Source of the DNA: Veillonella intestinalis
GTDB lineage: Bacteria; Bacillota; Negativicutes; Veillonellales; Veillonellaceae
Assembly: GCF_943193155.1 (NCBI RefSeq)
Contig: NZ_CALPDB010000005.1
Coordinates: forward strand, 62,001 to 126,000
Reading direction: 5' to 3'
DNA length: 64,000 bases
Of this stretch, positions 1 through 64,000 are shown piece by piece. The notes under the pieces were generated by a model. That model was not told where the DNA came from. It was given only the letters and a program-made list of their open reading frames with translations, and did no database searches. Each line of letters begins with the position of its first letter. The stretch's first letter is position 1. The position numbers and the translations under genes are program-made.

Positions 1-98
1 GCTACTTTTGCTAAAGCTAGTAAATCAGGGCGTGCCGTTATATCGGTTTGTTGGATTAATTCCACCAGCGTAGCTGTATTTTCATCCATCCCTTTCAT
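1..98 (-). CDS. Unidentified protein, N-terminal fragment
   Basis: The first 32 codons of a minus-strand gene run off the left edge of the window. The ATG at 98 lies six bases after an AAGAGG SD; a second in-frame ATG follows at 89. The peptide begins MKGMDENTATLVELIQQTD and is too short to place in a family. It starts 9 bases after the stop of the glutathionyl-hydroquinone-reductase-like gene, so the two are probably cotranscribed. No function is proposed. Confidence 0.6.
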   Translation of the reverse strand, partial: MKGMDENTATLVELIQQTDITARPDLLALAKV

Positions 99-107
99 AA
101 AAGCCTC

Positions 108-1199
108 TTATTTAGCAAATTTTTCAGCACGGTCATTTGGTTCAGCCCAAATAGAATCATCTGGCCCCATTGGTACCAACCGAGGTAAGTCTTCAATTGG
201 TGTATGGTCTACATAGTAGAAACGTTTACGCATGGAATCGAAGTCTGTATTATTGCCAAACGCTGGAATGGAATATAAATCTTTCGCATAATTCCAAAGA
301 TTTGGATAATCTACCAAGCGTTTTTTATTTACAAAGTATTTCTGATAGAATACTAGGTCAAAACGCTGCAAGGTTACAAATAAGCGAATATCTGGGTCAG
401 TAATGGTATCTCCCATTAAATAACGCATGCGACCAAGACGTTCTTCAAGCCAATCTAAACGATCAAAAATACGATTAAAGTAGAATTCATAATCTTTCTG
501 ATTGTTTACCATAGCTGCCAAATTAACCGCTAAGTTAACATCAGCATAGATAACTTCATTAAGGGCATCAATATCCTCACGTAATTCTTCAGGGTAAATA
601 TCAGACACTGATGGATTCGCAAATTTCTTAAATGCCATAGCAATATCTGTCGTCAACACATGATAGTCGTTGTTAACCACAGCGCCTGTTTTTACATCTA
701 CAATAGCAGGCACAGTGGAGCGTTGGTCATAATTTGGGTCCCCTTTACGATAGGCCTCACCTAAGGAATGGATTTTAAGAACTGGATCTACATCCCCTTC
801 ATCAAGGGTAAAGAACCAATCCCCAATAACGCCAGCTGGACGAAGTGGATCAACTACACCTTTAGAAATAACTTTATCTAACCCTAAATAATCAATAGCG
901 ATAGATACACGATTGGCCCAAGGACAATGACGGGACCAAATTAAACGATAGCGACCTTCTTCAACGGGCAATTCCCCTTCACCATCACCAAAAGGTGTTG
1001 TAAATTGTGGCTCTTCAGGGTCTGCATATTTTTGGCGGCGGTTGAAGTTGGAGGCATCACGGCCTTCATACTCTTTTTGTTCGCCAATCGCCCGTGGATT
1101 ACTAGACTGAAATGGCGAAAAATCAATAGGACATGCATTCATTTTACGGGTAAAATGAATCTCTGCTCTAGCTTCTTCAATAGATTTGTCTTTAATCAT
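108..1199 (-). CDS. Glutathionyl-hydroquinone reductase-like (GST Xi/omega family)
   Basis: A cytosolic thioredoxin-fold/GST protein of 363 residues, close to the usual 320-370 for the family. The hallmark is CPWA with its Cys at residue 92 (RHCPWANRVSIA). In characterised members this Cys forms a mixed disulfide with glutathione and reduces glutathionyl-hydroquinones. The second half is helical and GST-C-like (DIYPEELREDIDALN, then FDRLDWLEERL). The ATG at 1199 follows a GAGGAGAG-type SD. A strong promoter lies at 1294-1322. The family assignment is firm. The physiological thiol and substrate are unknown, because many anaerobic Firmicutes do not make glutathione. Confidence 0.85.
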   Translation of the reverse strand: MIKDKSIEEARAEIHFTRKMNACPIDFSPFQSSNPRAIGEQKEYEGRDASNFNRRQKYADPEEPQFTTPFGDGEGELPVEEGRYRLIWSRHCPWANRVSIAIDYLGLDKVISKGVVDPLRPAGVIGDWFFTLDEGDVDPVLKIHSLGEAYRKGDPNYDQRSTVPAIVDVKTGAVVNNDYHVLTTDIAMAFKKFANPSVSDIYPEELREDIDALNEVIYADVNLAVNLAAMVNNQKDYEFYFNRIFDRLDWLEERLGRMRYLMGDTITDPDIRLFVTLQRFDLVFYQKYFVNKKRLVDYPNLWNYAKDLYSIPAFGNNTDFDSMRKRFYYVDHTPIEDLPRLVPMGPDDSIWAEPNDRAEKFAK

Positions 1200-1293
1200 G
1201 CTCTCTCCTCATTATACTTTTTAATTCCCTCTTTTTATATAGGAATATATTGTAAAAAATAAAAACATACAAAACTTATATGCATGTGCATTC

Positions 1294-1322
1294 ATTTTAC
1301 ACCGCAAGATAAATCCTGTCAA
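1294..1322 (-). promoter_or_regulatory. Sigma-70 promoter of the GST-like gene
   Basis: On the minus strand TTGACA (1317-1322) and TAAAAT (1294-1299) are separated by exactly 17 bases. The predicted start near 1287 leaves a leader of about 88 bases before the ATG at 1199. Confidence 0.7.
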
Positions 1323-1410
1323 TAAAGTATGAATATATTTTTTGATAAATTTCTAATAAATAGATATGATATATTTATAAAAAATACAAATCAAATAAAT
1401 AGACTCTTAA

Positions 1411-1460
1411 CAATAATCCTATTTATTATTATTGTAGTTATCTATATAATGGTATATACT
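1411..1460 (+). promoter_or_regulatory. Promoter and putative operator of the toxin-antitoxin pair
   Basis: TTGTAG (1432-1437) and TATACT (1455-1460) are 17 bases apart, just upstream of the antitoxin SD. A 7-bp inverted repeat, CAATAAT (1411-1417) and ATTATTG (1428-1434), overlaps the -35 box. That is a typical place for autorepression by an antitoxin-toxin complex. The promoter is seen directly; the operator role is inferred. Confidence 0.55.
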
Positions 1461-1480
1461 AATCATAAGGAGGAATTAAA

Positions 1481-1636
1481 ATGAAACAAAATAATAATAT
1501 GGCAAAGCACCTTGAACGACAGTCTAAATATATAACAACTCAAACGAATCCAGATTTGCGAAAAAAAATGGAGACCATTTCTTTAGAACTTATTAAACGT
1601 AATGACACAGTTTATAGAGCCTTAGAAAATAAATAA
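1481..1636 (+). CDS. Small putative antitoxin of the Doc toxin
   Basis: A 51-residue ORF starting at ATG 1481 after a strong AAGGAGG SD (7-base spacing) and ending one base before the doc ATG. The product is basic and helical, with a C-terminal segment LELIKRNDTVYRALENK that would suit wrapping around the toxin. It does not resemble classical P1 Phd, and no ribbon-helix-helix or AbrB pattern is obvious. The antitoxin role is inferred from order, size and tight coupling. Confidence 0.65.
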   Translation: MKQNNNMAKHLERQSKYITTQTNPDLRKKMETISLELIKRNDTVYRALENK

Positions 1637-1637
1637 T

Positions 1638-2027
1638 ATGGAATATCATGAAATACAAATTCTATTAGATAATATTTTAATGATTCATGAACAATTATCT
1701 AATATATACAAAATGGAAGCAGGCGTGAGAGATATAGATTTACTAGACTCTGCAGTAAATGCGCCTTTTCAAACATTCTGCAATAATGATTTATATCCCA
1801 CAATATATCTTAAAGCAGCAAAATTATGTCATGGTTTAGCGAAAAATCATCCATTTGTAGATGGAAATAAAAGAACTGCATTACAAGCAATGCTACTATA
1901 TTTAGCGCTAAATAACGTCGAATTACAATATACGAATCTAGAATTAGAAACATTAATATTAGATGTTGTTACAGATAAAATGAAAATAGAAGATATTACA
2001 AAATGGATACACCTCCACGAAGTATAA
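1638..2027 (+). CDS. doc: Doc-type toxin (Fic fold, death-on-curing family)
   Basis: A protein of 129 residues, the normal size of Doc. The signature HPFVDGNKRTA is at residues 71-81, with catalytic His71, Asp75, Lys78 and Arg79. AMP-transferring Fic proteins carry HPFxxGNGR. The Lys in place of the second Gly is the Doc form, and P1 Doc phosphorylates and inactivates EF-Tu. The ORF looks intact. It follows the small antitoxin ORF by one base and ends at a strong terminator, so the pair forms a closed bicistronic unit between unrelated genes. Confidence 0.85.
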   Translation: MEYHEIQILLDNILMIHEQLSNIYKMEAGVRDIDLLDSAVNAPFQTFCNNDLYPTIYLKAAKLCHGLAKNHPFVDGNKRTALQAMLLYLALNNVELQYTNLELETLILDVVTDKMKIEDITKWIHLHEV

Positions 2028-2067
2028 AAGAGACTATAGTTGATTTCTGAACTATAGTCTCTTTTTA
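2026..2067 (+). terminator. Terminator of the doc operon
   Basis: A 13-bp stem, AAGAGACTATAGT (2028-2040) with ACTATAGTCTCTT (2051-2063), has a 10-base loop and ends in a T run. Confidence 0.85.
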
Positions 2068-2139
2068 TCGTCTATACTATATTACTATTAAATATCTAAG
2101 TTACTACTACGATTCTAAATTACTAAATAAAACAAGCTA

Positions 2140-3309
2140 TTACTCTTCTTTAGTTAAAAACTGCATACAAATAAGAGAGCCTATATGCTCGACTACAACC
2201 AAGATTGCAAGTGGCCACATAGAATGACCACCACCAAGACCTACTAAAGGTGAAGCAATAGCACCCGCTAAGAAAGAAACGACGCCTAACCAACCAGATG
2301 CGCTCCCAGCTACCCCTTTATGCGCATTCATAGCACAGGAGAAACTAAGTGGCAAAGTAGCACCACAACTAAAGATAAGTAACACCAAAGCAATCATAAC
2401 GTACCAAGGATCTTGCGGTTGCACCAAAGCAATCGCCACTATGAGCAAACCTGTTACCAAGCCACCTACATTACCTAGCCATAAGACAGGACGTTCACCT
2501 AAACTTTTACTTAAGCGACCAAATATTTGAGCCCCCACTGCTAAACTAGCGGAACCAATACCAAAGAAAATACTGAATTGTGTAGGCGTAAACTCATAAA
2601 TACCTTCCATTATAAAAGGCGATGCCCCAATATAACCAAATAGCCCCATAGAAGCAAAGCCTTGTACTAATAAGTAGCCACGATAATTTTTATTCTTCCA
2701 CAATTGTCCCATACTTTGTAAGGACTCTTTTAAACCACCTTTTAAACGTTTTTCTACTGGCAAAGTTTCAGGTAAGCTCGCCATAACCCATACAGCCCCA
2801 ATAAAACCACAGGCGGTTAATACTAAGAAAATCGCTTCCCAACTCCAATACTCCAAAACAAGACCGCCAATAACAGGGCCTGCAATAGGTACAATAGATG
2901 TAATCAATACTAATAAGGATATGAAACGAGTCAATTCATTACCAGTATGCGTGTCACAGGCAATAGAACGACTCAATACAATACAGCCTGCTCCGGCGAC
3001 CCCTTGTACGAACCGCCACAATAAAAACATAGGTAAAGAAGTAGCTGTACCACATAAAAAAGATGCAATAGCAAAGCCTACAAAGGATACCATTACTGGT
3101 TTACGGCGTCCAATTTCATCACTCCAAGGGCCAATTAAAACCTGCCCTAGGGCTAAACCAATAAAACAGGCAGTCAAACTAAGTTGTCCACCTGATGCTG
3201 TCGTTCCTAAATCTCTTGCAATTTCCGGTAACCCCGGCAAATAAATATCTGTACTTAAAGGCCCTATCGCGGCCATAAAAGCAACTAACACTATAACTAA
3301 TTTATTCAT
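2140..3309 (-). CDS. Bcr/CflA-family MFS drug exporter, copy 1
   Basis: An inner-membrane 12-helix major facilitator antiporter of about 389 residues. It carries the DHA1 signatures STDIYLPGLPEIARDL near the N terminus and GPWSDEIGRRKP in the loop between helices 2 and 3. The Bcr/CflA subfamily exports drugs such as bicyclomycin or sulfonamides, and other compounds. The ATG at 3309 is preferred over an upstream TTG at 3315 because it sits about 8 bases after GGAGAGG. It is a close paralogue of the next gene (3449-4621), so the two arose by tandem duplication. The substrate is unknown. Confidence 0.85.
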   Translation of the reverse strand: MNKLVIVLVAFMAAIGPLSTDIYLPGLPEIARDLGTTASGGQLSLTACFIGLALGQVLIGPWSDEIGRRKPVMVSFVGFAIASFLCGTATSLPMFLLWRFVQGVAGAGCIVLSRSIACDTHTGNELTRFISLLVLITSIVPIAGPVIGGLVLEYWSWEAIFLVLTACGFIGAVWVMASLPETLPVEKRLKGGLKESLQSMGQLWKNKNYRGYLLVQGFASMGLFGYIGASPFIMEGIYEFTPTQFSIFFGIGSASLAVGAQIFGRLSKSLGERPVLWLGNVGGLVTGLLIVAIALVQPQDPWYVMIALVLLIFSCGATLPLSFSCAMNAHKGVAGSASGWLGVVSFLAGAIASPLVGLGGGHSMWPLAILVVVEHIGSLICMQFLTKEE

Positions 3310-3368
3310 TAACAATCACCTCTCCTCTGTAGTATAACAAGGAGCGTGCATTAAGTATAATATCAATA

Positions 3369-3408
3369 AACGACGCATATATAACAATATTGTTATATAT
3401 GCGTCGTT
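3369..3408. repeat. 40-bp perfect palindrome between the two exporter genes
   Basis: The arms AACGACGCATATATAACAAT (3369-3388) and its exact complement (3389-3408) meet with no spacer. The element is 60 bases upstream of exporter copy 1 and 41 bases downstream of copy 2. As RNA it could act as a terminator of copy 2, though the T run (TTTATT) is weak. As DNA it could be an operator for copy 1. Which role applies cannot be decided from sequence. Confidence 0.8.
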
Positions 3409-3448
3409 AACTAAACTATATCTCTATAAAGATACTTCTTATTTTTCA

Positions 3449-4621
3449 TTACTGTATGTCTAAAGTAACTTGTTTCATAGCCACTATAGCTAACCCATGA
3501 ACAATCATGACTAGCACGGTCAAAGGCCACATAGAATGACCCCCACCAAGACCAACAAGTGGTGAAGCTATAGCACCTGCTAAAAATGCCATAACTCCAA
3601 GCAAACCTGAAGCACTACCCGCTATTCCTATATGGGAATTCATGCCACAAGAAAAGCTTAATGGCAAGTTAATGCCACAACTAAAGATTAAGCCTAACAA
3701 TAGCCCGCCTACTAAATACGGTGTTTCAGGCTGTATAAAAGAAGCTATTAACAAACCACAGCCTATTAAACCACCCAAACCTATACCAATTTTTAAAATT
3801 TGATGCTCCCCAAATGCTTTACTAATGCGTCCACTGATTTGAGCTGCCAAAGCAAAACTAGCTGAGCCCAAGCCGAAAAATAAGCTAAATTCACTTGGTG
3901 ATAAACCATAAATCTCTTCCATAATAAAAGGTGCCGCCCCAATGTAACCGAATAGCCCCATCGCCGTAAAACCTTGCACTAACAAATATCCTCTATACGC
4001 TTTATTTTGCCATAATGTAGACATATTATGTATGGACGTTTTTAAACCACCTTCAATCCGCTGTTCCAAAGGTAGTGTTTCTGGCAATTGCCATAATACA
4101 CCAATACTCCCAATCACACCGGCTACTGTAAGCAACATAAAAATATAAGGCCATTTAAAATGTTCCAATATGAAACCACCAATAATAGGGCCTGCAATAG
4201 GCACTACAGAAGATATTAAAACGAGTAATGCAATAAAACGAGTCAATTCATTACCAGAGAAACGATCTGAAGCAATAGAACGAGCCAATACAATACAGCC
4301 TGCACCAGCTAGGCCTTGTACAAAACGCCACAATAAGAACATAGGTAAGGAAGTGGCAGTACTGCATAGAAAAGACGTAATAGCAAAACCTAAAAAAGAT
4401 AAAATCGCAGGTTTACGTCGTCCTACCCCATCACTCCAAGGGCCAATAATAATTTGTCCAATAGCTAAGCCTAAAAAGCAAGCAGTTAAACTTAACTGTC
4501 CCCCTGAAGCATTAGTGCCTAAATCTACAGCAATATTAGGTAAGCCAGGCAAATAAATATCTGTACTAAGCGGCCCAATAGCTGCCATAAATGCAATCAG
4601 TAACACTGTGATTTTATTCAT
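3449..4621 (-). CDS. Bcr/CflA-family MFS drug exporter, copy 2
   Basis: A 390-residue, 12-helix MFS protein very similar throughout to copy 1. It shares STDIYLPGLPNIAVDLGT, GPWSDGVGRRKP and the C-terminal GLGGGHSMWPL block. The start is ATG 4621 behind AAAGGA. The identity is spread along the whole protein, so this is a gene duplication and not two halves of one transporter. An Emr/Smr-type substrate range is possible but cannot be read from sequence. Confidence 0.85.
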   Translation of the reverse strand: MNKITVLLIAFMAAIGPLSTDIYLPGLPNIAVDLGTNASGGQLSLTACFLGLAIGQIIIGPWSDGVGRRKPAILSFLGFAITSFLCSTATSLPMFLLWRFVQGLAGAGCIVLARSIASDRFSGNELTRFIALLVLISSVVPIAGPIIGGFILEHFKWPYIFMLLTVAGVIGSIGVLWQLPETLPLEQRIEGGLKTSIHNMSTLWQNKAYRGYLLVQGFTAMGLFGYIGAAPFIMEEIYGLSPSEFSLFFGLGSASFALAAQISGRISKAFGEHQILKIGIGLGGLIGCGLLIASFIQPETPYLVGGLLLGLIFSCGINLPLSFSCGMNSHIGIAGSASGLLGVMAFLAGAIASPLVGLGGGHSMWPLTVLVMIVHGLAIVAMKQVTLDIQ

Positions 4622-4683
4622 TCCTATGTCATCCTTTCTATATATTCATTTACCTATCAATACTATTCATTCTTTTGCCAAAG

Positions 4684-4740
4684 TAAAAGAGGACTCCCCC
4701 TTACGGAGGAATCCTCTTCAATTGTATGTTGCCATACAAT
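4684..4740 (-). terminator. Terminator of the OmpA gene plus an adjacent hairpin
   Basis: On the minus strand the imperfect stem between 4687 and 4718 (AAGAGGA pairing with TCCTCTT, with an inner CTCC/GGAG) runs into TTTTACTT. Just before it, ATTGTATG/CATACAAT (4721-4740) forms an 8-bp hairpin with a 4-base loop. Confidence 0.7.
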
Positions 4741-4810
4741 ATTGTTTACCGAGACAATTTAACATTTTATCACAAAATATTCATTTTGTAAAATAACTCG
4801 TAAATAGGTA

Positions 4811-5908
4811 TTATTTATTTTCCCAAATATCTACACGACGGTTGTCAGCGCGCCCTTGGTCAGTATCATTAGTGGATACTGGATTGTTTTCACCTTTGTA
4901 GTTAAGCACTAACTGAGATGCTGGTACACCTTGACTCTGAGCATACGCTGCTACATTGTCTACACGACGTTGAGATAGTGCATTGTTATAGTCATTAGAA
5001 CCCTTAGCATCTGTATTACCTACTAATTTGTATGTATGTGTTGGGTTAGCTTTTGCAACTTGTACAAAATGATCTAATTTAGATTGTTCTGTACCAAGTG
5101 GTTGATCTTCATCAAAGCCAAAATGAACACTTTCTAAATAGTAGTCATTACGAGCTGGTGCTTGTTGTACTACAGGTACTGCTTGAGGTTGTGGCTGTGG
5201 TGTATAAACAGGTGCTGGTGTTGGTTCTTCAGCTTCATAAGAGTCACCACCAAAACGGTAAGAAAGACCTGCAATAAAGCCTTTATAGCTAATATTAGCA
5301 TCATCTACAAGTTTAGTATTTACATAACGATAACCTGCACTTACATCTAAGTCATCAGTAATGCTATAACCTAAACCAGCTTCCCAAATAGTAGTATTTT
5401 TAGTACCAATAGCTGCTTTACCATAAACATCTAATTTATCAGTCAATGGCGCTTTACCAATAATACCGATTTGAGCTACATTATTCTTCTTAGAACCACT
5501 TTCGCCTTCCCATTCTAATTTATTATCAATACGATTCCAACCAGCATAGGCTGCAAAATTCTTATTGATAGAATAAAGAGCATTTACTTCTTGACTACTC
5601 CCATCAGTATGTATCCCATCTGTACTATTATTGCCCTTAGTTTCTAAGCCGTAGTAATTATATTGAACCGCCCAACGATCATTTAAACCATACGTAAGAC
5701 CACCTTGAAGATTCCATTTATCATTGGTTGTCACATCCCCGTTAACAGATTCATCAAAAATCTTGTCAGAATCAGCACTGGCTTCAACATTCCAAGCACC
5801 TAAATCAACTTGCCATTGGCCTTCTTGCCATTGAGTTTGTGGTGTAGCAAAGGCTGCGGATGTTACGCAAGCTGCTACAGCTGCTAATAATAATGCACGT
5901 TTTTTCAT
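4811..5908 (-). CDS. OmpA-family outer-membrane porin
   Basis: A 365-residue precursor with signal peptide MKKRALLLAAVAACVTSAAFA. A beta-barrel of about 200 residues follows (alternating aromatic strands, ending SYRFGGDSY), then a Pro/Gln-rich hinge near 230-250. A C-terminal OmpA peptidoglycan-binding domain completes the protein (HFGFDEDQPLGTEQ, NALSQRRVDNVAAYA, RADNRRVDIWENK). In this family conserved Asp and Arg residues bind diaminopimelate. The protein should tether the outer membrane to the wall and may form a pore. It is strong evidence for a diderm cell. It is monocistronic, with its own promoter and terminator. Confidence 0.92.
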   Translation of the reverse strand: MKKRALLLAAVAACVTSAAFATPQTQWQEGQWQVDLGAWNVEASADSDKIFDESVNGDVTTNDKWNLQGGLTYGLNDRWAVQYNYYGLETKGNNSTDGIHTDGSSQEVNALYSINKNFAAYAGWNRIDNKLEWEGESGSKKNNVAQIGIIGKAPLTDKLDVYGKAAIGTKNTTIWEAGLGYSITDDLDVSAGYRYVNTKLVDDANISYKGFIAGLSYRFGGDSYEAEEPTPAPVYTPQPQPQAVPVVQQAPARNDYYLESVHFGFDEDQPLGTEQSKLDHFVQVAKANPTHTYKLVGNTDAKGSNDYNNALSQRRVDNVAAYAQSQGVPASQLVLNYKGENNPVSTNDTDQGRADNRRVDIWENK

Positions 5909-5967
5909 ACAATCTCCTCTTTTCTAAAAACAACAGTAATATAATAAAATATCACACTTACAACTCT

Positions 5968-5996
5968 ATTATAGAATTATATCGATATAAAATCAA
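5968..5996 (-). promoter_or_regulatory. Promoter of the OmpA gene
   Basis: On the minus strand TTGATT (5991-5996) and TATAAT (5968-5973) are 17 bases apart. The leader is about 53 bases. Confidence 0.7.
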
Positions 5997-6023
5997 TAAG
6001 ATTTTAAGGAGATACGTGCCTAT

Positions 6024-6332
6024 TTACTCGCTGTCATTAGGATATAAGTTTTGAGCTTCCAAAATAGCTTCTTTTAGCATTTTTTCATTAAAACGGCGCA
6101 CCATTCCAGGGATACGGAACAAGTCAATAATAGCCCAAATACCAAAGCCACTAGCTGTCACCCAATACAACAAGTTAATAATTGGTTTTCTAAGATAAAA
6201 ATAATGCACCCCAAAAATAAACCACCATAAATAAGCCATGCCTGTATCTTTTTGACTGGTCATTTTTAATAATACATAGTCACGTTGTGCCTGTGTCAAA
6301 TTTTGTAAAGCTACTAATTCGTTGGCCTTCAT
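6024..6332 (-). CDS. TM2-domain membrane protein
   Basis: A protein of 102 residues. A helical N-terminal part (LVALQNLTQAQRDYVLLKM) precedes a TM2 domain of two transmembrane segments. These are YLWWFIFGVHYFYLRK and NLLYWVTASGFGIWAIIDLFRIP, with the typical short polar turn and the D-x-F-x-I-P end. The start is ATG 6332 after GGGGAGG. The role of bacterial TM2 proteins is mostly unknown; the call is by architecture. Confidence 0.8.
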   Translation of the reverse strand: MKANELVALQNLTQAQRDYVLLKMTSQKDTGMAYLWWFIFGVHYFYLRKPIINLLYWVTASGFGIWAIIDLFRIPGMVRRFNEKMLKEAILEAQNLYPNDSE

Positions 6333-6380
6333 AGTAAAACCTCCCCTATGTGTATCCTTAGTTAATTTTAATTATTTTCT

Positions 6381-6409
6381 ATTATATCATAGTCTCTTTT
6401 TTCTAGTAA
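6381..6409 (-). promoter_or_regulatory. Promoter of the TM2 gene
   Basis: On the minus strand TTACTA (6404-6409) and TATAAT (6381-6386) are 17 bases apart. Upstream, at 6414-6453, an inverted repeat TAGCCTAC/GTAGGCTA of unknown role lies before the rpsI terminator. Confidence 0.55.
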
Positions 6410-6489
6410 TTTATAGCCTACTTATAACCTTTTTATAGACTACCTGTAGGCTACGCCTTCCAGACTAGCCTAAATTCAAAGAAGATAGG

Positions 6490-6527
6490 TAAAAAGAAAC
6501 CCCACAAACCTGAGGTTTGTAGGGTTG
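6490..6527 (-). terminator. Terminator of rplM-rpsI
   Basis: On the minus strand AACCCTACAAACC pairs with GGTTTGTGGGGTT around a 3-base loop. It is followed by a T-rich tail, 13 bases after the rpsI stop. Confidence 0.9.
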
Positions 6528-6539
6528 CCATTTGTAATA

Positions 6540-6932
6540 TTAACGTTTCGAGAACTGAGACGCCTTACGAGCTTTTTTAAGACCGTATTTTTTACGTTCT
6601 TTCATACGTGGGTCACGAGTTAAGAAACCAGCTTTTTTAAGAGATTGACGAAGTTCACCGTCAACACCTAATAAAGCACGGGAGATACCGTGACGAATTG
6701 CACCAGCTTGACCAGATGGGCCACCACCAGCAACGTCAGCGATAACATCATATTGTTCAACCGTACCAGTAAGGTTAAGCGGTTGTTTTACGATTAATTC
6801 CAAAGTCTTACGACCAAAGTAATCGCTAAGATCACGTTTATTGATTACAATTTTACCTGTGCCCGGTACCAGACGAACTCTGGCAACGGAAGATTTTCTA
6901 CGACCTGTACCGTAGTACTGAGCTACTGCCAT
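6540..6932 (-). CDS. rpsI: 30S ribosomal protein S9
   Basis: A protein of 130 residues, full length. The N terminus [20 protein letters not shown] and the basic C-terminal tail [17 protein letters not shown] are diagnostic. The tail reaches the P-site tRNA in the ribosome. It follows rplM after a short gap, which is the universal L13-S9 order, and ends at a strong terminator. Confidence 0.98.
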
Positions 6933-6955
6933 GTAAATGTTCCTCCTCCCGGTAA

Positions 6956-7396
6956 TTACCGAATATCAAATTCCAAAACTTCAGGTTTCTGAGCTGCATG
7001 TGGATGTTCAGGACCAGCATATACGTTCAATTTGCGATAAATTTGAGCGCCTAGCTTGTTCTTAGGAAGCATCCCGCGAACTGCCATTTCCACAACGCGT
7101 TCTGGATGTTTTTCCAACATGTTACCAAGAGTAACGAAACGGGAACCACCTGGGTAACCAGAATGGCGGAAATATGTTTTCTGAGTTAATTTTTTACCTG
7201 TGAAACGAACTTTCTCAGCGTTGATTACGATAACGTGGTCACCAGTGTCAACGTGTGGTGTGAAAGTCGGTTTATTTTTGCCCCGAAGAACTTTAGCTAC
7301 TTCGGCAGCAAGGCGTCCTAAAGTTTTACCTTCAGCGTCAACAACATACCATTTCCGTTCAACAGTGTTCGGATTGGCCATATATGTAGTTTTCAT
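6956..7396 (-). CDS. rplM: 50S ribosomal protein L13
   Basis: A protein of 146 residues. It has the L13 motifs [21 protein letters not shown]-like [22 protein letters not shown] and [18 protein letters not shown]. The ATG at 7396 lies ten bases after GAGGAGG; a second in-frame ATG (residue 6) gives the conventional L13 start, so the true N terminus is slightly uncertain. It is the first gene of a two-gene operon with a strong promoter and an 88-base leader. Confidence 0.97.
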
Positions 7397-7520
7397 GCTG
7401 CTAATTCCTCCTCATAACGACTACTTTACCAAAAAGCATCCTGCTCTCTTTCCGGGGCTAATGGAATAAGATACAAATGCTTACCGAAATATTATACGTG
7501 ATTTAACTATAGACTGTCAA
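7397..7520 (-). promoter_or_regulatory. rplM promoter and possible autoregulatory leader
   Basis: On the minus strand TTGACA (7515-7520) and TATAAT (7491-7496) are 18 bases apart, which is near consensus. The leader of about 88 bases contains an AAGCAT/ATGCTT pairing and an inner TTCC/GGAA. Several Firmicutes regulate rplM through an L13 leader RNA. Equivalence here is only suggested by place and size. Confidence 0.6.
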
Positions 7521-7595
7521 CCACTATTTCGCATATTTTAAGTATAATCACATATGTTTCTAACCTAGCTAATGATCAAATCAATTACTATAATA

Positions 7596-7630
7596 AAATA
7601 TTAGCCCAAAACATATAGAAAATTGGGCTA
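7596..7630 (-). terminator. Likely terminator of murB
   Basis: On the minus strand TAGCCCAA (7623-7630) pairs with TTTGGGCTA (7602-7610) around a 12-base loop. A weak T-rich tail follows. Confidence 0.55.
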
Positions 7631-7643
7631 CTATAGGTAAATT

Positions 7644-8573
7644 CTATTCTTCACCTATAATACGCACTTCTGTTTCTAGCTTAACGCCATGCGCTTCTGC
7701 TACACGAGATTGCACATTGTGAATCAAATCCAACACATCTTTAGCCGAGGCTCTCCCCTTATTAATGACAAAGCCTGCATGCTTTTGCGAAACTTCTGCA
7801 TCGCCGACAGCCAAACCTTTTAAACCAGTCTGTTCAATCAAGGTACCCGCAAAATAGCCTGGTGGTCGCTTAAAAGTAGAACCAGCACTAGCATATTCTA
7901 AAGGTTGTTTGCTTTCACGGCGTTGTGTTAAATCTTCCATCATAGCTAAAATGGCATCTTTATCGCCTGCTTTTAATGCAATATCCACTTCACCTATAAT
8001 TTCATGGCTTTCATGAAAACGGCTATGACGATAGGCAAACGCTAGTTCCTCAGCCGTATATTCAGTAACATGGCCTGTCATATCAACAGCACGCACTTTA
8101 GTCACCACTTGACACATTTCACCGCCATAAGCGCCTGCATTCATGAATACAGCGCCACCCAAAGTGCCTGGAATGCCAATGGCAAATTCTAAACCGGTCA
8201 ACCCTGCTGCATAAGCAAACTGCGAAGCATCTTTTAACATATAGCCAGCACTAACAGTTAATGTACTATCAATTGCTACCATAGTTTCCTTCATATCGCT
8301 AAGCGATAATACTACGCCACGAATACCACCATCTAAAACAAGCACATTAGAGCCACTTCCTAAAATAGTTAATGGCACATCAGCCCGATAAATCGCCGCT
8401 AACACTTGACTTAACTGACTCATAGTTTGAGGCATAACAAAGATATCAGCAGGGCCACCAATTTTAAAGGTTGTATGCTCACACAATGGTTCTCCACAGC
8501 GCACAGCCGTTGCCGGTACAATATGTTGCAAATCTGTGTAAAGCGCTTGTAGATTATTGTTTAGCTTTTTCAA
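7644..8573 (-). CDS. murB: UDP-N-acetylenolpyruvoylglucosamine reductase
   Basis: A cytosolic FAD enzyme, NADPH-dependent, that reduces enolpyruvyl-UDP-GlcNAc to UDP-MurNAc in peptidoglycan synthesis. Its 309 residues carry the FAD motifs ILGSGSNVLV and AIGIPGTLGGAVFMNAGAYGGE. The catalytic region ASAGSTFKRP and the C-terminal ETEVRIIG containing the conserved Glu are also present. The size and missing insert fit the shorter type II MurB. The start codon is TTG at 8573, with AAGGA about ten bases upstream, and overlaps the end of the YlbF gene by 20 bases. Translational coupling is therefore likely. Confidence 0.95.
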   Translation of the reverse strand: MKKLNNNLQALYTDLQHIVPATAVRCGEPLCEHTTFKIGGPADIFVMPQTMSQLSQVLAAIYRADVPLTILGSGSNVLVLDGGIRGVVLSLSDMKETMVAIDSTLTVSAGYMLKDASQFAYAAGLTGLEFAIGIPGTLGGAVFMNAGAYGGEMCQVVTKVRAVDMTGHVTEYTAEELAFAYRHSRFHESHEIIGEVDIALKAGDKDAILAMMEDLTQRRESKQPLEYASAGSTFKRPPGYFAGTLIEQTGLKGLAVGDAEVSQKHAGFVINKGRASAKDVLDLIHNVQSRVAEAHGVKLETEVRIIGEE

Positions 8574-8907
8574 GAATTTTCATTCCTTCTGTAATAGGTT
8601 CACTAATGATACGATAAATGTCATTGGATACTTGTGTCCAACGCACATGAGCTTGTAAATAAGCTTGTGCCCCAGAATTTGCTTGAATCATAGGCATTAA
8701 TTCTTCTAATTTTTTACCAATTTCTTCGGCTTCTGGTGCTTCTGCCATTTTAGCATATTCCCACTGCATTTGTTGCATCAAGAACTGTTCAATTAAACCC
8801 TTAGCAGTAGCGTCACTTTCTACCGCAGCTTGCGCCTCCATTAAGGCTTTGTACTCTTCGCTTTCACGCATCGATTTCTGTAATTCATACGCTTTGTCAT
8901 AATTCAT
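8554..8907 (-). CDS. YlbF/YmcA-family protein
   Basis: A small all-helical protein of 117 residues with the YlbF core (YELQKSMRESEEYKALMEAQAAVESD, then LIEQFLMQQMQWEYAKM). In Bacillus, YlbF and YmcA (with YaaT) form the Y-complex that steers RNase Y and developmental phosphorelays. A single member here may have a simpler role. The ATG at 8907 is chosen because AAAGGTGG is about 11 bases away. An upstream GTG (8922) lies within the end of trmL. Neighbours are trmL upstream and murB downstream. Confidence 0.8.
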   Translation of the reverse strand: MNYDKAYELQKSMRESEEYKALMEAQAAVESDATAKGLIEQFLMQQMQWEYAKMAEAPEAEEIGKKLEELMPMIQANSGAQAYLQAHVRWTQVSNDIYRIISEPITEGMKILEKAKQ

Positions 8908-8911
8908 AATG

Positions 8912-9403
8912 TTAATTACCACCTTTCATTGTTAAATGGCCTAAATTTTTTAAATCAGGAAAATTCAATTGCCGCATTGCTTCATACGCAATGATAGCCA
9001 CTGAATTGGATAAGTTTAAGGATCGAGCCTTTTCAATCATAGGTATGCGAATCGTCTGTTCATAATTAGCAGCTAACAACTCTTCTGGTAGGCCTTTAGT
9101 TTCTTTACCAAACACTAACATATCGCCAATTTCATACTGAACTTCTGCATATGTATGTTTCGCTTTAGTCGTAGCGTAAAAATAACGACGATCAGGATAT
9201 TTCTCATATACTTCTTGTAAATTTTCATGGATTTGTACATCCACTAGATGCCAATAATCAAGACCTGCTCGTTTTAAATATTTATCTTCTAATTTGAAAC
9301 CCAAGGGTTTTACTAAATGAAGCGTCATATGATTAGCCGCACATAGTCTAGCAATATTTCCTGTATTACCAGGAATTTCTGGTTCTACTAATACAATTTC
9401 CAT
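8912..9403 (-). CDS. trmL: tRNA (cytidine/uridine-34 2'-O)-methyltransferase
   Basis: A SPOUT-fold methyltransferase of 163 residues, the usual TrmL length. The N-terminal motif is VLVEPEIPGNTGNIARLCAA. The C-terminal trefoil-knot SAM-binding elements are LVFGKETKGLPEELL and IPMIEKARSLNLSNSVAII. It methylates the wobble ribose of leucine tRNAs in characterised bacteria. It opens a tight trmL-ylbF-murB run. Confidence 0.93.
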   Translation of the reverse strand: MEIVLVEPEIPGNTGNIARLCAANHMTLHLVKPLGFKLEDKYLKRAGLDYWHLVDVQIHENLQEVYEKYPDRRYFYATTKAKHTYAEVQYEIGDMLVFGKETKGLPEELLAANYEQTIRIPMIEKARSLNLSNSVAIIAYEAMRQLNFPDLKNLGHLTMKGGN

Positions 9404-9498
9404 ACATCATCCTTCTTTTGTACTAATTAGTCTAACATCTTATTTTAACCAATTATAGTAAACCCTTCAAGTCTTTTCTCAATACCGCTATGCCATTT

Positions 9499-9996
9499 TT
9501 ACAAGGACTTGCACAAAGCTTGTTTATCATTTTTAAAATGACCACTTTTACCACCAGATTTTTCTACCAAATATACAGGTCCCATGACCATACTTTTATC
9601 AATGGCCTTGCACATATCATATACTGTTAAAAGGCCTACTTGGACCGCTGTCAGCGCTTCCATTTCTACCCCAGTCTGCCCTGTAGTCTTAACCGTAGCT
9701 TCAATACGCACTGCTTGCTTGGCCTCATCTAGTTCACACAAGACTGCTACCTTACTTAAACTTAAAGGGTGGCATAATGGAATAAGGCTAGCCGTTTGCT
9801 TTGCCCCCATAATAGCCGCCAATTGTGCTACAGCCAGTACATCGCCTTTTTTCATAGTACCAGCTGCTATGCGACTATAAATTTCTTCATTCACAGTAAT
9901 AAATCCCTCTGCCACAGCAACCCGAGTTGTAACCGCTTTATCACTTACATCTACCATGCGAGCATTACCAGCTTCATCAAAATGTGTTAATTCCAT
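9499..9996 (-). CDS. moaC: Cyclic pyranopterin monophosphate synthase
   Basis: A protein of 165 residues. It has the MoaC motifs [12 protein letters not shown] and [31 protein letters not shown]. With MoaA it converts GTP to cPMP, the first step of molybdenum cofactor synthesis. The start is ATG 9996 behind GAGG. No other moa or mob gene is in the window, so this is a dispersed pathway member. Confidence 0.95.
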
Positions 9997-10138
9997 AATT
10001 GACCTCTTTATTGTATTTTAAGTTAATATAGATTATTTTTGTTTACTAACCATCCAATTTCATATAATTCAATCTCATTCTATGGTATCATGTAATATAT
10101 AAGTAGTCTAATATTTTAATCACAAGGAGGCGTCTCTT

Positions 10139-10810
10139 ATGGCAGTATCATTAACCTACTATGGTCATTCTACATTTTTACTAAGCAATGGTGAAGTTTC
10201 TATTGTTTGCGATCCTTTTTTTAATGGAAATACTTGGGAGATTGCTAAACCTGAAGATATTAAATGTCAATATATTTTTGTTAGTCATGGCCACGGCGAC
10301 CACTATGGCGATGCTGATGTAATCGGCAAAGCTAACGATGCACTACTCATCTCTACAGCAGAAGTAGCTCACAAAGCAGAAGAAGCAGGTCTAAAAGCGC
10401 ATGCTATGCATTTAGGCGGCAAATTTGACTTTGAATTCGGTTCGGTACGCCTCACACCCGCCTTCCACGGCGCAGGTATTCCTGGCGGTCATGCAGCCGG
10501 TGTTATCTTCAACTTTTACGGCAAAACTATTTACTTCGCTGGCGATACAGCCTTCTTTAGTGATATGCAATACTTAAATCGCTTTGGTGACATTGATTAT
10601 GCCCTTTTACCAATTGGCGACAATTTCACTATGGGTGTAGAAGATGCCTTATTAGCAGCCTCCTTAATTAAAGCCAAAGTAACTATTCCTATCCATTATA
10701 AAACCTGGCCAGTTATCGACAAAGACCCTCATGAGTATGTAAAACAGCTTGAAGCTAAGCATCAACAAAAAGGTCTAGTTGTTGACCCAGGCACAACGAT
10801 TACCCTATAA
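10139..10810 (+). CDS. UPF0173 metal-dependent hydrolase (metallo-beta-lactamase fold)
   Basis: A protein of 223 residues with the motif VSHGHGDHYGDA (HxHxDH) and further metal ligands in AFHGAGIPGGHAAG, YFAGDTAFF and IPIHYKTWP. This is the UPF0173/YtkL group, close to UlaG-like lactonases. The physiological substrate is unknown. The ATG follows AAGGAGG. It is monocistronic with its own terminator. Confidence 0.85.
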   Translation: MAVSLTYYGHSTFLLSNGEVSIVCDPFFNGNTWEIAKPEDIKCQYIFVSHGHGDHYGDADVIGKANDALLISTAEVAHKAEEAGLKAHAMHLGGKFDFEFGSVRLTPAFHGAGIPGGHAAGVIFNFYGKTIYFAGDTAFFSDMQYLNRFGDIDYALLPIGDNFTMGVEDALLAASLIKAKVTIPIHYKTWPVIDKDPHEYVKQLEAKHQQKGLVVDPGTTITL

Positions 10811-10819
10811 CCCATAACC

Positions 10820-10870
10820 AAAAAGGAGCTATTTCAGAATGCACACTGCATCAAGAAATAGCTCCTTTTT
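10820..10870 (+). terminator. Terminator of the UPF0173 gene
   Basis: AAAAGGAGCTATTTC (10821-10835) pairs with GAAATAGCTCCTTTT (10855-10869) over a 15-bp stem with a T run. Confidence 0.9.
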
Positions 10871-11004
10871 AGTATTTCGCCTATTTTAATTCATACATAA
10901 CATTACACAACTTACTACTTACATTTATGTACTCATTACTAATCCGCCGATAAGCATACAGTTATGATATACCTATCCTTTACTGTTCTGTTATTTACGG
11001 TTCC

Positions 11005-11367
11005 TTACTTCTTTTGTTTTTCGACTACGGGCTCGTATTTTTCAAAAAACATGGCCAACTGTTTACGCAATTGCTGTCGTTGTGAAGGCTTCAAGGCATA
11101 GTGTTTACCATTAAAGGCCACTTCCTTGTTCTTGATAACAGCCCATAAGTCGTAGACTGGAGGCAAACTAGGTTTAACCTCAGCCAATTCATCTAAGGAC
11201 ACACCATAATATACGGCTAATTGCTTTAACGTTTCTAAATCAGGCTCACGATAGCCAGTCTCATAATTAGACAACGCAGCATTACTAATACCCACGCTAC
11301 TAGCTACTTCTAACTGACTTTTGCCAGTCCTCATACGAACTCGTTTAAGATTTTTATATAACGCCAT
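11005..11367 (-). CDS. XRE-family transcriptional regulator
   Basis: A protein of 120 residues. An N-terminal Cro/C1-type helix-turn-helix spans about residues 7-61 (GKSQLEVASSVGISNAALSNYETGYREPD). A short C-terminal region (ALKPSQRQQLRKQLAMFFEKYEP) could aid dimerisation. The SD is weak. It lies alone downstream of the purine operon on the same strand, separated by about 125 bases. No operator or target could be identified. Confidence 0.85.
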   Translation of the reverse strand: MALYKNLKRVRMRTGKSQLEVASSVGISNAALSNYETGYREPDLETLKQLAVYYGVSLDELAEVKPSLPPVYDLWAVIKNKEVAFNGKHYALKPSQRQQLRKQLAMFFEKYEPVVEKQKK

Positions 11368-11493
11368 ACTATCACGCCCCGCTTCATTGGCCTATCATAT
11401 ACTACTCAAAATAGACAAATTCTATCTCTATTATACACCTATTTTTCAAAAAGCGTAAATATTTTGATTTAATACTTCACAAATCGCTGAATT

Positions 11494-12765
11494 TTAAACT
11501 AAATGAGCAAATGCTTTCTGTCCAATGTCTTTTCGATACTGACAGCCGTCAAAGCGAACAAGTTCGACACGACGATACGCGACATCAAGGGCTTCTCGTA
11601 AATCTGCCCCTAAGCCTACAATACCTAAAACACGGCCCCCAGCCGTTTCAAAATGAGTATCTACATACTTCGTACCTGAATGGAATACTAAAGTATTATC
11701 AGTAAAGCTTAAATCACCTGCAATGACATCACCAGAATGAGAGGTTTCAGGATACCCTTTAGAAGCAAGGATAACACAAGCAGCACTACCTTCCTGCCAC
11801 TTAACCATATCAGCGGTCAAACAACCCTTAGCACAAGCCAACATAATCTCCCCTAAATCGCCTGCTAATAAAGGCAATACAACCTGCGTTTCAGGATCTC
11901 CAAAACGAGCGTTAAATTCGACTACTTTAGGTCCTGCTTCGGTAATCATTAAGCCTGCATATAAGCAGCCTACATACGGCATACCTTCTGCTTTCATCGC
12001 CCCTACCATAGGCACTAAAATTTTATCATACGCTTCTTTTAGAAGTGCTTCTGTCATAACTGGTGCCGGCGCATAGGTCCCCATACCACCGGTATTAGGG
12101 CCTTGATCACCATCAAAAATACGCTTATGGTCCTGAGAAGAAATCATAGGAACTACCGTTGTACCATCTACAAACGCCAATAAAGAGGCTTCTTCGCCAG
12201 CCATAAACTCTTCAATTACCACTGTATGACCAGCATCGCCAAAACGATTCGCAGACAGCATATCCTCTACAGCGGCCTTAGCTTCCTCTATAGTCATAGC
12301 GACAACCACACCTTTACCAGCCGCCAAACCATCAGCTTTAATCACAATAGGCGCCCCTGTTTCATCAATAAAAGCATTCGCTGCTTCTACATCAGAAAAC
12401 ACACCATAAGCCGCCGTAGGAATATGGTATTTTTTCATCAAATCTTTGGCAAATACTTTAGAACCTTCCAACTGAGCAGCAGCTTTAGATGGGCCAAATA
12501 CAGCTATCCCCGCTGCTCGCACTGCATCAGCTAAGCCAGCCACTAATGGTGCTTCTGGGCCAATCACCACTAACTCAATATGTTCTTTTTGCAAAAACGC
12601 CACCACATCATCAAAATTTTGCCAATCTAAAGCCACACAAGTAGCAATATCAGCCATAGCTTTGCTACCAGGCAAGGCATATACTGTATCCACCGATGCA
12701 CTTTGCGCCAATTTCCAAGCTAAAGTATGTTCACGACCACCCGATCCAATTACGCAAACTTTCAT
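11494..12765 (-). CDS. purD: Phosphoribosylamine-glycine ligase (GARS)
   Basis: An ATP-grasp ligase of 423 residues for the second step of purine synthesis, forming glycinamide ribonucleotide. Motifs are VIGSGGREHTLAWKL at the N terminus, GPSKAAAQLEGSK, IKADGLAAGKGVVVA, DHKRIFDGDQGPNTGGMG and EFNARFGDPETQ. The ATG at 12765 is chosen because AAGGAGG is four bases before it. The upstream TTG at 12783 abuts the purH stop and has no SD. It is the last gene of the pur operon. Confidence 0.97.
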   Translation of the reverse strand: MKVCVIGSGGREHTLAWKLAQSASVDTVYALPGSKAMADIATCVALDWQNFDDVVAFLQKEHIELVVIGPEAPLVAGLADAVRAAGIAVFGPSKAAAQLEGSKVFAKDLMKKYHIPTAAYGVFSDVEAANAFIDETGAPIVIKADGLAAGKGVVVAMTIEEAKAAVEDMLSANRFGDAGHTVVIEEFMAGEEASLLAFVDGTTVVPMISSQDHKRIFDGDQGPNTGGMGTYAPAPVMTEALLKEAYDKILVPMVGAMKAEGMPYVGCLYAGLMITEAGPKVVEFNARFGDPETQVVLPLLAGDLGEIMLACAKGCLTADMVKWQEGSAACVILASKGYPETSHSGDVIAGDLSFTDNTLVFHSGTKYVDTHFETAGGRVLGIVGLGADLREALDVAYRRVELVRFDGCQYRKDIGQKAFAHLV

Positions 12766-12783
12766 ATATCCTCCTTGGGTCAA

Positions 12784-14313
12784 TTAGTGTTTAAAATGAC
12801 GTACATGCGTGAATACCATCGCAATACCTGCTTCATCAGCTTTAGCAATGGATTCTTCATCACGAATAGAACCGCCTGGTTGAATAATGGCTGTAATGCC
12901 ATGTTCTGCCGCTGTCGCTACAGTGTCGCCAAATGGGAAGAATGCATCCGATGCTAACACAGCACCCTTAGCCTTATCACCAGCTTCTTCAAGCGCAATT
13001 TTAGCCGCCCCTACACGATTCATCTGACCAGCGCCAACACCTAATGTCTGATTATCTTTAGCAATCAAAATGGCATTAGATTTCACATGTTTAACTAATT
13101 TCCACGCAAAGCGTAAAGCGTCCCATTCAGCCTCAGTTGGCTGCACTTTCGTTACCACCGTGTAGGAAGTTTCATCTTCTTGCAAATCATCTTCAGTTTG
13201 CACTAATAAGCCACCCGATACTTTTTTAACCACAACTTGATCTGCCGCTGGTTTTTCTAATTCAATAAGACGTATATTTTTCTTAGCTGTTAAAATAGTC
13301 AATGCTTTGGCAGAGAATTTAGGTGCCATAATAACTTCTAAAAATAATTTACTCATTTCATTCGCAGTTGCTTCATCCACTTCACGATTAAGCGCTACAA
13401 TCCCACCAAAAGCGGACACCGCATCAGCTTCATAGGCTTTTACATATGCGTCCGTTAACGTCGCCCCGGTAGCAGCACCACATGGATTTGTATGTTTAAT
13501 GATACAAGCCGCTGGCTCTGTAAATTCCCATACCATATTCCAAGCGGCTTCCATATCCACAATGTTATTGTATGATAATTCTTTGCCGTGAAGCTGTTTC
13601 ATAGCCCCCATACCAGTAGCTGCCCCAATTTCTTTATAAAATGCAGCTTTTTGATGTGGATTTTCACCGTAACGAAGGTCCGTTACTTTTTCATAAGCTT
13701 GTAAATATTCCGGTGGGAATGGTGTCTGTTCCAATTGTTCACTAAAATAATTAGCAATGGCTGTATCATACGCCGCTGTATGAGCAAAGGCCTCCTTCGC
13801 TAAGGCAAAGCGGAAGTCACGCCCTAAATCGCCATCAGCTTGTAAGCGAGCAATCACTTCATCATATCGTTCTGGATTAACTACAATGCCTACATATGCG
13901 TTATTTTTAGCGGCCGAACGAACCATAGTTGGACCACCAATGTCAATATTTTCAATCGCTTCGTCTAAGGCCACATTAGGTTTAGCAATAGTTTCACGGA
14001 ATGGATACAAGTTAACCACTACTAAATCTAGAGGCTGAATACTATGATCTTCCATAGCCTTTACGTGCTCTGCATTATCACGAACTGCCAAAATACCGCC
14101 ATGCACCATAGGATGTAAAGTCTTAACGCGACCATCCATCATTTCAGGGAATTTAGTTAATTCATCAACTTGATGAACTGTTACACCTGCTTCCGCTAAT
14201 GTACGGAACGTTCCCCCTGTAGAATAAATCGTAACCCCTAATGAAGCCAATGATTTGGCAAATTCCACAATTCCTGTTTTATCGGATACACTAATAAGTG
14301 CATTTTTAATCAT
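12784..14313 (-). CDS. purH: Bifunctional AICAR transformylase/IMP cyclohydrolase
   Basis: A two-domain enzyme of 509 residues for the last two steps to IMP. The N-terminal MGS-like cyclohydrolase domain spans about 1-190 (SVSDKTGIVEFAKSL, YSTGGTFRTLAEAG, MMDGRVKTLHP). The C-terminal transformylase domain carries LRYGENPHQKAAF, KHTNPCGAA, KSNAI and ASDAFFPFGD. The start is ATG after GTAGGAGG. It sits between purN and purD in the operon. Confidence 0.97.
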   Translation of the reverse strand: MIKNALISVSDKTGIVEFAKSLASLGVTIYSTGGTFRTLAEAGVTVHQVDELTKFPEMMDGRVKTLHPMVHGGILAVRDNAEHVKAMEDHSIQPLDLVVVNLYPFRETIAKPNVALDEAIENIDIGGPTMVRSAAKNNAYVGIVVNPERYDEVIARLQADGDLGRDFRFALAKEAFAHTAAYDTAIANYFSEQLEQTPFPPEYLQAYEKVTDLRYGENPHQKAAFYKEIGAATGMGAMKQLHGKELSYNNIVDMEAAWNMVWEFTEPAACIIKHTNPCGAATGATLTDAYVKAYEADAVSAFGGIVALNREVDEATANEMSKLFLEVIMAPKFSAKALTILTAKKNIRLIELEKPAADQVVVKKVSGGLLVQTEDDLQEDETSYTVVTKVQPTEAEWDALRFAWKLVKHVKSNAILIAKDNQTLGVGAGQMNRVGAAKIALEEAGDKAKGAVLASDAFFPFGDTVATAAEHGITAIIQPGGSIRDEESIAKADEAGIAMVFTHVRHFKH

Positions 14314-14343
14314 ACAAATCCTCCTACAACTGACGCTGTTGCT

Positions 14344-14380
14344 TAAAAAGGCACAAAAGGACTGCCCAAAGGCTAGTCCT
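14344..14380 (-). terminator. Hairpin with T-rich tail inside the pur operon
   Basis: On the minus strand AGGACT, GCC, GGC and AGTCCT form a nine-pair stem with one bulge. The stem overlaps the purN stop codon (14373-14375) and is followed by TTTTGTGCCTTTTT. It looks like a weak intrinsic terminator or an mRNA 3' end stabiliser in front of purH-purD. Confidence 0.45.
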
Positions 14381-14990
14381 CTATGTGCACAATATGATTC
14401 TTAATCGTTAATTTGTCCTCACAAAAGAGGGCTAATGCTTTTTTATATGTTTTATGTTCTTCTGGCAATATGCGAGCTGCTAACGTATCCTCTGTATCCT
14501 CTGCATACACCGGCACTACAGTTTGCATAATAATAGGCCCTGAGTCCATGCCCGTATCTACAAAGTGAACCGTACAACCACTCACTTTAACCCCCGCAGC
14601 CACAGCCTGCCCTTGCGCATGAAGGCCCGGAAAAGACGGCAATAAGGCTGGATGAATATTTAATATCTTATATTCATACGGTTTAATAAACGTAGGGCCT
14701 AATAAACGCATATACCCCGCCAATACAATGGCGTCTGGTTTATAAAGTGCAATGGCAGCTAACATAGCCTCCTCAAAGGACTCTTTATTAGCATAATCTT
14801 TACGCTCAACCACTACAGCCGGAACACCCCACTCTGCAGCCCGTGCTAATACAGGAGCATCGTGATGGTCGCTTAACACAACCACCACTTGCGCCTTAAT
14901 TTCACCTGCCTGAATCGCTTCATATAAAGCAGCTGCATTAGAACCACGCCCACTAGCAAAGATAGCAATTCGCTTAGTCAACGAATTCAC
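14373..14990 (-). CDS. purN: Phosphoribosylglycinamide formyltransferase
   Basis: A folate-dependent enzyme that formylates GAR. Its 205 residues show IAIFASGRGSNAAAL, VLAGYMRLLG and NIHPALLPSFPGLHAQGQAV with the catalytic His. DTGMDSGPIIMQ carries the conserved Asp. The start is uncertain. GTG 14990 overlaps the purM end by 17 bases, but AAGGA lies too close to it. TTG 14981 has better spacing and gives the conventional short N terminus (TKRIAIFASG). Either start implies coupling to purM. Confidence 0.95.
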   Translation of the reverse strand: MNSLTKRIAIFASGRGSNAAALYEAIQAGEIKAQVVVVLSDHHDAPVLARAAEWGVPAVVVERKDYANKESFEEAMLAAIALYKPDAIVLAGYMRLLGPTFIKPYEYKILNIHPALLPSFPGLHAQGQAVAAGVKVSGCTVHFVDTGMDSGPIIMQTVVPVYAEDTEDTLAARILPEEHKTYKKALALFCEDKLTIKNHIVHIED

Positions 14991-16038
14991 GTCCTTCCAT
15001 AATTACGCGTTCTTCTCCAGCAGCTTCAATGCGGCCAATTTCATAAACCGCTTCATTTACTTTAGCTAATTGTGCTTTTACAGCCCCCAAATCTTCTGGC
15101 GCTACTACTAAAATCATACCAATCCCCATATTAAAAGTACGGTACATTTCTTTAGTAGCCACCTGACCCCATTCTTGTAGTTTTTCAAAAACAGGTAATT
15201 TAGGCCATGCATCAGCATTTACGCGAGCTGTTGTACCTTCTGGCAAAATACGTGGAATATTGTCATAGAAACCACCACCAGTAACATGCACCATACCTTT
15301 TAACAGACCTTTGCGAGTTAGCGGTAATACTGCTTTTGGATATAAACGGGTAGGCGTTAATAATTCTTCACCTAAAGTTTTACCAAATTCTGGCACTTCA
15401 TCAGTCAAGTTCATATTTTGTACGTCAAATACAATTTTACGCACTAATGAAAAACCGTTAGAATGAACGCCCGTAGATGGTAAACCTAATAAAATATCAC
15501 CAGCTTTAATCGTATCACCAGTCAATAAACGAGGACGATCAACAATACCTACAGCAAAACCAGCTACATCATAATCGCCATCACCATAGAACCCAGCCAT
15601 TTCAGCCGTTTCTCCACCTAGTAACGCACAACCTGATTCTTCACAAGCTTCTGCTACACCACGAACTATAGTTGCTACTTGTTCAGGCACTAATTTACCA
15701 ACCGCAATATAGTCAAGGAAAAACAAAGGCGTTGCCCCTTGTACCAAAATATCATTTACACTCATGGCCACACAGTCCTGACCAATAGTATCATGTTTGT
15801 CCATCATAATGGCTAGACGCAATTTTGTACCTACCCCATCCGTACCGGATACAAGCATAGGCTCTTTCATATCAAAACCAGCTAAGGAGAACAAGCCGCC
15901 AAAGCCTCCAATATCACCGACTACACCAGATGTATACGTGCGTCTTACCGCTGCTTTCATTAAATCGACGGCTTTATTACCTGCATCAATATCAACACCA
16001 GCATCACGATATGTTACGCCACCTTTATTCGAGCACAT
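14974..16038 (-). CDS. purM: Phosphoribosylformylglycinamidine cyclo-ligase (AIR synthetase)
   Basis: A protein of 354 residues in the PurM ATP-binding family. Motifs are TYRDAGVDIDAGNKAVDLMK, LVSGTDGVGTKLRLA, MSVNDILVQGATPLFFLDYIA, GGETAEMAGFY, PSTGVHSNGFSLVRK and HVTGGGFYDNIPRILP. It closes the imidazole ring of AIR. The ATG at 16038 follows GGGAGG and overlaps the purF stop by 14 bases. Confidence 0.97.
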   Translation of the reverse strand: MCSNKGGVTYRDAGVDIDAGNKAVDLMKAAVRRTYTSGVVGDIGGFGGLFSLAGFDMKEPMLVSGTDGVGTKLRLAIMMDKHDTIGQDCVAMSVNDILVQGATPLFFLDYIAVGKLVPEQVATIVRGVAEACEESGCALLGGETAEMAGFYGDGDYDVAGFAVGIVDRPRLLTGDTIKAGDILLGLPSTGVHSNGFSLVRKIVFDVQNMNLTDEVPEFGKTLGEELLTPTRLYPKAVLPLTRKGLLKGMVHVTGGGFYDNIPRILPEGTTARVNADAWPKLPVFEKLQEWGQVATKEMYRTFNMGIGMILVVAPEDLGAVKAQLAKVNEAVYEIGRIEAAGEERVIMEGREFVD

Positions 16039-17449
16039 ATTTTCCTCCCTCGTCTTGGTCTTCAGGAACTGTTACGGCATAATCGCCATTAAAACATGCG
16101 AAGCAAAGTTCTGCTTCAGGTACACCGCTTACGGCACGACACAAGCCTTCACGGCTTAAATAATGAAGTTTATCCGCTTGGATATACTCTCTAATTTCAT
16201 CGACTGTATGAGTTGCTGCAATTAACTCTTTGCGCACCGAAGTATCAATCCCATAATGGCACGGATATTCAATAGCTGGCGAGCTTACACACATATAAAT
16301 TTCTTTAGCACCCGCCTCTTTAAGCATACGCACAATAATGCCACTCGTAGTACCGCGCACAATCGAATCATCGATTAAAACAATTCGTTTGCCCCGCACC
16401 ACATCAGATACAGCATTAAGTTTCATGCGCACTGCCAATTCGCGTTGTGCTTGATCTGGTTTAATAAATGTACGACCCATGTAGCGGTTCTTAATTAAAC
16501 CTTCTCCAAATGGAATACCAGATTCTCGCGCGTAACCCAAGGCAGCTGTTGTACCAGAGTCAGGAATAGACATAACTAAGTCAGCATCATATTTTGTTTC
16601 TCGTGCTAATTCGCGGCCCATATTTAACCGTGCCTGATAGACACTTTGACCGTCAATTTCACTATCAGAACGAGCAAAATAAATATATTCAAATACACAA
16701 AGGGCTTTATTGATTTTCGCTTCTGACTCTACAAATAAACGGCTTCGCACACCACTGTCATCAATAATAACCATTTCACCTGGATCAATATGGCGAACAA
16801 ATTCAGCCTTAATAGCATCAAGTGCGCATGTTTCAGACGACAAAACATAGCCATGTTCTGTTTTACCTAAACAAAGTGGACGGAAACCATTAGCATCACG
16901 AACCCCAATCAATTTATCATTCGTGCTAATAACCAATGAAAAAGCGCCTTCAATACGACGTACAGCTTCCACAATTCGCTCTTCCGTATTTTCTGCTTTG
17001 GAGCGCGCAATCAAGTTAACAATAACTTCAGAGTCCATAGAGGTCTGAAAAATTGAGCCACTATCTTCTAACTCATGACGCAAATCTAACGCATTTGTCA
17101 AATTCCCATTATGGGCAACAGCCATATCGCCCCCTTGGTAATGAATTACCAAAGGCTGAATATTTTTAGGATTATTAGAGCCTGTCGTGGAATAACGCAC
17201 ATGACCTGATGTAATAAAACCACCTGGCACATCAGGTAACTGCTTTATCGCCTCTGTAATAAGGCCCATTCCTTTGGTTACTTCAATATTATTACCATCG
17301 CTAATAGCAATACCGGCGCTTTCTTGGCCGCGATGCTGTAAAGCAAATAACCCCCAATAAGTAAAATTTCCTACATTTAAATGGCGATCATAAATACCAA
17401 ATACGCCACACTCTTCATGCCACTTGTCAAATACAGAGTCGTAATGCAT
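16025..17449 (-). CDS. purF: Amidophosphoribosyltransferase
   Basis: Commits PRPP to purine synthesis. Its 474 residues comprise an N-terminal nucleophile glutaminase domain and a C-terminal type I phosphoribosyltransferase domain. EECGVFGI places the likely mature N-terminal Cys at residue 15, so a short propeptide would be removed. The PRTase domain carries RIVLIDDSIVRGTTSG, the PRPP loop. Cysteines near the C terminus (GLCRAV, ELCFACFNGDY) resemble the Fe-S cluster ligands of the Bacillus enzyme. The start is ATG after AGGAG. Confidence 0.97.
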   Translation of the reverse strand: MHYDSVFDKWHEECGVFGIYDRHLNVGNFTYWGLFALQHRGQESAGIAISDGNNIEVTKGMGLITEAIKQLPDVPGGFITSGHVRYSTTGSNNPKNIQPLVIHYQGGDMAVAHNGNLTNALDLRHELEDSGSIFQTSMDSEVIVNLIARSKAENTEERIVEAVRRIEGAFSLVISTNDKLIGVRDANGFRPLCLGKTEHGYVLSSETCALDAIKAEFVRHIDPGEMVIIDDSGVRSRLFVESEAKINKALCVFEYIYFARSDSEIDGQSVYQARLNMGRELARETKYDADLVMSIPDSGTTAALGYARESGIPFGEGLIKNRYMGRTFIKPDQAQRELAVRMKLNAVSDVVRGKRIVLIDDSIVRGTTSGIIVRMLKEAGAKEIYMCVSSPAIEYPCHYGIDTSVRKELIAATHTVDEIREYIQADKLHYLSREGLCRAVSGVPEAELCFACFNGDYAVTVPEDQDEGGKYVLE

Positions 17450-17461
17450 GTTTATCTCCTA

Positions 17462-18166
17462 TTACGCACGTTCGCCAGTTAGGCGGAATAACATTTCTTT
17501 GTAGGCATCTTCTACATTGCCAAGGTCACGACGGAAACGGTCTTTGTCAAGTTTTTCATTTGTTTCGCTGTCCCAGAAACGGCAAGTATCTGGAGAAATT
17601 TCATCACCTAATAATACTTCCCCATTGTGAAGACCAAACTCTAATTTGAAGTCAACTAAAGTTACTTTCTTTTCAGCTAAGAATTTTTTAAGAACTTCGT
17701 TAACTTGCATTGCATATTTACGAACAAGAGCTACCTGTTCTTCTGTAGCCCAGCCTAACGCTAAAATCTGATCTTCGTTGATGAATGGATCTCCTAAATC
17801 ATCATTTTTGTAGCAGAATTCTAGGATAGGACGTTTGCAAGGAGTGCCTTCTTCAATACCTAAGCGTTTAGACAAAGAACCAGCAATAATATTACGCACA
17901 ATAACTTCTAGTGGTAAAATTTCTAATTTTTTAACTAATTGATCACGATCATTAAGACGTTTAATAAAATGATTTGGCACACCTTCTTTAGCCAATAATT
18001 CAAAAAAGAAGGAGGAAATTTTATTATTTAAAACCCCTTTATCATGGATTGTCCCTTTTTTCTCACCATTAAAAGCAGTAGCGTCATCTTTATAATGAAC
18101 TAAATATTCGTTTGCATTTTCTGTTTCAAATACTTGTTTCGCTTTACCTTCATATAACATATTCAT
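17462..18166 (-). CDS. purC: SAICAR synthetase
   Basis: A protein of 234 residues, the normal bacterial single-domain size. Motifs are LYEGKAKQVFET, YKDDATAFNGEKKG, PLEVIVRNIIAGSL, LVDFKLEFG and DEISPDTCRFWD. It ligates aspartate to CAIR. It lies second in the operon behind purE, with the SD GGAGG upstream. Confidence 0.98.
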   Translation of the reverse strand: MNMLYEGKAKQVFETENANEYLVHYKDDATAFNGEKKGTIHDKGVLNNKISSFFFELLAKEGVPNHFIKRLNDRDQLVKKLEILPLEVIVRNIIAGSLSKRLGIEEGTPCKRPILEFCYKNDDLGDPFINEDQILALGWATEEQVALVRKYAMQVNEVLKKFLAEKKVTLVDFKLEFGLHNGEVLLGDEISPDTCRFWDSETNEKLDKDRFRRDLGNVEDAYKEMLFRLTGERA

Positions 18167-18229
18167 AGTGTGGCCTCCTATTCGTATACACCCTATTTAA
18201 ACAATTGCACATAAATTATTGATTCAATT

Positions 18230-18721
18230 TTATTTGTTTAATTCAGCTTGTAATTTTTCATTCTTTGCAATAACAGTTTTTGCCATATCATCACGATAAG
18301 CTTGATATTGTGCTTTTAAAGTAGCATCATGAGCCGCCCCAATTTGCACAGCAAACAAAGCCGCATTCTTGGCCCCATCAACAGCCATAGTTGCTACCGG
18401 CATCCCAGATGGCATTTGCACAATAGCTAACAATGCATCAATCCCTTTTAACGCTGTTGCATTCAAAGGTACTCCAATAACAGGCAATACAGTAAAACTA
18501 GCAATAACCCCTGGTAAATGAGCCGCAGCCCCAGCACCAGCAACGAAAGCAATCGCGCCTTCAGCCTCTAAACGGGTTACAAATTTTTTCACTTCTTCTG
18601 GCGTACGATGGGCCGACGCAATAACCATCTCATAGTCAATGCCAAACTCCTTCAATACGTCTGCGGCTTTTTTCATAACTCCTAAGTCAGAGTCACTACC
18701 CATTACGATGCCAACTTTCAT
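18230..18721 (-). CDS. purE: N5-CAIR mutase
   Basis: A protein of 163 residues from ATG 18721. This start is chosen for its TAGGAGGGAC SD; the upstream in-frame start has none. Motifs are VGIVMGSDSDLGVMKKA, ASAHRTPEEV, VAGAGAAAHLPGV and VPLNATALKGIDALLAIVQMPSGMPVAT. No purK is in the window. The enzyme may be class I, needing PurK elsewhere, or class II, using CO2 directly. It is the first gene of the pur operon. Confidence 0.96.
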   Translation of the reverse strand: MKVGIVMGSDSDLGVMKKAADVLKEFGIDYEMVIASAHRTPEEVKKFVTRLEAEGAIAFVAGAGAAAHLPGVIASFTVLPVIGVPLNATALKGIDALLAIVQMPSGMPVATMAVDGAKNAALFAVQIGAAHDATLKAQYQAYRDDMAKTVIAKNEKLQAELNK

Positions 18722-18783
18722 GTGAGTCCCTCCTAAATTAACTGACAAAATTGCCTTATATAACGATAATAATTACTACCTAA

Positions 18784-18812
18784 ATTCTAACAAACAGCAA
18801 CTTATTAGTCAA
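18784..18812 (-). promoter_or_regulatory. Promoter of the purE-C-F-M-N-H-D operon
   Basis: On the minus strand TTGACT (18807-18812) and TAGAAT (18784-18789) are 17 bases apart. The leader is about 56 bases, too short for a purine riboswitch. Confidence 0.75.
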
Positions 18813-18815
18813 TAT

Positions 18816-18879
18816 AATATTCGAATATTCATTTATTTATTTTTATTAATGTTCGCTATATTCCGAACATTAATAAAAA
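18816..18879. promoter_or_regulatory. PurBox-like operator elements upstream of purE
   Basis: Two elements lie just upstream of the -35 box. One is a 14-bp palindrome, AATATTCGAATATT (18816-18829). The other is a perfect 16-bp inverted repeat with an 8-base spacer (18840-18855 and 18864-18879) whose inner half is CGAACATT. The right half reads TTCCGAACATT, matching the Bacillus PurR PurBox pattern AWWWCCGAACWWT as remembered. Repression by a PurR-type protein is inferred; no such gene is in the window. Confidence 0.6.
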
Positions 18880-18907
18880 GGCTCCCCAAATACATAGGGA
18901 GCCTTTT
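18872..18907 (-). terminator. Terminator of the xpt/YbjN-like genes
   Basis: On the minus strand AAAAGGCTCCC (18897-18907) pairs with GGGAGCCTTTT (18876-18886). The T run merges into the PurBox-like repeat. Confidence 0.85.
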
Positions 18908-18908
18908 G

Positions 18909-19403
18909 TTACGATTCATGATGCTCATGAGCATGCGCAAGAAAGGAATCTGGCAATTGCGAAATCCCCATAGCTTCTTTAAGCGCTGGTACAGCACTTG
19001 GCATATATTGCACGATTTGATTCATCAATACATACAACAATTGTGGTTCAAATGCAGAATTCGAACACATATATACACAGTCTAAATATAAGCTATTATC
19101 GTCATGCTCTACATAATATTTGAAGTTTTTATAAATACTGTTTTCACGATTAATAAAGTCCACAATGGCTTGATAGTTTTCCGATGTCACTACATTGCCA
19201 CCTACCACTACACGAACAACGCTATAAATCGTAGCATCGAGCAACACAAAGATAGGCATATCGCCAATCTCGGTTTGAATATAAGAGCGATATACAACCG
19301 TACTTTCTTCGTCTTGAATCTCACGCTTATCAAAGCAAGTTATGTTTTCCTCAACTAAGAACGTTTCAAAAACACCGCTTTTTTCATTCTTAGGTTTTGC
19401 CAT
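18909..19403 (-). CDS. YbjN-like protein, copy 1
   Basis: A protein of 164 residues from ATG 19403, chosen because GAGGTG is a few bases upstream; the earlier GTG lacks an SD. The alpha/beta pattern is VVYRSYIQTEIGDMPIFVLL, YSVVRVVVGG, FINRENSIYKNFKYYVE and LYLDCVYMC. It resembles the YbjN / type III secretion chaperone-like fold. It is a paralogue of the adjacent gene. The C terminus is His-rich (HAHEHHES). The function is unknown. Confidence 0.6.
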   Translation of the reverse strand: MAKPKNEKSGVFETFLVEENITCFDKREIQDEESTVVYRSYIQTEIGDMPIFVLLDATIYSVVRVVVGGNVVTSENYQAIVDFINRENSIYKNFKYYVEHDDNSLYLDCVYMCSNSAFEPQLLYVLMNQIVQYMPSAVPALKEAMGISQLPDSFLAHAHEHHES

Positions 19404-19477
19404 GCTACACCTCTTCTGCCGTAGGGACACCTATTAAGTAATAGTAAATAACATTACATACTATACGCAGCTAATGA

Positions 19478-19972
19478 TTAGTTTACTTTTTCTTTCTTTT
19501 CTTTTTTACCTTTTTCTTTAGTTGCTGGTTCTTCAGCCCCTAATACTTTGCCAAGAATGCTTGGATAGTATTCTTTAATATGTGGCTCTAATACTTCTAA
19601 TAAAAGACCAACTAATAAATTTGGATCGAATGTTTCTTTAGAAGCTGGCAAGCTAATATCCATGTATACTACATTATCTTCTTCACCTAAGTAGTATTTG
19701 AAAATTTTAAATTTACCATTTAATTCGTTAAGATATTCTACTACTTCAGCTTGCTTTTCTGCTGGCACGGCACCAGTAGTTACTACCAAACGAACTAAGT
19801 TGAATACAGTATCATCTAACACAACAAACAATGGCAACTGCTGAGCAGCTACATCAAAGTAACCACGATATACTACAGAATTAACATCATCTTGATGTTC
19901 TTCTTTTGTGAACCAGTTTGTTACTTCACGGTCTTTTAGAAATTGATCGAACTGTTCTGCTTTAGTGTTCAT
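19478..19972 (-). CDS. YbjN-like protein, copy 2
   Basis: A protein of 164 residues from ATG 19972, with AGGGAG eight bases upstream. It aligns along its length with copy 1 (VVYRGYFDVAAQQLPLFVVL, NLVRLVVTTG, YLNELNGKFKIFKYYLG, VYMDISL). It ends in a Lys/Glu-rich tail (KEKGKKEKKEKVN). It lies between xpt and copy 1 on the same strand and is probably cotranscribed. No enzymatic motif is visible. Confidence 0.6.
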   Translation of the reverse strand: MNTKAEQFDQFLKDREVTNWFTKEEHQDDVNSVVYRGYFDVAAQQLPLFVVLDDTVFNLVRLVVTTGAVPAEKQAEVVEYLNELNGKFKIFKYYLGEEDNVVYMDISLPASKETFDPNLLVGLLLEVLEPHIKEYYPSILGKVLGAEEPATKEKGKKEKKEKVN

Positions 19973-20071
19973 TGTCACATCTCCCTTTTACTTATAATTA
20001 TAAATACATTAAATTATTAATCTCTCAAAATGTAAAATTACATTCAAAATATAAAATCACATTTCAATCTA

Positions 20072-20647
20072 TTAGTCATCAATGAAAACGCAATGGTCAT
20101 CTTCGAATTTTGCAATGCGCACGAGCGATTGTACATCGTAACCAGCGCGTTCTAAACGCTCACGACCAGGCTGGAAAGATTTTTCAATCACAATGGCAAT
20201 ACCTTCTACTGAATCGCCTGCGCTTTCCACTAATTTTACAAGCCCCATAGCCGCTTCACCACTTGCTAAGAAATCATCAATAATAAGGACTTTTTCGCCT
20301 TGTGGTAAGAACTTTTTAGAAATAGTTACATCATAGTTTTCTTCCTTAGTATAGGAATATACTACCGAATGATATACATCATCAGTCATAAGAATAGACT
20401 TTTTCTTGCGCGCAAACACAAGTGGCACATCCATTTCAATAGCCACTTGCAATGCTACTGCGATACCAGAAGCCTCAATGGTCACAATACGTTGAATGCC
20501 CTTATCTTTAAAACGCGCCGCAATTTCCTTACCAATAGCGACAAACAATTTAGGATCAATTTGATGATTTAAAAAGCTGTCCACTTTTAAGACGCGATTG
20601 TTTAAAACAATGCCTTCCTCCATAATGCGTTCTTTTAACAATTCCAT
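20072..20647 (-). CDS. xpt: Xanthine phosphoribosyltransferase
   Basis: A salvage enzyme converting xanthine and PRPP to XMP. Its 191 residues carry the type I PRTase PRPP loop KVLIIDDFLASGEAAMGL. The N terminus LKVDSFLNHQIDPKL and the block IEASGIAVALQ...VPLVFARKKK are typical of Gram-positive Xpt. The start is ATG behind AAGGAG. No guanine riboswitch is found in the 83 bases upstream. It is downstream of the LysR gene and close to the purine operons. Confidence 0.93.
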   Translation of the reverse strand: MELLKERIMEEGIVLNNRVLKVDSFLNHQIDPKLFVAIGKEIAARFKDKGIQRIVTIEASGIAVALQVAIEMDVPLVFARKKKSILMTDDVYHSVVYSYTKEENYDVTISKKFLPQGEKVLIIDDFLASGEAAMGLVKLVESAGDSVEGIAIVIEKSFQPGRERLERAGYDVQSLVRIAKFEDDHCVFIDD

Positions 20648-20730
20648 ACGAGAGTCTCCTTGTTGCGTTTCTGTTACTTACACTTACATATATTAATAAG
20701 TATTAATACTATACTGATTATATTACAATA

Positions 20731-21612
20731 TCACTTCTTTAAGAGAAGGTCAATAAATTTCGCTGCGCCTTGAGATATAGGCAATAAACGAGACCGCACT
20801 AAAGCAATTTTACGTGGCGGCACTACAATATCTGTTTTTATCTCAACTACACGGCCTTCTTTTAACTTTTGTTTTACCAAAATATCTGGCACTAACGATA
20901 TGCCCATGTTGATTTCAACTAAGTCCATAAGAACATCAAGACTACCTAACTCAAAAGAAGGTTTCTTACAAGCATTGCCTGTCAATTTATCAAAGAATTC
21001 ACGACTAGCAGCACCTTGTGTTAACAACAATAAAGGCTCTTGCAATAAACGACTTAAGTCAATAGTGCCCATCCCTTTATAAAAAGGACCGCCTACAAAC
21101 ACATCTTGCATAGTCTGTAATTCGATAACTTCTAATTGTGGATTCGCTTCTAATCCGTCATAGGCATTAACAATCGCCATTTGCGCTTCTCGATTCTCTA
21201 CCATCTGTACACAAAGTGGTGATGGACGATTAGTAATCTGTAAGCCTGTTCCTTGCTCTTGTTCTTGCCATTTTTTAAAATAAGGCAATAAGAAATGACG
21301 ACATAATGTATCTGTAGCTGCTAATTTTACACTTTCTTGTTCATGTGTAAGACGATCTTGTAGCTGTGTCACCCCATTGTCCAAAATAGAAAATGCTTTA
21401 GCCACTGTATCGAAAAGTTCTTTCCCTTCTGGTGTAAACGAAACAGATTTAGTTGTACGTTCAAAAAGTACAATGTCTAATTCTTTTTCTAGCTGCTTAA
21501 TACTTTGGCTAATAGCAGATTGAGAAACCCCTATCTCTTTAGCTGCTTTAGAAAAGGACAAATGCAAGCCTACCCCTAAAAAGGTACGATACAAATCTGT
21601 GGAAATGCTCAT
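20731..21612 (-). CDS. LysR-family transcriptional regulator
   Basis: A protein of 293 residues. The N-terminal winged HTH spans about 1-60 (LSFSKAAKEIGVSQSAISQSIKQLEKELDIVLFERT). A periplasmic-binding-like effector domain follows. It diverges from purL across about 265 bases and is followed by xpt, a layout suggesting control of purL and/or itself. The ligand is unknown. A LysR-type T-N11-A palindrome lies at 21703-21715 in the shared intergenic region. Confidence 0.9.
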   Translation of the reverse strand: MSISTDLYRTFLGVGLHLSFSKAAKEIGVSQSAISQSIKQLEKELDIVLFERTTKSVSFTPEGKELFDTVAKAFSILDNGVTQLQDRLTHEQESVKLAATDTLCRHFLLPYFKKWQEQEQGTGLQITNRPSPLCVQMVENREAQMAIVNAYDGLEANPQLEVIELQTMQDVFVGGPFYKGMGTIDLSRLLQEPLLLLTQGAASREFFDKLTGNACKKPSFELGSLDVLMDLVEINMGISLVPDILVKQKLKEGRVVEIKTDIVVPPRKIALVRSRLLPISQGAAKFIDLLLKK

Positions 21613-21698
21613 ATAATCTCTTTAACTCCTTTACAACAACTACCACTCAATACCCCATAAATACTGCCAACACTTAGCAACCTATACCACTTATTTAT

Positions 21699-21717
21699 TA
21701 ATTAGTAAAACTAATTA
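21699..21717. promoter_or_regulatory. Candidate LysR operator between lysR and purL
   Basis: TAATTAG (21699-21705) and CTAATTA (21711-21717) flank five bases. The core TTAGTAAAACTAA fits the T-N11-A rule for LysR-type sites. The functional role is inferred from position only. Confidence 0.4.
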
Positions 21718-21876
21718 CAACAAAGAAATTATTAACCTCCTCTAATTAAGTTTTTCTTTACTAATAAGTCTAAACCGTATATACTAGAATTGTCAATATA
21801 GGTATATTATATCTATATTTCATAATCAACACAATAGCTAGTGTATTCATTGACAACTAACAAGAGGAGGCTTATT

Positions 21877-24800
21877 ATGTCAATTCATCGCATTTTCGTC
21901 CGTAAACGTGAAAACTTTGCGCACGAAGCTACATCTATGTGTCACACCATTCGTACAGAACTGGGCATTCCCGTTAATTCTGTGACTATTTACGAACGCT
22001 ATGACATTGAAGGGGTATCAGCTGACGACTTAGCCAATGCTAAGCAACTCATCTTCTCTGAGCCACCGGTGGATGAACTATTTGACACCCTCCCCAAAAC
22101 AGAACAGACTCATATCATCGCCACAGAATACGTACCTGGCCAATATGATCAACGAGCTGATTCAGCTGAACAATGTTTAGCTATGCTAACGCTTAAATCA
22201 GGTGCTACGGTGCGCACAGCCCGTGTATTTGCCTTAGAAGGCGATTTAAGTGCTAAAGACATAACTCGTATAAAACAATATTATATCAATCCTGTAGACT
22301 CAAGAGAAGCCTCTCTTGAATTACCTACTTCATTACAACTGGATGTGCAGCCAGCCGAACCAGTGGCAAGCTTAGAAGGCTTCATCACGGCCAGCCCTGA
22401 AGAATTACAAAATTGGCGTAAAGAGTTAGGCCTTGCCATGAGTGCCGCAGACATCGAACTCATTCAAGATTATTTTGCAAATACGGAAAAACGCAATCCT
22501 ACCATTACTGAAATTCGCGTATTAGACACCTATTGGTCTGATCATTGCCGTCATACGACCTTTATGACAGAGCTAACTGATATTACTATCGACAATTCAC
22601 CAGAAACAGTGCCTATTCAAGCCGCCTTTGCTAATTATATGTCAGGCCGTCGCCATCTCTATGCGAGCCGCGAAAAAGCCCGTACATTAATGGATATGGC
22701 TACCTTGGCAGTTAAAGAGTTACGCGATCAAGGAGGCTTACAAGAAATTGATGAATCTGATGAAATCAATGCTTGTACTATCGTAGTACCTGTTGAGGTA
22801 AATGGCAAAACTGAAGAATGGCTATTACTCTTCAAAAATGAAACCCATAACCATCCTACAGAAATTGAACCTTATGGCGGTGCCGCTACCTGTTTAGGAG
22901 GCTGTATTCGCGATCCATTAAGTGGCCGTGCTTATGTATACCAAGCAATGCGTGTAACTGGCTCTGGTAATCCTCTAACGCCACTTAGTGAAACGTTGGA
23001 AGGAAAATTACCACAATCACAAATAACTACAGGGGCCGCTCGTGGCTATAGCTCCTATGGTAATCAAATCGGCCTAGCTACTGGTGAAGTTCGCGAATAC
23101 TACCATCCTGGCTATGTAGCTAAACGCATGGAAATTGGTGCTGTAGTTGGCGCTGCCCCACGCAGCAATGTACGCCGTGAAACGCCTATGCCAGGCGATA
23201 TTGTCGTACTATTAGGTGGTAAAACAGGCCGTGATGGCTGTGGTGGTGCTACAGGTTCTTCCAAAGAGCATGACCTATCTTCCCTCACTACTTGTGGCGC
23301 AGAAGTACAAAAAGGTAATCCTCTAACAGAACGCAAAATTCAACGTCTATTCCGTCGTCCAGAAGTAACTACACTCATCAAACGTTGTAATGACTTTGGT
23401 GCTGGTGGCGTATCGGTAGCTATTGGTGAGTTAACCGATGGCCTGCTTATCAATTTAGATAAAGTGCCTAAAAAATATGAAGGTCTCGATGGCACTGAAC
23501 TGGCAATTTCTGAATCCCAAGAACGAATGGCTTGCGTTATTGCAGCCAATGATTGGGATGCTTTCCGCCAATATTGTGATGAAGAAAACTTAGAAGCTAC
23601 TATCGTTGCCGATGTTACCGATTCCAACCGCTTAACCATGACTTGGCAAGGCGTTAATATCGTAGATATTTCCCGTGATTTCTTAAACACCAACGGTGCT
23701 AAACAAAGTCAAGCCGCCCATGTAGTAGCTCCTGTAGGCACCTTCTACGAAGAGCCTTCTGTTGAGGATATTAAAGAACATTGGCTTGCTACTATGAAAG
23801 ACTTAGCCGTTACTTCACAGCAAGGTCTTGGCGAACGTTTCGACAGCACTATTGGCGCCGGCACAGTGCTCATGCCATTTAGTGGTTTATATCAGAAAAC
23901 CCCAGTGCAAGGGATGGCGGCCAAATTGCCTGTATTACACGGCGAAACCACAACTGCCAGCCTTATGACCCATGGTTTTGATCCTTATATTTCAGAATGG
24001 AGCCCATTCCATGGCGCACAACAAGCAATTTTACTCTCCGTAGCTAAGATTGTAGCCCTTGGTGGCAAACGCAGCTCCATTTATTTAACCTTACAAGAGT
24101 ATTTTGAACGCTTAAATCAAGATAAAAATACGTGGGGTAAACCTGTAGCTGCCTTACTTGGCGCCTATGATGCACAAAAACAACTCGGCATTGGTGCGAT
24201 TGGTGGTAAAGATTCTATGTCCGGTACCTTTATGAACTTAACAGTGCCACCAACACTTGTTTCCTTCGCTGTAACTACTGCTAATGTGGATGATATTATT
24301 ACGCCACATCTTAAAGAAGCAGGCCATGTCCTACTCCATGTCAATGCACCGCGCAAAGAGGATGCAACGCCTGATTGGGACATCTTTAAATCACAAGCCG
24401 ACCGCATCACACAACAAGCTAAAGCCGGTCATGTGGCAGCCGCTTATGTCGTAGAGGCTGGTGGAATTGCTGCGGCTATTACCAAAATGGCCTTAGGCAG
24501 TCGTTTAGGTATTGAACTAATCGGTGATGTTGAACCTATGTTATTTGCCCCTTACAGTGGCTCTTGGATTATTGAAACGGATGAAGCAACTGCCAATGAA
24601 TGGGCTAAACACACTCATGTAACACTACTAGGTACCATTACAGAAGAGCCTCAAATTACAATTGATAATTATGAAATTGACTTAGATGAATTAGAAGAAG
24701 CCTATGAAAGTACATTAGCACCTATCTTCCCTCTAACCGCCAAATCCGGCCAAGGGGAAGCCGTAGCCTATATTCATAATCAACACGCTAAACCACGACA

Positions 24801-25617
24801 AAGTCCAAGCATCGCCAAACCACGAATTGTTATTCCTGTATTCCCTGGCACAAACTGTGAATACGATTCAGCTCGTGCCTTTGAAAATGCTGGTGGGGTC
24901 GCTGATATTGTCATCATCCGCAATCGCACAGTGGCTGAGTTAGAAGAATCTATTCAAGTAATGAAACAAAAATTGGATGAAGCTCAAATCCTATTCTTCC
25001 CTGGTGGTTTCAGCGCTGGTGATGAACCTGATGGCTCAGGTAAATTCATGGCTACCTTATTCCGCAATCCATATTTAAGTGAGTCCTTACACAACTTATT
25101 ACACAATCGTGATGGCTTAGCCCTTGGTATTTGTAATGGTTTCCAAGCACTCATAAAATTAGGTCTTCTACCATATGGTGATATTGCCCCTATGACAGAA
25201 GATAGTCCTACACTAACCTATAATACGATTGGTCGTCACTTATCGAGCATGGTTCGTACTAAAGTTATTTCTACTAAATCACCATGGATGAGTTTAACTA
25301 AAGCTGGAGAAATTTATACTGTACCAATTTCTCATGGTGAAGGTCGTTTCATTGCCTCCCCAGCCCAAGTGGTAGAATTCAACCGTAGTGGCCAAATTGC
25401 TACGCAATATGTAGATTTAGAAGGGATTGCGTCTTACGATGCTCGTTTTAACCCTAATCAGTCTGTAGCTGCTATTGAAGGTCTATTCAGTCCTGATGGT
25501 CGCGTTTTTGGTAAAATGGGGCACATTGAACGTACAGGCTATGGTATTGCGAAAAACATTCCTGGCAAACAAGGTATGCCAGTCTTTGCCTCTGGTGTTG
25601 CTTACTTCAAAGACTAA
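21877..25617 (+). CDS. purL: Phosphoribosylformylglycinamidine synthase, single chain
   Basis: Converts FGAR to FGAM with glutamine. The protein has 1246 residues from ATG 21877, chosen for the SD AAGAGGAGG six bases upstream. Order: an N-terminal PurS-like region, then two PurM-like ATP-binding halves (LDTYWSDHCRHTTF, KNETHNHPTEIEPYGGAAT, later IGGKDSMSGTFMNL). A C-terminal class I glutaminase follows (IPVFPGTNCEYDSA, FFPGGFSAGDEPDGSGKFM, LGICNGFQAL with the nucleophile Cys, HGEGRF). Length and style match the clade II PurL of clostridia-like bacteria. It is transcribed away from the other pur genes. Confidence 0.96.
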   Translation: MSIHRIFVRKRENFAHEATSMCHTIRTELGIPVNSVTIYERYDIEGVSADDLANAKQLIFSEPPVDELFDTLPKTEQTHIIATEYVPGQYDQRADSAEQCLAMLTLKSGATVRTARVFALEGDLSAKDITRIKQYYINPVDSREASLELPTSLQLDVQPAEPVASLEGFITASPEELQNWRKELGLAMSAADIELIQDYFANTEKRNPTITEIRVLDTYWSDHCRHTTFMTELTDITIDNSPETVPIQAAFANYMSGRRHLYASREKARTLMDMATLAVKELRDQGGLQEIDESDEINACTIVVPVEVNGKTEEWLLLFKNETHNHPTEIEPYGGAATCLGGCIRDPLSGRAYVYQAMRVTGSGNPLTPLSETLEGKLPQSQITTGAARGYSSYGNQIGLATGEVREYYHPGYVAKRMEIGAVVGAAPRSNVRRETPMPGDIVVLLGGKTGRDGCGGATGSSKEHDLSSLTTCGAEVQKGNPLTERKIQRLFRRPEVTTLIKRCNDFGAGGVSVAIGELTDGLLINLDKVPKKYEGLDGTELAISESQERMACVIAANDWDAFRQYCDEENLEATIVADVTDSNRLTMTWQGVNIVDISRDFLNTNGAKQSQAAHVVAPVGTFYEEPSVEDIKEHWLATMKDLAVTSQQGLGERFDSTIGAGTVLMPFSGLYQKTPVQGMAAKLPVLHGETTTASLMTHGFDPYISEWSPFHGAQQAILLSVAKIVALGGKRSSIYLTLQEYFERLNQDKNTWGKPVAALLGAYDAQKQLGIGAIGGKDSMSGTFMNLTVPPTLVSFAVTTANVDDIITPHLKEAGHVLLHVNAPRKEDATPDWDIFKSQADRITQQAKAGHVAAAYVVEAGGIAAAITKMALGSRLGIELIGDVEPMLFAPYSGSWIIETDEATANEWAKHTHVTLLGTITEEPQITIDNYEIDLDELEEAYESTLAPIFPLTAKSGQGEAVAYIHNQHAKPRQSPSIAKPRIVIPVFPGTNCEYDSARAFENAGGVADIVIIRNRTVAELEESIQVMKQKLDEAQILFFPGGFSAGDEPDGSGKFMATLFRNPYLSESLHNLLHNRDGLALGICNGFQALIKLGLLPYGDIAPMTEDSPTLTYNTIGRHLSSMVRTKVISTKSPWMSLTKAGEIYTVPISHGEGRFIASPAQVVEFNRSGQIATQYVDLEGIASYDARFNPNQSVAAIEGLFSPDGRVFGKMGHIERTGYGIAKNIPGKQGMPVFASGVAYFKD

Positions 25618-25710
25618 TTAATCTAAAAACACTACGAACTTTCAAATACGATATATCACTAAAATATCTCAAAGATTGCACGTATTATTTCAAAAAATGC
25701 ATACTTAAAG

Positions 25711-25742
25711 AAAAAAACGGCATGACAAATGTCGTTTTTTTC
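25711..25742 (+). terminator. Terminator of purL
   Basis: An A-rich arm with ACGGCAT pairs with ATGTCGT (one G-U pair) around a short loop, followed by seven T. Confidence 0.75.
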
Positions 25743-25851
25743 ATATCTATAGGTTGCGTATCTATATGATTACTAGTATCATAATAATTGGTGAATAAGT
25801 TTAGAGACATAACCAGCTCTTGTTATTCTTAAGTTGAAAGGATGTAAGGTC

Positions 25852-27090
25852 ATGCATTGCGCACAAAAATTAACAGATAATATTTATTGGATTGGTAGCA
25901 ATGATTGGGATACAGAACGTTTTGAAAACCTCTTCCCAATTCCTATGGGTGTTAGTTATAATTCCTATTTTATTGATGATGAAAAAACTTGTATTGTAGA
26001 CTCTGTTGACGATAGCATTCGCCAAGAGTTTTTTGATAATGTGGAGCATTTGCTCAATGGCCGTGAATTAGACTTTGTTGTGGTTAACCACATGGAGCCA
26101 GACCATTGCTCAACCTTAATCGAATTAATCGATCGTTACCCTAATGTAAAAATCGTTGGTAATCGCACCACTTTCCGCTTATTTGAACAATTTTATGGTC
26201 GCCCTTGCCCAGATAACTACTATGAAGTTAAAGAAGGCGATACGATTGAATTAGGTAAACATACCCTTCATTCATATACTATGCCTATGGTTCACTGGCC
26301 AGAAGTAACTTGTACCTTTGAAGCCACTAATGGGATTTTATTCTCTGCTGATGCCTTTGGTACCTTCGGTACTATCAATGGTAATATCTTTGCTGACCAG
26401 CTCGACTTTGAACGAGTTTATGAAGATGAAGCGCGCCGTTACTACACCAACATCGTTGGCAAATATGGCGTTCAAGTGCAGAATGCAATAAAAAAAGCCC
26501 TTCCGTTAGGCATTAAAATGATTGCGCCCCTACACGGCCCAATCTGGCGTACCCCTGAAAGCATTAAATATATGATTGAAAAATACATGCACTGGAGCAC
26601 CTATTCTGCTGAAAAGAAAGGCGTAGTCATTGCCTTTGGTTCCATGTATGGTAATACAGCTGAAATGGCGCAACAATTAGCTAAATTATTGTCATTGCGT
26701 GGTATTACAGATATTAAAATCTATGACGTATCTAAAACTAATCCATCCTATATTATTGCGGATGCTTGGAAATATAGTCACCTCGTATGCATGGCGCCAA
26801 CCTATAACTTAGCCTTGTATCTTACAATGGAAAACTTATTATATGAATTGAAAGCACTCAACTTCCACAATCATAAAGTATCCATCGTAGGCAATCACTC
26901 TTGGGCCTCTGCAGCGATGAAGCGAATGGTAGAATATTTCACTAATGAATTTAAAGATATGGAAATCGTAGGTACACCACTTGATATTCGCGGTGCCCTA
27001 CATCCACAACAATTACCTTTATTTGAAAAATTAGCTGACGATATTGTAGCGTCCATTGAAGCTACAGAAATTCAAACCTTCAGCTTATAA
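25852..27090 (+). CDS. Flavodiiron protein (oxygen/NO reductase)
   Basis: A protein of 412 residues. The N-terminal metallo-beta-lactamase-like diiron domain carries NHMEPDHCSTLIE (HxExDH), HWPEVTCTFE and SADAFG, with a later His in PLHGPIWR. A C-terminal flavodoxin domain follows (VIAFGSMYGNTAEMAQQLA). It reduces O2 to water or NO to N2O using electrons from rubredoxin or a similar donor; no rubredoxin domain is fused. The ATG at 25852 is preferred over TTG 25834 because AAAGGA is nine bases away. Confidence 0.94.
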   Translation: MHCAQKLTDNIYWIGSNDWDTERFENLFPIPMGVSYNSYFIDDEKTCIVDSVDDSIRQEFFDNVEHLLNGRELDFVVVNHMEPDHCSTLIELIDRYPNVKIVGNRTTFRLFEQFYGRPCPDNYYEVKEGDTIELGKHTLHSYTMPMVHWPEVTCTFEATNGILFSADAFGTFGTINGNIFADQLDFERVYEDEARRYYTNIVGKYGVQVQNAIKKALPLGIKMIAPLHGPIWRTPESIKYMIEKYMHWSTYSAEKKGVVIAFGSMYGNTAEMAQQLAKLLSLRGITDIKIYDVSKTNPSYIIADAWKYSHLVCMAPTYNLALYLTMENLLYELKALNFHNHKVSIVGNHSWASAAMKRMVEYFTNEFKDMEIVGTPLDIRGALHPQQLPLFEKLADDIVASIEATEIQTFSL

Positions 27091-27179
27091 TCTGATTTAC
27101 TTATAAAACTTTTGTTTACTATAAAATATACTGTGTATTTTATATAATACTGTATATAAAATATCCAAGACTATGCAAA

Positions 27180-27224
27180 AAAGCCTTACCAGTTATTATA
27201 AAAACTACTGGTAAGGCTTTTCTT
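27180..27224 (+). terminator. Terminator of the flavodiiron gene
   Basis: AAGCCTTACCAGT pairs with ACTGGTAAGGCTT over 13 bp, followed by TTCTT. Confidence 0.85.
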
Positions 27225-27287
27225 ACATATAAAACTATTATATTTTATATGTATTTTATTTTCATAAGATTATATTAAAGCACTATA

Positions 27288-27623
27288 TTAAAGCTTTTTA
27301 ACAAATTCAGATTTTAAAGCCATCGCTCCAAAACCATCAATCTTACAATCAATATTATGATCACCGTCTACAAGGCGTATATTCTTTACTCGCGTCCCCT
27401 GTTTTAGCACAGAAGCACCTTTTACTTTTAAATCTTTAATAATAGTCACGGAATCGCCATCTTGTAGCACATTGCCATTTGCATCACGCACAACAAAAGC
27501 GGTAGCATCCTCATCACTATCAGCTGCCGTCCATTCATGAGCACACATAGGGCACACATACATGTGACCATCTTCATACGTATATGCTTCACTACATTTT
27601 GGACAATTAGGTAACGTTGCCAT
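27288..27623 (-). CDS. YjdM/PhnA-family zinc-ribbon protein
   Basis: A protein of 111 residues. An N-terminal zinc ribbon (CPKC-x(14)-CPMC within [24 protein letters not shown]) precedes an SH3-like domain ([25 protein letters not shown]). Members are annotated PhnA/YjdM. Despite the old name, the link to phosphonate use is doubtful. The start is ATG behind AAAGGAGG. It is monocistronic. Confidence 0.9.
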
Positions 27624-27763
27624 TCAAATCCTCCTTTTAAAAACGATTATTTTAATATATATCCTTTATTTTACCAAAAATTCTACATATTTTAAAACGA
27701 AAAAACAGTTTTTATTCTATTTTAGCCTAATTTAACTCTATTTGTGTTTTGCCAGTAGGCAAG

Positions 27764-27778
27764 TACTAATAATTAGTA
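27764..27778. promoter_or_regulatory. Palindrome upstream of the ribose operon
   Basis: TACTAAT and ATTAGTA flank a single A, about 90 bases before rbsK. A TATACT-like -10 lies downstream at 27828-27833 without a clear -35. It is a candidate operator for an absent rbs regulator. Confidence 0.35.
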
Positions 27779-27867
27779 TATACTAAATTAAGAATTAAAC
27801 TATCTATTAAATTAAAGAAATCTGGTGTATACTAAAGAAATGCACATTAAACATTAGGGAGGTTTCC

Positions 27868-28758
27868 ATGAATAATATCGTAGTTATCGGAAGCTGTAAC
27901 ATAGATATAACCGTTTTGGCCTCAAAACGTCCCGCTGCGGGCGAAACAATTTTAGGGACAGGCTTAAACATTTCACCAGGCGGCAAAGGAGCCAATCAAG
28001 CTGTAGCTGCAGCTAAACTCGGTGCGAATGTCACTATGGTTGGCTGTGTCGGCAATGATGCATACGGCCAAATGATTAAGGATAACTTACAGCGTTATAA
28101 GATTAATACCGACTATTTAATAACTCTAGATAATGAAAATAGCGGTACAGCTCATATTACATTAGCAGAAGGTGACAATAGTATTATTGTACTCTCCGGT
28201 GCCAATGCTCAGGTTTCCAAAAAAGTCGTCGACACTGCGTGGGACGCTATAAAAAAAGCTGATTTAGTAATGATTCAAAATGAAATCCCTTTACCTACAA
28301 TCGGCTATATTACCGAAAAATGCGCTAAAAACGGGATTAAGGTACTTCTCAATCCAGCCCCAGCGGCTGATTTAGAAGCACAGTGGCTAACTGATGCCAC
28401 TTACATTACACCAAATGAACACGAATTAGCTTCCCTTTATCCCGCGAACAATACAGAGGACGTAATCCTTGCAAATGAAGGAAAAATCATCGTTACCCTT
28501 GGCAGTGAAGGCGTTGCCTATGCCCAAGATGGTGAACTTCGTCGTATGCGAAGTTTCAAAGTAACACCAGTAGATACTACTGGTGCTGGCGATACCTTTA
28601 ATGGTGCCTTTGCTACCGCTATTGTCAACAATAAAACGATTGAAGAAGCAGTTCATTATGGCAATGCTGCGGCCGCCCTCTCTATTCTTAAATTAGGTGC
28701 CCAAGAAGGCATGCCTACAGCTGATGAAGTAGCAGCCTTTATGGCTGAAAGGGGCTAA
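27868..28758 (+). CDS. rbsK: Ribokinase
   Basis: A PfkB-family kinase phosphorylating ribose to ribose-5-phosphate. Its 296 residues have the N-terminal signature NISPGGKGANQAVAAAKLGA. The C-terminal signature DTTGAGDTFNGAFA contains the catalytic Asp of the anion hole. It is the first gene of the rbsK-D-A-C-B operon, with an AGGGAGG SD. Confidence 0.96.
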   Translation: MNNIVVIGSCNIDITVLASKRPAAGETILGTGLNISPGGKGANQAVAAAKLGANVTMVGCVGNDAYGQMIKDNLQRYKINTDYLITLDNENSGTAHITLAEGDNSIIVLSGANAQVSKKVVDTAWDAIKKADLVMIQNEIPLPTIGYITEKCAKNGIKVLLNPAPAADLEAQWLTDATYITPNEHELASLYPANNTEDVILANEGKIIVTLGSEGVAYAQDGELRRMRSFKVTPVDTTGAGDTFNGAFATAIVNNKTIEEAVHYGNAAAALSILKLGAQEGMPTADEVAAFMAERG

Positions 28759-28759
28759 T

Positions 28760-29173
28760 ATGCAAAAAGGTGGTATTTTAAATAGTCACATTGCCAAAGT
28801 ATTGGCTGATCTTGGTCATACCGATACCATTTGTATTGGTGATTGCGGTCTCCCTATTCCAGAGGGCGTTCAAAAAATCGACTTAGCCCTTGCCTTTGGT
28901 ACACCTAGTTTTGAACAAGTTGTGCGACTATTAAAGGAGCATATGCAAGCAGAAGCTATTCATGTGGCAGAGCCAATTAAAACACAAAATCCTAAAAATT
29001 ATGCAGTCCTTCAAGAATTATACCCTGAAGACCGCTATACTTGGAAACTAACCAGTCATGAAGACTTTAAAATAGCAACGAAACAATGTAAATGCATTAT
29101 TCGCACTGGTGAAACTACACCTTATGCCAATGTAATTTTACAAGCCGATTGTATCTTTAACGAAGAAAAATAA
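28760..29173 (+). CDS. rbsD: D-ribose pyranase
   Basis: A protein of 137 residues. MQKGGILNSHIAKVLADLGHTDTICIGDCGLPIP and the C-terminal IIRTGETTPYANVIL are the RbsD signature. It interconverts pyranose and furanose ribose for the kinase. The start is one base after the rbsK stop, with AAAGGGG inside the rbsK end, so translation is coupled. Confidence 0.95.
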   Translation: MQKGGILNSHIAKVLADLGHTDTICIGDCGLPIPEGVQKIDLALAFGTPSFEQVVRLLKEHMQAEAIHVAEPIKTQNPKNYAVLQELYPEDRYTWKLTSHEDFKIATKQCKCIIRTGETTPYANVILQADCIFNEEK

Positions 29174-29243
29174 GTATCCCTACAAACAATACGGCTAACC
29201 AAGATGTATTGTATGTAGAAAACCAATTCAGCAGGAGATTATA

Positions 29244-30725
29244 ATGGAAATTAAAATGACCGGCATTGCCAAAGCGTTCGGTACTAACCAAGTGCTTAAA
29301 GACGTTAACATTACCTTAAAAGCCGGCGAAGTTCATGCCCTCATGGGTGAAAATGGGGCTGGTAAATCCACCCTGATGAACATACTCACAGGCCTTCATA
29401 AAGCCGATGCAGGGACAATCACAATAGATGGTGTAAATACTACCTATACGAGTCCTCGTGAAGCCGAAAAACATGGCATTGCCTTTATCCATCAAGAACT
29501 TAACATTTGGCCTAATTTAAGCTTATTAGAAAATCTATATTTAATGCAGCCTAAAACAAATGGTCTGGGCATGCTTAATAAACAAGCCATGCTCCAAGAA
29601 GCCAAAGCTAAATGCGAAGAAATGAAAATTGAATTGCCCCTTACCAAAGAAGCAGGCCTTTGTTCAGTAGGTCAACAGCAAATGGCTGAAATTTTACGAG
29701 TATTAATGCTGAATGCTAAGGTTGTTATCATGGACGAACCTTCAGCAGCCTTAACAGAGCGTGAAACAGCTACCCTCTTCCGTATGATGCGTCAATTAAA
29801 AGAACAGGGTGTTGCTATTGTCTACATTTCTCACCGCATGGAAGAAGTATTTAGTGAATGTGATGTAATTACCGTTATGCGTGATGGACACACCATTAGT
29901 ACAAAGGCGGTTACCGATACGAATGTAGATGAAGTGGTTCGCGACATGGTAGGTCGCTCCATTGATGAATTCTATCCTGACCGCAGCACTATGCCAGAGG
30001 AAGTCATCCTTACCGTCAATGGCCTACAGCCTAAAGATTTTAGCCACACGATTTCCTTCGATTTACATAAAGGCGAAATTCTAGGTGTAGCTGGTCTCAT
30101 GGGAGCTGGCCGTACAGAAATCATGCGGGCTATTTTTGGTATTGACTCCTACGATGGTGGCGAAATTATCTTGAATGGCAAACCCCTTCATTTTAAAAAG
30201 CCAGAAGATGCTATTAAAGCAGGGATTGCCTTTATTACAGAAGACCGCAAAGGGGAAGGTTTGATTTTAGATTTTTCCATTGGTTCAAATATTACCTTGC
30301 CAAATCTAAAACAAGTCTGCCCTACGCATGTATTAAACAAGAGTAAACTCTTTGAGTTTGCGGATACCTTATCAAAAAAATTAGGCGTTAAAACACAATC
30401 GGTTCATTTACCAGCCTCTTCCCTTTCTGGTGGGAATCAGCAAAAAGTCGTTATTGCCAAATGGATTGGCCTAGCACCATCGATTATCATCATGGATGAA
30501 CCAACTCGTGGTATCGACATTGGGGCCAAACGCGACATTTATGACTTAATGAATGAATTAACTAGCCAAGGGGTCTCCATCATTATGGTGTCCTCAGAGC
30601 TACCAGAAGTATTAGGTATGAGCGATCGGGTCATGGTTATTCACGAAGGCGCTGTAGCGGGCATTTTAGACCGCACTAACGCTACCCCAGAATCTATCAT
30701 GAACCTAGCTACAGGAGGACAATAA
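29244..30725 (+). CDS. rbsA: Ribose ABC transporter, tandem ATPase
   Basis: A protein of 493 residues with two ABC domains, as in sugar CUT2 transporters. The first has GENGAGKSTLMNILTG, the signature CSVGQQQMAEILR and Walker B VVIMDEPSAALT. The second has the degenerate P-loop GLMGAGRTEIM typical of RbsA. It also carries LSGGNQQKVVIAKWI and IIIMDEPTRGIDIGAK. It is a peripheral membrane protein working with RbsC and RbsB. Confidence 0.95.
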   Translation: MEIKMTGIAKAFGTNQVLKDVNITLKAGEVHALMGENGAGKSTLMNILTGLHKADAGTITIDGVNTTYTSPREAEKHGIAFIHQELNIWPNLSLLENLYLMQPKTNGLGMLNKQAMLQEAKAKCEEMKIELPLTKEAGLCSVGQQQMAEILRVLMLNAKVVIMDEPSAALTERETATLFRMMRQLKEQGVAIVYISHRMEEVFSECDVITVMRDGHTISTKAVTDTNVDEVVRDMVGRSIDEFYPDRSTMPEEVILTVNGLQPKDFSHTISFDLHKGEILGVAGLMGAGRTEIMRAIFGIDSYDGGEIILNGKPLHFKKPEDAIKAGIAFITEDRKGEGLILDFSIGSNITLPNLKQVCPTHVLNKSKLFEFADTLSKKLGVKTQSVHLPASSLSGGNQQKVVIAKWIGLAPSIIIMDEPTRGIDIGAKRDIYDLMNELTSQGVSIIMVSSELPEVLGMSDRVMVIHEGAVAGILDRTNATPESIMNLATGGQ

Positions 30726-31660
30726 TGAATCGAACTATGACAGACACTATTAAGAAATTAGGCCCCCTCATTGGCCTAATTGCCTTATTTATTATTATCG
30801 CTAGTCTTAATGACAGCTTTTTAGATTTTTCTAATTTACGTAACTTATTGCGTCAAGTCTCAATCAATGCCATTATCGCCTTTGGTATGACCTTTGTTAT
30901 TCTAACAGCGGGCATTGATTTATCGGTAGGCTCCATCTTAGCCTTATCCAGTGCTATTATGGCTAACTTTATTGTAGGCGGTATGAATCCTGAAGTAGCC
31001 ATTTTAGCGGCTGCTGGGGTCGGCATTATCTTAGGCGGTATTAACGGGATCGTCATTGCCTATGGAAAAGTAGCACCTTTTATTGCCACCTTAGCAACCA
31101 TGACTATTTACCGTGGGGCTACCCTTGTTTTTACCGATGGTAATCCAATTAGTGGTCTTACAACAGACCCTATGTTCCACGCTTTTGGTCAAGGCGATAT
31201 TGCAGGTTTACCAATTCCAGCTATCACGATGTTTCTTTCCTTCCTCATTCTATGGTTTGTTTTACAAAAGACTTCCTTAGGTCGACAAACCTATGCTGTA
31301 GGTGGTAGTGAAAAAGTTAGTTATATTGCAGGGATTAAAATTAATCGTGTAAAAATCTTTGCCTATGCCTTAACTGGTATGTTAAGTGCTATTGCGGGCG
31401 CTATTATTACCTCACGTCTTAATTCAGCGCAACCAACTGCTGGTATGGGCTATGAACTTGATGCTATCGCAGCCGTAGTACTTGGTGGCACAAGCCTAGC
31501 TGGTGGCCGTGGACACATCGTAGGCACATTAATTGGTGCCCTCATCATCGGTACTTTAAATAATGGCTTAAATATTCTCGACGTTTCCAGTTTCTATCAA
31601 CAAATTGTAAAAGGTATTGTAATCTTACTTGCTGTCCTTGGGGACCGCAAAAAAGCGTAG
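30725..31660 (+). CDS. rbsC: Ribose ABC transporter, permease
   Basis: An inner-membrane CUT2 permease of 311 residues with 8-10 hydrophobic segments. Typical motifs are FGMTFVILTAGIDLSVGSILAL and AIAAVVLGGTSLAGGRGHIVGTLIGALIIGTLNNGLNI. Its ATG overlaps the rbsA stop (TAATG), with the SD GGAGGACA in rbsA. Confidence 0.95.
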   Translation: MNRTMTDTIKKLGPLIGLIALFIIIASLNDSFLDFSNLRNLLRQVSINAIIAFGMTFVILTAGIDLSVGSILALSSAIMANFIVGGMNPEVAILAAAGVGIILGGINGIVIAYGKVAPFIATLATMTIYRGATLVFTDGNPISGLTTDPMFHAFGQGDIAGLPIPAITMFLSFLILWFVLQKTSLGRQTYAVGGSEKVSYIAGIKINRVKIFAYALTGMLSAIAGAIITSRLNSAQPTAGMGYELDAIAAVVLGGTSLAGGRGHIVGTLIGALIIGTLNNGLNILDVSSFYQQIVKGIVILLAVLGDRKKA

Positions 31661-31669
31661 GAGGTTAGA

Positions 31670-32575
31670 ATGAAAAAATTATTAACAATCATCGTTGCTA
31701 TGGTTCTCGTAATCGGCTTAATCGCTGGTTGTGGCTCTAGCTCTAATAGTGGCGGTGGCGACAAAAAACAAGGTACAATCGGTTTCTCTGTGTCTACCTT
31801 AAACAACCCATTCTTCGTTTCTTTAAAAGATGGCGTTGAAAAACAGGCTAAAGAATTAGGTCTTAAAGTTAAAATTGTAGACGCACAAAACGATCCAGCT
31901 AAACAGGCTAATGATGTAGCTGACTTATTAGAAAGTGGCGTATCCATTTTAATTGTTAATCCAGTAGACTCTGCCGCTATTGCTACTTCTGTAGAAGCTG
32001 CTAACGGTAAAAACATTCCTGTAATTACTGTTGACCGCTCTACTGATAAAGGTAAAGTTGTGGCTCATATTGCCTCTGATAATGTTAAAGGTGGCGAAAT
32101 GGCTGCTCAGTTAATCGTTGATAAATTAGGTAATGGCGCTAAAGTAGCTGAAATCGAAGGTATTCCTGGTGCTTCTGCTACTCGTGAACGTGGCCAAGGC
32201 TTCCACAACGTAGCTGACAAATCTTTAGACGTAGTAGCTAAACAAAGTGCTGACTTTGACCGCACAAAAGGCTTAAACGTTTCTACAAATATTCTTCAAG
32301 CTAACCCTGATGTAAAAGCTATTTTCGCCCACAATGATGAAATGGCTCTAGGCGCTATTCAAGCGGCAAAATCAGCTGGTAAACAAATCTTCATCGTAGG
32401 CTTTGATGGCACGGAAGATGCTCAAAAAGCTGTAGAAGATGGTACTTTAGCAGCTACTGTAGCACAACAACCTGAATTAATGGGTAAAATTGCCGTTGAC
32501 ACTGCTTCTAAAGTTATCAAAGGTGAACAAGTAGACAGCAAAATTCCTGTAGAATTAAAAGTAATCACTAAATAG
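31670..32575 (+). CDS. rbsB: Ribose-binding lipoprotein
   Basis: A periplasmic-binding protein of 301 residues. The lipoprotein signal ends in the lipobox LIAGC, so it is anchored to a membrane. The binding domain begins TIGFSVSTLNNPFFVSLKDG and includes VDRSTDKGKVVAHIASDN and IFAHNDEMALGAIQA, typical of RbsB. The SD is GGAGG. It is the last gene of the operon, with a terminator following. Ribose is the expected ligand from context. Confidence 0.95.
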   Translation: MKKLLTIIVAMVLVIGLIAGCGSSSNSGGGDKKQGTIGFSVSTLNNPFFVSLKDGVEKQAKELGLKVKIVDAQNDPAKQANDVADLLESGVSILIVNPVDSAAIATSVEAANGKNIPVITVDRSTDKGKVVAHIASDNVKGGEMAAQLIVDKLGNGAKVAEIEGIPGASATRERGQGFHNVADKSLDVVAKQSADFDRTKGLNVSTNILQANPDVKAIFAHNDEMALGAIQAAKSAGKQIFIVGFDGTEDAQKAVEDGTLAATVAQQPELMGKIAVDTASKVIKGEQVDSKIPVELKVITK

Positions 32576-32621
32576 TAATTCCTTGAACAATCGATTGATA
32601 GAAACTTACATAGAAACTATT

Positions 32622-32674
32622 AAAAGCTCTCTATTGGCTACACTACGGTGTATCCAGCGGAGAGCTTTTCTTTT
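32622..32674 (+). terminator. Terminator of the rbs operon
   Basis: AAAAGCTCTC pairs with GAGAGCTTTT, with an inner TACAC/GTGTA stem, followed by CTTTT. Confidence 0.8.
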
Positions 32675-32735
32675 AACTAATTTTATCTACCTTAACTACC
32701 TTTGCCACTTTAACTGCTTCAGCTACTTTAACTAT
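32671..32735. repeat. Four short direct repeats, 18-19 bp period
   Basis: TTAACT cores start at 32673, 32692, 32710 and 32728, mostly in the context CTACTTTAACT. The 424-base gap between rbsB and the Lrp gene holds the rbs terminator, this array, an inverted repeat and a structured leader. No ORF is convincing. Confidence 0.45.
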
Positions 32736-32831
32736 TTTATTTATTTTCACAACGGTAGTTACCCTACGTTTTGAACTATAAAAATACCAAATCATACGAA
32801 ATATAAAATAAACGACAATATAAATTCAACA

Positions 32832-32852
32832 TTCATGCAAAATTAGCATGAA
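32832..32852. promoter_or_regulatory. Inverted repeat upstream of the Lrp/AsnC gene
   Basis: TTCATGC and GCATGAA flank 7 bases, about 150 bases upstream of the regulator. This is a plausible autoregulatory site, since Lrp-family proteins often bind their own promoter region. Confidence 0.35.
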
Positions 32853-32934
32853 ATTCATACTCAAATCACATCAATCAACAAATAGACTATTTTATTCGTT
32901 TTCAAAGAGTGGTAAAATAGACAGTATATTAATT

Positions 32935-32977
32935 GTCGGATTTAACCGACCTGCCTCGGATGGCTTCGCCCTTCCGA
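32935..32977 (+). promoter_or_regulatory. Two-hairpin leader of the Lrp/AsnC gene
   Basis: GTCGG/CCGAC (32935-32950) and TCGGA/TCCGA with an inner GGC/GCC (32956-32977) make two adjacent stem-loops. They sit just upstream of the AAAGGAG SD (32984-32990). The GC content is higher than the surroundings. The role is unknown. Confidence 0.45.
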
Positions 32978-32999
32978 TAGATGAAAGGAGACATCAATT

Positions 33000-33512
33000 A
33001 TGAGTAATTCTAATGTAACTGCTACTGACAAAAAGCTACTCGACCTTTTGGCCGCGGACGCAAGTATAACGCATGGCCAATTAGCCGCCATGCTAGGTGT
33101 AGCCGAAGCCGAGGTATCTGAACGTATTGCCGCCTTAGAAGCCCAAGGTATCATTAAGGGCTATCAAGCGGTTGTTGATTGGGAGGCTATTGATGCCAAT
33201 AAAGCAACAGCCCTCATCCAATTACAAGTAACACCAGAACCTGACCAAGGCTTTGATAAATTGGCTCACCGCATTATGCAATTTGAAGAAGTGGAAGGGG
33301 TCTATCTCATGTCTGGTGGTTATGATTTAACCGTAGTTATCCAAGGCAAAAGCATGCGTGATATTGCCCTTTTTGTGGCCCGTCGTCTTTCCACCCTTGA
33401 AGGGGTGCGTGGCACAGGCACTCACTTCATTCTAAGTCGTTACAAAGATCGCAATGTAATCTACCATGATGAGGTACAAAAAGAAATAAGGAGCAATGTA
33501 TTCTATGATTAA
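33000..33512 (+). CDS. Lrp/AsnC-family regulator
   Basis: A protein of 170 residues. The N-terminal HTH is LLDLLAADASITHGQLAAMLGVAEAEVSERIAALEAQG. A C-terminal RAM ligand-binding domain follows (VEGVYLMSGGYDLTVVIQG). It overlaps the aminotransferase by 17 bases, an arrangement suggesting that it senses an amino acid and controls that gene and itself. The effector is unknown. Confidence 0.9.
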   Translation: MSNSNVTATDKKLLDLLAADASITHGQLAAMLGVAEAEVSERIAALEAQGIIKGYQAVVDWEAIDANKATALIQLQVTPEPDQGFDKLAHRIMQFEEVEGVYLMSGGYDLTVVIQGKSMRDIALFVARRLSTLEGVRGTGTHFILSRYKDRNVIYHDEVQKEIRSNVFYD

Positions 33513-34680
33513 TTATGATGAGTTTTTAAATCATGAGCTAGCTAATGTAAAACCATCTGGTATTCGCCGTTTTTTTGACATTGCTAACGAAATTGATAAT
33601 GTTATATCACTCAGTATTGGGGAACCCGACTTTTCTACCCCTTGGCATATTCGTGAAGCGGGGATTGCGTCCCTAGAAAAAGGCAAAACTTGGTATTCAC
33701 CAAATCGTGGTTTTGCCGATTTACGCGAAGAAATCAGCCATTGGTTCTCTCGTAAATATGGCGTTACTTATGAGCCCGCTACGGATATTTTAGTCAGTGT
33801 TGGTGGCTCAGAAGCAATTGATTTAGCCCTTCGCAGCTTAATCAATCCTGGCGACGAAGTGCTCATCCCTGTGCCTAGTTTTGTATGTTACACACCACTC
33901 ACAGAAGTGGCTAAAGGCGTAGCAATCCAAGTAGAAACAAAGGCTGAAAATAATTTCCGCCTGACCGCTGAGGACATAGAGGCACATATAACACCAAGAA
34001 CTAAAATCCTAGTGCTACCATTCCCTAATAACCCTACTGGCGCCGTTATGCGCCGTGAGCATTTAGAGGAAATTGCTAAGGTTATTGAAAAACATAATTT
34101 ATTTGTCATTTCTGATGAGCTTTATAGCGAATTAACCTATGGTACTAATCCTCATGTAACAATTGCGGCTATTCCTGGTATGAAAGAGCGCACAATTGTA
34201 ATCAATGGCTTCTCTAAAGCCTTCGCCATGACAGGTTGGCGCCTTGGTATTGCGGTAGGGCCAAAAGAAATTATTGCTCAAATGACCAAACTTCATCAAT
34301 ACGGCATCATGAGTGCCCCTTCAATCGCCCAATATGCAGCCATTGAGGCCCTTAAATATGGCGATAAAGACATTGAATATATGCGTGATCAATACGATAT
34401 TCGTCGCCGCTTATTAGTAAATACCTTTAATGAACTTGGTTTAACTTGCTTTGAGCCAGAAGGGGCCTTCTACGTATTCCCTGATATTCGCTCTACAGGC
34501 TTTGACTCAGAGACATTCTGTGAAAAACTGCTTTATGCTAAACATGTTGCCATTGTTCCAGGTAACGCCTTTGGTGATTGTGGTGAGGGCTTCGTCCGCG
34601 TTGCTTACGCCAATTCCTTAGCCAATATTAAAGAAGCTTTAAAACGCATTAAAGAATTCTTAGTAGAAATAAAACAATAA
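33496..34680 (+). CDS. Class I/II PLP aminotransferase
   Basis: A protein of 394 residues of fold type I. It has SIGEPDFSTP near the N terminus, PFPNNPTGAVM, SDELYSELTYG with the PLP-ring Asp, and NGFSKAFAMTGWRLG with the Schiff-base Lys. It resembles the aspartate/aromatic aminotransferase group. The substrate cannot be read. The start is ATG 33496 (3 bases after AAGGAG) or ATG 33505 (12 bases after); both are imperfect. It is coupled to the Lrp-family regulator. Confidence 0.9.
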   Translation: MYSMINYDEFLNHELANVKPSGIRRFFDIANEIDNVISLSIGEPDFSTPWHIREAGIASLEKGKTWYSPNRGFADLREEISHWFSRKYGVTYEPATDILVSVGGSEAIDLALRSLINPGDEVLIPVPSFVCYTPLTEVAKGVAIQVETKAENNFRLTAEDIEAHITPRTKILVLPFPNNPTGAVMRREHLEEIAKVIEKHNLFVISDELYSELTYGTNPHVTIAAIPGMKERTIVINGFSKAFAMTGWRLGIAVGPKEIIAQMTKLHQYGIMSAPSIAQYAAIEALKYGDKDIEYMRDQYDIRRRLLVNTFNELGLTCFEPEGAFYVFPDIRSTGFDSETFCEKLLYAKHVAIVPGNAFGDCGEGFVRVAYANSLANIKEALKRIKEFLVEIKQ

Positions 34681-34689
34681 ATAATAACT

Positions 34690-34732
34690 AAAAAAGTAGG
34701 CACTAGCAATATTACTAGTACCTACTTTTTTT
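34690..34732 (+). terminator. Terminator of the aminotransferase operon
   Basis: AAAAAGTAGG with an inner ACTAG/CTAGT stem pairs with CCTACTTTTT, followed by more T. Confidence 0.85.
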
Positions 34733-34747
34733 ATTTTATAAACTTAA

Positions 34748-36316
34748 TTATATATATTTCTTAGCCAATGTTTCAAATTCAGCAGCATGATCTTTAATCC
34801 AAATATCGTAAGGTTGACCTGCTTGATTTAATACTGTTGCTAACTCTGCAAAGAAGGCTGGCAAATCAGCAATAGTGATAGCCCCTAAAGGCTCACCAAA
34901 GGTAACAAAACCTAATTCATCACTGCCCCCCTTAAAGAGATTAAAGGCTGGCTGTGGTTTGCCATCTACTTGTTTCACAAAGCCATGAAGACCAAGCGTA
35001 CCAATTTGATGCGTACCACAGGAAGATGGACAACCTGAAATATGAATTTTAGGCAATAGGCTATCATCAATTCCTTCTGCTGCTAAATGCGCTAGAATAT
35101 CTTTATACGCAGATTGGGAATTTTGGAAACCAACTTGGCAACGAGCCGCCCCTACACAGCATACACTAGCAGCAAAAGCAGACGTAGAGCTATCATCCTT
35201 AATTAAATCATATACTTTGCGTGCTTCTGAAGCGGTTAAATTAATAAAATATGTCCCTTCTTCACTAGTCATGCGGGCTTCAGCACCTTCTAAAGAACCG
35301 ACATATTGGAATACATCACGAGCCACTGCAGGCTGTGCATGGCCTCCTACGGGATGATAATATACATAATACAAGCCATCTTGTACTTGTTCACCAATGA
35401 GGCCTTTCGCAGCTGAAAGTTCTTCAGCTGTAAGTCGCTCCGTCCCTGTTTTAGTAATCGCTGTATTTGGTAAAGTGAAACTTAAATCCTCAGTACGTTT
35501 AACAAAAGTTAAGAACTTATTAAAAGCATCACGGAATTTATCCTCACCCATATCTGCTACCATGTAACGAGTGCGGTTCTTACTGCGCGTTTTATAATCC
35601 GCATTTTCAATAAAGGTGCGCACCATAGCTTTAATATAGTATAAAATATCGGCTGGAGCTACTTTTTCTGCCAATAAAATACCTTTACGCGGATTGCCAC
35701 CTAAGCCACCACCAGCATATACGGTAAACGTACCATCTGGCTGCGCCCAGAACCCAAGATCCTTAAAGGTAACATGAGTTGTATTTTCAAGACCATTAGT
35801 AAAGGCGATTTTAAGTTTACGAGGCATTTTAAAATCAGGAACTAGCGTAAGAATATACTCACTTGCTACCTGTACATATGGTGTTATGTCAAAAGGTTCA
35901 CCATCTACAACACCACGCAATGGGCTAGCTGCAATATTTCGTGGATGGTCACCACCACCGCCACGAGAATAAATGCCATGCGCATGACACTCTTTAAACA
36001 TTTCAATCACTTGTGGTCCTTGCAAGCCATGAATTTGAATCGATTGGCCTGTTGTGAAATGAAGATGTGGTAATTCAAAGCGAGTAAACATATCTGCTAA
36101 AAAAGCTAATTGTTGTTGCGTAATACGTCCCCCTGGTAAACGCAACCGATACATAGCTGTATTAGCACCACGTTCTGCATAAGTTCCAAAAGGACCGGAT
36201 AAGCCCTTATAGTCATTAACAGAAATTTCTTTGTTGAAAAATTGTTCACTAGTTTTAGCAAAGGTTGGTAAATCTTTGATGAGGCGTGCCTTCACCTCTT
36301 CGGTTAAAAATGCCAT
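34748..36316 (-). CDS. Siroheme [4Fe-4S] nitrite/sulfite reductase
   Basis: A protein of 522 residues. Two ferredoxin-like half domains precede siroheme-binding halves. The cluster ligands are visible as C387-x5-C393 (CVGAARC) and C429-x3-C433 (CPSSC). The motif SRGGGGDHPRNIAASP is typical of the family. It reduces sulfite to sulfide, or nitrite to ammonia. The substrate is not decided by sequence. The FNR-like gene upstream on the same strand could supply electrons. It has its own promoter overlapped by a large inverted repeat. Confidence 0.9.
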   Translation of the reverse strand: MAFLTEEVKARLIKDLPTFAKTSEQFFNKEISVNDYKGLSGPFGTYAERGANTAMYRLRLPGGRITQQQLAFLADMFTRFELPHLHFTTGQSIQIHGLQGPQVIEMFKECHAHGIYSRGGGGDHPRNIAASPLRGVVDGEPFDITPYVQVASEYILTLVPDFKMPRKLKIAFTNGLENTTHVTFKDLGFWAQPDGTFTVYAGGGLGGNPRKGILLAEKVAPADILYYIKAMVRTFIENADYKTRSKNRTRYMVADMGEDKFRDAFNKFLTFVKRTEDLSFTLPNTAITKTGTERLTAEELSAAKGLIGEQVQDGLYYVYYHPVGGHAQPAVARDVFQYVGSLEGAEARMTSEEGTYFINLTASEARKVYDLIKDDSSTSAFAASVCCVGAARCQVGFQNSQSAYKDILAHLAAEGIDDSLLPKIHISGCPSSCGTHQIGTLGLHGFVKQVDGKPQPAFNLFKGGSDELGFVTFGEPLGAITIADLPAFFAELATVLNQAGQPYDIWIKDHAAEFETLAKKYI

Positions 36317-36378
36317 ACTGTATCCCTCTCAATCTTTATACTGACATACTTATATCAAGATGACATAAAACTAATCCA

Positions 36379-36429
36379 ATCGTAACACGTCCCCTGTACT
36401 GCGTCAATACTGAATGCAGTACAGGGGAC
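36379..36429 (-). promoter_or_regulatory. Palindromic promoter of the sulfite/nitrite reductase
   Basis: On the minus strand TTGACG (36402-36407) and TACGAT (36379-36384) are 17 bases apart. A perfect 14-bp inverted repeat, GTCCCCTGTACTGC (36389-36402) and GCAGTACAGGGGAC (36416-36429), covers most of the -10/-35 spacer and the region upstream of the -35. The repeat lacks a T run, so it looks like an operator more than a terminator. Confidence 0.55.
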
Positions 36430-36473
36430 TTAGTATTCTTATATATAGTTAGTTGTTTTATATATGTATGCAA

Positions 36474-37256
36474 TCAATCTGCTTTTAACTCTGGAAAATA
36501 AATACTGCGTTGCACATCTAAACGATCAATAAAAATCCGTTCATCTTCAATGCCAGAAATTCGTAATTCATGAATCCATTGTTTCATAAAACCATGCCCG
36601 CCAAGCACAACAAAGCGTCCATTAGTAAATAACTGTGTCTCATCTAGAATATTACGTACTGTTTGCTCAAACGCATAGCGATTACTCTTAAAAATATAAG
36701 ATACTCGCCCATCGTCTACCATGAGGTCTCGCAGCTCTTCAGTCGGTTCAACTACATTGACACAAATAATGGGGCCTTCGCCGCCAGCTTCTAGTACATC
36801 TCGTATAAAAGCATGCATACTCGATAAGCCAACACCTTGTGTTAATAAAACTAAAGGCCCTTCTGGCGGAACTGCTAAATGATTATTGACTTCTAATATA
36901 AATAAACTATCGCCCACTTCATAGGTAGCCAAATCGGCTTTAAAAATAGATGGATTATCTGGAATGCGCGTAGAAAATACCACTACCCCATCCTGTGGTC
37001 GTGTCGAAATAGACACAATACGTGTATATTTAGGGTCAAATGATGCCGTAGTAAATGTGGTAGACTCCTTTTGTCGGGTCGCTAAATCACAACCTTTAAT
37101 ACGGGAACCCATAGTAGGGTCCAAGCCCTCAAATAGCCCAATTTTCATATTAGCCCCACCAGCCCAAGTCATTCCGTCTGGGATGGCTAATGTATACGTT
37201 CTCATAGAGCGACCAAGGTGACGACACTCTAAAATTTCGGTAATTCGTACTGCCAT
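36474..37256 (-). CDS. FNR-superfamily flavin oxidoreductase
   Basis: A protein of 260 residues. An N-terminal FAD-binding barrel (RSMRTYTLAIPDG, TRIVSISTRPQDGVVVFSTRIPD) is followed by a nucleotide-binding half (PLVLLTQGVGLSSMHAFIRDVLE, RFVVLGGHGFMKQWIHELRISG). The ferredoxin-NADP reductase layout is clear. The usual C-terminal Cys-Gly is replaced by GGHG. It may reduce the neighbouring siroheme enzyme or a membrane partner of the floA operon. It is last in nfeD-floA-hypothetical-FNR. The SD lies in a small hairpin with CTCCT. Confidence 0.8.
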   Translation of the reverse strand: MAVRITEILECRHLGRSMRTYTLAIPDGMTWAGGANMKIGLFEGLDPTMGSRIKGCDLATRQKESTTFTTASFDPKYTRIVSISTRPQDGVVVFSTRIPDNPSIFKADLATYEVGDSLFILEVNNHLAVPPEGPLVLLTQGVGLSSMHAFIRDVLEAGGEGPIICVNVVEPTEELRDLMVDDGRVSYIFKSNRYAFEQTVRNILDETQLFTNGRFVVLGGHGFMKQWIHELRISGIEDERIFIDRLDVQRSIYFPELKAD

Positions 37257-37288
37257 AGGAGAAAACTCCTTTCCAACTTGCAGTGTAT

Positions 37289-37951
37289 TTAACGTCGATA
37301 GGCACCTTGTTGCTTAGCCTTTGGCGCCTGTAAAATCAGGGACCACTTAATCCCCGCTTTTAAACCTCCTGGTGGTAATGCCTGTGAACGTTTACGTGTT
37401 CCTGTTAACTGCGTTGGTTCCCAGACTGTCCCCTGGGGCATCGATTGTACTGTTTTAGCTTGTGAAACTTGTGAAATTGCCGTGATTACTTTATCTAAGC
37501 TTGTATCACGAGTATTCCTTTCACGTGCTTTACTTTCTTGATTTTTTGTTTCCTGTGATGTTGTTATTAATATATCGCGCAATTCATCAACTGTAGATTT
37601 TCGATCTACCGAACGACGCTCCTGGTTGGAGGACGGTTTCGTCTCTAACACTGTTTTTTGATTATTAGCGGCCGGCGTCTCATCCTTGCGTTCCATCTTT
37701 ATGCCATAGTACTCTTCCATAGCTTCCCAAGATAGTTCTCCTTTAGATGCTGTCTTCGGCTTAGCCTTTGGTCCTGGCCGAGACTGTTGCCCCGGCTCCG
37801 ACCAATCATAAGGCTCTCGTTCTGTAGAATTCATATCTACTGAATCAGACTCACTTTGATTATCTTGTTGATGCTTTTGTCGCTTCTTCCGATTATTAAA
37901 AATCCCAAAACCTAATATTAATAAAAACAAGAGAAAGCCTAATGAATCCAT
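37289..37951 (-). CDS. Single-pass membrane protein with disordered tail
   Basis: A protein of 220 residues. One N-terminal transmembrane segment (SLGFLLFLLILGFGIF) is followed by a basic stop (NNRKKRQK). The rest is long, hydrophilic and probably disordered, rich in Gln, Ser, Lys and Pro. A final stretch (GGLKAGIKWSLILQAPKAKQQ) is more ordered. It lies between floA and the FNR-like gene with gaps of 17-32 bases. It is not recognised; a partner or scaffold of the flotillin microdomain is possible from context only. Confidence 0.7.
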   Translation of the reverse strand: MDSLGFLLFLLILGFGIFNNRKKRQKHQQDNQSESDSVDMNSTEREPYDWSEPGQQSRPGPKAKPKTASKGELSWEAMEEYYGIKMERKDETPAANNQKTVLETKPSSNQERRSVDRKSTVDELRDILITTSQETKNQESKARERNTRDTSLDKVITAISQVSQAKTVQSMPQGTVWEPTQLTGTRKRSQALPPGGLKAGIKWSLILQAPKAKQQGAYRR

Positions 37952-37968
37952 AAATTAGCCTCCGCTAC

Positions 37969-38976
37969 TTACTTCTTACGCCCATCTTGCTGTGTTGATA
38001 ATTCTGCTGTTTCACCATCAGCAATGGTTTCACGCATCTTAGTATCAGCCATAATATTATTCATATTATAGTAATCCATAACACCCATATGACCATCGCG
38101 CAAAGCCTGTGATAAAGCTTGTGGTACTTCTGCTTGAGCTTCCACAACCTTTGCCTGCATTTCTTGGGTATACGCTCTCATTTCTTGTTCCTTAGCTACC
38201 GCCATAGCACGGCGTTCTTCAGCCTTCGCCTGAGCAATATTTTTATCTGCTTCAGCTTGATCTGTCATAAGTTGAGCACCAATATTACGTCCCACATCTA
38301 CGTCCGCAATATCAATGGACAAGATTTCAAACGCTGACCCTGCATCAAGACCTTTATTCAATACAGTTCGAGAAATATGATCTGGATTTTCCAATACATC
38401 TGTATGCTCTTCGGAAGAACCTACTGTTGTTACGATACCTTCACCAACACGGGCGATAATAGTGGCTTCACCAGCACCACCCACTAAACGGTCAATGTTG
38501 GCACGTACCGTTACGCGAGCACGCACTTTAAGCTCAATACCATTTTTAGCAACTGCTGAAATGGTTGGCGTTTCAATCACTTTAGGATTTACACTCATCT
38601 GTACCGCTTCTAATACATCACGGCCAGCTAAGTCAATGGCGGCAGCTCGTTCAAAAGTCAACGGAATAGATGCTCGTTCAGCAGCAATTAAAGCATCAAC
38701 TACCCGGTCAACATCACCACCCGCTAAATAATGGGCTTCTAACTGGTTTACATTGACAGTTAAGCCTGCCTTATTCGCCTTTACTAATGGTAGCACAATT
38801 TTCGATGGCGATACCCGACGTAAACGCATCCCAATGAGAGTAAAAATACCAACATTTACCCCAGCGGCTAACGCAGAAATCCACAGCCCTAAAGGGACAA
38901 AGTGGAAAAATAAAGAGATTACCACAACAGCAGCAAAAATAACAAAAATAAAGCTAAAGCTCAATAAATCTTCCAT
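37969..38976 (-). CDS. floA: Flotillin-like protein FloA
   Basis: A membrane microdomain scaffold of 335 residues. An N-terminal hairpin-like hydrophobic region ([24 protein letters not shown]) precedes an SPFH/band 7 domain ([35 protein letters not shown]). A helical Ala/Glu-rich region follows ([27 protein letters not shown]). It follows the NfeD gene as in Bacillus yqeZ-yqfA. Confidence 0.95.
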
Positions 38977-38988
38977 AATTCCTCCTCA

Positions 38989-39450
38989 TTACACTTTTCT
39001 AACTACAATACGACCACCTGTTACTTCGACAACTACTACCTCTGTACCAGGTTCATAAAATTCACCATCCGTCACCACATCAACTGGTTTATCATCAAAT
39101 AAAACCCGCCCTGCAGGACGTAATACTGATTGAGCTATACCCGTTTTACCAAGCAAATCGGTGCGTTCCTCATTACCGCTATAGCCCCGTTCTTTCGTAG
39201 ATTCTAATGTCAAGGTTAACGCTTTACCAAGGCGACTATTAGGCGCTTTTTTTATAAGCCAAACACCTACAATCAAGGCAATAACTGCTACTACAGCGAC
39301 TACCATAGCCGCGAGCATGCCAGCACCTAGATATAAATAGAGGGCCCCCAATAAAGCAATAACACCTAATAAACCAAATATACCAATACCTGGTACTACT
39401 GATTCAATACCAAGTAGAACTACGCCACCAATGACCAAATATGTGATCAT
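38989..39450 (-). CDS. NfeD-family membrane protein
   Basis: A protein of 153 residues. Three or four transmembrane helices (LVIGGVVLLGIESVVPGIGIFGLLGVIALL, MLAAMVVAVVAVIALIVGVW) precede a C-terminal OB-fold NfeD domain (LLGKTGIAQSVLRPAGRVLFDDKPVDVVTDGEF, VEVTGGRIVVRKV). It is the short form without the ClpP-like protease domain. NfeD proteins pair with flotillins, as here. Confidence 0.92.
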   Translation of the reverse strand: MITYLVIGGVVLLGIESVVPGIGIFGLLGVIALLGALYLYLGAGMLAAMVVAVVAVIALIVGVWLIKKAPNSRLGKALTLTLESTKERGYSGNEERTDLLGKTGIAQSVLRPAGRVLFDDKPVDVVTDGEFYEPGTEVVVVEVTGGRIVVRKV

Positions 39451-39548
39451 GCCTCTCCTCCTTTCACCATTGTTTTAGGCTTATTTATATTATTCGATAC
39501 AGATATAAAAAATACCTCTTTTATATCCCTTAAAATTTCAATGAATTA

Positions 39549-39591
39549 ATAAAAAACGCTTTCCAGACCATATAGTACCAGAAAACGTTTC
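39549..39591 (-). terminator. Terminator of ogt
   Basis: On the minus strand AACGTTTTC pairs with GGAAAGCGTT (one G-U), followed by six T. Confidence 0.7.
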
Positions 39592-39596
39592 ACAAC

Positions 39597-40148
39597 TTAT
39601 ACTGTATTTTTTGTCGTCCGCTTTGGCCACTTTAATTGACTCACATCAATCCCTTCTAATTCAAGAAGTTTTACTTTAACTGCCAAACCACCAGTATAGC
39701 CTGTTAAATTGCGATTACTACCAATCACACGGTGACAAGGCACAATAATTGGGATTGGATTATGCCCTACTGCGCCACCAATTGCGCGCGCTCTAATTCC
39801 CATATTATTATCTTGCGGATATAATTTTTTAGCTAAATCTCCATATGTAATAAGAGAGCCTGCTGGAATCTGGCACAATGCTTGCCAAACAGACCGACGA
39901 AAGTCAGTACCAATAAAACGAATCGGTGGCAATTCCTTTGGAATATGCCCTTTAAAATACGCACTTAACCAAGCAAAAGTTTCATCGAAAATAGGCAAGG
40001 ATGCCTCTTCTATTTTCAAAGTATCTGCTGGCAATGTATATTGTTGTGATGGCATAGTAAGACCCACTAAATACGTCCCATCACTATAGAGTGTAATAGA
40101 GCCTACTTCAGAAAAATCTTTCGTTTGTGAATATAAAATATCAGCCAT
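39597..40148 (-). CDS. ogt: Methylated-DNA-protein cysteine methyltransferase
   Basis: A protein of 183 residues from ATG 40148, selected for AAAGGAG six bases upstream. The active site is IIVPCHRVIGSN (PCHR), followed by GYTGGLAVKVKLLELEG. It repairs O6-alkylguanine by suicidal transfer to the Cys. An N-terminal ribonuclease-like domain is present, as in Ogt. It diverges from ridA. Confidence 0.94.
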   Translation of the reverse strand: MADILYSQTKDFSEVGSITLYSDGTYLVGLTMPSQQYTLPADTLKIEEASLPIFDETFAWLSAYFKGHIPKELPPIRFIGTDFRRSVWQALCQIPAGSLITYGDLAKKLYPQDNNMGIRARAIGGAVGHNPIPIIVPCHRVIGSNRNLTGYTGGLAVKVKLLELEGIDVSQLKWPKRTTKNTV

Positions 40149-40293
40149 AGGAATCTCCTTTACATTGGAATTGTACATTTTACTATATTTTGTCCATTTA
40201 TAGGTGTACTTATGAGACAACTTATTTTATAATAGTCTTATAAATAAATTATACTAATTTAAGTTCGTACTTGTCTATGAAAGGAGTTTTATT

Positions 40294-40668
40294 ATGAAAC
40301 CAGTTTTCACTGAAAACGCCCCTAAAGCACTAGGCCCTTACTCTCAAGCTATTAAAGCCAATGGCTTTGTATTTATTTCTGGCCAAGGTGGCATCAATCC
40401 TGCAACAGGCAAATTAGTTGAAGGTGGCGTAGAAGCGGAAACATTACAAGCTATGAAAAATATTGAGGCTATTTTAAAAGAAGCTGGCACAGACTTCTCC
40501 AAAGTAATAAAAACAACTTGTTTCTTAGCCGACATTAATGACTTTGCTAAATTCAATGCAATTTATGCAGACTATTTTACTAGCAAACCAGCTCGTAGCT
40601 GTGTATCTGTTAAAGAATTACCAGCTAACTTTTCTGTAGAAGTAGAAGTTATCGCTATCGCTGAATAA
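40294..40668 (+). CDS. ridA: Enamine/imine deaminase RidA
   Basis: A protein of 124 residues. It has GPYSQAIKANGFVFISGQGGINPATGKLVEG and the C-terminal signature ARSCVSVKELPANFSVEVEVIA with the conserved Arg and Glu. It hydrolyses reactive 2-aminoacrylate-type intermediates made by PLP enzymes. The ATG follows AAAGGAG. Monocistronic. Confidence 0.95.
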   Translation: MKPVFTENAPKALGPYSQAIKANGFVFISGQGGINPATGKLVEGGVEAETLQAMKNIEAILKEAGTDFSKVIKTTCFLADINDFAKFNAIYADYFTSKPARSCVSVKELPANFSVEVEVIAIAE

Positions 40669-40691
40669 TAGATTTCTATTGCTCAAACTAA

Positions 40692-40747
40692 TAAAAAGCA
40701 CTTCCCCAAAACTAACTATGATTAGTTCCCAAAGGAAGTGCTTTTTT
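40692..40747 (+). terminator. Terminator of ridA
   Basis: AAAAAGCACTTCC pairs with GGAAGTGCTTTTT across an imperfect inner stem. The reverse complement would also terminate the convergent phytase gene. Confidence 0.85.
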
Positions 40748-40765
40748 GTTTTACCCTATACACCG

Positions 40766-41878
40766 CTATATAATGGCAGTCGGATGCAACCACTCACTCC
40801 AAGTCAATTGAAAATTAGTATGATGATTTTGTTGTACATAACGATAAAACTTACGAATCATCAACGCTTTTTCTTCATAATAAGGAGCTTTCCAAGTATC
40901 CTCATCAGTGGTATATGCTACATTATTACCACCTAATACCTGCTGACGACTTAAAATATCTTCTAAAGGTACATTCGGATTTTTCATAATATCATACATA
41001 GCCATAAAAATAGTCGTTCGCCCTTTACCAGCTTCACAATGAAAATGAAGCCAACTATTCTTAGGCAAGGTCTTATAAAACGCAATAAATTTATCAATAC
41101 TCATTTCATCAGGCCAAATATGATCTGTAGTAGCTAGCCGCAGATAATGTAGCCCTTGCTCTTTAGCTACCATCGCTTCAGTCTTAACAGACTCTACCAT
41201 GATAGACTGTTCATTAATTGCTTCTTTTTCTTTATTTAAGGTAGCTAGCTGTAAGGTTGTCTGCGGTAAAGTAGCCAGCAACTCTTTTTCCTTATCTAAA
41301 ATAGTAATCTGCTTTTCTCCTACATTGCCCCAATTACGCTTCCCATAATGGCTTATGGGAATTCCATTGACGAATACATGTGTTTCCTGTCGTAAATCAA
41401 CTACATAAATAGGACCATCTGTTTTTGTTCGTAAAGTGCTGGCTAACTGCTTGAATTGAGCTTCTGTAGGCTGCCCACTACCCGACATTTGAGTATATGC
41501 TAAGCCCTTTCTGGATGGTGATACATCCTCAATACCTAATTTATAATGATCATGAGTAGTTCTAAAATTAACAGGTAATCTAGCTCCGTCTTTACTATCT
41601 TCACGCCACATATAAGGGGTATAGGGATTAACAAGTCGTTTATCTGCATATACCGCATTAGGATTAATCGCCTGCTTTGAAGTAAGCTGAATAGAATCTG
41701 CCACTGCTTTATGAGCGACTTCACTTTCAAGCCGGCTTTCTTGGGTTGGTAATGCTAGGCGAGGTATTGCAGCTTTAGGAAGTACTGCTTCCTGAGCAAA
41801 AGAAGTTCCATATACAGTAGTCCCTACAATGGTCATTAAAGCCGCCCTTTGCCATATAGCACTTGATTTTCGTTTCAT
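40766..41878 (-). CDS. PTP-like cysteine phytase (inositol polyphosphate phosphatase), exported
   Basis: A 370-residue precursor with an N-terminal signal sequence ending near TSFAQE. The P-loop HCEAGKGRTT places Cys281 and Arg287 (CX5R). The general-acid loop TDHIWPDEMSIDKF puts Asp252 29 residues before the Cys. That is the same spacing as in Selenomonas ruminantium PhyA (from memory, Asp223 and Cys252). The block VDLRQETHVFVNGIPISHYGKRNWGN and the C terminus RKFYRYVQQN also match that family. It should release phosphate from phytate or lower inositol phosphates in the periplasm or outside the cell. The SD is AAAGGA at 7 bases. Confidence 0.88.
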   Translation of the reverse strand: MKRKSSAIWQRAALMTIVGTTVYGTSFAQEAVLPKAAIPRLALPTQESRLESEVAHKAVADSIQLTSKQAINPNAVYADKRLVNPYTPYMWREDSKDGARLPVNFRTTHDHYKLGIEDVSPSRKGLAYTQMSGSGQPTEAQFKQLASTLRTKTDGPIYVVDLRQETHVFVNGIPISHYGKRNWGNVGEKQITILDKEKELLATLPQTTLQLATLNKEKEAINEQSIMVESVKTEAMVAKEQGLHYLRLATTDHIWPDEMSIDKFIAFYKTLPKNSWLHFHCEAGKGRTTIFMAMYDIMKNPNVPLEDILSRQQVLGGNNVAYTTDEDTWKAPYYEEKALMIRKFYRYVQQNHHTNFQLTWSEWLHPTAII

Positions 41879-41893
41879 AACGAATTCCTTTCA

Positions 41894-41934
41894 TAAAACA
41901 AAAAAGCCTGTAAAGTATCAATTCACAGGCTTCT
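41894..41934 (-). terminator. Intrinsic terminator directly upstream of the phytase start
   Basis: On the minus strand GAAGCCTGT pairs with ACAGGCTTT around a 13-base loop, then runs into TTTTTTGTTTT. Its T tract ends about 15-20 bases before the phytase ATG, leaving no room for another promoter. Phytase expression must therefore come from read-through or antitermination. Confidence 0.75.
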
Positions 41935-41937
41935 TCG

Positions 41938-42040
41938 TTTGTGTGTTGTGTTTGTGTGTTTGTGTGTTTTTTGTGTTTGTGTGTGTTTTTTTGTGTTTGT
42001 GTGTGTTTTTTTGTGCGTTTGTGTTTAGTGTGTGTTTTAG
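41938..42040. repeat. GT/CA-rich low-complexity tract with 20-bp tandem units
   Basis: TTGTGTTTGTGTGTGTTTTT occurs twice in exact tandem (41971-41990, 41991-42010). Degenerate copies lie on either side. In the mRNA of the minus-strand genes this is a G-poor, CA-rich, unstructured tract between the small exported-protein gene and the terminator. Confidence 0.85.
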
Positions 42041-42065
42041 AGAGAGTCTTTAAAGCTAATGAAGC

Positions 42066-42512
42066 TTAAAAGGTTGCTTCTGGAATAGAAGCATGGGAAG
42101 GTTTCTGCGAATGTCCCTCTTCTTGTGGACTCCTATCTGGTTGATACTGACGCTCTTTGCTATGATGCGCTCTACGGTCATAATCAACTGGCATATGACC
42201 TGCATTGCTACGAGATGCTCCATACATAGTCTGCGGCATCAAGAAAATAGCTGCATTAGCTTCTACCTGATTATGTGCCATCGAACGTGCCCGTACCATA
42301 TCATCATAGGCGGTCGGCATAGTATACGGCCTACGGTCTAAGCCCATTTCATGTGGACCTTTCATAGAAACACTTGTTTCTACTGCCTGAGGATGTGTGG
42401 TTGCTGGTTGTACCGCTGACGGCTCAGCAGCCAGTGATGTGCCCCAAAGCATGCCACCGAGTACACCTAGTACAGCAACCTTTCTCAGTAAACTTTGAGA
42501 TGGTTCTTTCAT
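42066..42512 (-). CDS. Small exported protein, unknown
   Basis: A 148-residue precursor with a basic N terminus and hydrophobic core ending TSLAAEP, a likely signal peptidase I site. The mature part is polar, rich in His, Gln, Met and Pro (RRPYTMPTAYDDMVRARSMAHNQVEANAA, then a HHSKERQYQPDRSPQEE-like tail) and probably flexible. The signal peptide resembles that of the phytase downstream (GGMLWGTSLA versus GTTVYGTSFA). The SD is AAAGGAG at 7 bases. No family is recognised. Confidence 0.75.
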   Translation of the reverse strand: MKEPSQSLLRKVAVLGVLGGMLWGTSLAAEPSAVQPATTHPQAVETSVSMKGPHEMGLDRRPYTMPTAYDDMVRARSMAHNQVEANAAIFLMPQTMYGASRSNAGHMPVDYDRRAHHSKERQYQPDRSPQEEGHSQKPSHASIPEATF

Positions 42513-42517
42513 ACTAA

Positions 42518-42622
42518 GACTCCTTTGCTATACTATAAAAAAAGGGAAATTCTATAGCAATCTCTTACGATGAGCTTCGATACGAGGTGAAAACTCAATT
42601 TCTTGTAAGAGTTTCTTGCTAT
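42518..42622 (-). promoter_or_regulatory. Structured leader with two mutually exclusive pairings
   Basis: In the mRNA, ATAGCAA (A, 42616-42622) followed by CTCTTAC (42605-42611) can pair with GTAAGAG (42562-42568) and TTGCTAT (B, 42553-42560). B can instead pair with TATAGCAA (C, 42525-42532), which directly abuts the AGGAG SD. A run of seven or more T/U lies between B and C. A weak -10 (TATTCT, 42629-42634) would start transcription right at A. The pairings are seen; the switching is inferred. Confidence 0.5.
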
Positions 42623-42688
42623 GTGTATAGAATACAGGGATAACATGAACTCCACATGTGAAAACCGTGAGAGTTATGTGAAGTTTTC

Positions 42689-42715
42689 TCATGAATACTC
42701 ATCTATAATTCATGA
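42689..42715. promoter_or_regulatory. Inverted repeat upstream of the exported-protein gene
   Basis: TCATGAAT and ATTCATGA flank 11 bases. The right half is part of TATAATTCATGAA, which also occurs upstream of the four-gene exported operon. Confidence 0.45.
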
Positions 42716-42728
42716 ACTTAAAATATTA

Positions 42729-42860
42729 ACTATAAATAACAATAAGTCACTATAAGTGATATTCAGTCCTATAAGTAATGTTCAATCCTATAAATAACTT
42801 TTAATCACTATAAATAACTATCCATGTGTATATAAAATCACAACCTATAAATAAAAAATT
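42729..42860. repeat. Array of about seven 19-20 bp direct repeats
   Basis: CTATAA cores begin at 42730, 42750, 42769, 42788 and 42808, with weaker copies near 42827 and at 42845. A typical unit is CTATAAATAACTTTTAATCA. The regular spacing of about two helical turns in the 409-base gap between divergent genes suggests cooperative protein binding sites. No ORF is present. Confidence 0.7.
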
Positions 42861-42921
42861 AATATAGTCAAAAAGAGAGATTTTATTATATAGTATATAC
42901 AGTAAGTGCAAGGAGGTAATC

Positions 42922-43419
42922 ATGACAGATCAAGACTATATGCAAGAGGCCCTTGTTGAAGCCCGTAAAGCCTATGAATTAGGCGAAATTCCTATAGGAG
43001 CCATCATTGTAAAAGATGATACAATTATTTCACGACACCATAATCGCCGAGAATTAGATCATGATGCCACGGCTCATGCTGAAATTTTAGTCATTCGTAA
43101 GGCCTGTGAAATACTTGATCGTTGGCGGTTGACCGGTTGCACTCTTTATGTTACTATAGAGCCATGTCCGATGTGCGCTGGTGCCATTATTAACAGTCGA
43201 ATTGACCGTGTTGTCTATGGCAGTAGTGATTACAAAGGAGGCGCTGTAGAATCTTTATTTAATGTACTCACACATCCTGGATTAAATCATGAGCCAGATA
43301 TTTTAAGTGGTGTATTAGCTGATGAATGCAGTCAAATAATGAAAGATTTTTTCAAAGAGCGTCGTAAAAAACGGAGAAGTACCCAAGAGGCTGAAGGGTC
43401 CGCACTCGAAATGCGGTAG
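42922..43419 (+). CDS. tadA: tRNA adenosine(34) deaminase
   Basis: A zinc deaminase of 165 residues that makes inosine at the wobble position of tRNA-Arg(ACG). It has THAEI-like TAHAEILVIRKAC with the catalytic His-Ala-Glu, and EPCPMCAGAIINSRIDRVVYG with the two Cys ligands. The SD is AAGGAGG. The coding frame has no stop before the tRNA-Ser gene that begins at 43373. The stop TAG (43417-43419) lies inside that tRNA, so the last 14-15 residues (RRSTQEAEGSALEMR) are encoded by tRNA sequence. Confidence 0.93.
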   Translation: MTDQDYMQEALVEARKAYELGEIPIGAIIVKDDTIISRHHNRRELDHDATAHAEILVIRKACEILDRWRLTGCTLYVTIEPCPMCAGAIINSRIDRVVYGSSDYKGGAVESLFNVLTHPGLNHEPDILSGVLADECSQIMKDFFKERRKKRRSTQEAEGSALEMR

Positions 43420-43464
43420 GTCGGCAAAACCGGCGCGGGGGTTCAAATCCCTCCTTCTCCGCCA
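43373..43464 (+). tRNA. tRNA-Ser (anticodon CGA)
   Basis: A 92-base class II tRNA. The acceptor stem is GGAGAAG/CTTCTCC and the anticodon stem CCGCA/TGCGG has loop CTCGAAA, giving anticodon CGA (codon UCG). It has a long variable arm, the T-loop GTTCAAATC and an encoded CCA at 43462-43464. Its first 47 bases overlap the 3' end of tadA in the same direction. Confidence 0.95.
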
Positions 43465-43504
43465 TCTATGTACCGTATTTTTCGATTAATTCCAATAATA
43501 ATCA

Positions 43505-43556
43505 AACCTCTTACAATACTAGGTAACATCTAGTATCATAAGAGGTTTTTCTTTTT
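43505..43556 (+). terminator. Terminator of tadA and tRNA-Ser
   Basis: AAACCTCTTA and an inner ATACTAG pair with CTAGTAT and TAAGAGGTTT, followed by a T-rich tail. Confidence 0.9.
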
Positions 43557-43592
43557 GTCAAATCATTAGAAATTAGCCATAGTTTTCAACTT

Positions 43593-43721
43593 TTTCCGTC
43601 TAATTACCGTCTTAAATTTGATTTATAACTGTTCATTCAGGTTTGATTTATAACGCTTGCAATATAATCTTTCAACCCAGTAAATACAAGGCTTTATACG
43701 AGAAAACTAGTTTCCGTCTAA
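43593..43721. repeat. Two pairs of short direct repeats
   Basis: TTTCCGTCTAA occurs at 43593-43603 and 43711-43721. TTTGATTTATAAC occurs at 43617-43629 and 43642-43654. They fill the 3' side of the exported operon, where no clear terminator was found for it. Confidence 0.6.
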
Positions 43722-43722
43722 C

Positions 43723-44475
43723 CTATTTAAAGCTCTTAATATAGTTCTCAAACACTGGCGTAAATGCCTTACGTTCTACATCAGAAGTCACCATTATATA
43801 GGCTACTGGATTAGGCTCTTTTAAAATCATAGCCCCTTGTACATAAAATGGCAACTCAACGCCTTGCGCATTTACGAATAAACGGGTACCTGCTGTATAT
43901 GTAGGATACTGTGTACCTTTTAATTCTGTCCAAGGTGTTTGATTTTCCATATCAACGGTTATATTCATACTTGGCGAATTAACAGCGCCATTTTGCAAAG
44001 TCCCTTGTAAAAACTTATTGACCTGTTGTTCACTTTGAAGCCACATAGTATTAATCATTGGCAACTGTTCTTTTACGAAAGCTGGATTTAATAGAGCAGA
44101 AAAGCCCTTTGTATTTTCTTGTGTTAACTCCATAGTAAATACATTAGCCGTTTTTAAAGATTTTTTATCTTTCAACTGCCACTGATAAGCATCAACCGCT
44201 TCACCTAATTTAAAATCCTTATTTTGAATTGCTTTCCCAGTTTCTTTAGTTGCTGTTTTTTCTATTAAATCAATATAACCTGGGATAAAAATACTATTTG
44301 ATAAGCGGCTTACTGTTACATTACTTGGTAAATTAGCGGTACCTCCAATTACTTTCTGTGCTACCACTTTGCTATTAGTATTCGCTGACAAACTAGCTGC
44401 ATTAACAGCTGGCACCGTACTAACTACCCCAACTAAGCAAGTAGCTGTTAGTGCCCATTTTTTCCATTGTTTCAT
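43723..44475 (-). CDS. Exported protein of a tandem family, short form B
   Basis: A 250-residue precursor with signal peptide MKQWKKWALTATCLVGVVST...NAA. The mature part has VTVSRLSNSIFIPGYIDLIEK, AYQWQLKDKKSLKTANVFTMEL and a C terminus NPVAYIMVTSDVERKAFTPVF. These three blocks match the short form A (45633-46499) closely and the two long forms more loosely. The SD is GGGGG. It is the last of four cotranscribed genes. No known domain is recognised; location is periplasm or outside. Confidence 0.7.
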   Translation of the reverse strand: MKQWKKWALTATCLVGVVSTVPAVNAASLSANTNSKVVAQKVIGGTANLPSNVTVSRLSNSIFIPGYIDLIEKTATKETGKAIQNKDFKLGEAVDAYQWQLKDKKSLKTANVFTMELTQENTKGFSALLNPAFVKEQLPMINTMWLQSEQQVNKFLQGTLQNGAVNSPSMNITVDMENQTPWTELKGTQYPTYTAGTRLFVNAQGVELPFYVQGAMILKEPNPVAYIMVTSDVERKAFTPVFENYIKSFK

Positions 44476-44486
44476 TAATAAGCCCC

Positions 44487-45620
44487 CTATTTTAATTGTA
44501 AGATTCTTTCAAATTGTTGTTGCCAAAATTCGCCATCCGCATCATTAGCCATTACAATTGTAATAATCGGCCCAGTTGCTTCATAACGAATCATAGAAAA
44601 GCCTGCTGTTGGCACTTGATAGCCATCATAGATTATATTAGAACGCTGATGATTAAATACAAGTTTACCTAACGCCGTATTTTCCTTAATTTGCGGCACC
44701 GCATTAGCAGATAAGTTTTCTATTTTCATAGTTTTCAAAGTGGCTTCTTGTAAAGCTTGAACTTGAGTCATAAACTCTTTTTGTTCAGGTTTTACCCCTT
44801 GCATATCAAGACCACCCACAGCTTGTTGGTTCGCAAAACTTTGAGAAAACTGTTGCATTATCTGCATTGCATAGATATCTGAACTACCTAAATTTTTACC
44901 ATTGGCAATCTTTTCACGATTTTGAATCTCAGACCAACGATATAATTCATTTGGATGATAACCTACTCGTTTATTTTGGTAAAAATCATCATATTGTTTT
45001 AATTCAGCCTGTAAAGTTTGCACAGCTTCCTTATTATTATCTTTTTCAGCAGCCTCTATCATCTGCAAAATCACCTTACGACTCAACTGATAGCCTTCTT
45101 CGCTATACACAATGGAATCAGGCTCTAACTGAACTTCAATTCCATAGGCCACATGATGAGCCTCAGCATCCTGTGCTTGAAACTGATACAGATTAAGATT
45201 TTTAATTGTATTTTTATTATATTCAGTCAAGATAGGCACATCTAAATTATCCTTTTGCGCCAAGCTACGTATAACCTGTGCGTACTGAACATTATACAAA
45301 TCTATAATTTTACCATACAAGGATGGATCTGCCATATTAGCTTCCACCGTTTTCTTTAAGTCAAATACTTTAACCGTATTTCCTAAAGCGATTTGCTTAC
45401 CATCCGTAGTCTGCCAAACATGGCTTCTCGTATCTATAGCTGTAACTGGCGCCAACGAGCTAGCATTTATGGTTTCAAAGTTGCCAGTTAAGACTGGCTT
45501 ATTTTGAGACTGCCCATTAATAACAGTTGTATCAGCAGAAGCAGCGGCACTAGTATTCGCCAAAACTCCCACACCAATAGCAAGTGCTAATAGGAATTGC
45601 CGTTTATTTTTTAATTTCAT
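44487..45620 (-). CDS. Exported protein of a tandem family, long form B
   Basis: A 377-residue precursor with signal peptide MKLKNKRQFLLALAIGVGVLA...SASA-type. Blocks are NTVKVFDLKKTVEANM, LNLYQFQAQDAEAHHVAYGIEVQL, a helical Gln-rich middle (YAMQIMQQFSQSFANQQAV) and a C terminus GFSMIRYEATGPIITIVMANDADGEFWQQ. The same layout is seen in long form A (46513-47841). The SD is AGAGGGAG. It lies 11 bases before short form B. Function unknown. Confidence 0.7.
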   Translation of the reverse strand: MKLKNKRQFLLALAIGVGVLANTSAAASADTTVINGQSQNKPVLTGNFETINASSLAPVTAIDTRSHVWQTTDGKQIALGNTVKVFDLKKTVEANMADPSLYGKIIDLYNVQYAQVIRSLAQKDNLDVPILTEYNKNTIKNLNLYQFQAQDAEAHHVAYGIEVQLEPDSIVYSEEGYQLSRKVILQMIEAAEKDNNKEAVQTLQAELKQYDDFYQNKRVGYHPNELYRWSEIQNREKIANGKNLGSSDIYAMQIMQQFSQSFANQQAVGGLDMQGVKPEQKEFMTQVQALQEATLKTMKIENLSANAVPQIKENTALGKLVFNHQRSNIIYDGYQVPTAGFSMIRYEATGPIITIVMANDADGEFWQQQFERILQLK

Positions 45621-45632
45621 AAATTCTCCCTC

Positions 45633-46499
45633 TTATAACTCTTGAATGAACTGTACAAAACGAGGTGCAAAGACCTCCTTTTCTACATCCGATGTAACTA
45701 ATACATAAGCCACTGGATTTGGTTCCGTCAATACGACAGCACCTTGCAAGTAATATGGCAATTCTAGCCCATTAGCACCAGCAAAGAAACGAGTGCTTGC
45801 CATGTAGGCTGGATGGGTACTATGCGGTAATCGAGCCCATGGAGTTTGATCTTTCAACTCTGCTTTAGTATAAGCAAATGCAGATGCACCACTATTCATG
45901 GCTAATTCTTGCACTTTTTTATATAATTTACCATCACTTTGTAGCCATTGTGCATTTAAAGCAGGTAATTGACTATCAATAAATTCCTTATGTGCTAAAT
46001 TAGATAAGCCCTTTGTCGTTTCTGGCGTCAATACTAATCCAAATACGGTAGCCGTCTTACGACCATCACTATCTTTTAATTGCCATTGATATACATCAGC
46101 TTTTTCACCAAGCCGATAGTCATTCATATAACGTAATTGTTTTTGTTGCCGTTCGTAAGCTTTTAAACTAGCTTCCCGCTCTTCACCGATTAATAACTTA
46201 TTATCTTCCCAACTTCGTAACTGTGGCCCTCTAGCAATGTCTTCTTGTAATCCTTTTTCAATGAATTCAGCAAAAACTGGTACAAGAACGGTATCTGACA
46301 ATCGGCGAATTGTTACATCTCTAGGTACTGTAATAGCCCCTTTATGGCCTAGCACTTCAACAGCTCCATCACTAATATAACTGGTTGTTACAGCTTGTGA
46401 GGTTGTACTCATTGTATTTTGGCTAGCTGCTTGTCCATAAAAAGGTATGCTAGCTACTAATAACGTGGCCACTAGTGCACTTCGTTTCCAAAAATTCAT
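45633..46499 (-). CDS. Exported protein of a tandem family, short form A
   Basis: A 288-residue precursor starting at ATG 46499, where AAGGAGG is 8 bases upstream; an in-frame ATG at 46526 has no SD. The signal peptide is NFWKRSALVATLLVASIPFYGQAA. Blocks are VTIRRLSDTVLVPVFAEFIEK, DVYQWQLKDSDGRKTATVFGLVL and EPNPVAYVLVTSDVEKEVFAPRF. It is clearly homologous to short form B. It has an extra charged helical insert (REASLKAYERQQKQLRYMND). Function unknown. Confidence 0.7.
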   Translation of the reverse strand: MNFWKRSALVATLLVASIPFYGQAASQNTMSTTSQAVTTSYISDGAVEVLGHKGAITVPRDVTIRRLSDTVLVPVFAEFIEKGLQEDIARGPQLRSWEDNKLLIGEEREASLKAYERQQKQLRYMNDYRLGEKADVYQWQLKDSDGRKTATVFGLVLTPETTKGLSNLAHKEFIDSQLPALNAQWLQSDGKLYKKVQELAMNSGASAFAYTKAELKDQTPWARLPHSTHPAYMASTRFFAGANGLELPYYLQGAVVLTEPNPVAYVLVTSDVEKEVFAPRFVQFIQEL

Positions 46500-46512
46500 A
46501 ACTATATCCTCC

Positions 46513-47841
46513 TTATTGAATTCCATAGGTTGCTTTTAATTGTTTTTCCCAATAATTAAAATCCCCATCATTCGTAACTAAGAAGGTAAATATAGGGCCT
46601 TCTTTTTCATAGCGAATCAAATTAATATTCCCTACAGGGATTTCATAACTATCAAAGGTAAGGGCCATACGACTATCTGAATATAACATCGTTCCTATAT
46701 GAGAATTAACAGTTTTTATATCGCCCAATGTATCGGCATGGATGCCTGAGGTGGCGAAGAATTTCTGTAAACCTTCCCGAATCTTACCACTCATGATTAA
46801 TTTTTCTTTAGCTCGTTCATTGCTCTGCGCCTCTTTAGCTAATTCTTTTTCATGATTTGCTAAATCGGCTACCATAGCGTTAACGAATTTATTTTTATAT
46901 AAATTGAAAAATGCATTAAACGCCACTGGATCTTGCGAAGTTTTTACTGCTTGATAGCCCTCAATAGTTGCTTTGCGGAAACTATTTGGTTCATACGTAG
47001 TTGGATACGGTGCTAACCACGCTTCGTTTTCTGCCAATACGGACTTATTAAATTCTTTCATGAACTGCCAGGTATGAGGCATTTTGTCAGTATCACTGGA
47101 TGAGCCAAATGTAGCAATATCAGATACATCACCAACAAAACCCGTAGCTTGCTGTGCAGATTGCAAAGAATCTAATAAGTTAACACCACTGCCACGTACA
47201 GCTGTACTCGAAGTCATCGACCCATCGACTTCTTTTTCAAGGAACTCCCATAAAGCTTTCGTTAATCGTAATTCAGCTCGTTCCCCTTGAATATAGTCTT
47301 TACCTAAAGCTAGATCAACTACATATGCCGTATGAACACCTTTTTCATCTTCCCCACGTAATTGATACGCATTCCAATCTCGGAAAATCTCACCTTGGAA
47401 GTTTTTTAATTCTGGCACATTAACTTCTTTAGTTTTGGCTAATTCACGAATATCATTTACATATTCATCGTTAAATTCCTTAGCTGAAAGAAAAGCCGTT
47501 CCATCTATCATGCCTTGAGGTGTTATCATACGTTTTAAATCAAATACAGTCACGCCCTGAGGTGTATTCAATCTCTTATTATCTACAGTAGTAAATACAG
47601 GACTTACCAATACAGGCTGAATCCCACTATTCATAGACAAGGCCGTAGCCTGATTTGTAGCGGTTTCACTAGCTGGTTCTATCGTTTTATCAACCTTCTC
47701 TTTCGAGGCTTGTGAGGCTTCACTTACGGCATATACCATTCCTAGCGTAGCCGTATTTACTTCGGCCCCTTGCACAACCGTGCCAATACTACTTCCTAAG
47801 AGAGCGGCCATTACTAACCCATATATATGTTTTCGTTGCAT
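46513..47841 (-). CDS. Exported protein of a tandem family, long form A
   Basis: A 442-residue precursor from ATG 47841, chosen because AAAGGAG is 8 bases upstream; GTG 47850 is less likely. It has a signal peptide (IYGLVMAALLGSSIGTVVQGA). The family blocks are VTVFDLKRMITPQGM, AYQLRGEDEKGVHTAYVVDLAL and INLIRYEKEGPIFTFLVTNDGDFNYW, with a helical charged middle. It is the first gene of the four-gene operon. Function unknown. Confidence 0.7.
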   Translation of the reverse strand: MQRKHIYGLVMAALLGSSIGTVVQGAEVNTATLGMVYAVSEASQASKEKVDKTIEPASETATNQATALSMNSGIQPVLVSPVFTTVDNKRLNTPQGVTVFDLKRMITPQGMIDGTAFLSAKEFNDEYVNDIRELAKTKEVNVPELKNFQGEIFRDWNAYQLRGEDEKGVHTAYVVDLALGKDYIQGERAELRLTKALWEFLEKEVDGSMTSSTAVRGSGVNLLDSLQSAQQATGFVGDVSDIATFGSSSDTDKMPHTWQFMKEFNKSVLAENEAWLAPYPTTYEPNSFRKATIEGYQAVKTSQDPVAFNAFFNLYKNKFVNAMVADLANHEKELAKEAQSNERAKEKLIMSGKIREGLQKFFATSGIHADTLGDIKTVNSHIGTMLYSDSRMALTFDSYEIPVGNINLIRYEKEGPIFTFLVTNDGDFNYWEKQLKATYGIQ

Positions 47842-47884
47842 CTCACACACTCCTTTGCGGCTAATTAAAATTTGCTATATAATT

Positions 47885-47921
47885 AGTATATAACTAAAAC
47901 GTATAATTTTCATGAATTATA
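47885..47921 (-). promoter_or_regulatory. Promoter region and inverted repeat of the exported operon
   Basis: On the minus strand TATACT (47885-47890) is a good -10, while the -35 (ATGAAA) is weak. TATAATT and AATTATA (47902-47921) flank 6 bases over the -35 region, suggesting an activator or repressor site. The 13-mer TATAATTCATGAA here recurs at 42704-42716. Confidence 0.45.
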
Positions 47922-47959
47922 TAAATACTTAAATTTTCATACTTTCCCTGAAACGTAAT

Positions 47960-49426
47960 TTACTCATGATGATTACGTTTTACTTTTTGCAATAATAATT
48001 CTTGTTTTAACTCATGAAGTTTATGGCTAATATTCACTTTCACTACTGGCGGACGATTTAAACGCAAGTATTCAGGCCATAATAATTTAATCTGCTCATT
48101 CGCATAACTTACAATATCAGGTAAACTTGGCAAATCATAAACCAATTCGCCCTTTTCAAAAATCGGCACTAATAAATCGACTACATCAAAACTATTCGCT
48201 TCTAAATGAGTACATTTCCATGGATACATAGGATTTTCAAAAGTATATGGCTTCGTTGTATCTATCGTTTCATCAATCAAACAAATCAAATCGCCAATCA
48301 ATTTGCGATTACGCCGATTAATAAGACGTAATACCTTTTTACAACCAGGATTGGTCACTTTTTCGATATTATCGGAAAACTTCATAGTTGGCATAAATTG
48401 ACCATCTTCATTCCACTGCCCAGCCAATTTATACACACCGCCTAAAGCAGAGGTACCATCAGCGGTAATGAGTTTTGTCCCTACGCCCCACGAGGTAATG
48501 GCACTATGTTGACTTTTCAAATCAGCAATGCGATGTTCATCTAAGTCATTAGACGCAAAAATAGTGGCATCTTCAAAACCTGCGTCTTTTAACATTTGAA
48601 AAGCTTCTTGGGATAGATATGATAAATCACCACTATCTAAGCGAATACCATACCCCTTAGGCATTGTACCGCCACGGCGTTCTTTAACCTCTTTAAATAC
48701 TTGAATTGCATTAGGTACCCCTTGTTGTAAGGTATCATACGTATCCACTAATAAAACTAACATATTTTCGTATTGAGCCGCATACGAACGAAAGGCCGTC
48801 AATTCATCAGGAAAACTCATAATCCAACTATGAGCCATGGTACCTACAGGCTTAATGCCATATTGAGCGGCCGAATACACATTACTCGTACCATTAAAAC
48901 CACCAATAATAGAGGCACGCGCACCATATACGGCTGCATTTGTGCCTTGCGCGCGACGCATACCAAATTCAGCTAAGCTATCATTACCAGCAACACTACG
49001 AATACGGCGCGCTTTGGTGGCAATTAAAGACTCATGATTCAAATACATGGATAGCGGTGTCTCGATAAGCATAGCTTCATCTTTAGGGGCTTCAATGCGA
49101 ACTAACACTTCTCCAGGAAATACAATAGATCCTTCTGGTGCAGCATATACTGTACCAGTAAAACGAAACTCTTTTAAATATTCTAAAAAATCGTCTTCAA
49201 ACAAACCTGTTTTTCGTAAATACGCAATATCTTCTTCATTGAACGATAGATGTTTTAAATAATCAATGACATGCTCTAACCCAGCGACTACCGTATACGC
49301 ACCATTAAATGGATTTTTACGATAAAAACGGTCAAATACGCAAGGTGTACGATGTAAATTTTCTTTAAATAAGCCTTGCATCATGGTGAATTGATATAAA
49401 TCTGTCAGTAACGCTTTACTAATCAC
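47960..49426 (-). CDS. pncB: Nicotinate phosphoribosyltransferase
   Basis: An NAD salvage enzyme of 488 residues from GTG 49426, supported by GAGGA 7 bases upstream; longer in-frame starts lack an SD. N terminus ALLTDLYQFTMMQGLF, then EFGMRRAQG, IRLDSGDLSYLSQEAF, IFASNDLDEHRI and WGVGTKLITADG are PncB signatures. A short hairpin (AAACGTAAT/ATTACGTTT, 47951-47980) overlaps the stop codon. Confidence 0.94.
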   Translation of the reverse strand: MISKALLTDLYQFTMMQGLFKENLHRTPCVFDRFYRKNPFNGAYTVVAGLEHVIDYLKHLSFNEEDIAYLRKTGLFEDDFLEYLKEFRFTGTVYAAPEGSIVFPGEVLVRIEAPKDEAMLIETPLSMYLNHESLIATKARRIRSVAGNDSLAEFGMRRAQGTNAAVYGARASIIGGFNGTSNVYSAAQYGIKPVGTMAHSWIMSFPDELTAFRSYAAQYENMLVLLVDTYDTLQQGVPNAIQVFKEVKERRGGTMPKGYGIRLDSGDLSYLSQEAFQMLKDAGFEDATIFASNDLDEHRIADLKSQHSAITSWGVGTKLITADGTSALGGVYKLAGQWNEDGQFMPTMKFSDNIEKVTNPGCKKVLRLINRRNRKLIGDLICLIDETIDTTKPYTFENPMYPWKCTHLEANSFDVVDLLVPIFEKGELVYDLPSLPDIVSYANEQIKLLWPEYLRLNRPPVVKVNISHKLHELKQELLLQKVKRNHHE

Positions 49427-49549
49427 GATAAATTCCTCATCTCTGCATAATCTAATATAGTAATAATTTACAAGCACTACTATTTAAGCTACAATTGTTA
49501 GTGCCTATCCTTATATAATTCTATGTTTATAGAAAGGAATCCTCTTTTT

Positions 49550-50443
49550 ATGTTACAGGCTCGCTTATGTTTATTACTGACTGCCTTTGTTTGGGGCTCC
49601 ACATTTGTAGCCCAGCGCTTAGCTTCTGATTTAGTAGGTCCACATACATATAATGCAACACGCTTTTTGTTAGGTGTATTAACTGTTAGTCCCTTACTAA
49701 TTTTTATGAAACAAAGTGCACCGCCACAAAAAGCTAAGGTTTCTATTATATGGATTTCTTTATTATTGGGCTTTTTACTATTCTTAGGCGCCAGTTTACA
49801 ACAATATGCTATCGCCTATACTACGGCCTCTAAAGCAGCCTTTCTTACGGCGCTTTATATTGTAATTGTACCTACCATCGGCCTTTTTATAGGGCAACAA
49901 ATTAGCTTGCTCGCCTTAGCCGGCGTACTATGCTCAGTCATTGGGGCCGCCTTATTAAGTTTAAAAGAAAGTTTTATCCCCTCCTATGGAGATGGTATAA
50001 TTTTAATCTCTACCCTCTTCTGGGCCTTACATATTGTCGTATTAAGTAAAGTCACCAAACAGTATAATCCCTTTAAACTAGCTATGGGGCAATTTTTTGG
50101 GTGCGCTTTATTTTCAGGCATCGCCGCCCTTTTATCTGAGCCATTTTCTTGGACAATTATTGAAAATTCGTGGCTCTTTATTGCTTGGGGCGGCATTCTA
50201 TCCGCTGGTCTAGGCTTTACAGGCCAACTCTTAGGACAACGCCAATTACCAGCAACCCAAGCCTCCCTCATTATGAGCCTTGAAATCGTATTTGCTGGTG
50301 TTATGGGCTATTTTATTTTAGGTGAACGCCTTAATTATCAAGAAATATGGGGACTTATTGCTATGTGTACAGGTGTCTTATTAGCACAACTCCCTTGTCC
50401 CCCTTCTTTACATATTGGTCCCCTTTGTCGTCGAAAGGAGTAA
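49550..50443 (+). CDS. EamA/DMT-family exporter
   Basis: An inner-membrane protein of about 297 residues with ten hydrophobic segments and two EamA repeats. The first begins LLLTAFVWGSTFVAQRLASD, the second GDGIILISTLFWALHIVVLSK. The last segment is followed by a short basic C terminus. ATG 49550 is chosen because AAAGGA lies 11 bases upstream; an earlier ATG at 49523 lacks an SD. Substrate unknown. It is 6 bases before menA and likely cotranscribed. Confidence 0.88.
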   Translation: MLQARLCLLLTAFVWGSTFVAQRLASDLVGPHTYNATRFLLGVLTVSPLLIFMKQSAPPQKAKVSIIWISLLLGFLLFLGASLQQYAIAYTTASKAAFLTALYIVIVPTIGLFIGQQISLLALAGVLCSVIGAALLSLKESFIPSYGDGIILISTLFWALHIVVLSKVTKQYNPFKLAMGQFFGCALFSGIAALLSEPFSWTIIENSWLFIAWGGILSAGLGFTGQLLGQRQLPATQASLIMSLEIVFAGVMGYFILGERLNYQEIWGLIAMCTGVLLAQLPCPPSLHIGPLCRRKE

Positions 50444-50449
50444 GTATTG

Positions 50450-51346
50450 ATGACATTTTCACAATTGTATCGACTAGCTCGACCTCGTACCTTAACGGCT
50501 GCTTTTAGCCCCGTCATTTTGGGCGCTACCTTTGCTAGCACAATGCATCCCCAAGCACAAAGTACGGCTTTGAGTATATTCTATACGCTTTTAATTTTAA
50601 TTTGTGTCATGAGTGCCCAAATCGCCGCTAATATTTGGAATGAATATTTTGATTTCAAATCAGGCCTTGATCTAAATCAAGCGGCTGGCAATAGTGGAAC
50701 CATAGTACGAGAAGGCATTTCACCGCTTCAAGTTAAACGCTTAGGCTATATTTTTACCATCACCCCCATTATCTTAGGCATCATATTAGCCGCCCAAGTA
50801 TCTTGGTGGCTTATTCCCGCTGGTACTGTCTGTATCTTAATTAGTCTCTTTTATTCAGGCGGACCTAAACCTATCTCTCGAACACCATACGGTGAATTAG
50901 CTTCTGGTGTTGCCATGGGCTTTGCTATTGTCTATATCACAGCCTATACCTGGACAGGCACTTTGTTTTGGGATTTCTTAATTCCTGCCATACCTTCCAC
51001 TATTTTAATTGGGAACATCATGATGACTAATAATTTACGAGATTTCAGTAATGATAAAGCCCATGGACGTCGTACCTTAGTCATTCTCCTCGGCAAAGAT
51101 GAAGGCATTCGCCTACTGCGAGCTTTGTTTGTATTCTGTGTTATTTGGCTACTGCTATGGGCCCTTTTAGACAAACTGCCTTATGCTACATTATTAGGCG
51201 CCCTTGCTTTGATCCCCGCTTTTAAAAGCTCGGTTATCTTAGCGCGCTACGCCGATGTAGTAAAAATGAATGAAGCCATGAAATTTACCTCCATTAGCGT
51301 AACCATATATCACGTATTAGTAAGTGTAGGTCTGTTAATTGGATAA
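50450..51346 (+). CDS. menA: 1,4-dihydroxy-2-naphthoate polyprenyltransferase (UbiA family)
   Basis: A membrane prenyltransferase of 298 residues. The N terminus RLARPRTLTAAFSPVILG is MenA-like. The first Asp-rich motif is NEYFDFKSGLDLNQ, and the second is TNNLRDFSNDKAHGRRTLVILLG. It would attach the isoprenoid tail in menaquinone synthesis. No other men gene is in the window. The ATG follows AAAGGAG by 9 bases; the adjacent TTG is less likely. Confidence 0.9.
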   Translation: MTFSQLYRLARPRTLTAAFSPVILGATFASTMHPQAQSTALSIFYTLLILICVMSAQIAANIWNEYFDFKSGLDLNQAAGNSGTIVREGISPLQVKRLGYIFTITPIILGIILAAQVSWWLIPAGTVCILISLFYSGGPKPISRTPYGELASGVAMGFAIVYITAYTWTGTLFWDFLIPAIPSTILIGNIMMTNNLRDFSNDKAHGRRTLVILLGKDEGIRLLRALFVFCVIWLLLWALLDKLPYATLLGALALIPAFKSSVILARYADVVKMNEAMKFTSISVTIYHVLVSVGLLIG

Positions 51347-51355
51347 AAAAATATA

Positions 51356-51409
51356 AAAGAGCTGTAACAAAGCGGCGGATAAACGCCATCTTTTGTTACA
51401 GCTCTTTTT
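51356..51409 (+). terminator. Terminator of eamA-menA
   Basis: AAAGAGCTGTAACAAA pairs with TTTGTTACAGCTCTTT over 16 bp, with an inner GGCG/CGCC, and ends in a T run. Confidence 0.92.
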
Positions 51410-51435
51410 GTAGATAAATCAGTGTTTGATGAATA

Positions 51436-52605
51436 TTATTGTTTCAAATATTGTAATGCAAATTCGGCATATAAAGCACTGCCACTAGGCAATACATCTT
51501 CATCTACATCAAAATTTGATGCATGGTGCACACAACATATGCCTTTCTCTTTATTGCGTGCCCCTAGGAAAGCAAATACACCTGGTACATGTTCTAAATA
51601 TACGGAAAAGTCTTCTGCGCCCATTTCCTTTATCATAGGAACTAAAGCCTCTTCGCCCATAACTGCAGCCGCGGCCTTGCGAGCTAAATCATTTAGCGGT
51701 ATATGTTCATTAATAAGCGGTGCCGGACCAAACACATACTCACAAGCTACTTCACAGCCATAAATGCTAGCAGCCTGTGTCGCTATATTTTCTATTAAAG
51801 TAGGAAGTTTTTCACGCAGTTCTCGATTAAAAGCCCGCGTTGTCCCCACTAATTCAACTGTATCTGCTAGTGAATCAACGGCGTTACCACCATTCATTTG
51901 ACACACACTAACCACTAAGGTATCCTCTACGGTTTTATACCGAGTAACTAAACTCTGTAAGGCCACAACAATAGCTGACGCGGCTAGAATGCCATCTGCA
52001 CCCTGTTCAGGCAATGCTATATCAGCAGATGTGCTCTTTACTTTAATAGTGAAACGATCACTGCAAGCCATTCGTTCGCCATCATCAATATTTACAGTAC
52101 CTGCCTCTAACAAACTCCAAATATGCATACCAAAGATAGCATTTACATCCTGCAACACACCGCGTTCTACATAGCGACGAGATTCAGTCCCCACTTCTTC
52201 TCCCATCTGAAATAATAGTTTAACAGTACCTGCTATTTTATCTTTTTGTGCCATCAATAAATTAGCGGCCCCCAACAACATCGCCGTATGACAATCATGC
52301 CCACAAGCATGCATAACACCCGCATTTTTTGAGGCGTATGCTACTTCATTACTCTCTTGAATCGGCAATGCATCAATATCAGCGCGTAGCATAATAGTAG
52401 GTCCTTCACTAGCCCCTTTTATAGTCCCTACGCAACCAGTAATGTCTGAAAAAGTCTGAACCTCTACACCAAGGGATTGTAACTCTTCAACAATATGTTT
52501 CGTCGTTTCTACTTCCATTTTACTTAATTCAGGATTGGCATGTAAGAAACGCCGTTGTTCTATAATATATGGTTTTATGGCTTCTGCCAATTGTCTCATG
52601 CTCAT
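51436..52605 (-). CDS. M20-family amidohydrolase/peptidase
   Basis: A dinuclear metal hydrolase of 389 residues of the HipO/IAA-amino-acid hydrolase/AbgA-B type. N-terminal: RRFLHANPELSKMEVET, MLRADIDALPIQE, MHACGHDCHTAMLLGAA, FQMGEEVG. A dimerisation lid spans about 180-290, and MGAEDFSVYLEHVPGVFAFLG with HHASNFDVDE closes the protein. ATG 52605 is chosen for GGAG 5 bases upstream. It follows the lid fragment and abgT, so cleavage of p-aminobenzoyl-glutamate or other N-acyl amino acids is plausible. Confidence 0.9.
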   Translation of the reverse strand: MSMRQLAEAIKPYIIEQRRFLHANPELSKMEVETTKHIVEELQSLGVEVQTFSDITGCVGTIKGASEGPTIMLRADIDALPIQESNEVAYASKNAGVMHACGHDCHTAMLLGAANLLMAQKDKIAGTVKLLFQMGEEVGTESRRYVERGVLQDVNAIFGMHIWSLLEAGTVNIDDGERMACSDRFTIKVKSTSADIALPEQGADGILAASAIVVALQSLVTRYKTVEDTLVVSVCQMNGGNAVDSLADTVELVGTTRAFNRELREKLPTLIENIATQAASIYGCEVACEYVFGPAPLINEHIPLNDLARKAAAAVMGEEALVPMIKEMGAEDFSVYLEHVPGVFAFLGARNKEKGICCVHHASNFDVDEDVLPSGSALYAEFALQYLKQ

Positions 52606-52650
52606 ATATACTCCATTTAAATTCACTACGTCTACTCTAATGTGCTAATT

Positions 52651-53001
52651 CTATGCTTTCACCTGTACAACACCACGGCAGCCTAAACCTAAGGCAACTG
52701 AATTCACTAATTCTTTCAACTCTTTGAAAATCATCTCACCTTGGCTCTTATCTTGTGCTAATAATAAGCCCCCAATTAAAACTGAATCCGCAATAATATT
52801 AAATTGCTTACCCGCTTTAATAGTTCCTAAGTTTAGGGCTAATGGATTACGCGGATCATTAACGCGGCTCACTAAGGACTGACAAGCTAAGACAATTGAA
52901 CTCGCTGCTAAAATAGCATCATGTCCCAAATGAGGTGTTGACGCATGTGCGGAGGACCCTGTAATTTCTATCTCAAACGTTATTCGTTCAGAAAATTTCA
53001 T
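52651..53001 (-). CDS. Stand-alone M20 dimerisation-lid domain
   Basis: A 116-residue ORF matching only the lid domain of M20 hydrolases (FEIEITGSSAHASTPHLGHDAILAASSIV, then LNLGTIKAGKQFNIIADSVLIGG). The metal-binding halves on both sides are absent. The start has a good SD (AAGGAG, 7 bases) and the frame is open, so it is expressible. It may be a neat deletion remnant of a second M20 subunit (AbgA/AbgB are paired in E. coli) or a retained regulatory fragment. It has no catalytic residues. Confidence 0.7.
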   Translation of the reverse strand: MKFSERITFEIEITGSSAHASTPHLGHDAILAASSIVLACQSLVSRVNDPRNPLALNLGTIKAGKQFNIIADSVLIGGLLLAQDKSQGEMIFKELKELVNSVALGLGCRGVVQVKA

Positions 53002-53060
53002 ATATAACTCCTTACTTATAAAGACTTCTTTTCTTTAATGTATATGCCTTAAAACAATAC

Positions 53061-54605
53061 TTATGGTAAATAAATATTGCCACCTGGTCCTAATGGCCAA
53101 TTAAAGAGAACCCATACGGTAATCATGATAACCCATACAATCGTAAAGAAAAATGAATACGGAATCATATTCGCAATAACGGTACCCATCCCTGCATCCT
53201 TTTCATATTTACGAACAAAACCTAATACTAATGGGAAATAATAGAATAAAGGTGACAATGGATTCGTAATAGAATCACCAATACGATAGGCAATTTGAGT
53301 TAAGGCCGGATCATACCCAAGCATCATCATCATAGGAACCATAATAGGTGCTAAAATCGCCCACTTAGCGGATGCAGAGCCAATAAAAATATTAACTATA
53401 CAAGATACTAAAATTAAACCAATAATCAATGGAATTCCTGTAAAATCCCATGCTTGTAACGTACCCGCTCCTTTAATCGCTAGTACAGCCCCTAAATTAG
53501 ACCAGTTAAAGTAATTTGTAAATTGTGCACAAAAGAAACAAAGTAAGATATAAGAAGAAATATCCTTAAAAGCTAGCGAAATATCACCAAATAAATCTTT
53601 ATCATTCTTATATTTTCCTGACGCAAAGCCATACACACAACCAGGCACAAATAAAATAATCGTTACCAATAAAATAATACCTTCCATGAATGGCGATTTC
53701 GCATCCATAATAGAACCTGTTTCAGGATTTCCTAATAATGGCCGTTCACCAATACATAATAAAGCTACCACAATAATTGTAACAAGTAGCGCCAATAAGC
53801 CCTTGTTAACCGCTTTACTTTTCGTTTCAGTTAATGTAATGGACTCAGCATCTAACTCATATTTATCTAAATTTTCATTAGAAAAACGAGGCGCCATAAT
53901 TTTTTCTGTAACAAACGTCCCTGTAATACTTAATAAGATACAAGATGCCACTAAAAAGTAATAGTTAATCGCCGGCGACCCTACATACTCTGGATCTACA
54001 ATATGAGCTGCTGCTTCGGTGAACCCATATGCTAGGGAGTCGGACATACCAAGTAACAAATTAGCTGCAAAGCCTGCCGCTACACTAGCATACGCCGTAA
54101 ATACGCCTAATAGAGGATTTCGACCCATGCCTAAGAAAATAGCCCCTGCTACTGGAGGCAACACAACAAAGGCAGCATCGCCTGCAATATTGCCATTAAT
54201 ACCTACAAAAATGATAACAAACGTTACCATTGCTTTGGAGGCGTCTCCTAGCATTTTCTGCATAAAGGCCGATAAAAAGCCACTTTTTTCTGCAACGCCA
54301 GCACCGATAACAGCAACTAGTACCATACCTAACGGAGCAAAATTAGAGAAATTGCTAACTGCCTTAGACCAAATTTGTCTAAAGCCATCAACGGAAAGCA
54401 AATTAACAATCTTAATCACCTTTTGCGTGCCAGGATGAACAGCCTCCACCCCTAAGTTGCCTAATACTGCGGAAATTAAAATCGTTATAGCCGCTAAAAT
54501 AATAAACAAGGATGCCGGATCCGGTAGTTTATTACCAACGGTTTCTACACCACTTAAAAATAATTCCATAACCGTTTTCTTACTTTTTATATTTGGTTCT
54601 GCCAT
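53061..54605 (-). CDS. abgT: AbgT-family transporter
   Basis: An inner-membrane protein of 514 residues with about 11 hydrophobic segments. Typical AbgT features are the N-terminal GVETVGNKLPDPASLFIILA, GVAEKSGFLSAFM, GINGNIAGDAAFVVLPPVAG, and IGSASAKWAILAPIMVPMMMMLG followed by RIGDSITNPLSPLFYYFP. It imports p-aminobenzoyl-glutamate or exports related drugs in studied cases. The M20 hydrolase downstream supports import. The SD is GGAGGAG. Confidence 0.92.
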   Translation of the reverse strand: MAEPNIKSKKTVMELFLSGVETVGNKLPDPASLFIILAAITILISAVLGNLGVEAVHPGTQKVIKIVNLLSVDGFRQIWSKAVSNFSNFAPLGMVLVAVIGAGVAEKSGFLSAFMQKMLGDASKAMVTFVIIFVGINGNIAGDAAFVVLPPVAGAIFLGMGRNPLLGVFTAYASVAAGFAANLLLGMSDSLAYGFTEAAAHIVDPEYVGSPAINYYFLVASCILLSITGTFVTEKIMAPRFSNENLDKYELDAESITLTETKSKAVNKGLLALLVTIIVVALLCIGERPLLGNPETGSIMDAKSPFMEGIILLVTIILFVPGCVYGFASGKYKNDKDLFGDISLAFKDISSYILLCFFCAQFTNYFNWSNLGAVLAIKGAGTLQAWDFTGIPLIIGLILVSCIVNIFIGSASAKWAILAPIMVPMMMMLGYDPALTQIAYRIGDSITNPLSPLFYYFPLVLGFVRKYEKDAGMGTVIANMIPYSFFFTIVWVIMITVWVLFNWPLGPGGNIYLP

Positions 54606-54654
54606 TCTCTCTCCTCCTCTATGACATACAACATAAATATAAACATAAACATAA

Positions 54655-54723
54655 AAATAAAAATAAAAATCTAATCAAGACCTCGTACTACTCTACGATT
54701 TGTACTACTATTTTGATTAGATT
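54655..54723 (-). promoter_or_regulatory. Terminator-like attenuator in the abgT leader
   Basis: On the minus strand AATCTAATCAA pairs with TTGATTAGATT (54668-54678 and 54713-54723) around 34 bases containing two copies of AGTAGTAC. It is followed by TTTTTATTTTTATTTTT. It lies between the promoter and the abgT ATG, so it would stop transcription unless an alternative fold forms. Confidence 0.6.
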
Positions 54724-54753
54724 CCCCTTTTGAGTTTATTTTTCTATAGAATA

Positions 54754-54783
54754 ATACTACCATTACAGAACAGTCCATGTCAA
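54754..54783 (-). promoter_or_regulatory. Promoter of the abgT operon
   Basis: On the minus strand TTGACA (54778-54783) and TAGTAT (54754-54759) are 18 bases apart. The leader is about 140 bases and carries the attenuator at 54655-54723. Confidence 0.65.
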
Positions 54784-54847
54784 CGAAACACTATTACATC
54801 TTATGTGAACTCTATACCAATTACGCATACCTCGAACTTTCTAAAAA

Positions 54848-54890
54848 ACAAAAAAGCCTTACTGTGAGTGATTACCCAAAATAAGGCTTT
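54848..54890 (-). terminator. Terminator of the MoxR/VWA operon
   Basis: On the minus strand AAAAGCCTTA pairs with TAAGGCTTTT around 19-20 bases, followed by TTGTTTTTT. Confidence 0.85.
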
Positions 54891-54930
54891 TACTATTCAT
54901 AAAACACTGTATCTGAAACGACGCCCCCAA

Positions 54931-56544
54931 TTAGTCGTCCCAGTCCTTTTCTTGATTAGCCATCGAAAAACCTTCTTGGTTATTCATAGAATATCCATCC
55001 GTTCGTTCATAATCGATAGTCATATCATATTCTTTAACAGTTTGTGCCAAGCGTTTCACTAAGCCCCATGGAGTTTCAAGGGATAACTTAGCCTCTTCAC
55101 CGACAAGGACCCACAAAATTTTATAATGCTTAGGCGCAACTTTTAAATGCTTTTCCCCTTTACCATCGGTAAAATAAATGACTAAGTCTGCTTGTAAATC
55201 ATTGGCATATGCCACTACTGGTGTAAATAATGTGCTCCCACGAGCCGTTACACGAGGTTCTACATCTTGAATTTTCTTCACTGTATAAGTGCGTCGAATA
55301 ATACTATCACACTCTACTACAGTAATTTCAAAGTCATAACTCTTTGTAATTTCAAGCACTTCTAGCATAGCTTGACGAAAGGCCCCATCTGTAATACTAC
55401 CGCTACAATCTAAAGCTACTACAATTTTAGCACGCCGTTTTCGCAACGTACCACGTAACTCTAAACGCTCTGGCTGACGACGACTACGACGCGTGGTCGT
55501 TTTACGATGGCCATAAGCGACTGAGCCAATAAGGCGTTTCAAATAAACTGACCAAGGCAAACTAGCACGATGTTGCTTCATTTCACTAAGTAACCCCGCC
55601 AAATATCCTGGCAAATCACCTTTAGTTGAATTATCAACCACCTTATCAGTCAATTGCTGCTGTGAATCCCCATCCACTTGATCAGACTCAGCCCAAATAT
55701 CATGACTTTTCGCTGCATCAAAAGAATCAGATACATCAGTAGATCTCATGGGCACATCACTTAAACCATCTTCCACTTCTGTAGCACCGTCCGTTTCACG
55801 CGCCATATCAATATGGGCTTGAATCTCATCTACATAATATTCCAATGGCTTAAAAGCTACTACATGAGTGCCAAAATTTTTATTTAACCATTTTACATCA
55901 ATAGCCCCTGGTGGCAACGGTTCAATATAGTTATTCACCACAATATCCATAGCTAGGTTGATAGCTAAAGGTGTATACCGCTCATAGAGCCGCTTAGCAC
56001 GAATGAGGTGCAAGGAAATAACATGCAAAATTTCATGCTTAATAGAACTCATCATTTGAGCCGGTGTCATATCAAGGAATATGAGAGGATTAAAGTACAT
56101 AACATAACGACTACCTTTAAAATTAATCCCCGTGCCACTAGTCATAGTAAAGCGAATTTCCTGTCCTACCTGTAAAAAGAAATAGCCATAAAAAGAATCA
56201 TTTTCAATTAATCGTAAATTTAATTTTGAAACGAATTTTAAAAATCGCTGTTTAAAATCTTCACTAGCTTCTAAATCAACCATGCCCACAGCTAAATCGC
56301 GTTTGCCTGCGGCTAATGCAGCGGCTTCTGTAATCGCATACCCAATAGAATTTGTATAGGCATTATCTTTAATCTCTTGAGCCCGCTGTAGCGCGTCTCG
56401 CTCTTGTTGCCAAGCTGTTACAATCTGCTTTGCTTCATTTAACAAAGCAACTCTTGTAGCTTCTAAAGGATCATTTGACGTAGGTGTGACAGTAACCACA
56501 GAATCCCGGCGAGTAACAATATCAATTTCACTATTAATAGACAT
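54931..56544 (-). CDS. Metallopeptidase-like/VWA-like protein (DUF2201 type)
   Basis: A protein of 537 residues. The N-terminal half has a zincin-like motif HEILH at 170-174 (SSIKHEILHVISLHLIRA). A charged Ser/Asp-rich linker spans about 245-315. The C-terminal VWA-like domain has the MIDAS start D379-x-S-x-S (VALDCSGSITDGAF) and VIYFTDGKGE. Such proteins pair with MoxR AAA ATPases and are thought to act as metal-dependent chaperones or insertases. Its ATG overlaps the MoxR stop (TAATG), so the pair is translationally coupled. Confidence 0.85.
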   Translation of the reverse strand: MSINSEIDIVTRRDSVVTVTPTSNDPLEATRVALLNEAKQIVTAWQQERDALQRAQEIKDNAYTNSIGYAITEAAALAAGKRDLAVGMVDLEASEDFKQRFLKFVSKLNLRLIENDSFYGYFFLQVGQEIRFTMTSGTGINFKGSRYVMYFNPLIFLDMTPAQMMSSIKHEILHVISLHLIRAKRLYERYTPLAINLAMDIVVNNYIEPLPPGAIDVKWLNKNFGTHVVAFKPLEYYVDEIQAHIDMARETDGATEVEDGLSDVPMRSTDVSDSFDAAKSHDIWAESDQVDGDSQQQLTDKVVDNSTKGDLPGYLAGLLSEMKQHRASLPWSVYLKRLIGSVAYGHRKTTTRRSRRQPERLELRGTLRKRRAKIVVALDCSGSITDGAFRQAMLEVLEITKSYDFEITVVECDSIIRRTYTVKKIQDVEPRVTARGSTLFTPVVAYANDLQADLVIYFTDGKGEKHLKVAPKHYKILWVLVGEEAKLSLETPWGLVKRLAQTVKEYDMTIDYERTDGYSMNNQEGFSMANQEKDWDD

Positions 56545-57665
56545 TATAAACTCCGTTGTAAATCAAAAAAGGTATTTACAAAGTCATCACTTTTAATGGC
56601 TTCTGCATAAAACTTAGGAAAATTATTACGAATATCTTTCATTACTGCCATTTGCAAATCTTCTGGATACTGCTGCATGAATGTCATGAAGCGTCTCATT
56701 AAATCTTGTGCTGTTTTTTCATCCACAAATAACTGATGGGCCCGTAATTCCATATGTCTCATTAAATTTTTAGCAGTCAAATACAAACGAGTATGACTTT
56801 CTTTTTGCAAACGAGCAACAATGCCTTCCTCCAAAGTTTCGCCACTAAATACCTCATCAAAAGTAATCAATGGCTCATGATCAGCGGCAACAAAGCTCAC
56901 AAACTCTTGTGCAATTACTTTACCCACATTACCACGAATAACATTAAAGAATACATCTTTTCCAACGGCATCTGGATTTTCTTTATACATGGCATATAAA
57001 GCAGACACACGCTCATAACTACGAGGGGTAGCATAAATATCGTCTTCGTTCATCTTATGCAAATATTCAGGATACGTACTAATGAATTCCATTACCATTG
57101 GTTCTAATTTAACTTCAGCCGCCCAATCAAGCCATTGCATATAATCTGGTTCCATTTGAAGCCATACAAAACGGTTCTGCTGTGCCACATCCATCTCTAC
57201 TGTCTGATAATCATAACTATTAGTAGGATTCATGGCCGCTACAATATGAACATCTTTCCCTAACGTAAAACCATTAATTTCACGATTCAAGATTAAATTC
57301 ATTAATTCTTGTTGTACCGCATGTTCACAGCGGTTAATTTCATCTATAAATAATAATACTGTGCGTCCTGCGGCTAATTCATCAGCAATCGTTTTTAATT
57401 TATAATGAATCGCATAAACGGTTACTTTTTCAGTAGCCATAGTGCCATCATCCAATTGACGAACAAAACTATCTACCGTAGGTAAGCCACCGATTTCCCC
57501 TTCTTTTAACAAATTCCCATCAATAGTCACCAACGCCCAATCTTTTTGAACAGCTAATTTATGAGCTAAAGAGGTTTTACCAATCCCGGTTTCACCAATC
57601 AACAACGGTACTTGACCTGCTGCCAACACTAATTCTACACTTTTCATTGTTTCAACAAAATTCAT
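56544..57665 (-). CDS. MoxR-family AAA+ ATPase
   Basis: A protein of 373 residues. Walker A is GETGIGKT (24-31), Walker B LLFIDEINR near 105. Sensor-like AAMNPTN and an arginine-finger region follow (DVAQQNRFVWLQM, ATPRSYERVSALY). It belongs with the MoxR/RavA branch of AAA ATPases coupled to VWA proteins. It should remodel the target bound by the adjacent VWA protein. The SD is AAGGA. Confidence 0.9.
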   Translation of the reverse strand: MNFVETMKSVELVLAAGQVPLLIGETGIGKTSLAHKLAVQKDWALVTIDGNLLKEGEIGGLPTVDSFVRQLDDGTMATEKVTVYAIHYKLKTIADELAAGRTVLLFIDEINRCEHAVQQELMNLILNREINGFTLGKDVHIVAAMNPTNSYDYQTVEMDVAQQNRFVWLQMEPDYMQWLDWAAEVKLEPMVMEFISTYPEYLHKMNEDDIYATPRSYERVSALYAMYKENPDAVGKDVFFNVIRGNVGKVIAQEFVSFVAADHEPLITFDEVFSGETLEEGIVARLQKESHTRLYLTAKNLMRHMELRAHQLFVDEKTAQDLMRRFMTFMQQYPEDLQMAVMKDIRNNFPKFYAEAIKSDDFVNTFFDLQRSL

Positions 57666-57752
57666 ATATACTATCCTTCTTACCTTACTTTATTTTACTA
57701 TTCTGTATTTTAATACTCTATTTTTATACGTTACTCTTTTTATAGTCTACTA

Positions 57753-58559
57753 TTAAAACTTCAACAATTCATCAACCGCAACCCGTCGAGCTTTTTGACT
57801 ACCATATTTATCAATCAAGCCTACTACATCCGCTTCAAAGCCTTTATTATGTTTACCAATATACGTACAGTTTATTAAATCTCGCACATATTGCTCAGTC
57901 GTGTTTTCATCAGCTAATACCACTTTTAAAGTTTCCTCTAAATAAATAGGTGGAATCATATAACCCGCTGGTAAATATTTAGTAATTAAGCTACTAATTG
58001 TAATGAAATGCAAAGCCTGATCAACCGTTACCTCCCCTAACAAACGAACAGCTTGAGGATCTAACGCTACGGCTAAATCAATAGCTGCTGCCGTAGGCTC
58101 TTTAATATAACTTAAGGCCTGATAATTTTGCTTAACCGCCGCTAATTGCACCGCTTCTGAGGGACTTTCAATAAATTTAATAGCATCATAATTAGAGGCC
58201 ACTGCTTCCAACTGCAATTCCTCACTAGGGTTCTTTAAATATTGAATGGCCCAACCTGATTGTGCTAAGGCTATACGAATTAATCCTTCATCAGGATTAT
58301 CAATAAGTTCTAAATTATTCCACCCTTTTGAAACTACGAGTTCTAACAATTCGCGGGATGGATTTTTAATGTATTGAATGGCGCGTGGCGCATTAGTCAT
58401 CGCAATATCCACCATTTCAGGTGTAGGGTCTTTGATATATTGTAGTACCATGCCATTTTTGCGAAGTGCTGTCAATTTCATTTCCTCTGTAGGATTATCT
58501 ATTTGTGCAATCGCATATGGATTGATACTTACAATACGTAAATTCTTTTCGTTATCCAT
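57753..58559 (-). CDS. Repeat protein (DUF4116-like) linked to MoxR/VWA
   Basis: A protein of 268 residues. Roughly residues 15-175 are tandem helical repeats of about 23 residues. Examples are NPTEEMKLTALRKNGMVLQYIKD, NPSRELLELVVSKGWNNLELID and NPSEELQLEAVASNYDAIKFIE. The consensus is x-P-(S/T)-E-x(2)-x-L-x-A-(V/L)-(x)5-A-(I/L)-x-(Y/F)-I. The C-terminal 90 residues differ. It is probably a protein-binding solenoid. It lies 87 bases upstream of moxR on the same strand and may supply substrate recognition. The family name is tentative. Confidence 0.7.
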   Translation of the reverse strand: MDNEKNLRIVSINPYAIAQIDNPTEEMKLTALRKNGMVLQYIKDPTPEMVDIAMTNAPRAIQYIKNPSRELLELVVSKGWNNLELIDNPDEGLIRIALAQSGWAIQYLKNPSEELQLEAVASNYDAIKFIESPSEAVQLAAVKQNYQALSYIKEPTAAAIDLAVALDPQAVRLLGEVTVDQALHFITISSLITKYLPAGYMIPPIYLEETLKVVLADENTTEQYVRDLINCTYIGKHNKGFEADVVGLIDKYGSQKARRVAVDELLKF

Positions 58560-58675
58560 GTGACTTCCTTACTCACTATTACTTGCATTTTAATTGCATT
58601 CTATTATATTGAATAATTTCGTTTATATGTATATGATACCATTTCTCAATGATTTTGTCGTTAAAAAATTATAAA

Positions 58676-58723
58676 TAACAAAAAGAGCCCCCTCGGCCAA
58701 TTGACCGAAGGGGCTCCTTCCCA
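58676..58723 (-). terminator. Terminator of superoxide dismutase gene
   Basis: On the minus strand GGAGCCCC with an inner TCGG pairs with CCGA and GGGGCTC, then TTTTTG. Confidence 0.9.
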
Positions 58724-58766
58724 TTATATATACGGACTAGCGAGAATGTCCGTCACCAGTCAGCTC

Positions 58767-59378
58767 TTATTTTGTAGCTGCTGCGTAATGTTTATTTACT
58801 TGATCCCAGTTTACTAAGTTCCAGAAAGCTGTTACATAGTCAGGACGAGCATTCTTATATTTTAAATAATATGCATGTTCCCATACATCAAGGCCCAACA
58901 CAGGTGTTTTACCTTCAGTTAATGGAGAATCCTGATTAGGTGTAGAAACAATCTCTAATTTACCATTGTTAACTACTAACCATGCCCAGCCAGAACCAAA
59001 ACGACCTGCAGCCGCTTTGCCAAACTCAGCTTTAAAGTTTTCAAAGCTACCAAATGCTTCATCAATTGCACCAGCAATAGCACCAGTAGGGTTACCGCCA
59101 GCATTTGGAGCTAAAATGTTCCAGAAGAATGTGTGGTTCGCATGGCCGCCACCATTATTGCGCACAGCTGTACGAATATCTTCTGGCACTGCGTTCAAAT
59201 CAGTAATTAACGCTTCTACGTCTTTTTCACCCAATTCTGGATGTTTTTCAATCGCAGCGTTTAAGTTCACAACATATGTGTTGTGGTGTTTATCATGATG
59301 AAAATGCATTGTTTCTGCATCAATATGCGGTTCTAAAGCTTCATAAGCGTATGGTAATTCTGGTAATGTGTATGCCAT
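58767..59378 (-). CDS. Superoxide dismutase (Fe/Mn)
   Basis: A protein of 203 residues from ATG 59378, chosen because GGAGG is about 7 bases upstream; a longer reading frame has no support. Metal ligands lie in [28 protein letters not shown] and [11 protein letters not shown] (Asp and His). Fe, Mn or cambialistic use is not decided; the [10 protein letters not shown] and [11 protein letters not shown] context is common to both. Cytosolic oxygen defence. Confidence 0.95.
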
Positions 59379-59388
59379 AAAAATACCT

Positions 59389-59480
59389 CCTCCCCCATAT
59401 TGGGGTAAACATAATGTAGGATTCTTTATTATCCTACTCATATACATAACATATTAAAAATATTTGAAGTAAGTTTCAAA
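59389..59480 (-). promoter_or_regulatory. Promoter, candidate operator and leader hairpins of SOD
   Basis: On the minus strand TTGAAA (59474-59479) and TAATAT (59451-59456) are 17 bases apart. TTTGAA/TTCAAA (59463-59480) overlaps the -35. The leader carries GTAGGAT/ATCCTAC (59416-59437) and CCCC/GGGG (59393-59405) touching the SD. Confidence 0.5.
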
Positions 59481-60028
59481 AACTAAATTCATATTTTTCT
59501 ATCTTTCGATATATTAATGATAACATTTTTCATTTAGTTTGTCTATAACTAGTTTTAAAAATATCGATTTATTTTTCATAAAAAGAGTCATCTTCTAAAA
59601 ATAGGTGAATAAATTATATATTTTACAAACATATTTAATGTCGATAACTATTGTGTTCCATGAAAGCTAAAACAATAATAATTCAAAATTTATAAACTCC
59701 TATCATTTCAGTATATATAGCAGATAAATACTGATTATAATTGGTCTATTAAAACATTTATAGGCAGAAAATCTTCTTTGTGCGAACAAAATAATCCATT
59801 CAGACAAACTTAAACTCAAACCTATAATCCCCTCTTACATAAATTATACAAAATCTAAACATAGATATTTAAATTTCAAATTATAAAACTTCTTCATTTC
59901 TTCATCTTTTATTTTTAGCATAGATTAAATCGAAAAATAATATCATTACAAATATTGAATTACTTATCAATACAGTATACACTTAAAGTATCTTAAACAT
60001 TCTTTATTTCCTTAATGGAGGTGCTATA
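59481..60028. other. AT-rich intergenic region, no gene
   Basis: About 550 bases between the divergent SOD and pyruvate formate-lyase genes. No convincing ORF, RNA gene or strong promoter is seen. A short repeat TATTGA/TCAATA (59953-59972) lies 56 bases before the pfl ATG. The size suggests regulation by oxygen or redox, but no known box is evident. Confidence 0.6.
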
Positions 60029-62179
60029 ATGCAACATACTGCATGGAAAGGCTTCATTACAGGTGTATGGGATAAAGCCATCGATGTACGTGACTTTATC
60101 CAACGTAACTATAACCCCTATGTAGGGGACGACTCATTCCTAGTAGGTCCAACCGAACGGACACAACAACTCTGGCAAGAAGTATTACGCCTTTACGAAG
60201 AAGAAAAAGCTAAAGGTGGCGTACTCGACGCCGATACTGATGTAGCAACAGCAGTATCTTCCCATGGCCCAGGCTATATTATTAAAGACCTAGAGCAAAT
60301 TGTAGGCCTACAAACAGACAAACCGTTAAAACGGGCTATGTTCCCTTATGGTGGCTTACGCACAGCCAAAATGGCCCTCAAAGAATACGGCTTTGACATG
60401 AATCCACAGCTGGAAGATTTCTTCCACAAACATCGAAAAACTCACAACGACGGCGTATTTGATGTGTATACGCCAGAAATGCGGGCTGCTCGTTCAGCTC
60501 ATATTATTACAGGCCTACCAGACGCTTACAGCCGTGGCCGTATTATTGGCGACTATCGTCGTATTGCCTTATACGGGGTTGATCGCTTAATCGAGGAAAA
60601 AGAAAAAGAGTTTTCCATCACCATGGGCGACATGACCGCCACATTAATTCGTGACCGCGAAGAAATCCGTGATCAAATTCGTTCCTTAAAAGAACTAAAA
60701 GAAATGGCTGCTTCTTATGGCTTTGATATTAGCCATCCAGCCAAAGATACGAAAGAAGCCATTCAGTGGTTGTATTTTGGTTATTTAGGAGCCATCAAAG
60801 AGCAGAATGGCGCTGCTATGTCAATTGGCCGTAACACCGTTTTCTTAGATATCTATGCAGAACGAGACTTACAAACAGGCCATTATACAGAAGAAGAAAT
60901 TCAAGAAATGGTCGACCATTTCATCATGAAGCTTCGCATGGTCCGCTTCGCACGTATCATTGAATACAATAACCTCTTTACAGGCGATCCTGTTTGGACT
61001 ACTGAATCCATCGGCGGTATGGGATCTGATGGTCGTCCATTAGTATCTAAAATGGCCTTCCGCTATCTTCACACCTTAACTAACCTAGGACCTGCACCAG
61101 AGCCAAACTTAACAGTCCTCTGGTCCCCTCGTTTACCAGACGGTTTCAAACGCTTCTGTGCTAAATTGTCTATTGAAACCTCTTCTATTCAGTATGAGAA
61201 CGATGAATTAATGCGACCTAACAGCGGTGATGATTACGCCATTGCGTGCTGTGTTTCACCAATGCGTATCGGTAAGGAAATGCAGTTCTTTGGTGCTCGT
61301 TGTAACCTTGCTAAATGCTTGCTTTACGCCATCAATGGAGGTATTGATGAAAAGCTAAAGAAACAAATAGGTCCAAAATATCGCTCTATTACCTCTGAAT
61401 ATCTTGAATTTGACGAAGTAATGGAACGATTCGATGATATGATGGAATGGCTCGCTGGCGTATATGTGAATGCTCTCAATATCATTCACTATATGCACGA
61501 TAAATACGCCTATGAAAAATTGGAAATGGCCCTCCATGACCGCAAAGTAACGCGCTGGTTCGCCACTGGGATTGCTGGTCTTTCAGTAGTTGCCGATTCC
61601 TTATCGGCTATTAAACATGCAAAAGTAAAACCAATTCGCGATGAAAATGGTATTGCTGTGGATTTTGAAATCACTGGCTACTTCCCTAAATATGGTAATG
61701 ATGATGACCGCGTTGATGATTTAGCCGCTACAGTTGTATCGGCCTTTATGAATAAAATTCGTAAACATCCTACATACCGTGAAAGCATCCCAACTATGTC
61801 CCTCTTAACTATTACATCTAATGTAGTATATGGGAATGCCACAGGTAGCACTCCAGACGGACGTAAACAAGGTATGCCATTTGCACCAGGGGCTAATCCA
61901 ATGCACGGCCGCGATTCACATGGCGCCGTTTCTTCTATGGCTTCCGTCGCGAAAATGCCTTGGCGTGATTGTAGTGATGGTATTTCCAATACATTCTCCA
62001 TTATTCCTGATGCACTCGGTAAAAATGGGGAAACTATGATTCGCATGAGCGATTTAGACATTGATTTAGATCTTGATTCCATTTTACAAAGCGATTTACC
62101 TACCGACTTACCTGTTAATAATGAAAACTTAGCGTGCCGTGAGCCCAATGTTTCCATCGCTGAAAAGGAGGACAAATAA
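60029..62179 (+). CDS. pflB: Pyruvate formate-lyase, large (catalytic barrel) part lacking the glycyl-radical domain
   Basis: A protein of 716 residues, about 45 fewer than E. coli PflB. The barrel is intact: W-K-G-F near the N terminus, the active-site pair Cys407-Cys408 in [15 protein letters not shown], and [32 protein letters not shown] and [13 protein letters not shown]. The frame then continues into an unusual acidic tail of about 50 residues ([20 protein letters not shown]) and stops. The glycyl-radical segment follows as a separate gene one base later. The SD is GGAGG. Cytosolic and anaerobic. Confidence 0.93.
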
Positions 62180-62180
62180 T

Positions 62181-62420
62181 ATGAGCAACCAACAACAAAT
62201 TGACAATTTAGTAGAATTATTAGATGGTTATTCTGAAAAAGGTGGCCACCATCTTAACGTAAATGTATTTGACCGTGAAATGCTTCGCGATGCCCAACAA
62301 CATCCTGAAAAATATCCACAACTTACAGTTCGTGTATCAGGCTACGCTGTACATTTCAACAAATTAACAAAACAGCAACAGGATGAAGTTATTTCCCGTA
62401 CATTCCACGAACAAATGTAA
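62181..62420 (+). CDS. Pyruvate formate-lyase glycyl-radical domain as a separate protein (GrcA-like)
   Basis: A protein of 79 residues from ATG 62181 with the SD AAGGAGG nine bases upstream, inside the pflB end. It corresponds to the C-terminal domain of Pfl[20 protein letters not shown], then [17 protein letters not shown] with the radical Gly at residue 54, then RTFHEQM at the end. It is in a different frame from the large part, and both have orderly ends, so this is a true split. It must associate with the large part for activity, like YfiD/GrcA rescuing damaged PFL. Confidence 0.9.
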
Positions 62421-62450
62421 TAAATCCCCCTCCTCGCTGTAATATATAGC

Positions 62451-62493
62451 ATAATAGGCTCCCCATTACGAGGAGCCTATTATCTTATTTTTA
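62451..62493 (+). terminator. Terminator between the pfl genes and pflA
   Basis: ATAATAGGCTCC and GGAGCCTATTAT form a 12-bp stem with a 9-base loop, followed by CTTATTTTT. The ATG of pflA is about 20 bases beyond, so pflA depends on read-through. Confidence 0.85.
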
Positions 62494-62505
62494 GAAAGGT
62501 AAACT

Positions 62506-63273
62506 ATGATTGGACGAATTCACTCACTAGAAACTATGGGCACTGTTGACGGCCCTGGGGTACGTATGGTTCTATTTTTACAGGGCTGCCCTTTACGCTG
62601 TGCGTATTGCCACAATCCTGATACTTGGGATGCGCAGCAAGGTACAAATATAACCATCAAAGAAGTATGGGCACAATTTGAACGAAATCAAAGTTTCTAT
62701 AAAAATGGTGGCCTTACCGTAACTGGTGGCGAAGCCCTAATGCAATTACCTTTTGTTATTGAATTATTCAAATATTTTAGAGCCCGTGGCGTGCACACCT
62801 GCCTTGATACAAGCGGCATCTATTTCGAAGAGAGCCAACGAGCAGCCTATGAAACTCTCATGTCCGTTACCAGTCTCGTTATTTTGGATATCAAAGAAAT
62901 CGACGATACGAAACACAGAGAACTAACAGGCCAAAGCAATCAACAAATCTTACAATTTGCTCAGTTTATTGATGAACACCATGTACCAATTTGGATTCGC
63001 CATGTAGTAGTCCCTACAATTACAGATAATGCAGATCGTTGGTATCGTCTCGGTTTCTTTATTGGCCGTCTGAAAAACTTAGAAACTATAGACTGCCTCC
63101 CTTATCATGTAATGGGCCAAGCAAAATATAAAGAACTCGGCATTACCTATCGCTTAGACGGTATCCCACCTGCTAGCAAAGTATTAGCTAGTAAAGCCTC
63201 GGCTATTGTTTTAGAAGGTATCAAAGCCTATCGTAGACATTGGTGGAGTCCCTTACAATCTCCCTCTATCTAA
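62506..63273 (+). CDS. pflA: Pyruvate formate-lyase activating enzyme
   Basis: A radical SAM enzyme of 255 residues. The cluster motif CPLRCAYC (CX3CX2C) follows TMGTVDGPGVRMVLFLQG. It also has GGLTVTGGEALMQLPFVIELF and the C-terminal LPYHVMGQAKYKELGI. It abstracts hydrogen from the Gly of the separate radical-domain protein. The SD is AAAGG. Located after the terminator at 62451-62493. Confidence 0.95.
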   Translation: MIGRIHSLETMGTVDGPGVRMVLFLQGCPLRCAYCHNPDTWDAQQGTNITIKEVWAQFERNQSFYKNGGLTVTGGEALMQLPFVIELFKYFRARGVHTCLDTSGIYFEESQRAAYETLMSVTSLVILDIKEIDDTKHRELTGQSNQQILQFAQFIDEHHVPIWIRHVVVPTITDNADRWYRLGFFIGRLKNLETIDCLPYHVMGQAKYKELGITYRLDGIPPASKVLASKASAIVLEGIKAYRRHWWSPLQSPSI

Positions 63274-63385
63274 ATAAATACTTATAGTAAATCAAAGAAG
63301 AAATACTTCTCCCCTCCATACTACGACTTTGGCCAAAAGAGGATTGAAAGAAAAACCAACATAAATGACTAATGCTTCTCAGCCC

Positions 63386-63850
63386 TTATAAGCCAAGATT
63401 TAGTAATAATTGCCCTACATGTTCTTTGGCTTTTACACCACGATAAATATGAGTAAGAATGCCTTTTTCATCAATGACAAAAGTAGAGCGTTCAATACCA
63501 ATTGATACTTTGCCATATAATTTTTTCTCTTTCATAACACCATAGGCATTACATAAAGTTTCTTCCGTATCAGCCAGTAAATCAAATTGCAAATCATATT
63601 TAGCTTTAAAATTAACATGACGTTTTACTGTATCTCGACTTACGCCAAGCACAACATAGCCTGCCTTTTTTAATGTTTCATAGGCCTCGTTAAATTGTTG
63701 TGCCTCTACAGAACAACCAGGTGTATTATCTTTAGGATAGAAGTACAAAATCACCTTTTGTCCCATTAATTCTTTTAAGCTAACAACTTCATTAGCATCA
63801 TTCACAATTGAAAATTCAGGTGCTTTATCACCGACTTTTAAGTCTGCCAT
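63386..63850 (-). CDS. bcp: Thioredoxin-dependent peroxiredoxin (Bcp/PrxQ)
   Basis: A protein of 154 residues from ATG 63850, with AAGGAG 8 bases upstream; an earlier GTG is less likely. It has KDNTPGCSVEAQQFNEAYE with the peroxidatic Cys. The usual second Cys five residues later (CTxExCxF) is replaced, since Val-Glu-Ala-Gln-Gln follows. It may therefore be a 1-Cys type or use the Cys in ETLCNAYGVM. It reduces H2O2 and organic peroxides. Confidence 0.93.
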   Translation of the reverse strand: MADLKVGDKAPEFSIVNDANEVVSLKELMGQKVILYFYPKDNTPGCSVEAQQFNEAYETLKKAGYVVLGVSRDTVKRHVNFKAKYDLQFDLLADTEETLCNAYGVMKEKKLYGKVSIGIERSTFVIDEKGILTHIYRGVKAKEHVGQLLLNLGL

Positions 63851-64000
63851 ACATATCACTCCTTACATAGTTCATATCTTTTATTCCCAATTCAGTGCTT
63901 TTAACTATAGCCTTAATGATTAATTGTTGTACATATTATCATGTATGAAAAGGCTATTTTGTTCAGCTAGACTGATTGAGAATAGCTACTATTTATTATA
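63851..64000. other. Right-edge intergenic region
   Basis: It holds the bcp upstream region. A nested inverted repeat is present: ATAGCCTT (63907-63914) with AAGGCTAT (63950-63957) outside and TACAT/ATGTA inside. It may be the terminator of a gene beyond the edge or a bcp control element. No ORF is supported. Confidence 0.4.

Follow-up and report, generated by a model that had tools for sequence, protein, structure and literature searches.

In Escherichia coli, RNase P parts the upstream mRNA from the downstream tRNA in secG-leuU and similar gene pairs, and the mRNA keeps its stop codon because the stop precedes the tRNA. In mitochondria, where tRNAs punctuate the transcripts, tRNA processing cuts through or beside coding sequences and can remove their stops, which are then completed by polyadenylation. 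The closest bacterial system is that of selB and selC: selB genes have been reported that enclose tRNA-Sec or extend into it, with the stop of selB at nucleotides 46-48 of the tRNA in Dyella and Luteibacter (Mukai 2021, PMC8124441). In the accessible part of that paper a nonstop selB mRNA is proposed to arise from tRNA processing, a repression of SelB by this route is put forward as a hypothesis, and mitochondrial overlaps of coding sequences with tRNAs are named as well. Among the matches listed in the open-licence literature this was the only relevant bacterial precedent, and none of them reported an overlap of tadA with tRNA-Ser or transcription start sites for Veillonella. A dual RNA-seq study of V. 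parvula is available (read set PRJNA505944; PMC6529473); the accessible part of its text does not contain the phrase "transcription start".

We analysed a window of 64,000 nt of Veillonella intestinalis DNA, in which tadA ends inside the gene for tRNA-Ser(CGA). This overlap is real, derived and present in nearly the whole family, and the one bacterial precedent that we found concerns another gene pair. What is new is an apparent promoter of the tRNA inside tadA, to which sequence comparison points. The features of the locus are the following.

42865..42894, plus strand: promoter-like site 5' of tadA, TAGTCA-N18-TATAGT, a consensus match alone (9/12)
42911..42916, plus strand: AGGAGG, likely ribosome binding site of tadA, read directly
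42922..43419, plus strand: tadA, tRNA adenosine(34) deaminase, a single open frame of 165 codons (165 aa) matching NF008113
43129..43157, plus strand: promoter-like element within tadA, TTGACC-N17-TACTAT with TG before the -10 (extended -10), from a promoter scan and codon conservation
Between 43372 and 43373, plus strand: expected RNase P cut, placed by the tRNA 5' end
43373..43464, plus strand: tRNA-Ser(CGA) with encoded CCA (ARAGORN; Rfam RF00005, 52.9 bits)
43417..43419, plus strand: TAG stop of tadA, nt 45-47 of the tRNA, read directly; position shared by 24 of 28 family genomes
43504..43548, plus strand: terminator-like hairpin of 19 pairs, then TTCTTTTT; the scan lists it on the minus strand only, the plus-strand tail was read by eye and the hairpin is part of the predicted fold

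TadA scores 193.9 bits against the NCBIfam equivalog NF008113 (cut-off 150), and the HAE and PCxxC motifs can be read directly in the protein. The tRNA was recognised by two programs, ARAGORN and Rfam, and has the CGA anticodon, a long variable arm and the CCA; it is the sole copy with this anticodon among the 45 tRNAs of the genome. The open frame of tadA reads through nucleotides 1-44 of the tRNA and then meets TAG, as the preliminary description had stated; the start coordinate given there, 43370, is 3 nt too low for the tRNA itself. The last 15 codons and the stop lie wholly or partly within the tRNA, and the codon CGG at 43372-43374 straddles the expected RNase P site. A coding sequence that stops within a tRNA gene on the same strand is what marks the selB-selC type, and tadA is such a sequence. 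For annotators this means that the final TadA residues of Veillonella are translated tRNA, 14 wholly and one partly in most cases, six wholly and one partly in the V. ratti group.

Some further properties of the surrounding sequence were noted. Base 43372, at position -1, is C and the discriminator base at 43461 is G, and the pair C(-1)-G(73) could extend the acceptor stem; every aligned row of the nt 45-47 group has C at -1, a base that might delay RNase P cleavage or move its site. Upstream of tadA, 42720-42850 is AT-rich with repeated CTATAAATAA-like units, spotted by eye. Farther upstream, the plus strand has a low-complexity tract at 41940-42060 with Cys-, Val- and Phe-rich ORFs that are probably spurious.

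Within its own genome the arrangement is unusual. For 22 of the 45 tRNAs (Rfam) no other tRNA lies upstream in the stretch read, and among these leading tRNAs only tRNA-Ser(CGA) is entered by an upstream ORF of at least 40 codons. Ten of the other 23 tRNAs are entered by such ORFs, each of which crosses a preceding tRNA at most 31 nt away.

The preliminary description had proposed to look for a conserved overlap across the Veillonellaceae, and such conservation is what we see. According to ARAGORN, tRNA-Ser(CGA) follows tadA in all 28 genomes of the GTDB family, that of the window (G000) included, and the tadA stop lies within the tRNA in 27 of them: at nt 45-47 in 24 genomes and, in another frame, at nt 20-22 in three (G003-G005). 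The overlap is partial in all 27 and never nested, and its presence in 27 of 28 genomes means that it is not an assembly artefact. The sole exception, G007, has its stop 31 nt before the tRNA. A second, overlapping sample of 18 loci with at least 80% TadA identity (L004-L021), which has members in common with the 28 genomes, gives a similar picture, with 15 stops at nt 45-47 (including those of V. parvula SKV38, V. atypica, V. rogosae and V. magna), two at nt 20-22 (V. ratti ATCC 17746 and Veillonella sp. KGMB01456) and one before the tRNA (L018, from a MAG, identical in this locus to G007). Downstream of its tRNA-Ser(CGA), the G007 locus (L121/L018) also carries tRNA-Pro(CGG), tRNA-Pro(TGG) and tRNA-Gly(TCC), and the four codons of the internal promoter-like element discussed below are intact in it.

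A maximum-likelihood tree of rpoB (28 family genomes and two outgroups, 1381 columns) places G007 within the family, where its sister group is formed by the seven genomes from the window's genus (support 94, beneath a node of 95). By parsimony on this tree, the simplest reading of the history is one gain of the overlap at the base of the family, one loss in G007 and one change of frame in G003-G005. Conservation among relatives with occasional loss is also typical of the selB-selC type, and here it amounts to 27 of 28 genomes with a single loss by parsimony.

Outside the family we collected 143 distinct tadA loci, 91 from a first set and 52 fetched later; the latter remain from 70 chosen among matches outside families f1-f4 but in the same class, after 18 repeats were dropped, and a few loci of the first set may fall outside that class. 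In this sample tRNA-Ser(CGA) lies within 70 nt of tadA in 64 loci and at 71-600 nt in 14; it is missing from the 600 nt behind tadA in 63, and in two loci the contig is too short to decide. The stop precedes the tRNA in 63 of the 64 near pairs, in 32 of them by 0-14 nt, and judging from these sequences a stop 0-14 nt before the tRNA is likely to be the ancestral state. The sole overlap among these 64 loci is found in L186 (genome G038), where the stop is at nt 22-24; it is independent of that in Veillonella.

What does this anatomy imply for the transcripts? For 42500-43600 the scan lists the hairpin at 43504-43548 as the sole terminator-like structure and none between tadA and the tRNA, and the anatomy supports the conclusion that any transcript with the tadA stop also includes the 5' half of the tRNA. 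It follows from the same layout that an RNase P cut at 43373, where we expect it, would leave the tadA mRNA nonstop. All 28 family genomes encode tmRNA, so that ribosome rescue is available. Note that the short transcript which we predict below should have a strong secondary structure (z -4.96) that includes the anticodon and variable arms; its minimum-energy fold is not a cloverleaf, as the trailer at 43475-43483 is paired with the 5' strand of the acceptor stem, and no conclusion is drawn from it because such folds ignore the tertiary contacts of tRNA. We also weighed programmed frameshifting at an AAAAAAC run before the tRNA and discarded it: the run varies among relatives, many of which have GTAAAGCAC, and neither of the other frames has a stop between the run and the tRNA.

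We propose, from comparison of sequences, that the element at 43129-43157 is the promoter of tRNA-Ser(CGA), with a predicted start of the short transcript near 43164. Its end is 215 nt upstream of the tRNA, and it is encoded in the codons of L-T-G-C-T-L-Y-V-T-I, directly 5' of EPCPMC. Synonymous entropy in the 28 family tadA genes averages 0.66 and drops to 0.42 at codons 66-78, the site of the element. Four diagnostic codons of the element (TTG, TAT, GTT and ATA), picked after inspection of the alignment, occur together in all 29 distinct family tadA sequences, compared with 0.25 sequences expected from codon usage. At other synonymous positions of these genes mixing is thorough (the family tree from 37 4-fold sites has a length of 11.5), so that this fixation of four codons, one of them ATA with 16% of the Ile codons in family loci, is not inertia alone.

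The pattern also accompanies the tRNA beyond the family. All four codons are found in 36 of the 64 outside loci that have a near tRNA (at most 70 nt), in 2 of the 14 with a more distant tRNA and in none of the 63 without it, a count that omits the two truncated contigs, one of which carries all four codons. The difference between 36/64 and 0/63 gives a Fisher value of 2.7e-14, which is too small, as are the other P values from these loci, because the loci are related by descent. Among loci of 40-50% GC in the first outside set the pattern occurs in 15 of 18 with the tRNA and in 0 of 24 without it. The consensus promoter score, too, differs between outside loci with and without the tRNA (P = 4e-8). 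In the window the string TTGACN15TGNTANNAT has three matches where 0.10 would be expected; the two other exact matches, at 18784-18812 and 36379-36407, are both on the minus strand. When the best promoter match within 260 nt upstream is taken for each of the 22 leading tRNAs, it lies 9-123 nt away in 20; the remaining two are tRNA-Ser(TGA), with a weak match at 170 nt, and tRNA-Ser(CGA), with its match at 215 nt, inside tadA. In summary, the element has the -35 and -10 hexamers of a sigma-70 promoter at a spacing within 16-18 nt and is kept beyond what the coding function needs, yet 28 of the 64 outside loci with a near tRNA lack the full pattern. We regard the comparative case for a tRNA promoter within tadA as good.

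In our opinion these observations are probably best explained by an old pair of neighbours that shares a 3' end and a terminator, in which the tRNA has its own promoter inside tadA and the overlap is tolerated. A sigma-70-type promoter in the codons for the conserved core of TadA would produce most of the pre-tRNA, whose leader of about 209 nt would be removed by RNase P, and a long transcript would run from the putative promoter upstream of tadA on through the tRNA, both ending at 43504-43548. The short transcript would supply the tRNA without touching TadA, and because of the promoter-like element tadA mRNA need not be the source of the tRNA. The ancestral tadA stop, shortly before the tRNA, would have been lost at the base of the Veillonella family, and the frame would therefore end at the next in-frame stop, within the tRNA. 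Completing TadA on the long transcript would require a ribosome to read 47 nt into the tRNA, presumably on nascent or uncut molecules; tadA messages cut by RNase P would become nonstop and be cleared by tmRNA. The cost would be some of a protein that may be needed in small amounts, and the overlap would persist because it is tolerated.

Instead of being tolerated, the overlap could be a selected throttle, in which RNase P makes most of the tadA mRNA nonstop and thus keeps TadA low, while the internal promoter supplies the tRNA, whose amount is not what is regulated. Throughout the family the overlap has indeed been lost just once and changed frame just once, it has arisen independently in G038, tmRNA is present in every family genome, and of the 24 genomes that stop at nt 45-47 none has regained a stop in the codons before the tRNA. 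However, a neutral simulation with two free codons gives a probability of 0.17 or 0.076, depending on the root codon, that no stop is regained, so that in these 24 genomes we were not able to find significant selection for keeping the overlap, and its retention needs none. Moreover, the overlap has evolved in one of 64 outside loci, although 32 of them have their stop 0-14 nt before the tRNA. We therefore consider a selected throttle unlikely, if still worth keeping in mind.

A more elaborate proposal would treat the locus as dual-coded: the core codons of TadA would be an ancient tRNA promoter, the tRNA would be the 3' end of tadA, and both would be kept so that RNase P and ribosome traffic set the survival of the tadA message. 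If this were true, the TadA level would report the capacity of RNase P or of ribosome rescue. We find it quite unlikely.

It is also conceivable that the locked codons serve some other signal or constraint at the nucleotide level, for example slow-codon pausing or the site of a regulator, and not a promoter. ATA, one of the four codons, makes up just 16% of the Ile codons in family loci, the promoter is a prediction, and 28 of the 64 outside loci with a near tRNA lack the full pattern. Among these 28 are all nine near-tRNA loci of f16 from the later set, and in L024 and L174 each of the four codons is missing. The promoter reading has further limits. In the later-fetched loci taken alone, the pattern occurs in 12 of 31 with the tRNA and in 1 of 13 without it (P = 0.068); the one exception is L241, whose contig ends 47 nt after the stop, and without L241 and L256 the counts are 12/31 and 0/11 (P = 0.018). 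A plain consensus promoter score compared with codon shuffles reached P <= 0.05 in none of the 29 family loci, in a test that is low in power because the amino acids force part of the -10 and the -35. Against such a signal stand the form of the element, which fits an extended -10 promoter of the sigma-70 type with 17-nt spacing, and its company with the tRNA, as the pattern is absent from all 63 loci without it. A signal other than a promoter is, in our judgement, very unlikely.

The preliminary description had suggested that one transcript yields either tRNA-Ser or a complete TadA message, in a feedback between tRNA supply and wobble editing. TadA edits A34, and the sole A34 anticodon among the 45 tRNAs is that of tRNA-Arg(ACG), present in two copies on another contig, so that tRNA-Ser(CGA) is not an expected substrate of TadA; TCG codons number none in tadA of the window's genome and zero or one across the 28 family genomes. 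Such a switch is highly improbable: exclusivity per molecule does follow from the anatomy and a similar model has been proposed for selB-selC (PMC8124441, accessible part), but the conserved internal promoter-like element tracks the tRNA, the only expected substrate is encoded elsewhere and tadA has next to no TCG codons. The feedback is not supported, as we find no route by which the amount of tRNA-Ser could bear on wobble editing, and the earlier interpretation as a whole is supported in part. It had been set against an arrangement in which the tRNA has a promoter of its own and tadA transcripts end elsewhere; the internal element suggests the first half of that arrangement, whereas the second half was not found.

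We also noticed seven outside loci (L040, L050, L056, L063, L064, L070 and L071, from Pelosinus and others) in which the tadA match is preceded at a distance of 65-128 nt by tRNA-Arg(ACG), with tRNA-Arg(CCT) intervening in five. In these loci the expected substrate tRNA-Arg(ACG), tadA and tRNA-Ser(CGA) stand in a row.

TadA is essential in E. coli, and a core translation enzyme whose stop lies in a tRNA throughout nearly a whole family is a natural test of stop removal by RNase P; it serves the questions of how often a normal gene gives nonstop mRNA and how trans-translation copes with it. The promoter-like element would be a clear case of a coding sequence held by a second function, and this second constraint on the tadA codons is visible because the pattern is absent from all 63 outside loci known to be without the tRNA.

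The layout of the E. coli type, with the stop before the tRNA, is also that of 63 of the 64 tadA loci outside the family, unlike that of the Veillonella family. The mitochondrial overlaps resemble tadA in that processing can take the stop away; in contrast to them, the tadA stop would go with the tRNA, and rescue is expected from tmRNA. The greatest likeness is to selB-selC, as far as the accessible part of PMC8124441 describes it. In both, a translation-related coding sequence enters a downstream tRNA on the same strand, with the stop at nt 46-48 there and at nt 45-47 here; both overlaps are conserved and lost in places through a new stop before the tRNA; and for both, a nonstop mRNA is predicted after tRNA processing. 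On the other hand, the genes differ, being tadA and tRNA-Ser(CGA) here, and TadA is not expected to act on the tRNA that it overlaps. The tadA overlap is partial in its 27 family genomes and never nested, and comparison of the loci argues for a promoter-like element that serves the tRNA from within the coding sequence, such as is not described there for the same-strand selB-selC cases.
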